Made by a program: the position numbers and the translations under genes. DNA of 23,176 nucleotides, from IMG/VR virus record IMGVR_UViG_3300030107_001746, positions 2,725-25,900 of that record, one strand, 5' to 3'. The first letter of the stretch is position 1; each line of letters begins with the position of its first letter. Positions 1-23,176 of the stretch are shown here, one piece after another. The notes under the pieces were generated by a model that saw nothing but the letters and a program-made list of their open reading frames with translations, was not told the origin of the DNA and did no database searches. This DNA is from a virus.

Positions 1-86
1 GCTAGGGGGTTTTGCTTTTCCCAGTGTTTTACTAATATCTCTAGCTCTTTAATCCTGGCTTTAGCTCTTGCTATCTGTTCCTCCAT
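1..86 (-). CDS. Small coiled-coil protein, 3' end beyond the left edge
   Basis: An open frame starts at the ATG at 86-84 on the minus strand and runs off the left edge without a stop, giving at least 28 residues beginning MEEQIARAKARIKELEIL. The visible part is charged, with hydrophobic residues spaced as in a helical coiled coil. Its start lies inside the last codons of the membrane-protein gene to its right (16-nt overlap, different frame), which is typical of translational coupling in this genome. No family is recognisable from so short a piece. An accessory of the neighbouring membrane protein is possible by position only. Confidence 0.5.
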   Translation of the reverse strand, partial: MEEQIARAKARIKELEILVKHWEKQNPL

Positions 87-259
87 CCGTTTGGATCCCT
101 CTTTTTAACTTCTAATCTAGCAATAGCCTGCTCTGCTGCATTCATGCGATGGAATAGCTCTATTAGGTCTCTATGTCGTTTATTTGTGTAGTTTGAAATA
201 ACCATCAATAGGCCAGAGACAGCAGCCCCTATCAAGGCTGCGAGTAGTTCTTGAGGCAT
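71..259 (-). CDS. Small single-TM membrane protein, holin-like in layout
   Basis: This 62-residue protein has a short N-terminus (MPQEL), one membrane segment at about residues 6-23 (LAALIGAAVSGLLMVIS) and a highly charged C-terminal helix (about 25-62, rich in Arg, Lys and Glu). The ATG at 259 has an AAGG ribosome site eight bases upstream. Size and layout fit small phage membrane proteins such as one-TM holins or holin accessories, but no family motif proves this and no endolysin gene is visible beside it. It diverges from the plus-strand cassette that starts at 305 and overlaps the next tiny gene to the left. I am fairly sure the gene is real and unsure of its function. Confidence 0.6.
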   Translation of the reverse strand: MPQELLAALIGAAVSGLLMVISNYTNKRHRDLIELFHRMNAAEQAIARLEVKKRDPNGWRNR

Positions 260-304
260 TTTTTACCTTTTGGAGTAATCTTAGAATATTGCTGTTATTT
301 TTTC
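260..304. promoter_or_regulatory. Divergent intergenic gap, presumed start region for both strands
   Basis: These 45 bases separate the divergent starts at 259 (minus) and 305 (plus). The minus side has a clear AAGG ribosome site. The plus side has no good Shine-Dalgarno sequence near 305. A TAGAAT at 282-287 could be a -10 element for the plus operon, but no properly spaced -35 box is visible. Divergent orientation implies that transcription starts here or nearby. That is inference. Confidence 0.3.
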
Positions 305-742
305 ATGCCTGAAAAATCAACCCCAGACACCAAAGACAAAAAAGGAATCCTTGGAAAACTGGAAGAAATCACCCCAGACAAAGAAGAACAGGTTGCATTA
401 ATTGGCGTGGCCGTGAGACTAGGAATTGTGGTGTGGTCAGGATTTATCTTGACATTAGCCTACGTTGACCTACCAGGATTCCAGAAACAAAACTTCGATC
501 CGACCTTCATTGCCAGCGTGTTTACGGGAGCCCTCAGCACTTTTGGCTTGGCTACAGCTAAAGATAAGAAGAATGGAAATGGTGTAAGTAAAGAAGAAAT
601 GGAAGCAATGATTGCTAAAAGTAATACAGCACAGACTGAGCAAATCATTAGAGTACAAACTCCTTTGACTATTAATGGAGCTGAAGTTGTGCAAACTGAG
701 CCTGTCGTTAAAAAAGCTGTTGACCCAGAGGTGAAAAATTAA
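305..742 (+). CDS. Two-TM phage membrane protein, possible holin
   Basis: This 145-residue protein starts at the ATG at 305. A longer TTG start at 251 would add 18 residues overlapping the divergent gene and is unlikely. It has a charged N-terminus (1-28, Lys/Asp/Glu-rich), a membrane segment at about 30-53 (VALIGVAVRLGIVVWSGFIL), a loop YVDLPGFQKQNFDPT, a second hydrophobic stretch at about 67-84 (FIASVFTGALSTFGLATA), and a long charged C-terminal tail. Two TM helices with both ends predicted cytoplasmic fit a class II-like holin or a membrane anchor. It opens the exported-protein cassette and shares one base with the next gene (TAATG at 740-744). Gene call secure, function tentative. Confidence 0.65.
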   Translation: MPEKSTPDTKDKKGILGKLEEITPDKEEQVALIGVAVRLGIVVWSGFILTLAYVDLPGFQKQNFDPTFIASVFTGALSTFGLATAKDKKNGNGVSKEEMEAMIAKSNTAQTEQIIRVQTPLTINGAEVVQTEPVVKKAVDPEVKN

Positions 743-1257
743 TGAAAAAACTTCTAATCCTGCTACTGCTGACAGCTCCAGTTTGTAAGGCAGATATGAG
801 GCACTCAATAACCACCTCAGCAAAAGTAACTTTAGACGCTGCTTATAGTTCCGCAAATCGGATTGGGACAACTTACAGCGTTACAGGTAACAACATCACA
901 CCGAGTACTACTGTTTCAGGCACTACGACTTCTGGAGCGATTGGAGGATTAACGGCTGATTCGGTTACAGCAGGAGTACCAGCAATTGTAGATACTGACT
1001 TCGCTATAACCACTGCTGGTTCTGCCTATTCGATGACGGAAAGTCTAACGGTTGGTGATGCAGTTCAAAGTGCAACTACCGTCACTGGAGGGGTTGTTCC
1101 TGCATTACCTTCTCTTGGTTCAACAGTTACAGGAAGTGGTGGTGTTTCTGGTGCAACCATAACAAGTTTAAGTTCGGGGATTCATACCTGTGGTGGCACA
1201 ATGGGAGCTGGTTCTAGTTGCACGGCACAGACCATAGTTGAATCGGTGGTGGACTAG
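742..1257 (+). CDS. Exported Ser/Thr/Gly-rich protein with signal peptide
   Basis: This 171-residue protein has a classical signal peptide: Lys2-Lys3, hydrophobic run ILLLLLTAPV, and a likely signal peptidase I site after CKA (residue 17). The Cys before it does not sit in a convincing lipobox. The mature part is rich in Thr, Ser, Gly and Val (for example TYSVTGNNITPSTTVSG), suggesting a beta-rich secreted or surface fold. It holds only two cysteines, near the C-terminus (HTCGGTMGAGSSC), which could form a disulfide outside the cytoplasm. ATG 742 overlaps the previous stop by one base, and its own TAG overlaps the GTG of the following micropeptide. From memory, similar proteins occur in marine cyanomyoviruses, so this may be a conserved phage export cassette. 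Function unknown. Confidence 0.7.
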   Translation: MKKLLILLLLTAPVCKADMRHSITTSAKVTLDAAYSSANRIGTTYSVTGNNITPSTTVSGTTTSGAIGGLTADSVTAGVPAIVDTDFAITTAGSAYSMTESLTVGDAVQSATTVTGGVVPALPSLGSTVTGSGGVSGATITSLSSGIHTCGGTMGAGSSCTAQTIVESVVD

Positions 1258-1352
1258 TGCATGTTCCAATTCTTGTTTGTTTTCTCGCTTGCATACTTAT
1301 TGCAGGATTTAATTTCCTGATGTGGAAACACTATATGGATATACATAAGTGA
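1257..1352 (+). CDS. 31-aa membrane micropeptide
   Basis: A short frame begins with GTG at 1257, sharing its G with the upstream TAG, and ends with TGA at 1350-1352. That TGA overlaps the GTG of the next gene by four bases (GTGA). The 31-residue peptide begins MHVPILVCFLACILIAGFNF and ends in LMWKHYMDIHK, so residues 4-22 form one membrane helix with a short polar tail. Without it, the flanking genes would be separated by 91 bases in an otherwise overlapping operon. The exact stop/start joins on both sides are the main evidence. Function unknown; small membrane partner or coupling ORF are both possible. Confidence 0.55.
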   Translation: MHVPILVCFLACILIAGFNFLMWKHYMDIHK

Positions 1353-1783
1353 AGCGTTATTTACTGCTATTATTATTATTAAATAACTGGCAAAAGCCAG
1401 TCATAGCAGTGCCAGTTGTGCCAAATTTTTCCTCAGGATCAATGTCGGCTGTCACACGTACCACTCAAAACATAACAGAAACAATAGTCTCGACAGATTA
1501 CAATACTGGTCATTCGTTATCTATAACAGGGGCAAATTTAGAAATAGATGGATCAACAATTTTTCCTAATCCTACAACTATTAATCAAACTGTAAATGGG
1601 ACAACTTATTCATGGACTGGAGCCGATCTAACAACAATGCCCAACGTAACTATCAAAAACCCAGGGGCAGCGTTCCAAGCGAATTTCCATTATGTCTCAC
1701 CTGGGCTTTCAAATGTAACAAACATAACTCGCACAACTCAGGTAGAAAGCGTAACAGAAACTACCTCTACATTCTCCCAATAA
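1349..1783 (+). CDS. Exported protein with signal peptide
   Basis: This 144-residue protein starts at GTG 1349, within the stop of the micropeptide (GTGA). It has a signal peptide with Lys2-Arg3, a leucine run (LLLLLLL) and a likely cleavage after VIA near residue 20. The mature domain starts VPVVPNFSSGSMSAVTRTTQ and is rich in Thr, Asn and Val with no cysteine, suggesting a beta-rich secreted or surface protein. The ending (RTTQVESVTETTSTFSQ) looks like a natural terminus. The following gene overlaps its 3' end in another frame. I recall relatives in marine cyanophages but cannot check. Role unknown; adhesin, virion-associated surface protein or envelope modifier are options. Confidence 0.7.
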   Translation: MKRYLLLLLLLNNWQKPVIAVPVVPNFSSGSMSAVTRTTQNITETIVSTDYNTGHSLSITGANLEIDGSTIFPNPTTINQTVNGTTYSWTGADLTTMPNVTIKNPGAAFQANFHYVSPGLSNVTNITRTTQVESVTETTSTFSQ

Positions 1784-2382
1784 TATTCGCACTTAATCCT
1801 TTAAAAGTATTAGCAAATACCTCCCAAACCGCAGCTCCCGTAGCCAATTCCAGTGGTTCAGTGACCAACATGGCTATACAATCTTTGCAAGGTAATATGA
1901 TACAAAACCAGTATGGTAATGGAATAGTTTGTCAAGGCCCAATGCTCACGGCATCTCCATTCCTAACTGATAGTTTCCAGCAGCAATCTCCCAAGGAATA
2001 TTGGTATGATTCGCCTGTCTATTCAGATACTGGTGATCTTCTTTATCATCAAAAAGTAAGAACAGGACAGAAAGATTCTTTAAGTTTAAATTGGGGTTTT
2101 TCAATTACATTTAGCCTTCCATTAGATAATTCATTACAAAAGCGTTGTAAGGCTATGGCAGATAAGTGGCTTGCAATCCAAGATCAAAACCTAAAAGACA
2201 AGGAATTATCCTGGCACGTTGCTCGTCTTAAAGAGTGCGGTGCGCTTAAGAAATCTGGAATTGAATTTGCTAAAAATTCTGTCTTCTATTCTTTATGTGA
2301 AGACGTTCTAGTTCTACCAAAAATGGGACAAGTCTTACCTCACAGGCACAATATCCCTGAAATCAAAATAGAAAATAATTAG
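1771..2382 (+). CDS. Exported four-cysteine protein, start codon unresolved
   Basis: The frame reads through RKRNRNYLYILPIIFALNPLKVLANTS, shown here only to describe its three parts: basic n-region, hydrophobic core and a VLA cleavage site, that is, a good signal peptide. No ATG, GTG or TTG lies just upstream. The only ATG that keeps it is at 1612, which would prepend about 49 polar residues and overlap the previous gene by 172 nt. The next standard start, GTG 1861, removes the signal. I set the left end at an ATT (1771) as a placeholder. The mature part has SGSVTNMAIQ, then VCQGP, KRCKA, KECGA and SLCED, four cysteines that could form two disulfides. Alternatives are a -1 frameshift from the preceding gene or a sequence error. 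It ends the cassette. Confidence 0.6.
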   Translation: MLPIIFALNPLKVLANTSQTAAPVANSSGSVTNMAIQSLQGNMIQNQYGNGIVCQGPMLTASPFLTDSFQQQSPKEYWYDSPVYSDTGDLLYHQKVRTGQKDSLSLNWGFSITFSLPLDNSLQKRCKAMADKWLAIQDQNLKDKELSWHVARLKECGALKKSGIEFAKNSVFYSLCEDVLVLPKMGQVLPHRHNIPEIKIENN

Positions 2383-2522
2383 AGAAGGGGTTGTTTTCAA
2401 GCTGATCGATCCCCCAAGCATAGAGGTACGAGTCTCACGTACTTATCAAGAGGGGCCAACTTCCTTCTCTGAAGGTCGAGAACATTGACCTGTTAGGCGA
2501 ACACGCTTTAACGGTGTATCCT
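2383..2522. other. Convergent intergenic region with small inverted repeats
   Basis: No gene is visible in these 140 bases between the convergent operons. The stretch is visibly richer in G and C than its surroundings. It has short perfect inverted repeats: GTACG/CGTAC at 2426-2430 and 2438-2442, CCTTC/GAAGG at 2463-2467 and 2471-2475, and the palindrome GATCGATC at 2404-2411. None is followed by a clear U-tract, so I do not call an intrinsic terminator. Transcription from both sides should end here, and a structured RNA or a recognition site is possible. Confidence 0.35.
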
Positions 2523-3257
2523 CTACTTTGATTTTACCTTATTTTTCAATGGTGGTAAACCTCGTTTCTCCCGATAAGCAATAGTTCGTCTTTCAGATAA
2601 GTTTGGACGCTCCACTTTCTTACCTAATATCTTTTTAACTCTATTTACTATCTGCTTGATGATGGGCTTGACGGCTCTCAAAAGCAATGGTGTAGAAAGT
2701 GCTGCTGTAGTTGCTACGAGCGTTATCGACCCAGTTTTTACAACTTGTGGAACAGTTGGTATTGCATCAATTATCTGTTGCTGGACACTTAATTTTTTAT
2801 ATCTAGTTACACAACGGTTTCCTACCAATTCATACTTAATAATCTGTTTAGTACCTTCTTCTACTTTTGTCCCAACTTCAGGCGCACCATCAGGAGGACA
2901 TTCTTCTGGCTTTGCTTTTGGTACTTCTGGTGCTGGAGGGGTTTCTGGTTGCTCGAATCGTTGAGGTTTTGTTTCTTCTGTGTAAATAAGTTCTTCTGGA
3001 GTAAACTCCATTGCGTTATAAGAAGGATATTGAGCATCGCAAACAACAATATTTCCCTTTGGATCGTTACTTACTAGGTTGTCATTTTCTCTTGAACTAC
3101 GTCTTGTTTCTACGCAGCCAGGAATATTAACAACAGGAAATCCCATAGGCACAACCACAGGGACATTGGGAGTATTAATTTTTGGAGCGTTTAAAATATA
3201 AGTTCTTACTGGTTCAATCCGAATAGACTTAACTTCTATTCTGGGTATCTCTGTCAA
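2523..3257 (-). CDS. Proline-rich single-TM phage protein
   Basis: This 244-residue protein starts with TTG at 3257, inside the upstream TGA (TTGA overlap), so it is translationally coupled. The N-terminal 50 residues are rich in Pro, Val and Ile (for example APKINTPNVPVVVPMGF). A middle segment carries NDPKGNIVVCDAQYPSYN, followed by a Pro/Glu-rich linker (about 101-125), one hydrophobic segment at about 176-195 (GSITLVATTAALSTPLLLRA), and a very basic C-terminal tail. Four cysteines (48, 73, 120, 149) all lie before the TM. It has no N-terminal signal. From memory, proteins of this type sit beside structural genes in T4-like marine cyanophages. A membrane-associated or virion protein is plausible; function unknown. 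Confidence 0.65.
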   Translation of the reverse strand: MTEIPRIEVKSIRIEPVRTYILNAPKINTPNVPVVVPMGFPVVNIPGCVETRRSSRENDNLVSNDPKGNIVVCDAQYPSYNAMEFTPEELIYTEETKPQRFEQPETPPAPEVPKAKPEECPPDGAPEVGTKVEEGTKQIIKYELVGNRCVTRYKKLSVQQQIIDAIPTVPQVVKTGSITLVATTAALSTPLLLRAVKPIIKQIVNRVKKILGKKVERPNLSERRTIAYREKRGLPPLKNKVKSK

Positions 3258-3493
3258 AACTTAGGAATACTAAATCCACCAGCACCACCAGCTTTAGGCT
3301 TTGCAGTAGGAAGAACAGGGCCAGAGAGTCCAGGCATTTTTAACGATCCAGTGACTTGTTCAATTAATTGCTTCTTTAACTTTTCTTGATTCTCTTCATT
3401 AGTGATCCATAGATAGCCAAAAACTCCTCCCCCTGTAATTGCAGCTACAAGGACAAAAGAGATTACACTAATAATGTTTAAAATTTTTTGCAT
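3254..3493 (-). CDS. Small signal-anchor membrane protein
   Basis: This 79-residue protein has an N-terminal membrane segment at about residues 7-30 (ISVISFVLVAAITGGGVFGY) after a short MQKILN lead. An amphipathic, Lys/Glu-rich helix follows (33-52), then a Pro/Gly tail ending GGAGGFSIPKF. The TM could be a signal anchor or an uncleaved signal. It overlaps the next gene by four bases. The layout resembles a small protein I recall near structural genes of marine cyanophages. Together with its downstream partner it may form a membrane pair; that is inference. There is no ribosome site of note and the ATG is unambiguous. Confidence 0.65.
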   Translation of the reverse strand: MQKILNIISVISFVLVAAITGGGVFGYLWITNEENQEKLKKQLIEQVTGSLKMPGLSGPVLPTAKPKAGGAGGFSIPKF

Positions 3494-3543
3494 GGTAAGA
3501 GACGCAATTTTAAAAGCTATTGCTCACACTAGCCTAATTCTAA

Positions 3544-3777
3544 CTATTGGGCTTCTTCCTCTGTTACCTCTGTATTTTCTGGGTTCTCTTCAGGTTCAGC
3601 AGCAGCAGATGAAAGTAATTTAGCTTGTGCATCTTTAACACCAACTAAAGCACCTTCTATGCGATCAATATTCCTTAAAGATAATACTTTTGCTTCTTCA
3701 AGTTTTTGAAGATTTTGCTTTTCAGCATCTAGTTTTTGTTGATATTCTTCAACAAGAGTTGCGATAATATCAGACAT
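3544..3777 (-). CDS. Small coiled-coil protein with acidic tail
   Basis: This 77-residue protein is nearly all alpha-helical: residues 5-57 show heptad-like spacing of Leu, Ile and Val (for example VEEYQQKLDAEKQNLQKLEE), followed by an acidic tail (EPEENPENTEVTEEEAQ). It has no TM segment and no cysteine. It lies between the 96-aa conserved phage protein and the small membrane protein, six bases after the former. A coiled-coil trimer or a chaperone for fibres is possible, given its place at the end of the fibre region. No family recognised. Confidence 0.6.
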   Translation of the reverse strand: MSDIIATLVEEYQQKLDAEKQNLQKLEEAKVLSLRNIDRIEGALVGVKDAQAKLLSSAAAEPEENPENTEVTEEEAQ

Positions 3778-3783
3778 AATTAA

Positions 3784-4074
3784 TTAAGAAGGTGTATTTG
3801 ATTTTTTAGCAACTAAAAAAGCAGTGTAGTCAGTCTTTACTTGATCCGTCCACGCAGCATTGCAGTGTCGCTGAACATCTGCATCCTCGCCTGATATATC
3901 TGTATTAACTAGGTTGTCACTTGCATCTAGTGTTCCTGGTACTAATACTTTTCTATGAAAGGTACGAGTCAGTTCTTTACCATCATCTTTTATAATTGTC
4001 GCATTTCTGACCTGTACCGACCATCTGTTAACGATCTCTATCTTATCGTTCTCTTGTGTTTTAGTTAAGCTCAT
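3784..4074 (-). CDS. Conserved small phage protein, fibre region
   Basis: This 96-residue protein begins MSLTKTQENDKIEIVNRWSV. Its pattern, VQVRNATIIKDDGKELTRTFHRKVLVPG followed by a C-terminal helix with NAAWTDQVKTDYTAFL, resembles a short protein found in the fibre regions of marine phages (recollection). It is soluble and has a single Cys in the C-terminal half. GGAG lies 12 bases before its ATG. The 60 bases between it and the preceding fibre gene hold nothing clear. Likely a fibre-assembly or virion-associated factor by context; function not established. Confidence 0.6.
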   Translation of the reverse strand: MSLTKTQENDKIEIVNRWSVQVRNATIIKDDGKELTRTFHRKVLVPGTLDASDNLVNTDISGEDADVQRHCNAAWTDQVKTDYTAFLVAKKSNTPS

Positions 4075-4133
4075 TTAGGATTAATCTCCGATTAAAACAG
4101 GTTTATGGCTTAGTTTAAAGACGTGCTAACGGT

Positions 4134-4883
4134 CTAGCCTATTGGATATGTTGCACAAAAATATATTTCGTGACCACTACTTAATTCATTATGTCTAAGC
4201 TGTTCAAAAGTCCCTGTAGCTGAACCATAAAATTTAATGTGGTCATCCTCTGCAAACGCTACCCAAGGTACAACTTGACCAACATTCTGTATCATTGCGG
4301 CTCCAGCAGCACCAGCCCAAGAACTTGAAGTAGAATAAGGTAAACCTTTAAGCTTGATCATGTCGTTTGTACTTGTATCGCTGAATCCACTTGCTTTTGC
4401 CCAAACAGTAACTTGCTGCCCAATTAATCTATATTTACCAGAAGTAGTAGTGCAAGTTCCATCGTGAGGATTAATTGACCATGCGCCCTCTTCATAGTCT
4501 GCAAAAAGCTCCGAAGTACCTGTATTGGCAGTAGCACTAAAGTCAATACCGTGACCAGAGGCAACAACTAGATTTCCATCACTTATCTCAAAGTTTCCTC
4601 CACTGTGTATTTTTGCAGTTTCTTTATTGAAAGTTTCAAAGACTAAATCTGCTACACCATCTCCAGCATTATTAAGAGAAGCAATCTTTGTCGCATTTGT
4701 TCCTGCATGACGCAGAATTAATTTTCCGTTAGATCCAACAACTTCCAATGAGGTTCCATCAAAGGTAAGATTAGCCTCACCTTCTAAAGTGTTAGCAGTC
4801 CCAGAACCAGTAATAACTTTGTTATCTGCGTTATTGTTTATAAGGGTTTCTATTCCTTCTTTTTCTACTTGTGTTAATCCCAT
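4134..4883 (-). CDS. Tail fibre protein
   Basis: This 249-residue protein has an N-terminal helical segment (1-25) and then the phage fibre motif NADNKVITGSGTANTLEGEA followed by LTFDGTSLEV. A beta-rich stem follows with the segment GHGIDFSATANTGTSELFADYEEGAW, shown as a landmark, which in many marine phage fibres precedes a C-terminal beta-sandwich. The C-terminal half (about 140-249) would be that receptor-facing domain. The ATG overlaps the stop of the 55-aa gene by one base. It lacks an intramolecular chaperone signature. Role: part of the tail-tip adhesion apparatus, inferred from these motifs and the fibre cluster. Confidence 0.7.
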   Translation of the reverse strand: MGLTQVEKEGIETLINNNADNKVITGSGTANTLEGEANLTFDGTSLEVVGSNGKLILRHAGTNATKIASLNNAGDGVADLVFETFNKETAKIHSGGNFEISDGNLVVASGHGIDFSATANTGTSELFADYEEGAWSINPHDGTCTTTSGKYRLIGQQVTVWAKASGFSDTSTNDMIKLKGLPYSTSSSWAGAAGAAMIQNVGQVVPWVAFAEDDHIKFYGSATGTFEQLRHNELSSGHEIYFCATYPIG

Positions 4884-5050
4884 TAGTCTGCCGCCTCCGC
4901 TGTGTTTGTCTTAGCCCACTCTAAGTACTCTTGGTAGTCTGTGTTTGCTGGATCACATGGAATACTCACACGCATATTTGCAGGTATATCCTCTTGTTTT
5001 AAAACTCCTACAGTTTTTCCGTTGTGTTCAATTAGTTTGTACTTAGCCAT
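4883..5050 (-). CDS. 55-aa XkdW-like fibre-assembly-type protein
   Basis: A short gene starts at the ATG at 5050 and ends in TAA at 4885-4883, overlapping the next ATG by one base. The protein starts MAKYKLIEHNGKTVGVLKQ and has the motif NTDYQEYLEWAKTNTAEAAD at its end. The NxDYQEYLxW element is a widespread signature of short proteins next to tail-fibre genes (XkdW-like or fibre assembly). It sits two bases from the preceding fibre gene, so it may serve that fibre or the one after it. Chaperone role is inferred from context. Confidence 0.7.
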   Translation of the reverse strand: MAKYKLIEHNGKTVGVLKQEDIPANMRVSIPCDPANTDYQEYLEWAKTNTAEAAD

Positions 5051-5052
5051 AA

Positions 5053-6234
5053 TTAAAACTCTGCTGATAAATCAATTGTAGAGCTAGACCCTTCACCTCT
5101 TATCATTCCAGCAATTCCAGCCGTATCACTTACACTTCCAGATTGAGTAAATTCTGCTGATGTGGGTGTGCAATAACGCTCAGTAAGAGAGTTGAAGCTA
5201 TGGCTTTGCCCACCTTCTCTGAACATCCAACCACTTGAAACAACTGAAGCTGAAAATGTAGGTGCGGTTCTCATTTCAGGGAATCTTATAATGCCTGTTA
5301 TTGTAGAAGAGCTTTCAAAACAACCTATACATACAGGTCTTTGCGCCCCGTCTACTTGTGAATGCGCTCTTTGAAAATACCTCTGACACCTAGCTAATTC
5401 GGTTCCGTATGGCAAGTGTTCAAAGTCAGTGGCTCCATAATCACTTACTTCCATTTGAAGTCCTGTAATAAGCCAAGTAGCCCCATTAGTTCCACCTAAT
5501 TGAACCTGTCCTGTAGTTCCTTGTGCGCTGTCTCCTGATTGCCAAGATCCTGTTCCTGTTATACCTTGATCTGGCCCTACTCTGTTAGATCCACTATATA
5601 AACCAAATTTCAAATTTATACCTGCGCTCGTTCCCTGCGACCAAGATCCTGATGTTGGCCCTGGTACTTTAATTTTTATCTTTTCCCATGTATTAGCAGA
5701 AGAGATTGGGTATAAAACACAATAATTTTTACCTCCACCAGTTATTGCTAATCCAAAGTTACCTGTTAAAGAGGATTTAACCCAAAAACTAATATAGAAA
5801 GTTTTAGCTGTAGACTGTCCAAAATCAAAATGATCTGTGGTATTAGCTTCAGCTCTATACTGCATACTTAATCTATCATCAGCAGCAGGAGTTCCCCCAG
5901 ACGACTCAGGTGTGGTGACTGTAAGTTTATTAGCGTATTTAAAACCTTCTGGAGCATCATTGTCTATTCTTTGAATATCAGTATCTAATTCACCAGAACC
6001 ATAATTAAAGAACTGCATTCTATCAGCAGCAAAAGCAGCATTATCACCAGCATCAAGGTCAACTGAACTACCGCTATTCCTTTGATCTACTGAGAAATCT
6101 CCATTAATTACAACATTTCTGTTGCTTAGATTATTAGTAATCTTTGCCGTACACGTTCCATCAGAGGCTAGCGAAATAGCGTTTCCATTAGCCCCTGCGG
6201 AATCAGATATGCTATTGACTTTTAATTGGCTCAT
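5053..6234 (-). CDS. Large tail fibre or carbohydrate-binding structural protein
   Basis: This 393-residue protein starts MSQLKVNSISDSAGANGNAI, a fibre N-terminus seen in phage structural proteins. It continues into NVVINGDFSVDQRNSG at about 39-54 and a galactose-binding-like jelly-roll region (about 100-260, with FYISFWVKSS and TWLITGLQMEV). It then has the landmark ATDFEHLPYGTELARCQRYF, typical of marine phage structural proteins, before a C-terminal beta domain (about 285-393). The jelly-roll suggests sugar or lipopolysaccharide binding. It starts one base after the preceding gene ends. I am fairly confident it is a virion adhesin; the ligand is unknown. Confidence 0.7.
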   Translation of the reverse strand: MSQLKVNSISDSAGANGNAISLASDGTCTAKITNNLSNRNVVINGDFSVDQRNSGSSVDLDAGDNAAFAADRMQFFNYGSGELDTDIQRIDNDAPEGFKYANKLTVTTPESSGGTPAADDRLSMQYRAEANTTDHFDFGQSTAKTFYISFWVKSSLTGNFGLAITGGGKNYCVLYPISSANTWEKIKIKVPGPTSGSWSQGTSAGINLKFGLYSGSNRVGPDQGITGTGSWQSGDSAQGTTGQVQLGGTNGATWLITGLQMEVSDYGATDFEHLPYGTELARCQRYFQRAHSQVDGAQRPVCIGCFESSSTITGIIRFPEMRTAPTFSASVVSSGWMFREGGQSHSFNSLTERYCTPTSAEFTQSGSVSDTAGIAGMIRGEGSSSTIDLSAEF

Positions 6235-6235
6235 G

Positions 6236-6682
6236 TTAACCTCCTAAAGCTGTTTTAATACCAGCTATATCAGTTGCATTATCTATGTTAGTTTGCATAG
6301 TTGCATACTTTGTTCTAATCGCAGCTCTAGAAGTTTCAGCAGCAGAAGTATCTGAACCTGGAACATTTAAAGAAATAACTTCATCATGTGGTTTAAATTC
6401 TGCTGCTCTCTTTTCTCTTCTTGTATCATGTGCAATTGATTTAGATTGAGCTAAATCTTCTGTCACAGTTTCACCTGATCTTTTCCAAGCATCAAAGAAA
6501 GTAAGATCATCAGGTAGCGTACTTGTATCAACAATTTTATACTCTGTTCCACTTGGAACATCTTTTTCTGCTACTTCTTCAATAGTGAAAGTTTTACCTG
6601 TACTTGGATTTATTTCTGTAAGAATAGGTGTCATCAAAGCAACATTACCTTTCTCATTGTTATAAATAATTACTTTTGTCAT
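6236..6682 (-). CDS. Fibre-assembly-like protein (DUF4376-type layout)
   Basis: This 148-residue protein has an N-terminal part with a mixed alpha/beta pattern (1-60), then the landmark LPDDLTFFDAWKRSG. A long Arg/Lys-rich helix follows (IAHDTRREKRAAEF), and a C-terminal helix pair RTKYATMQTNIDNATDIAGI. Proteins with this helical ending are common next to phage tail fibres and are often annotated as fibre-assembly proteins. The start is ATG at 6682, immediately after the stop of the fibre gene to its right. By analogy it may help trimerise a neighbouring fibre. No catalytic motif is seen. Confidence 0.6.
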   Translation of the reverse strand: MTKVIIYNNEKGNVALMTPILTEINPSTGKTFTIEEVAEKDVPSGTEYKIVDTSTLPDDLTFFDAWKRSGETVTEDLAQSKSIAHDTRREKRAAEFKPHDEVISLNVPGSDTSAAETSRAAIRTKYATMQTNIDNATDIAGIKTALGG

Positions 6683-7249
6683 TTATCTCACCACTATGAA
6701 ATTTACTTCAGCCGCACTATGGCTACTAACACTACCACTGCCTGCCACATAAAAACTTCTAAATCTAAAAGAAGTAGTTGATTTTGTATTTTCTGGGAAC
6801 CAAGTAATTAGAGTGAAAGCATTATCAACATTATTATCTCTTTTAGCTGTTGCTGTCCAACTATAATTAGTATCTGGCATCGTGAAAGAGAGATTTGCTT
6901 GAAAAAGACTGCTAGAAACTCTAGTAACAGAAGTAATACCACCACTTCCATTTACAGTAACAGAAACATCATCTCCACTTCCTGAACTTCCTAAGAAGTT
7001 TGCCCATGCACGTACACCGAAAGTTGTAGCAACTGATCCATAACCAGAATTAATAGCAAAGTTACCTGAACTTTCTGTTGCTGTAGCATATTCTAACTCC
7101 CCTGCTGTTCCACCATTCTTTAATATTTGATTAGCACTACCAATCGTTGACGGTAACTTTAGCTCCAAATCTCCACTCGGATCTGTTGCAGGAGAGCCGA
7201 TGCTCATACTTCCCGAACCTGTTGCGTGTGGCAGTTTAATACTTCCCAT
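6683..7249 (-). CDS. Tail fibre tip-like protein
   Basis: This 188-residue protein starts MGSIKLPHATGSGSMSIGSP and carries a short fibre stem with LKLPSTIGSANQILKNGGTAG. The landmark GSVATTFGVRAWANFLG at about 71-87 introduces a C-terminal beta domain, ending SAAEVNFIVVR, which is common at fibre tips of marine phages. The start overlaps the preceding stop by one base. The stem is far too short to be the main fibre, so it is probably a small adhesin attached to another fibre or to J. Inference from motifs and place. Confidence 0.65.
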   Translation of the reverse strand: MGSIKLPHATGSGSMSIGSPATDPSGDLELKLPSTIGSANQILKNGGTAGELEYATATESSGNFAINSGYGSVATTFGVRAWANFLGSSGSGDDVSVTVNGSGGITSVTRVSSSLFQANLSFTMPDTNYSWTATAKRDNNVDNAFTLITWFPENTKSTTSFRFRSFYVAGSGSVSSHSAAEVNFIVVR

Positions 7250-7479
7250 TATGGTTTCGGATACTTGTCCTTAGTGGTTTTAATGGTGGCCTTCCAAGCA
7301 TCAATACCATTATGGTAGATGTCATCCAACTGGTCAGCAATTGAAGGGTATTCGGCTGCTCTTTTAAATTTATAACCATTTGCAGCCATGTATTTTTTTT
7401 CCTCTTGTTCTTCTGCTGCTCTAGCAGTTTTTTCTTCAGAAGTAAGAGCAACTAATTTTCCATTTACTAATTTATTCAT
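7249..7479 (-). CDS. Short tail-fibre-associated helical protein
   Basis: This 76-residue, highly charged protein has a helical N-terminus (SEEKTARAAEEQEEKKYM) and the landmark YPSIADQLDDIYHNGIDAWK, followed by KATIKTTKDKYPKP. This YPSIxDQLD element is a widespread C-terminal module of phage tail-fibre assembly and structural proteins. It shares one base with both neighbours. It may chaperone the fibre before or after it. The element is recognised with good confidence; the exact role is inferred. Confidence 0.7.
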   Translation of the reverse strand: MNKLVNGKLVALTSEEKTARAAEEQEEKKYMAANGYKFKRAAEYPSIADQLDDIYHNGIDAWKATIKTTKDKYPKP

Positions 7480-8138
7480 TATCTTTTCACTCCATATAAA
7501 GTATAATTTCCACTATCCATATTACCGCTACTCATATAAAGTGTGAATCCATTTGGATAATATGCGGAACCACCCATACCTCCGTCAAAATAACCAGAAC
7601 CAGAAAGACCTCTTACATAAGTAGGACTCTCAAAGTAAATGCCATTCCAAAATACGGCATTTCCATGCTTCTCTTTTTCAACACTTGTTCTCGGATAAAT
7701 TGTAAATTCACCTTGAAAACCTTCGTTAATATCATCTCCCATAGCGGCTGTAATTTCTACTTTAGCTGTGTTTTCACCGCCGTAATTAGTGGTTCCATAA
7801 TATCTCCCCATGCTCCAATCATAAGCTGCTGTTGTCTGATTAGTTGAATCTTTTCTCCATCTAAAATATAATTTTTCACCGTCATCTGTTGGAACACAAT
7901 TCCATAACAGTTTAAAATATTTATATGTTGATGTATCTAAACTATCTACATTAACTGATGAAACGGCAGAGTCCCAAGCATGGTCAGCAAGTTTTACATA
8001 ACCAACAAGACTATTCGCTGCTTTTGCTGACGTAACTGCATTAGCAGCCAACATATCTGTATCTACTATTCCATCAGGTAAGCCGCCTACGGCTAACCCT
8101 GCGATTGTATTTGTTGATCCGTTTAACGTAAGTGCCAT
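7479..8138 (-). CDS. Tail fibre protein, beta-sandwich tip
   Basis: This 219-residue protein starts MALTLNGSTNTIAGLAVGGL then PDGIVDTDMLAANAVTSAKA, a fibre attachment sequence frequent in phage structural proteins. The rest is a beta-rich, aromatic domain (about 50-219, many Trp, Tyr, Gly and Asp) that ends FTLYMSSGNMDSGNYTLYGV, an ending shared by many phage adhesins. Nine bases separate it from the long fibre, and it overlaps the next gene by one base. Likely a receptor-binding component; ligand unknown. Confidence 0.7.
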   Translation of the reverse strand: MALTLNGSTNTIAGLAVGGLPDGIVDTDMLAANAVTSAKAANSLVGYVKLADHAWDSAVSSVNVDSLDTSTYKYFKLLWNCVPTDDGEKLYFRWRKDSTNQTTAAYDWSMGRYYGTTNYGGENTAKVEITAAMGDDINEGFQGEFTIYPRTSVEKEKHGNAVFWNGIYFESPTYVRGLSGSGYFDGGMGGSAYYPNGFTLYMSSGNMDSGNYTLYGVKR

Positions 8139-8147
8139 AGTTTTATT

Positions 8148-10394
8148 CTAACTAATTACCCAGACTCCGCTAACTGTAACAGTTCCATTATTAGTAATTG
8201 GCCCCACAGAATGCATTCCCTTACCTGCTGCAATACTATATGTTCCTGATGAAATTGTTTGGTCATTTTGATAGCCGCAACCATCAAGACTAGTGGAAGC
8301 TATCCCTGTCAAAGTTGATCCATCACCTACAAATGATGTTGCTGTTAACGCACCAGTCGCACTATTAAACGCAAGGTTACTTCCAGACTTAGGTGCTAAG
8401 TCACCAGATGCAGCGGTAACAAAAAGAGGAAAACAAGTCGTATCTGAAGACTCATCAGCAACAGTAAATGTGGTTGCATTTCCTACTGCAATCTGAGTCC
8501 CCATATTGACAATGAAATATGAGGCTCCAGAAGGAGGCGCAGAATCAAAGATAATATCCGTTCCAGAAACAACATAGCCTTCAGACATATCACCCTGACC
8601 TGACCCATCATTGGGCTTTTGCATTACACCATTAATTGAAACTCTTAAAATTTCTGCATTAACAGGAGTAACAGCGTCACTCGTTCCATGAGTAACAAGC
8701 TTGAAGCGATAACGAGAACCATCAAAAGTGGCTCCACCTCCACCTGTACCAGAAGAAGAAGCAATATCTAATAAATCTGCTGCCCCTGTAGCACCTCCAC
8801 CAATTTCACCCCATGAACCGCCTTGGTATCCTTCAAATTTGCTATTCGTTGAGTTATATCTGAAGTCACCATTGCTAGGCGATCCATCTCTTTCTCCAGT
8901 TGTACCAACAGGAACCCTTAAAGAAGAAGTGTAGTTATGAGTAACTTTTCCAGTAAATGTTCCTCCACTTGTAGGAATACCACCTGAGTCAGTAGCCCAA
9001 GTTAAATTCGTAGGTGTAGAAGCATCAGCCTTAAGGATTTGGTTTGCTGTTGGTGCGTCTGCTGGTAAAGAAATTGTGTAACTAGCTTCTGACCCTTTAT
9101 CTGTTGCTCCTTTAATTCCTACATAAGCAGAACCATTTGAATCTGCTTCATAAAGACGAACTTCTTTTGCATTATCAACAGAAAGATTATCTGTTGTTGT
9201 TATTGCTCCAGAGGCTAAAGATGAAAGCGTTCCAACAGAGGTCAGACTTGAAGTAACAACAGTACTTTTTAATTCTGTTCCAGTAAGAGTCCCAGCCGCC
9301 GCCGTTACTGTTATTGCTCCAGTGCCATCAAAGTCAACACCATTAATTGCTCTGGCTGTAGCTAAAGCTGTTGCGGTTGCTGCGTTACCAGTACAAGATC
9401 CTGACGAACCAGAGGTGTTACCCGTTACGTTTCCAATTAAATTTCCAGTAAAAGTTAAAGAAGTTAAATTCCCTGTTGATGGGTTATACATAAGTCCTGT
9501 ATCTGTCTCAGCCCCTTGTGCCCCCGTTGCTCCATCAACAAAAACAGGGTAGACCGTTTCATTTGTTGAATTGTTTGCACTAACAGTGACATTTGTTGCT
9601 TCTGTTGCTGTCGCAGCGTTTCCAGTACAAGAGCCAGAAGAACCAGAAGTGTTTCCAGTTACATTGCCAGTTAAAGCACCAACAAAAGAAGTAGCAGTTA
9701 ACGCTCCAGTATTTGAATTGAAAGTAAGAGTAGTTGCTGTTTTTGGTGGAAGATTACCGCTTGTATCTGTTGCAAAAAGAACTGAACAAGAGGTGTCAGT
9801 TGATTCTGCTGCAACTGTTACTGCTGTTGCAACCGCAGAAGTTCCTGTGAAATTAGTAGCAGAAAGGACTTGAGTCCCAGCAACCTTTAAAACTTTTCCT
9901 GATGCAAGATCAATATTCTCTGAACTTGTCCATGCATCTGTTGAATCAACCCAATTCCAAGTCTTATCTCCCTCAGTTGAATCAATTGTTATTCCTGCTC
10001 CATCTACTGCTGCATCATTTCCATTTCCTTTTGCAATTTCAATATTTTTATCTTTAACAGTAAGCGTAGTCGTATCAATCGTTGTTGTTGTTCCACTAAC
10101 CGTAAGATTTGCGCTTAATGTGACATTTTGAGAGCTATCTATAGAGATAGCAGCAGTACCACCTGTACTTAAAATAAGAGTATCTGAACCGCCACTAATT
10201 CCTGAGTTTGTATCTGAGTTAAAACTAAAAGCTGGAGCCGAGGCACTACCATCTGGAGCTTTACCTAAAACATTTGCATAAGTAATCTTTTTATTAACTT
10301 CCGCACCACTAGCGTCTACGTCAAGAATTGCAAAGGTATCACCCGATGCTGGAGCTGTTAAAGCTGTAAATTCCGAGATTTTACGATTTGCCAT
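8148..10394 (-). CDS. Long repetitive tail fibre
   Basis: This 748-residue protein is Thr/Ser/Ala/Gly-rich, as long phage fibres are. It starts MANRKISEFTALTAPASGDT, a common fibre N-terminus, with FAILDVDASG. Internal structure: a tandem pair of about 78-residue units (196-273, 274-351), each with an xCxxLFxT-type module followed by the near-identical block GNVTGNTSGSSGSCTGNAAT. A third copy of the module lies at 647-690. Between them are GDFRYNSTNSKFEGYQGG and a beta domain (about 560-640). The C-terminus ends TITNNGTVTVSGVWVIS when read loosely, as in many fibres. It starts directly at the stop of the collar-domain gene. Probable long tail fibre; no enzymatic motif. Confidence 0.75.
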   Translation of the reverse strand: MANRKISEFTALTAPASGDTFAILDVDASGAEVNKKITYANVLGKAPDGSASAPAFSFNSDTNSGISGGSDTLILSTGGTAAISIDSSQNVTLSANLTVSGTTTTIDTTTLTVKDKNIEIAKGNGNDAAVDGAGITIDSTEGDKTWNWVDSTDAWTSSENIDLASGKVLKVAGTQVLSATNFTGTSAVATAVTVAAESTDTSCSVLFATDTSGNLPPKTATTLTFNSNTGALTATSFVGALTGNVTGNTSGSSGSCTGNAATATEATNVTVSANNSTNETVYPVFVDGATGAQGAETDTGLMYNPSTGNLTSLTFTGNLIGNVTGNTSGSSGSCTGNAATATALATARAINGVDFDGTGAITVTAAAGTLTGTELKSTVVTSSLTSVGTLSSLASGAITTTDNLSVDNAKEVRLYEADSNGSAYVGIKGATDKGSEASYTISLPADAPTANQILKADASTPTNLTWATDSGGIPTSGGTFTGKVTHNYTSSLRVPVGTTGERDGSPSNGDFRYNSTNSKFEGYQGGSWGEIGGGATGAADLLDIASSSGTGGGGATFDGSRYRFKLVTHGTSDAVTPVNAEILRVSINGVMQKPNDGSGQGDMSEGYVVSGTDIIFDSAPPSGASYFIVNMGTQIAVGNATTFTVADESSDTTCFPLFVTAASGDLAPKSGSNLAFNSATGALTATSFVGDGSTLTGIASTSLDGCGYQNDQTISSGTYSIAAGKGMHSVGPITNNGTVTVSGVWVIS

Positions 10395-11534
10395 TTATGT
10401 TTTGATGACGTACATCATTGCTATGTTACGAGGTCTGCTCTCTGTTCCGCCATCACTTCCAGAGACTCCAGTATTTATTGTGTGATTGTGACTATGACTA
10501 AAACTTGCTCGTCCGCAATCTCCATGATCAGAATGTTGAGAAGGAGTGCCGCCCTGATGATGACCAGTTGATTTACTGAAAACTCCAGAACAAGAGCCAT
10601 TACTATTGAAAGTCTCTGAAATACCAGTAATATTTCCAGACGCAGCATCAACATCTGTTTGATAACTTCCAGGCCCATGTGTATGAGCTACATTTTGACC
10701 ACTTTGAGCCGTTGCTATTGATCTTCCAGAGTCAGTCCCTTTACCATTATCAAAACCTCTTATAAATTCACCCCTTAAATCTGGGACGTTAAAGGTTGAA
10801 CTTCCATTCCCTGCACCATAAGCCGTTCCAATAACAGCAAATAAAGCAGAATAAGTTGTTCTGCTAACTGCTGCCCCATTGCATTCCAAATAATCAGATG
10901 GAACGGTTGCAACTGCTATACAAAAAACAGCACCCGATGGAACACCTTGAACAGTTGAGAATGACAGCGCACCCGATCCATTTGTCTGTAAAAATTGCCC
11001 ATTCGAGCCATCGGCTGAAGGAAGGGTAAAGGTAAGATTTGAACCAACAGTTGAAGGGGCTTGTAACGCCACAAAATTACTACTATCTGAATCAGCAAGT
11101 CTTATATCTCCCTGAGCTTGGATCGTTAAACCATTACTATCAACAATTGCTCTTTCTGTTCCAGCAGTTGAAAAGCCAAGAGTATTTGCTGCTTTCCTGA
11201 ATAACCCTGTGTCTGCATCCCCATCAAAGGCAATTGCAGGTGTACTCGCTCCTGATGCGTCATCAGCTAAAACAGGCCCAGTCATTGTGCCGCCTGATCT
11301 AAGCAATAAACCTAAATTGTCTTCTCCTACATCTCCAATTTCTCTAAAATTTGAACCATCATAAACCTTTAATTTGTCATCGCTAGATTTTCCGTAAAGC
11401 ATAAACTTTACTGGATTACTAGGATCAGAACCGCCACTATTATTTGTTTTTACAGCGTCAAGAATACTGTTAATGTCAGCACGAACTACATTACCTGCGG
11501 CGTTTTCAACTGTGTAGTTTGTGACCTGCGACAC
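10395..11534 (-). CDS. Tail fibre with phage tail collar domain
   Basis: This 379-residue protein starts with GTG (MSQVTNYTVENAAGNVVRAD). After a short stem (with TMTGPVLADD and AIAFDGDADTGLF) it has a collar domain at about 197-265: GAVFCIAVATVPSDYLECNG and STFNVPDLRGEFIRGFDNG, the conserved PDLRGxFxRGxD core. A His-rich C-terminus follows: HTH at 284-286, SHSHNHT at about 346-352 and a GTESRPRNIAMMYVIKT end, resembling short tail fibres that bind metal with His pairs. It lies 24 bases after J, the usual place for fibres attached to the tip. Confident call as a fibre; receptor unknown. Confidence 0.85.
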   Translation of the reverse strand: MSQVTNYTVENAAGNVVRADINSILDAVKTNNSGGSDPSNPVKFMLYGKSSDDKLKVYDGSNFREIGDVGEDNLGLLLRSGGTMTGPVLADDASGASTPAIAFDGDADTGLFRKAANTLGFSTAGTERAIVDSNGLTIQAQGDIRLADSDSSNFVALQAPSTVGSNLTFTLPSADGSNGQFLQTNGSGALSFSTVQGVPSGAVFCIAVATVPSDYLECNGAAVSRTTYSALFAVIGTAYGAGNGSSTFNVPDLRGEFIRGFDNGKGTDSGRSIATAQSGQNVAHTHGPGSYQTDVDAASGNITGISETFNSNGSCSGVFSKSTGHHQGGTPSQHSDHGDCGRASFSHSHNHTINTGVSGSDGGTESRPRNIAMMYVIKT

Positions 11535-11558
11535 TAGGCTTTTACGTTTTGAACTATT

Positions 11559-14500
11559 CTATACCCCTTTGCCGAATCCTACAGCTTGATAAGTGAAATT
11601 TCTGTCAAGAACTGTCGAACCATTTAAGAATTTAACGGTAAAACCTGTACCTGAAACACTTGTAATTGTAAAAAAGTCACCAGAAGCCATGTTTTGGGCA
11701 GTAATACCAATTGAAGGCAAATAAGAATTAGCACCACCAAGAGAAGCAGTCCCGACAAAGAACGGTGCTGAGAATGTAATTGCTTTTCCTCCAGCATTTG
11801 TTCCAGATGCAATTGTTGTTGTACTTTGTTCCGTTCTAGATTGAAGGGATGCAGTGTAACCTAGCTGCTGCACATTAAGATTCTGGTTTGTATTTGTTGT
11901 TGTAAGATTTGCTTTGAATTGGAATGCTCTTGCCTTAAATTCTCCGTTAGCAAAAACATTAAACGCTCCATAACTTGAAGCATCAGTACTTGTTTTTACA
12001 AAAACTTGGCAATCTGTGTCATTGGCAGGATCTCCATCAAAATTGCTAACACTGTCAAAATCAGCCCAAGAATCAATGTTACTACCAACCAAAAACCCTA
12101 AACTTTGAATATGCCTTTTTAACGTCAGAGTAAATACTCCACCTAAATCTAAAGTATCTGCAAATTCATAAGTTCCTGTTAAGACAGAAGTAATAGAAAC
12201 ATTACCTGAAGTTGTAACACTATTTGCTGCTGTAACTGTAAAAGTATTTGCATCGGCAACGGAGGCAACAGCAAATTCTCCATCAGTTGCATTTCCAGTA
12301 CTGTAATTGCATTTCAATACTTGTCCTACAACTACACTGTGGGAGGTAACTGTGAAAGTAACTGTAGTTCCTGACTGACTATATGTTCCTGATATATCTG
12401 TACTGGGATTAAAAAGCTGTAACGCTCCACCCGCAACTGTCACATTTGTCTTATTACCGCTAAACGGTGTCCCAAGTAAGTCTTCTCTTTTTGTTAATAC
12501 TGCTAAAGACTGGCCTGCATCAGGTAAATCAATAATGATACTTGTTTCACCTGCTGAAAAACGTCCGCCATCATCTTGATATTTCAAAATGTACTCACCT
12601 TCTAAAGCTGGCACAGTCGCTTCTGAAGTATTCCCTGCTAGTGCCTGAACGAGATCAACCGAGCCTGCAAAAGTACCAGATCCATCTGTTTTATTAGAGT
12701 GTCTGACGTAAACACGCCCGCCATGTAATACATCAGCATCGGTTGATTTATCCCATCTCAACCTCATTAAATTATTACCAATCGGCTCTGCTGTTAAATT
12801 CTGAACATCTGAAGGTAATTCTGTTTTTCCTTGTGCGTTAAAAGTTGCATCCAAAGAGGTAGAAGATGTTTCTAACAAAGAATTAAAAGAAAATATTTTA
12901 AATTCATAAGCTCCTGCCTCACTGTTATCTATTTGAATATCTGGCCTAAAAACAATCTGACTTTCATAGTTTCCATTTGCGAAACGATATTGGACTAAAT
13001 ATTGATTAACACCATTAACAGGAACCCACGTTACAAACAATCTTGAGATTGCAACGCCATTTCTAACAACAGTTTTTTCTTCAAATTTTACAGAGGTAGG
13101 TGGTACTGCTGGAGCATTTAATATTGAAACATTTCTTGCAGGTAAAGTTAACCCTTGCTCAATATTTGCATATTTATTTGGCTTGTAAGATAACGCTGTA
13201 ATTTTATAATTAATCCCGTCTACTTCTTCTATTGTTATTACTCTAAATTTCTGAGCTTCAATTGTGTCACTAACCAATAACCAAATGGAATTAACATTAG
13301 GAACTTCAGACAAGGCAGAATCTAAATTAATCACACCGCTTGTAACACTTAAAACGTTTTTTGTTTCAACAGAATTATCAGGCATAACGACACTAACCTT
13401 TTGATTTGCTCCTGTAAACGTTGAGATGTCTTGGAGATCATCAACAGTAATTGCAGTTGTAGTTGCAGTATTTATCCTTCCAGAACGCCTTGCGCCACTA
13501 CGGACTGGATCATTTACATCTATTACGGCTCCAGGTCTTAGTGTTATCCCTGCATCTATTGAAGTTGTAAAAGTAATTACCTCACTTTCATTTTGTTCGG
13601 CAAAAATTATTGCCTTACCCATCCTTTGTGCTTGCCCCCTACTTGTACAAGCAAAAGCTTTTATATCCTTTTTTACAACTCCTAATTTAGCCTTAGCAGT
13701 ACTATCTTCTACGATTTCATAATCTATTTCTCTTGAATCCATATTGTAGTAACTAACAGCCACTACAGAATGTCTTGTTTTTAAAGATGATCCAGAATAA
13801 GAAAAGCCTTCTTCTGTCACGTTCGCCAAACTGAATAAAAAACTAGCGTCTGTCGGTTTATCCTGGGCAAGGCTGATTTTTCCAGCACTCCAGATAGGCA
13901 TTGCTCTCATAACGCCAGACAATTCTTCAATAACAGTAAAAGCTTCTTTTGCTGAAAGAATATTTACATTGGCTGAGAATCTGGCTTCCTGCCCACCGAA
14001 ACCATCATCAACTAATTCATTCGCAAATTTAGAAGCATCAACAAAACTAAATAAGTCAATAGTGCTATCAGTTATATGATCCCCTAACCCGTATCTGGTA
14101 GTTGTAAGCAAGTCTAGTAAGATCATCGCAGGGCATGAACACCATTGCGCTGCGGACATAGTGCCATTAAATATATAACCAGTAGGGTAAACAATTCGAC
14201 CTGTATTGTTATCAACAGTCGGGGTTCCAGAGCTAGAAGCACCTGCACCTGGGATCCTTATTTTTACACCTCTTATTCTATATTTTCGACTTGGAATATT
14301 ACTGACTATTTTACTATCAAGAGTTAAAGCCGCATAAGCACTATTAGCATAAGTTTGTTTGTCATCTATCAATTCTTGCATTGATAAAACATTAAAGGCA
14401 TTTACTAATGATTGATCTGTACTATCAGCAGTTACTCGTACAACTTTTATATCAACAGGAAAAGCTCCATTAATTGTCACTCTGTAATCTTTTGAATATG

Positions 14501-15086
14501 AATCACCCGTGCGGCCTGTAATCGTATCCGTAATAACATCAGAAAAGCCACCAGAATTATATTGAATTTGTATTTTTAATTGAACGGTACTTCCTAACAA
14601 ATCACCTTCATCTGTTGCCTCTTGAATAGCTGGAAAGTTAATTGTGACTCTAATAGCATCAATATCTGTATTTGTAATCTGTTGAGTAACACCACCATTC
14701 GCAACTGTGCATGGTCGAGGAAAGCCAGAGATAGGACTCGATGATTGTTCTATTCCTGAAATATGTGTTTGATTTGAAGTTCCAAAACGAGGAGTAAAAG
14801 TTACAGATTGATAATTGTAATCTGTTGTTTGAGGATTTGTTGAATTAGCTCCTTCTTGAAGAATAGGTGTGTTATCTAAAAAAACATCTTTTAACGCAGC
14901 AGTATTATATGCAGTTGTTCCTTTTGTCCTTCCTTCCTTTGACGCTGTTGCAAAACCTTCAATTTCTCCCTCAGATAGTAGATCCTGAATAGTAACTATC
15001 TGCCTACTATTTAAAGTATCAGGCGCACGGGTAGGCGTGGGTGGAGGATCAGGAGGGCCACCAGCTCCTCTAATAATTTTTGTCAT
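11559..15086 (-). CDS. J: Tail tip host-specificity protein (lambda J-like)
   Basis: This 1175-residue protein matches lambda J in size (about 1130 aa) and position after I. It starts MTKIIRGAGGPPDPPPTPTR, then DTLNSRQIVTIQDLLSEGEIEG, the conserved J N-terminus. A hub domain occupies about 70-340, and the phage-tail_3-type region about 380-640 (LSGVMRAMPIWSAGKISLAQ, ITLRPGAVIDVND). Two fibronectin III-like domains follow at about 661-855. A Thr/Val-rich insert at 899-966 and the conserved C-terminal module (about 1050-1175: ITAQNMASGDFFTITS, ending AVGFGKGV) complete it. Its ATG lies in the TGA of I (ATGA). It forms the tip and contacts the receptor. Confidence 0.9.
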   Translation of the reverse strand: MTKIIRGAGGPPDPPPTPTRAPDTLNSRQIVTIQDLLSEGEIEGFATASKEGRTKGTTAYNTAALKDVFLDNTPILQEGANSTNPQTTDYNYQSVTFTPRFGTSNQTHISGIEQSSSPISGFPRPCTVANGGVTQQITNTDIDAIRVTINFPAIQEATDEGDLLGSTVQLKIQIQYNSGGFSDVITDTITGRTGDSYSKDYRVTINGAFPVDIKVVRVTADSTDQSLVNAFNVLSMQELIDDKQTYANSAYAALTLDSKIVSNIPSRKYRIRGVKIRIPGAGASSSGTPTVDNNTGRIVYPTGYIFNGTMSAAQWCSCPAMILLDLLTTTRYGLGDHITDSTIDLFSFVDASKFANELVDDGFGGQEARFSANVNILSAKEAFTVIEELSGVMRAMPIWSAGKISLAQDKPTDASFLFSLANVTEEGFSYSGSSLKTRHSVVAVSYYNMDSREIDYEIVEDSTAKAKLGVVKKDIKAFACTSRGQAQRMGKAIIFAEQNESEVITFTTSIDAGITLRPGAVIDVNDPVRSGARRSGRINTATTTAITVDDLQDISTFTGANQKVSVVMPDNSVETKNVLSVTSGVINLDSALSEVPNVNSIWLLVSDTIEAQKFRVITIEEVDGINYKITALSYKPNKYANIEQGLTLPARNVSILNAPAVPPTSVKFEEKTVVRNGVAISRLFVTWVPVNGVNQYLVQYRFANGNYESQIVFRPDIQIDNSEAGAYEFKIFSFNSLLETSSTSLDATFNAQGKTELPSDVQNLTAEPIGNNLMRLRWDKSTDADVLHGGRVYVRHSNKTDGSGTFAGSVDLVQALAGNTSEATVPALEGEYILKYQDDGGRFSAGETSIIIDLPDAGQSLAVLTKREDLLGTPFSGNKTNVTVAGGALQLFNPSTDISGTYSQSGTTVTFTVTSHSVVVGQVLKCNYSTGNATDGEFAVASVADANTFTVTAANSVTTSGNVSITSVLTGTYEFADTLDLGGVFTLTLKRHIQSLGFLVGSNIDSWADFDSVSNFDGDPANDTDCQVFVKTSTDASSYGAFNVFANGEFKARAFQFKANLTTTNTNQNLNVQQLGYTASLQSRTEQSTTTIASGTNAGGKAITFSAPFFVGTASLGGANSYLPSIGITAQNMASGDFFTITSVSGTGFTVKFLNGSTVLDRNFTYQAVGFGKGV

Positions 15087-15670
15087 GCTGCCACCTGATC
15101 TGTTGTTACATTCATACTAATAATTGTAGAGCCTGTAAATATTTCTCCATAGACCACTGGCAATGTCACCCCTGCTCTTGATGTGTTGGGAGTACCACCA
15201 AAAGCAAAAGAAATCCGTGGGTCTTGATCATTTTCAAATTTTTCTGGCTTTGGAGGCGGCCATAACAAATCCGAAACTCCTGATAAAGCTAAACCTACTC
15301 CAACTCTTACACCTATTCCTGCCAACGTCCCTAAATTACCTGCCATTAAAGCCGCAAAACCTCCACCAGTTGCAATTGACAACCCCACTAAAGCAACTCC
15401 TAGCAAAATCTTTCCAGTTGATCCTCCAGCACCAACAAGAACAGGTACAATTTTCATTTCTTCTAAAAACGGGTGATGAATTTCTTCTTCACCTATTTCA
15501 TTTCCATCAGTTGTAACTTGATAATATCTTTCATTCATGTGAGCCTCTAACTGGGGCCAATTCATTAATAAAAACCTAATACAATCTCCAACGCTATTTA
15601 CATGCGCTTCTAATTTGCTATGCCCTGTGATCTCTTTTAGATCACCATATAATTTAATTGTCTTGAGCAT
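15083..15670 (-). CDS. I: Tail assembly protein I-like
   Basis: This 195-residue protein has an N-terminal beta-grasp-like part (MLKTIKLYGDLKEITGHSKL), then a long Gly/Ala/Val/Leu-rich hydrophobic stretch (about 76-135, with ILLGVALVGLSIATGGGFAA). A Pro/Asp-rich segment follows (LLWPPPKPEKFENDQDP), then a C-terminal end (LPVVYGEIFTGSTIISMNV). This matches lambda gpI-type tail assembly proteins in layout and length. It overlaps K by 17 nt and J by four. In lambda, I is needed for tail-tip assembly and does not remain in the mature virion; I infer the same here. Confidence 0.85.
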   Translation of the reverse strand: MLKTIKLYGDLKEITGHSKLEAHVNSVGDCIRFLLMNWPQLEAHMNERYYQVTTDGNEIGEEEIHHPFLEEMKIVPVLVGAGGSTGKILLGVALVGLSIATGGGFAALMAGNLGTLAGIGVRVGVGLALSGVSDLLWPPPKPEKFENDQDPRISFAFGGTPNTSRAGVTLPVVYGEIFTGSTIISMNVTTDQVAA

Positions 15671-16361
15671 AGCGATACCTTCCTCCCGTACATTTTAGCA
15701 ACCATTCAGAGTATGGTTCCTGACAACTTAAGCGATCTGCTAAATGATGTAAGACTTCCCCATTTAAAAATATTGCAGCATGGTTTAAGCCCTTACCCAT
15801 AATCGACATTAACAAAACATCTCCATTCTCTAGTTTTTCATCTGGCTTCAATAAACGAAAATTTGAAACCTTTGCTGCTTCCTCAAAAGCAGGGTTTTCC
15901 AAAAACTCTTCAGGTGTTGTAGGCCTTTCCCAATCAATTAATTCAATCCCTTTTTCTTCTTTATACCAATCTCTCACTAGACTCCAGCAATCAGTCACAC
16001 CCCAACACCAAGGTCTACCTTTTAATGCTGGTTTATAACCTGTTGGCTCGTAATACCCCCATTGTTCTGTCTTTGGATTAACAATATGCCAAGGTAACTT
16101 TCCTGCTTCACAACTGACTCTATCTGCTTCACTTGCTACGGCTGGAGTTGTTGGATGTGAATGAATCACACTAACTATTTGCCCTAAACTATCTGCTTTG
16201 ACGTAATCTTCTGGATCTAAAATAAAACATTGAAGAGAATAAGTTGATAAATTACGACAAGGATAATAAACTTTTTTACCTTTAATATTTAACAACAAAC
16301 CAACAGATTCCTTTGGGTCTTCTTCTTTAGCGTGTTGCAACGCTTTAACTCTCCAGTCCAT
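15654..16361 (-). CDS. K: Tail tip protein K-like: JAMM peptidase plus NlpC/P60 domain
   Basis: This 235-residue protein has two enzymatic parts, as in lambda gpK. Residues 1-105 form a JAB1/MPN/Mov34-type fold with an intact JAMM motif: Glu18, His67-x-His69, then Ser77 and Asp80 (IHSHPTTPAVASEAD), predicted to bind zinc. Residues about 110-230 are an NlpC/P60 domain with the catalytic Cys125 in GVTDCWSLVRDWY and His194 in GLNHAAIF, with His205/206 as the likely third residue. The cysteine peptidase may cut peptidoglycan peptides during infection. The ATG overlaps the L stop by one base and the 3' end overlaps I. All catalytic residues appear present. Confidence 0.9.
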   Translation of the reverse strand: MDWRVKALQHAKEEDPKESVGLLLNIKGKKVYYPCRNLSTYSLQCFILDPEDYVKADSLGQIVSVIHSHPTTPAVASEADRVSCEAGKLPWHIVNPKTEQWGYYEPTGYKPALKGRPWCWGVTDCWSLVRDWYKEEKGIELIDWERPTTPEEFLENPAFEEAAKVSNFRLLKPDEKLENGDVLLMSIMGKGLNHAAIFLNGEVLHHLADRLSCQEPYSEWLLKCTGGRYRYAQDN

Positions 16362-17008
16362 TAGATAAACGTACCAACAGAAGGAAATAAATCTCTAGTG
16401 CATTGTCTTTTAGGTAATCTGATCCCTGCTAAATCACTAACACTTGCAAGCTCAAAAGTAACAACCTCTCTATTTTCTGTTGTTTTTCTATCTATATAAT
16501 AAACCTCTCTAGGAAATTCATTATTGGCAGGAGTTCCAGGTGGAACAGATTCTTGTGCAAGTAAGTCACTATCTTCTAAAGCAATATAATCTGATGAATT
16601 TTCTTGAACAAAAAGGCCAAAAGATGCAAAATTATCAGCATCTAAAAACTTAGCCAATGTTCTAATTCTTGTTACTTTTGCACCTGTTAAATCATTACCT
16701 GCGGTTACAAGATTGACCTCTAACATTACAGCACTAATTAAAGATAAAGCATTGCTTATTGTTATTTGTGGTCTTGGTAGTTGTCCTTTTTGAAAAGCAA
16801 ACCCCGTAGCCTCTATAGGGTAACGCAAGTATTCATTTCCTTGCCAAATGACTTTCCCATTTAAATTTAGACTACTTCCTGCATGAAATCTATATGTCAT
16901 TGTTGATTGATTGCCATGCAAGGCTGCATCTAACTCAAGCTCAAATAATTCAATAATTGCAGAAGGGTTTATCTTCTGTAATTCACTAATAATTGGATCA
17001 ACACTCAT
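16361..17008 (-). CDS. L: Minor tail protein L-like, lacking the cysteine cluster
   Basis: This 215-residue protein sits exactly where lambda L does, between M and K. Family landmarks are LFELELDAALHG, WQGNEYLRYPIEATGF, RPQITISNALSLISA and VTFELASVSDLAGIRLP. In lambda gpL the C-terminal domain holds four conserved cysteines that bind an iron-sulfur cluster. Here the protein ends about 20 residues after the LAG element with RQCTRDLFPSVGTFI, leaving a single Cys. No cysteine-rich continuation is possible because the next gene begins at the stop. Role in lambda: tail tip assembly between M and K/I/J. Recognised with high confidence; the short C-terminus is unusual relative to lambda. Confidence 0.85.
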   Translation of the reverse strand: MSVDPIISELQKINPSAIIELFELELDAALHGNQSTMTYRFHAGSSLNLNGKVIWQGNEYLRYPIEATGFAFQKGQLPRPQITISNALSLISAVMLEVNLVTAGNDLTGAKVTRIRTLAKFLDADNFASFGLFVQENSSDYIALEDSDLLAQESVPPGTPANNEFPREVYYIDRKTTENREVVTFELASVSDLAGIRLPKRQCTRDLFPSVGTFI

Positions 17009-17352
17009 GGTTCAAATACTTCCCTAAATGTTGCGGAAATAGTTGCTCTATTTAAATAAGGAATTGATTTGCTCCAAGAATCACAAACAAATTTGCCAGA
17101 TGACCCCTCACCAGGAGGGGTAAAATCAAAACTTGCTTGATCTAAAGCTCTTGCATCTAAGAAATTTTCAATTATGTCTGAATCCGATTCAGATACAGCA
17201 AACTTTAAAGAATAAACTTTTGGATTTGTATGAGCATCTAAGCCGAACAAAATCCTATGTTCATAGCCATCTGCAAAACGAACTATTTTTGTTGTAGGTC
17301 TTGATCTTTTTTGTGTCCCATAAGTGGGGTCAATAGATGGAAATGTTGCCAT
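17005..17352 (-). CDS. M: Minor tail protein M-like
   Basis: This 115-residue protein carries the M family landmarks: FPSIDPTYGTQKRSRPTTKI near the N-terminus, then VRFADGYEHRILFG and FDFTPPGEGSSGKFVCDSW near the end, finishing YLNRATISATFREVFEP. Lambda gpM is of similar size (109 aa) and lies between the tape measure and L, as here. It joins the tail tip ring. The ATG overlaps the tape-measure stop by one base and its TGA overlaps the L start by four. Confidence 0.9.
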   Translation of the reverse strand: MATFPSIDPTYGTQKRSRPTTKIVRFADGYEHRILFGLDAHTNPKVYSLKFAVSESDSDIIENFLDARALDQASFDFTPPGEGSSGKFVCDSWSKSIPYLNRATISATFREVFEP

Positions 17353-19433
17353 TAGCGTGTTGTTGCTAAGAGTCCTCCAGGTCGTTGCTGATTAACAATT
17401 TCAGCTTGAACTGCTGCTGCCAGCATACCGCCTAATTCTTCAGCTTTGTTCCCCTCACCTTGAACCTCTGTATTTGAAGCATCTACGTTTACAACAATAT
17501 TTGTTGAACTAGATCCCATTTGGTTGTTAGGAACAATTGTTCCTGCCTGTCTTGGTACAAACATTTCAGGCCCACGCTCTCCAACAAGTGAAGCTTTTCC
17601 TACAGGAGGACTACCACCATTTGCAAAGCTTAATCCTGAGAAGAAATCACCTCCAAAACTTTTCAAACCTTGAGTAATACCTAATCTAATTAATGAATCA
17701 GCAAGATCATCAATAATATTTTTTGCCATTTCTCCCAAGGTCTGTGTACCTTTTACTGCTTCAACCAAGTTATCTCTAATATTTGTTGCAATAGAATCAC
17801 CAACTTTTTTAAACGCTTCTTTTAATTCTTCTGCTGCTGTTTTATTCTCTTTAATTTTATTAACTTGATCCTTTAACGCTTTATTTTGCTCTTCTATTTT
17901 TAATAGTACTCCAGCTTGAACAACTCCATATTTTTCAACAAGCTCTTGTGATCTGAGATTATAATCAAATTCTTTTTTAGCCTCCTCAGTTACTAATTGC
18001 GCCCTTTCTAACTGGGTTTTTAATTCTTCATTTGTCTTCTGTAATGCGTTTTTTTGAGCCTCAAATTGTTTTATAAGTTCCCTTCCTTCTGCCTTCTTCA
18101 ACGCTGCCTCTAATTTTGCAAGTTCGTTTAATGCTTTTTTGAGATCAAATTTCAAGTCTATTGATTTACTCCCCATTATAAAATCTAACAATGGGTTTAC
18201 TTTCTCTAATTGTGTTCTTAACTCCGCAATTCTTTTTTGTGTCTTTTTGATTGTTGCTGCAATAGCTTCTGAACTTCCTTCCTCTAGTAACTTGTTAAAT
18301 TCTTTTTGTTTATTCATAGCTTTAATAATTGCAGCCGTAAGTGCGCCTAAAGCTATAACAGCCAATCCAATTCCTGTTTTTGCCAAGGCAAGCTTAAAAG
18401 CGTTAGCGGCAGCAGTAGCCTTTGCAAACCCACCAGCAGAAGCAAAAGCCATTGCTGTTGTTGCTCCCAGTTGTCCACTTGCGGCGGCTGAGGCTATTTG
18501 CATAGTTACAAAGCTAGTTTTTAAAGCAATTATTTGTGTAGTTAATATTGCTGAAGCTGTCATAACTGCCTTAGCCGCTAAAGCAACACCCGTAAAAATT
18601 AAAATGGTTTGACCAAGGGCTGATCCCTCACCTGATGCAAGTTTTGTTAATTCCTGGGTTAAAGTTGTTAAATGTTTTGTTACTTTTAAAACCGTAGGTG
18701 TAAATAATTTTCCAACTGATATTGATAAATCTTTAATTTGATTATCTAATAATTTAAAGACCATTGTAGGGTCTTGCTTAATAAGTTCCTCTAGCATCTT
18801 TCCACCTTCTTTCTCTATTTCTTTAAATGCTTTTATGACAACTTTCGATGTGATCTTCCCTTCTGCTGCATATTTTCTTAATTGCCCTACATTGATCCCA
18901 AGCTGGTCTGCAATAGGTTTCTGAACTGCTGACATTTGTTCAGAGATGCTGTTAAATTCTTCACCTCGTAAAACTCCAGATCCTAGTGCTTGTGTTAATT
19001 GCCGCATTGCTCCAGCCTGTTCTTGTGCTGATGCTCCAGACAAGATTGCAGCCGTATTAAATCCATTGAATATTGCTGTCACGTCATCCATTGATGTTCC
19101 TAATGGGCCTAATCTTGCTTGTAAATTTGTAACGCCTTCTAAAGCTTCTGCTGAACTTAATCCGAATTTTTTCTGTGCCTGTTCAACTAACTCTAAAGAC
19201 TCAGCATAAGTGCCTTGAGATTTAGTTAAAAGTTTAAGCCTTACATTTAATTTCTCAAAACTTGTTGCTTGTTTTACAACCTGACTAACAACTGCTGTTG
19301 CTCCTATACCTAAAAAGGCATTTCTTAAAGTATTGACGGCTCCTGTTAATGCTTGTGTTTTATTTTGAACCTGCCCTAATGCTCTCGTTGCCTGTGAGCC
19401 GTCAACCGTAAGTTTTACATTTGACTGAGCCAC
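17352..19433 (-). CDS. Tape measure protein
   Basis: This 693-residue protein starts with GTG at 19433, sharing its G with the TAG of a micro-ORF (TAGTG). An in-frame TAA two codons upstream excludes a longer start. The N-terminal tape measure domain is at about 55-230 (SFEKLNVRLKLLTKSQGTY, ALGSGVLRGEEFNSISEQM). Long hydrophobic segments at about 265-375 probably cross the membrane during DNA entry, and coiled-coil helices fill about 380-545. The C-terminal landmark FANGGSPPVGKASLVGERGP then EMFVPRQAGTIVPN is typical of this family. It sets tail length; by the usual proportion to residue count I estimate about 100 nm. Position between chaperone and M supports the call. Confidence 0.95.
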   Translation of the reverse strand: MAQSNVKLTVDGSQATRALGQVQNKTQALTGAVNTLRNAFLGIGATAVVSQVVKQATSFEKLNVRLKLLTKSQGTYAESLELVEQAQKKFGLSSAEALEGVTNLQARLGPLGTSMDDVTAIFNGFNTAAILSGASAQEQAGAMRQLTQALGSGVLRGEEFNSISEQMSAVQKPIADQLGINVGQLRKYAAEGKITSKVVIKAFKEIEKEGGKMLEELIKQDPTMVFKLLDNQIKDLSISVGKLFTPTVLKVTKHLTTLTQELTKLASGEGSALGQTILIFTGVALAAKAVMTASAILTTQIIALKTSFVTMQIASAAASGQLGATTAMAFASAGGFAKATAAANAFKLALAKTGIGLAVIALGALTAAIIKAMNKQKEFNKLLEEGSSEAIAATIKKTQKRIAELRTQLEKVNPLLDFIMGSKSIDLKFDLKKALNELAKLEAALKKAEGRELIKQFEAQKNALQKTNEELKTQLERAQLVTEEAKKEFDYNLRSQELVEKYGVVQAGVLLKIEEQNKALKDQVNKIKENKTAAEELKEAFKKVGDSIATNIRDNLVEAVKGTQTLGEMAKNIIDDLADSLIRLGITQGLKSFGGDFFSGLSFANGGSPPVGKASLVGERGPEMFVPRQAGTIVPNNQMGSSSTNIVVNVDASNTEVQGEGNKAEELGGMLAAAVQAEIVNQQRPGGLLATTR

Positions 19434-19468
19434 TACTTACACAACCTTTTTATATAGTTTAACCTCAT
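19433..19468 (-). other. Micro-ORF linking the frameshift stop to the tape measure start
   Basis: An 11-codon frame (MRLNYIKRLCK) starts at an ATG at 19468, inside the TGA that ends the frameshifted chaperone (ATGA). It ends at a TAG (19435-19433) that overlaps the tape-measure GTG (TAGTG). A perfect AGGAGG lies two bases before the ATG, closer than the usual spacing. The arrangement would let ribosomes that have made the frameshift reinitiate and pass to the tape measure gene. Not likely to encode a functional peptide. Confidence 0.4.
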
Positions 19469-19991
19469 ATCCTCCTTTTGTTTCGATCTGCTGCCCTTTT
19501 TTCTTCTTCCGCTTTTATCTCGTAATAAGCAGCAAAATAAATAATTTCCTCCTCAGTCATTGATGACCTAAGAGTACTCACCGTTTGGCCTAATTCTGTT
19601 GCTAGGAAAAATTCAAAGTAAAGCCAATTATTCCCCTTTAACTTTTTTTTGCTGTATCTAAATCAATCTGAACATCAAACAAAAATAACTCAATTTCATT
19701 CAATACATTTTCAGGTAATTCTCTCTGTAAATTTGGAGCGTCAGCAATTGAAAAAGCTTTTTTTCCATCTTCCAGCTCAGCCATCTGACAAAGCAATTGA
19801 GTTGAAACCGTTAAAGCTTCATCTGTTCCTGCTGAAGATTGCGCCCGTTGCCTGTCGTGCCTCGTTAATGGAGGAAAATATAAATCAACAATTGTTTCAC
19901 CATTCCTATTCTTTAGCTCATATTTCCGACGGCTAGACATTTCATCACTGAAAGCCTCAGTGATTAGATTTACTGTTCTTTTAGCTGACAT
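19465..19991 (-). CDS. Frameshifted tail assembly chaperone (lambda gpG-T-like)
   Basis: If ribosomes slip back one base on the A8 run at 19650-19643, reading continues past the TAA to a TGA at 19467-19465, giving a 175-residue fusion. The extension starts KLKGNNWLYFEFFLATELGQ, continues TVSTLRSSMTEEEIIYFAAY, and ends in a charged helix (EEEKRAADRNKRRI). This matches lambda gpGT: a short downstream frame with an EIxxxxAYY-type element between chaperone and tape measure. The gene has no own start near the frame beginning, although an internal ATG exists in RSSMTEE. In lambda, GT binds the tape measure through G and recruits tail tube protein through T. The same role is inferred. Confidence 0.8.
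19638..19991 (-). CDS. Tail assembly chaperone, unshifted product (lambda gpG-like)
   Basis: This 117-residue protein lies between the tail tube and tape measure genes. It has a beta-type N-terminal part (RRKYELKNRNGETIVDLYFP) and a helical C-terminal part (LQRELPENVLNEIELFLFDV), ending DLDTAKKS. It is soluble. This is the zero-frame product; the A-run at its end allows a -1 shift into the downstream frame. In phages with this layout the short form binds and protects the tape measure protein before tail tube polymerisation and is absent from the virion. The ATG at 19991 is unambiguous. Call by gene order and the frameshift. Confidence 0.85.
   Translation of the reverse strand: MSAKRTVNLITEAFSDEMSSRRKYELKNRNGETIVDLYFPPLTRHDRQRAQSSAGTDEALTVSTQLLCQMAELEDGKKAFSIADAPNLQRELPENVLNEIELFLFDVQIDLDTAKKS
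19643..19650 (-). promoter_or_regulatory. Programmed -1 frameshift slippery run
   Basis: The coding strand has eight adenines (GC-AAAAAAAA-GT), read GCA AAA AAA AGT before the TAA. A AAA AAA is an X-XXY-YYZ site, so both tRNAs can re-pair after slipping back one base. The -1 frame is open for another 58 codons and encodes a gpT-like sequence. No stable downstream hairpin is obvious. Confidence 0.8.
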
Positions 19992-20018
19992 AAATTAGGG
20001 ATCCTTTATTTAAAACTA

Positions 20019-20441
20019 TCAAATAGCAGAGCTGATAGCACCAGTAGTGATAAATGAAACATTGATGATCTGAGTTTCACCCATTGTCGCTCCATATTCT
20101 GCACCTGTGATAATGCCAGAAAAACTTATTTTTTTTGCTGATGTTGCAGAATCAGGGAACAACTCAAAAAGAGCGTCTCCATTGTCTCCTGTCACTAAAA
20201 CATCATCAATAAAAGTTGTGTAGCCAGCACCAGTCTCACCAGGGTTATACAAAAGCTCTGCCGATCCCTCACCAGAAATCAAACCACCGATAAATGTTTT
20301 AGAGGTATCACCTTGCTTTGTTGTTTCGTGAGTGTCTTTAGTAACTGATAAAGACCATGATCTTGTTTGTCCAACGTCCGCTTCTGTACCAGCAGCATTA
20401 TTAAACATGATCTTACCAACATCACCCTTAATTGCGGTCAT
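20019..20441 (-). CDS. Major tail tube protein
   Basis: This 140-residue protein starts MTAIKGDVGKIMFNNAAGTE and shows a beta-rich pattern (DVGQTRSWSLSVTKDTHETT, GGLISGEGSAELLYNPGE) and the ending GETQIINVSFITTGAISSAI. This is typical of small tail tube proteins of lambda- and HK97-like phages. It is placed after the tail terminator and before the chaperone, as expected. The leader before the ATG has a run of eight uridines and no Shine-Dalgarno sequence. Function, polymerising around the tape measure, is inferred from the fold pattern and gene order. Confidence 0.8.
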   Translation of the reverse strand: MTAIKGDVGKIMFNNAAGTEADVGQTRSWSLSVTKDTHETTKQGDTSKTFIGGLISGEGSAELLYNPGETGAGYTTFIDDVLVTGDNGDALFELFPDSATSAKKISFSGIITGAEYGATMGETQIINVSFITTGAISSAI

Positions 20442-20470
20442 GAGAATAAAAAAAAGTTGTTACAGCTATA

Positions 20471-20614
20471 TTAACCTTTTTTAGTATCTTTTACATTTTT
20501 AACGGCTGTTTTGTTTTTTTCCATGTGTCTTCTACAACGAGGATCCCAATACGCTGGATCTCTACGACCCTTTACAGCTTCAATTGCATCAAGCATTTCT
20601 TCAGTAAATTCCAT
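20471..20614 (-). CDS. 47-aa hypothetical protein between tail terminator and tail tube
   Basis: A short gene starts at the ATG at 20614, two bases after the tail terminator stop, and ends in TAA at 20473-20471. The protein begins MEFTEEMLDAIEAVKGRRDP, then AYWDPRCRRHMEKNKT, and ends in a Lys-rich tail (VKNVKDTKKG). The N-terminus is acidic and the C-terminus basic, with one Cys. It has no TM. The tight spacing to the upstream gene supports translation. I recognise no family; a small virion or assembly factor is possible. Confidence 0.55.
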   Translation of the reverse strand: MEFTEEMLDAIEAVKGRRDPAYWDPRCRRHMEKNKTAVKNVKDTKKG

Positions 20615-20616
20615 GA

Positions 20617-21033
20617 TTAAAGATTTTCAAATATCTCAAAAGTTATTCTAATCTGTGTTTGATAAAAACCATCAGGCCCTCCTGTTAATGTTTCAGGTCC
20701 AATTGGTGCATCAAAAATTACGCTGGAAACTGTTTGGCGGTTGTATAAATCTCTTATCCTTTTTGCAATGGTTAAATTTGCTCCTGCCCCTGTCGATTCT
20801 GGGGTGTAAATATTTAACAGAATTAAACCAACAACAGAATTATGAGAATCACTTGATTGAGTCAAATAAGTATTGGCACCAAAACTAACCTGACACTGGA
20901 CAAACGATTCAACATCTGTTGAGTCATAAGCAATATTGTTAAATACAACAGGAATAGGAGGTGCATTTGCTAATTCTGTTTTCAATCTCCCTTCAATGGT
21001 TGATCTGACTGTGTTTAGGTCAACGGCTGCCAT
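20617..21033 (-). CDS. Tail terminator-like protein
   Basis: This 138-residue protein has the pattern of phage tail terminators (DUF4128/gpU-like). It has an N-terminal helix VRSTIEGRLKTELANAPPI, then beta strands with IPVVFNNIAYDSTDVESFVQ, VGLILLNIYTPESTGA, a helix LTIAKRIRDLYNR and a C-terminal strand QTQIRITFEIFENL. In tailed phages this protein forms a ring that stops tube growth at the tape-measure length and joins the head. Its place after the HK97-gp10-like neck gene and before the tube gene fits. Starts one base inside the preceding stop. Confidence 0.8.
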   Translation of the reverse strand: MAAVDLNTVRSTIEGRLKTELANAPPIPVVFNNIAYDSTDVESFVQCQVSFGANTYLTQSSDSHNSVVGLILLNIYTPESTGAGANLTIAKRIRDLYNRQTVSSVIFDAPIGPETLTGGPDGFYQTQIRITFEIFENL

Positions 21034-21386
21034 TAGATGCCCCTCTTGATTTTTTCATATTCTCCCTTCGCCCAATTCTCTAATTCTTTTCCAATGATTT
21101 CTGGATACCCTTTTACGGTTGCTTGTCTTGTTCTATATCTGCCACCCCATGAAGGCGGCAAGTTTTCACCATAAGCAACTGGCTCTGCATATTCCATATT
21201 ATTTAATATCGTTCCTGTGTATGGCTTTGAAACGTCTGTCTGCCATGCGGCCCTAAGTCTTCCAGTATCAACTGGAGTTGCTTTTTTTACCCTTGCCGAC
21301 CATTCCAATGTTGTTGCTCTAACTAATTTTTGTACGGCCTCGGCCATAACATCATCAATTTGATCTAGCCTTATTTTTCTAACCAT
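21033..21386 (-). CDS. Neck protein, HK97 gp10-like
   Basis: This 117-residue protein has the typical sequence course of the HK97-gp10 family: an N-terminal helix (MAEAVQKLVRATTLEWSARV), then the landmark TPVDTGRLRAAWQTD. After that come a short strand (TILNNMEYAEPVAYGENLPP) and a C-terminal helix rich in Lys/Glu. The PVDTGxLRxxW element is the classic signature. These proteins act at the head-tail neck. It overlaps both neighbours by one base. Confident family call; precise role from family knowledge. Confidence 0.85.
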   Translation of the reverse strand: MVRKIRLDQIDDVMAEAVQKLVRATTLEWSARVKKATPVDTGRLRAAWQTDVSKPYTGTILNNMEYAEPVAYGENLPPSWGGRYRTRQATVKGYPEIIGKELENWAKGEYEKIKRGI

Positions 21387-21742
21387 TACGACCTCAAGAA
21401 CAAAGTAAAAGCAATTGGCGTATTATTCTGTTCCTCGGTGTTGACCTGCACAATCTGATAAACAACTGAGCTAATCACAACACGATCTTTAGGCGTTGGC
21501 ACATAATCCAAATCACCTGCTGAAATAATACAAACCTTATCATTTGCTTGAATTAAATCATTAACCTCAGAATTACTAACATCAGACAAAGCACCATTAA
21601 CAATGGTGTCTTCTGTACTTCCACCCATTACTCCTGTTGCTGTGTTGTAAGTTCCAGCAGTTACTTTTCTAATCGTTACAGAACCACCAAGAGCCTTTAG
21701 ACTCTTAGATGCTGCTTTTTTTAAAGAAGAAGCAAGACCCAT
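21386..21742 (-). CDS. Head closure or head-tail adaptor protein
   Basis: This 118-residue protein has an N-terminal Lys-rich helix (MGLASSLKKAASKSLKALGG), then a beta-barrel-like part with TIRKVTAGTYNTATGVMGG, CIISAGDLDYVPTPKDRVVI and SVVYQIVQVNTEEQNNTPIA. The segment with TPKDRVVIxxxxYxIxxV is typical of small phage head-tail adaptors (head completion/stopper type). The position between the DnaT_2-like connector, the 78-aa protein and the gp10-like neck protein fits this role. Exact family not certain. Confidence 0.7.
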   Translation of the reverse strand: MGLASSLKKAASKSLKALGGSVTIRKVTAGTYNTATGVMGGSTEDTIVNGALSDVSNSEVNDLIQANDKVCIISAGDLDYVPTPKDRVVISSVVYQIVQVNTEEQNNTPIAFTLFLRS

Positions 21743-21978
21743 TACAAACGATAAGCAACTACTTGACCACTTGCCAAAGTAATACTTGTGATAATAATTC
21801 CTTCTATTTCTGTTCCTGCTTTCATCGTTATTCCGTTAATAGTTGATGAACCATTCTCGGTCAAGGATTCAGAGACAAAAGTGCAAGAAGCATCTGCTAA
21901 AGCATGAACTTTTCCAAAACGCCCTGTATGTGCGCTTGTGTCAGTGATGATTAATGCTGCTGGATAGTCGTAAGGCAT
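21742..21978 (-). CDS. Small beta protein in the head-tail region
   Basis: This 78-residue protein begins MPYDYPAALIITDTSAHTGR and has a beta pattern: FGKVHALADASCTFVSESLT, then TINGITMKAGTEIEGIIITS and ITLASGQVVAYRL. The course of the C-terminal half, a KAGTxIxGxIxxITLASGxVxAY motif, recurs in small phage structural proteins, often of the decoration or spike-base type. It overlaps the next gene by one base and starts two bases after the connector-like gene. A virion component is likely; role not settled. Confidence 0.6.
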   Translation of the reverse strand: MPYDYPAALIITDTSAHTGRFGKVHALADASCTFVSESLTENGSSTINGITMKAGTEIEGIIITSITLASGQVVAYRL

Positions 21979-21980
21979 GA

Positions 21981-22547
21981 TTAGCTCCGTTTGATGGCTA
22001 CGTTTCCTGGTCCACTGATTCTAAGGCCAGTGAAGTATCTTTCAACGATTGGGGGTATTCTATCTGCACCAACTGCTCCATAAAAATTAGGAGTAACATT
22101 CAAATTTCCAATCTGAACATTTTTAAAATCTTCTAAACCACCTAAACCAATACCGCTTGGATTGTTTTGCAAATAAACAGCTAAAACAACTTGAGCTTTT
22201 TTGATTTGATCGGGTATCTCTGTCGTTGTGTAATAGTCAGTAGTAATGCGAAAAGGAAATCCAGTTGCATAAGTATTGATATAAGTGTCAGGTTTCCTAA
22301 CTCCATCTCTAGGCCATTGAAGAGCCTGAGTATCATCTGCTCTAGCACCTAAAAATCTTTCACGATCAATCCTTTGGCAAGCTGTATATAAAGCACGATT
22401 TCTATAGTCATCACTTGTTGAAGTAGCTTCCCAAGCTTTTACATCATCATCAGGTGTTAACCCTTCAACGATTGCATTGGCATCAGCAAGAGTAATGTAA
22501 CTATTCGCTGACGCTGATCCGACTGTCGCAACTATCGAGATTGCCAT
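21981..22547 (-). CDS. DnaT_2-like head-tail connector-region protein
   Basis: This 188-residue protein contains the landmarks SANSYITLADANAIVEGL, NRALYTACQRIDRERFLGA and QALQWPRDGV, followed by IPDQIKKAQVVLAVYLQN. This is the pattern of the phage family named putative DnaT-like ssDNA-binding protein (DnaT_2). Despite the name, it lies in the head-tail connector position in phage genomes and is probably a head-completion protein with a helical fold. No DNA-replication gene is nearby. It overlaps the 55-aa gene by 47 nt. Family call good; name-based DNA-binding function doubtful. Confidence 0.75.
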   Translation of the reverse strand: MAISIVATVGSASANSYITLADANAIVEGLTPDDDVKAWEATSTSDDYRNRALYTACQRIDRERFLGARADDTQALQWPRDGVRKPDTYINTYATGFPFRITTDYYTTTEIPDQIKKAQVVLAVYLQNNPSGIGLGGLEDFKNVQIGNLNVTPNFYGAVGADRIPPIVERYFTGLRISGPGNVAIKRS

Positions 22548-22668
22548 TTGTTAAAGCTTTTGCTTTTGGTTTACGTTTCCTTTTTGGCTTTGGTTGCTCA
22601 ATAGGAGTAGAGGCCGCTATTAAAGCAGCCTCCCTTTCCCTTGCTCGCCTAAATGCAGCAAGACCCAT
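22501..22668 (-). CDS. 55-aa basic protein in head region
   Basis: A short gene starts at the ATG at 22668, sharing one base with the stop of the decoration-like gene (TAATG), and runs to a TAG at 22503-22501. It overlaps the next gene by 47 nt in another frame. The protein begins MGLAAFRRAREREAALIAAS and has a Lys/Arg-rich centre (PKPKRKRKPKAK). The N-terminal start is well placed, with no other frame filling this space. Small basic proteins in phage head regions are common, but I know no function for it. The last 15 residues overlap the connector-like gene, so the true extent is less sure. Confidence 0.55.
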   Translation of the reverse strand: MGLAAFRRAREREAALIAASTPIEQPKPKRKRKPKAKALTNGNLDSCDSRISVSE

Positions 22669-23030
22669 TAACTAGAAGCACCTTTCAGAGCTACAAAGTT
22701 AAGGACAATTGCTTCACTTAAATTGCCAGCAGAAGCATTAGTTACTGTGATTGCAAAAGAACCATCAGCAATAGTGTTCGCTTGAGCTAAATAAGATCCA
22801 GCAGTTCCAGCAGAACCATGATTAACAATCACAACATCTGTTGAAGAAATTTCACTGTTTGTCACAGCAAAAGAGACCTCAACACCTGCATCAAGTTGAG
22901 CAGCGTGCATTGTAATCTGACCAGAAGCTTTATTAAGTGTTACCCCAGTAGCTTTAGAAGTTGCTTGAGTAACAGTGCCTCCAGTAGTCGGGCCGATTAA
23001 TTTACCAGCCGAAGTTTCAAAGATTGACAT
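22668..23030 (-). CDS. Decoration-like beta protein of the head region
   Basis: This 120-residue protein starts MSIFETSAGKLIGPTTGGTV, then has the beta-sandwich pattern of phage capsid-associated proteins: GVTLNKASGQITMHAAQLDA, VEVSFAVTNSEISSTDVVIV, NHGSAGTAGSY, ITVTNASAGNLSEAIVLNFV. This course (xGxITMxxAxL ... VSFxxTNSxI ... DVVxxxHxSxGT ... NxSxGxLSEAxxLNF) is a recurring small structural domain, often next to capsid genes, possibly a decoration or head-fibre protein. A GAGG ribosome site lies ten bases before its ATG. The family pattern is good, the exact role inferred. Confidence 0.7.
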   Translation of the reverse strand: MSIFETSAGKLIGPTTGGTVTQATSKATGVTLNKASGQITMHAAQLDAGVEVSFAVTNSEISSTDVVIVNHGSAGTAGSYLAQANTIADGSFAITVTNASAGNLSEAIVLNFVALKGASS

Positions 23031-23042
23031 TAGTTAAATACC

Positions 23043-23174
23043 TCAATCCATGTTAGAAATATTGGTCGCTCTCACGATTCCAATATTCTTTGTCTCGTAG
23101 ACCTTCGACCAATTGGCTACGGTTTCAAGTTGAGTACGAGTTGGGTTTGTTGTTGTAACAGCCCACTTTGTACC
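23043..23174 (-). CDS. C-terminal end of an upstream gene, 5' end beyond the right edge
   Basis: An open frame enters from the right edge and ends at a TGA at 23045-23043. The 43 visible residues include WAVTTTNPTRTQLETVANW, then SKVYETKNIGIVRATNISNMD. The next gene begins 12 bases later after a good ribosome site. By its place before a decoration-like gene and the connector genes it could be the end of a head protein, possibly the major capsid or another structural gene. The visible part is too short to identify a family. Confidence 0.5.
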   Translation of the reverse strand, partial: GTKWAVTTTNPTRTQLETVANWSKVYETKNIGIVRATNISNMD

Positions 23175-23176
23175 CA

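Follow-up and report, generated by a model that had tools for sequence, protein, structure and literature searches.

Organization of the locus

The DNA analyzed in this study, referred to as the window, is a stretch of 23,176 nucleotides comprising positions 2,725 to 25,900 of the IMG/VR virus record IMGVR_UViG_3300030107_001746. Near its beginning, a plus-strand operon of five genes (H, x, m, y, and z) is met by two convergent genes, T and s, after which the tail-fibre genes follow on the minus arm. The features of this region are:

71..259, minus strand: t, one transmembrane (TM) segment followed by a helix; most window-like loci have it divergent from H
305..742, plus strand: H, DUF6450 (PF20048; phrog_721/2714; equals T4-GC218 in S-SSM7), 145 aa, two hydrophobic segments, holin-like candidate
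742..1257, plus strand: x, phrog_564 (equals T4-GC237), 171 aa, predicted to be exported, signal peptide
1257..1352, plus strand: m, micropeptide of 31 aa, one hydrophobic/TM segment, GTG start
1349..1783, plus strand: y, phrog_650/DUF6322 (PF19847), 144 aa, signal peptide, GTG start
1612..2382, plus strand: z, phrog_848/1755 (equals T4-GC235), 256 aa from ATG 1612 within y; internal signal peptide, then a four-cysteine mature domain
2523..3257, minus strand: T, phrog_570 (equals T4-GC234), 244 aa, proline-rich, C-terminal TM segment and cationic tail, convergent arm
3254..3493, minus strand: s, phrog_568, annotated as "plasmid stability", 79 aa, one N-terminal TM segment (PHROG E 2e-11)
3544..3777, minus strand: acidic helical open reading frame, 77 aa, between the cassette and the fibre genes; not claimed as a cassette gene
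3784..4074, minus strand: phrog_6228, 96 aa (E 4e-21); joins the cassette in some sipho- and podovirus loci (24 loci)

An initial annotation had described the plus-strand genes at 305-2382 as a five-gene operon with three junctions sharing one to four bases. All five genes are present and the overlaps amount to 1 nt (H/x), 1 nt (x/m), and 4 nt (m/y). The five products are also as described there, but the start of z at ATG 1612 and its 172-nt overlap with y had been missed. Furthermore, the operon does not stand alone, since the cassette also comprises the convergent genes at 2523-3493, and the window edge is not a biological one, as the contig continues for 2.7 kb beyond it (virus record of 25.9 kb). 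The count of sigma-70 promoters was no higher than chance.

The assignment of H is based on Pfam (E 7.6e-30), PHROG (E 1.1e-43), hydropathy, and the occurrence of the family in 434 phage records. From its alignment with the phrog_650 family (hhalign 86%, E 5e-6), x is likely a paralogue of y. The 77-aa open reading frame gave no confident family match. The product of t is weakly similar to phrog_12220 (E 0.059), the family of Syn5 gp47 and P60 gp38; all three are one-TM and helical proteins adjoining lysis or terminase genes, and they could be antiholin- or i-spanin-like partners.

The start of z lies within y

The predicted signal peptide of z spans the stop codon of y, with no start codon nearby; the single start is ATG 1612, which places z in the -1 frame relative to y. 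For comparison, about 360 loci were gathered and grouped into five clades, namely window-like siphoviruses (A), S-T4-like phages (B), P-SSP7-like podoviruses (C), S-SSM7-like phages and S-TIM5 (D), and MED4-184-like phages (E). In 343 of 345 cases z was found in the -1 frame of y, and each clade has the start of z at a fixed position, counted from the stop codon of y (A -169, B -163/-169, C -109 or -64, D -316, E -136). When the synonymous codons of y were shuffled, the mean probability for an open z frame was 0.042 (A), 0.080 (B), 0.177 (C), 0.006 (D), and 0.035 (E), whereas the frame is actually open in 31/31, 60/60, 47/57, 32/32, and 59/59 cases, respectively; related sequences are not independent in these statistics, yet all five clades show the same pattern. 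In addition, the codon preceding the overlapped Trp in clade A ends in A in all 44 of 44 sequences (CAA, TCA, ACA, or AAA, encoding Q, S, T, or K), compared to a third-base A frequency of 0.38, and the codon before the overlapped TGG is always A-ending in clade B as well.

Two other explanations for the position of z were considered and rejected. A programmed -1 frameshift generating a y-z fusion is ruled out by the clade-fixed start codon inside y and by the conservation of the A-ending codon despite amino-acid changes, and z would moreover end on the wrong side of the membrane in such a fusion. As for a non-canonical start close to the signal peptide, there is no conserved near-cognate codon. 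The true start of z was missed in the annotations examined (P-SSP7, S-T4, S-SSM7, MED4-184); among the GenBank records, S-T4 has no annotation of z, P-SSP7 has a truncated one, and in S-SSM7 the z call extends across most of y. Such calls through y leave the latter under-annotated in many T4-like genomes.

Distribution, gene order and co-occurrence

tblastn searches of GenBank phages yielded 445 matching records for z, 434 for DUF6450, 412 for y, 403 for T, and 85 for x, all of them from cyanophages, marine viruses, or uncultured phages, and at least 600 z matches were obtained in each of three scans of viral contigs. The cassette is present in T4-like, S-TIM5-like, sipho-, and T7-like cyanophages. 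The link to marine cyanomyoviruses made in the initial annotation is correct, and the module common to sipho- and myoviruses extends to podoviruses. Its designation as an undescribed system is only partly correct, because the T4-like version has already been reported as a conserved cluster, its function being unknown, of five hypothetical genes (T4-GCs 218/219/234/235/237) with a plasmid stability protein in 15 of 16 cyanomyoviruses, at variable genome positions (Sullivan et al., 2010; PMC3037559). Matched by position in S-SSM7, GC218 corresponds to DUF6450, GC234 to phrog_570, GC235 to phrog_848, and GC237 to phrog_564, with the plasmid stability protein (phrog_568) alongside and the arms convergent in both versions. 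In contrast to the reported cassette, the genome of the window is siphovirus-like, DUF6450 leads the plus arm instead of being located on the minus arm, and the micropeptide m is added. New in comparison to that report (PMC3037559) is the extension of the cassette to S-TIM5-like phages, siphoviruses, and podoviruses.

The gene order is (t<) H> x> (m>) y> z> T< s< in clades A and E, x> y> z> T< s< H< in clades B and D, and T'> H> y> z> in clade C. m has no family match; by tblastn it was seen only in the window-like siphoviruses of clade A, at many loci there, and was absent from the loci searched in clades B-E. In S-SSM7, a cysteine-rich peptide of 29 aa (MSNEESTCDCCGCVCPCECEDCECCPCGA; locus L005, 6470-6559) is located just upstream of y, near the m slot. 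The podovirus gene T' (P-SSP7 gene 042) is related to T in its TM part (hhalign 93.8%, E 1.7e-7 over 50 columns); in 73 of 73 podovirus loci in which both T' and H were found, they are on the same strand.

That the genes travel together is supported by conserved linkage across the clades and by 14 named complete genomes, in which H, y, and z are either all present (MED4-184, S-T4, S-TIM5, S-SSM7, P-SSP7, Syn9, S-SCSM1) or all absent (Syn5, P60, S-PM2, S-CBS4, PSS2, S-SZBM1, and S-CREM2, the last with a sub-threshold DUF6450 match). As this association is kept in S-TIM5 (H at 11.7 kb, y/z at 155 kb) and in S-SCSM1 (H and y/z 8-9 kb apart), where H is unlinked, it exceeds physical linkage. Three endolysin-carrying records (G015, G016, and S-N03) contain DUF6450, far from the endolysin gene, without y or z.

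These data bear on the mobility idea of Sullivan et al. (2010), according to which the genes would be held together by the "plasmid stability" gene without any common envelope function. The variable positions in cyanomyovirus genomes (PMC3037559) are in line with it, but s is short, has a single TM segment, and gives no more than weak pilin-like matches, the podovirus versions lack phrog_568, and the all-or-none pattern persists in unlinked genes, which makes such a mobility cassette very improbable.

A genome-contig search further revealed 14 cassette loci, which are located in contigs of MAGs, in single-cell assemblies, and in a contig of one isolate. The contigs concerned (L524 and others) are filed as Bacteroidota, Gammaproteobacteria, and other MAGs, and the isolate assembly is from Nonlabens (188-kb contig). 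The cassette DNA in these bacterial assemblies is probably phage contamination; a bacterial origin of the cassette was rejected, the 14 loci being read as phage DNA by inference.

Export signals, membrane topology and predicted structures

Signal-peptide-like N-termini, scored by a simple heuristic of hydropathy and an A-x-A motif, were found in 79-100% of the phrog_564 and phrog_650 homologues, depending on the clade, as compared to 10-43% of shuffled sequences. The predicted export signals noted initially are therefore conserved. A-x-A-like cleavage sites, predicted to be of the signal-peptidase-I type, are present in x, y, and z of the window and in y of P-SSP7, and the lipobox L-[AST]-[GA]-C is absent from the same four signal peptides when read by eye. 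In a set of 42 z sequences, the residue before the predicted cleavage site (A19 in sequence A2) and the cysteines C58, C130, C160, and C180 are invariant, and E153 and D182 are nearly so.

Hydropathy analysis of H revealed two segments in 274 of 293 homologues, three in 18, and one in a single homologue. Positive-inside charges suggest an N-in/C-in topology, and H, being small, with two TM segments and a charged C-terminus, fits the layout of a class II holin. However, comparison with known holin families yielded no match, and H hits only DUF6450 and PHROGs of unknown function. None of the cassette proteins matches an enzymatic, holin, or spanin family in PHROG, Pfam, PADLOC, or NCBIfam.

AlphaFold models of z and y were built from 42 and 47 sequences, respectively, and are of moderate confidence. 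The z model (pLDDT 70) consists of a long hairpin (68-88, 94-115) and one helix of about 42 residues (124-165), while in the y model (pLDDT 79.5) a small beta domain is flanked by two strands of 24-25 residues. Both models have low pTM values (0.38-0.39), as is often the case for oligomer subunits but just as much for poor models. Sequence searches against solved structures yielded no match. Foldseek produced nothing significant either, the best E values being 0.006 (y) and 0.13 (z), with VIA Z below 4; the top rows are mixed and contain several ring- or pore-forming assemblies, which is no more than a hint that y and z may oligomerise. These rings and pores (phage collars, the PA pore, lysenin, FlgH, TraT) fall short of significance, and a ring or pore mechanism is a tentative and rather doubtful proposition.

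Since the best of these non-significant matches include phage collar and tail rings, and since the cassette adjoins tail-fibre genes in the siphoviruses and in S-SSM7, the exported proteins might instead decorate particles or fibres during or after release and aid adsorption to picocyanobacteria. However, no tailed phage is known to have virion proteins exported by Sec. In addition, x, y, and z are not among the virion proteins named in the S-TIM5 records, and the virion-associated adhesins proposed initially find no support, as the cassette proteins have no fibre or adhesin homology. Taken together, a virion-associated module is distinctly improbable.

Relation to endolysins and the lysis slot

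In T7, the holin gene 17.5 is followed by the small terminase (18), the spanins (18.5/18.7), and the large terminase (19). The T'-H-y-z genes of P-SSP7 occupy the corresponding slot between the tail-fibre genes and the small terminase, whereas P60 (gp37), S-CBP1, and S-CBP42 carry an endolysin there. The P-SSP7 cassette resembles the T7 cluster in this position and in having a two-TM protein, and some relatives of P-SSP7 have a lysozyme before the large terminase; it differs in that the proteins are unrelated in sequence and the exported y and z are added. In myo- and siphoviruses, the cassette lies near tail-fibre or psbA genes and not beside known lysis genes.

Endolysins of phrog_10051 (PSS2/S-PM2-type glucosaminidase-C39) or phrog_181 (GH19-like) are present in six of the seven cassette-less genomes and a standalone one in none of the seven named carriers (one-sided Fisher p 0.002, calculated by hand for 7 versus 7 named isolates), a contrast that is suggestive and not clean, because both families were picked from cassette-less phages, and their carriers are enriched in estuarine hosts. 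These endolysins share the podovirus slot or the inferred role with the cassette; unlike z, they are enzymes with recognisable domains, and z was found in none of the 37 records carrying them. Likewise, no species name was common to the 60 C39-endolysin and 60 z matches listed. The split between cassette and endolysin recurs within Kyanoviridae, T7-like podoviruses, and siphoviruses; Syn5 contains neither the cassette nor either endolysin family.

Other lytic domains do occur together with the cassette. In the podovirus contig G007, a lysozyme of 179 aa (PF00959, an independently chosen family) is encoded about 1.2 kb downstream of the cassette gene z. Of the 52 podovirus loci that extend at least 2 kb past z, 11 contain a T4-lysozyme-family gene about 1-2.5 kb downstream of it. 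The search for the two endolysin families turned up nothing in carriers apart from glucosaminidase domains in open reading frames of 731 aa (S-H35) and 954 aa (S-SCSM1), the latter protein having been reported in virions. The podovirus lysozymes next to the cassette weaken a strict replacement of lysozyme by the cassette, which is therefore not a simple lysozyme substitute and more likely a membrane-disrupting part. Two further proteins were noted. P-SSP7_050 (locus L054, 40359-42065; 568 aa), encoded before the large terminase, weakly matches the phrog_38472 endolysin profile at residues 444-542 without any Pfam domain and may hold the lytic domain of P-SSP7 or be a virion protein. At 15654-16361 (minus strand), the window encodes a protein of the tail tip that contains JAB and NlpC/P60 domains and may be a peptidoglycan hydrolase carried on the tail.

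The near mutual exclusion with two endolysin families would also be expected if z (or x/y) were an unrecognised Sec-exported peptidoglycan hydrolase with DUF6450 as pinholin, and the cleavable signal, the four cysteines, and E153/D182 of z would suit such an enzyme. However, its low-confidence model shows no hydrolase-like cleft, and lysozyme coexists in some podoviruses, so that we regard this as quite unlikely. Alternatively, x, y, and z could be displayed in the host's outer membrane during infection and prevent other cyanophages from adsorbing or delivering their DNA, with H, T, and s as assembly factors. Such superinfection exclusion or surface remodelling would agree with the export signals, the neighboring tail-fibre genes, the wide sharing among phages competing for the same hosts, and a very weak Foldseek match (E 0.53) between z and the TraT surface-exclusion decamer. 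Yet it leaves the podovirus endolysin slot, the exclusion of two endolysin families, and the downstream lysozymes unexplained, the cassette proteins show homology neither to exclusion proteins already known nor to PADLOC models, and factors of this kind are usually early and variable; it therefore appears unlikely.

Proposed role in host lysis

Among the options put forward initially, a lysis accessory is the best supported; the initial interpretation as a whole is partly supported, and the observation behind it is right, though incomplete. We propose, with a probability of roughly 0.5, that the cassette serves phages of marine picocyanobacteria as a late module for lysis (envelope disruption). 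This reading is favored because the P-SSP7 cassette fills a slot otherwise taken by an endolysin, because H, y, and z are all-or-none even when unlinked, because z and the two endolysin families are nearly mutually exclusive, because lysozyme genes lie downstream of z in some podovirus loci, because many carriers are on the list of spanin-less phages (PMC6139136), and because DUF6450 occurs without z in three endolysin carriers, as a modular holin could. Against it stand the absence of family matches, significant fold matches, and a lipobox, and the fact that the exclusion is not absolute (the G007 lysozyme, the glucosaminidase domains of S-H35 and S-SCSM1, the weak match of P-SSP7_050). The distance of DUF6450 from the endolysin gene in those three carriers, the location of the cassette in myo- and siphoviruses, the biased choice of endolysin families, the estuarine enrichment of their carriers, and Syn5 with neither system argue against it as well.

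Under the proposed lysis role, H is likely holin-like, as judged from its sequence, and would act as the inner-membrane trigger. The biochemical steps that we infer would continue with the build-up of exported x, y, and z in the periplasm, where they, together with the C-tail-anchored, proline-rich T and the small TM protein s, would assemble into beta-structured oligomers able to breach the outer envelope and thereby do the job of spanins. Where a separate lysozyme is present, it would cut the peptidoglycan; elsewhere this would fall to an unrecognised activity, for which z is a possible source. By overlapping, y and z may couple the translation of two members of a single complex, as in the case of the Rz/Rz1 genes. 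Like Rz/Rz1 (lambda; classes in PMC6139136), y and z are two exported or envelope proteins whose genes overlap in different reading frames, with the same proposed job of breaching the outer envelope. Unlike that pair, y and z carry no lipobox but predicted signal-peptidase-I type sites, y is beta-rich, z is in the -1 frame and extends past y, and there is no sequence match. The most far-reaching version, in which x, y, z, DUF6450, and T constitute a beta-strand-based trans-envelope machine opening picocyanobacterial cells without dedicated endolysin or spanins, is speculative and on the doubtful side; if true, it would represent a class of tailed-phage lysis systems common to unrelated morphotypes that infect the main phototrophs of the ocean, with two partners encoded by overlapping genes.

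Marine cyanophages are the largest single group on the published list of phages without recognisable spanins, for which a fragile outer membrane was suggested (Kongari et al., 2018; PMC6139136). The list includes the cassette carriers P-SSP7, Syn9, P-HM1/2, S-SSM7, S-SM1/2, and P-SSM2/4 as well as the cassette-less Syn5, P60, PSS2, S-CBS4, and S-PM2 (PMC6139136). As an alternative to a fragile membrane, the cassette might do the spanin job, at least where it is present. Lysis by marine cyanophages drives much of the carbon release in the ocean. With its all-or-none occurrence, its apparent alternation with two known endolysin families, and its conserved overlapping gene, the cassette is a concrete candidate for the means by which these phages break their hosts.
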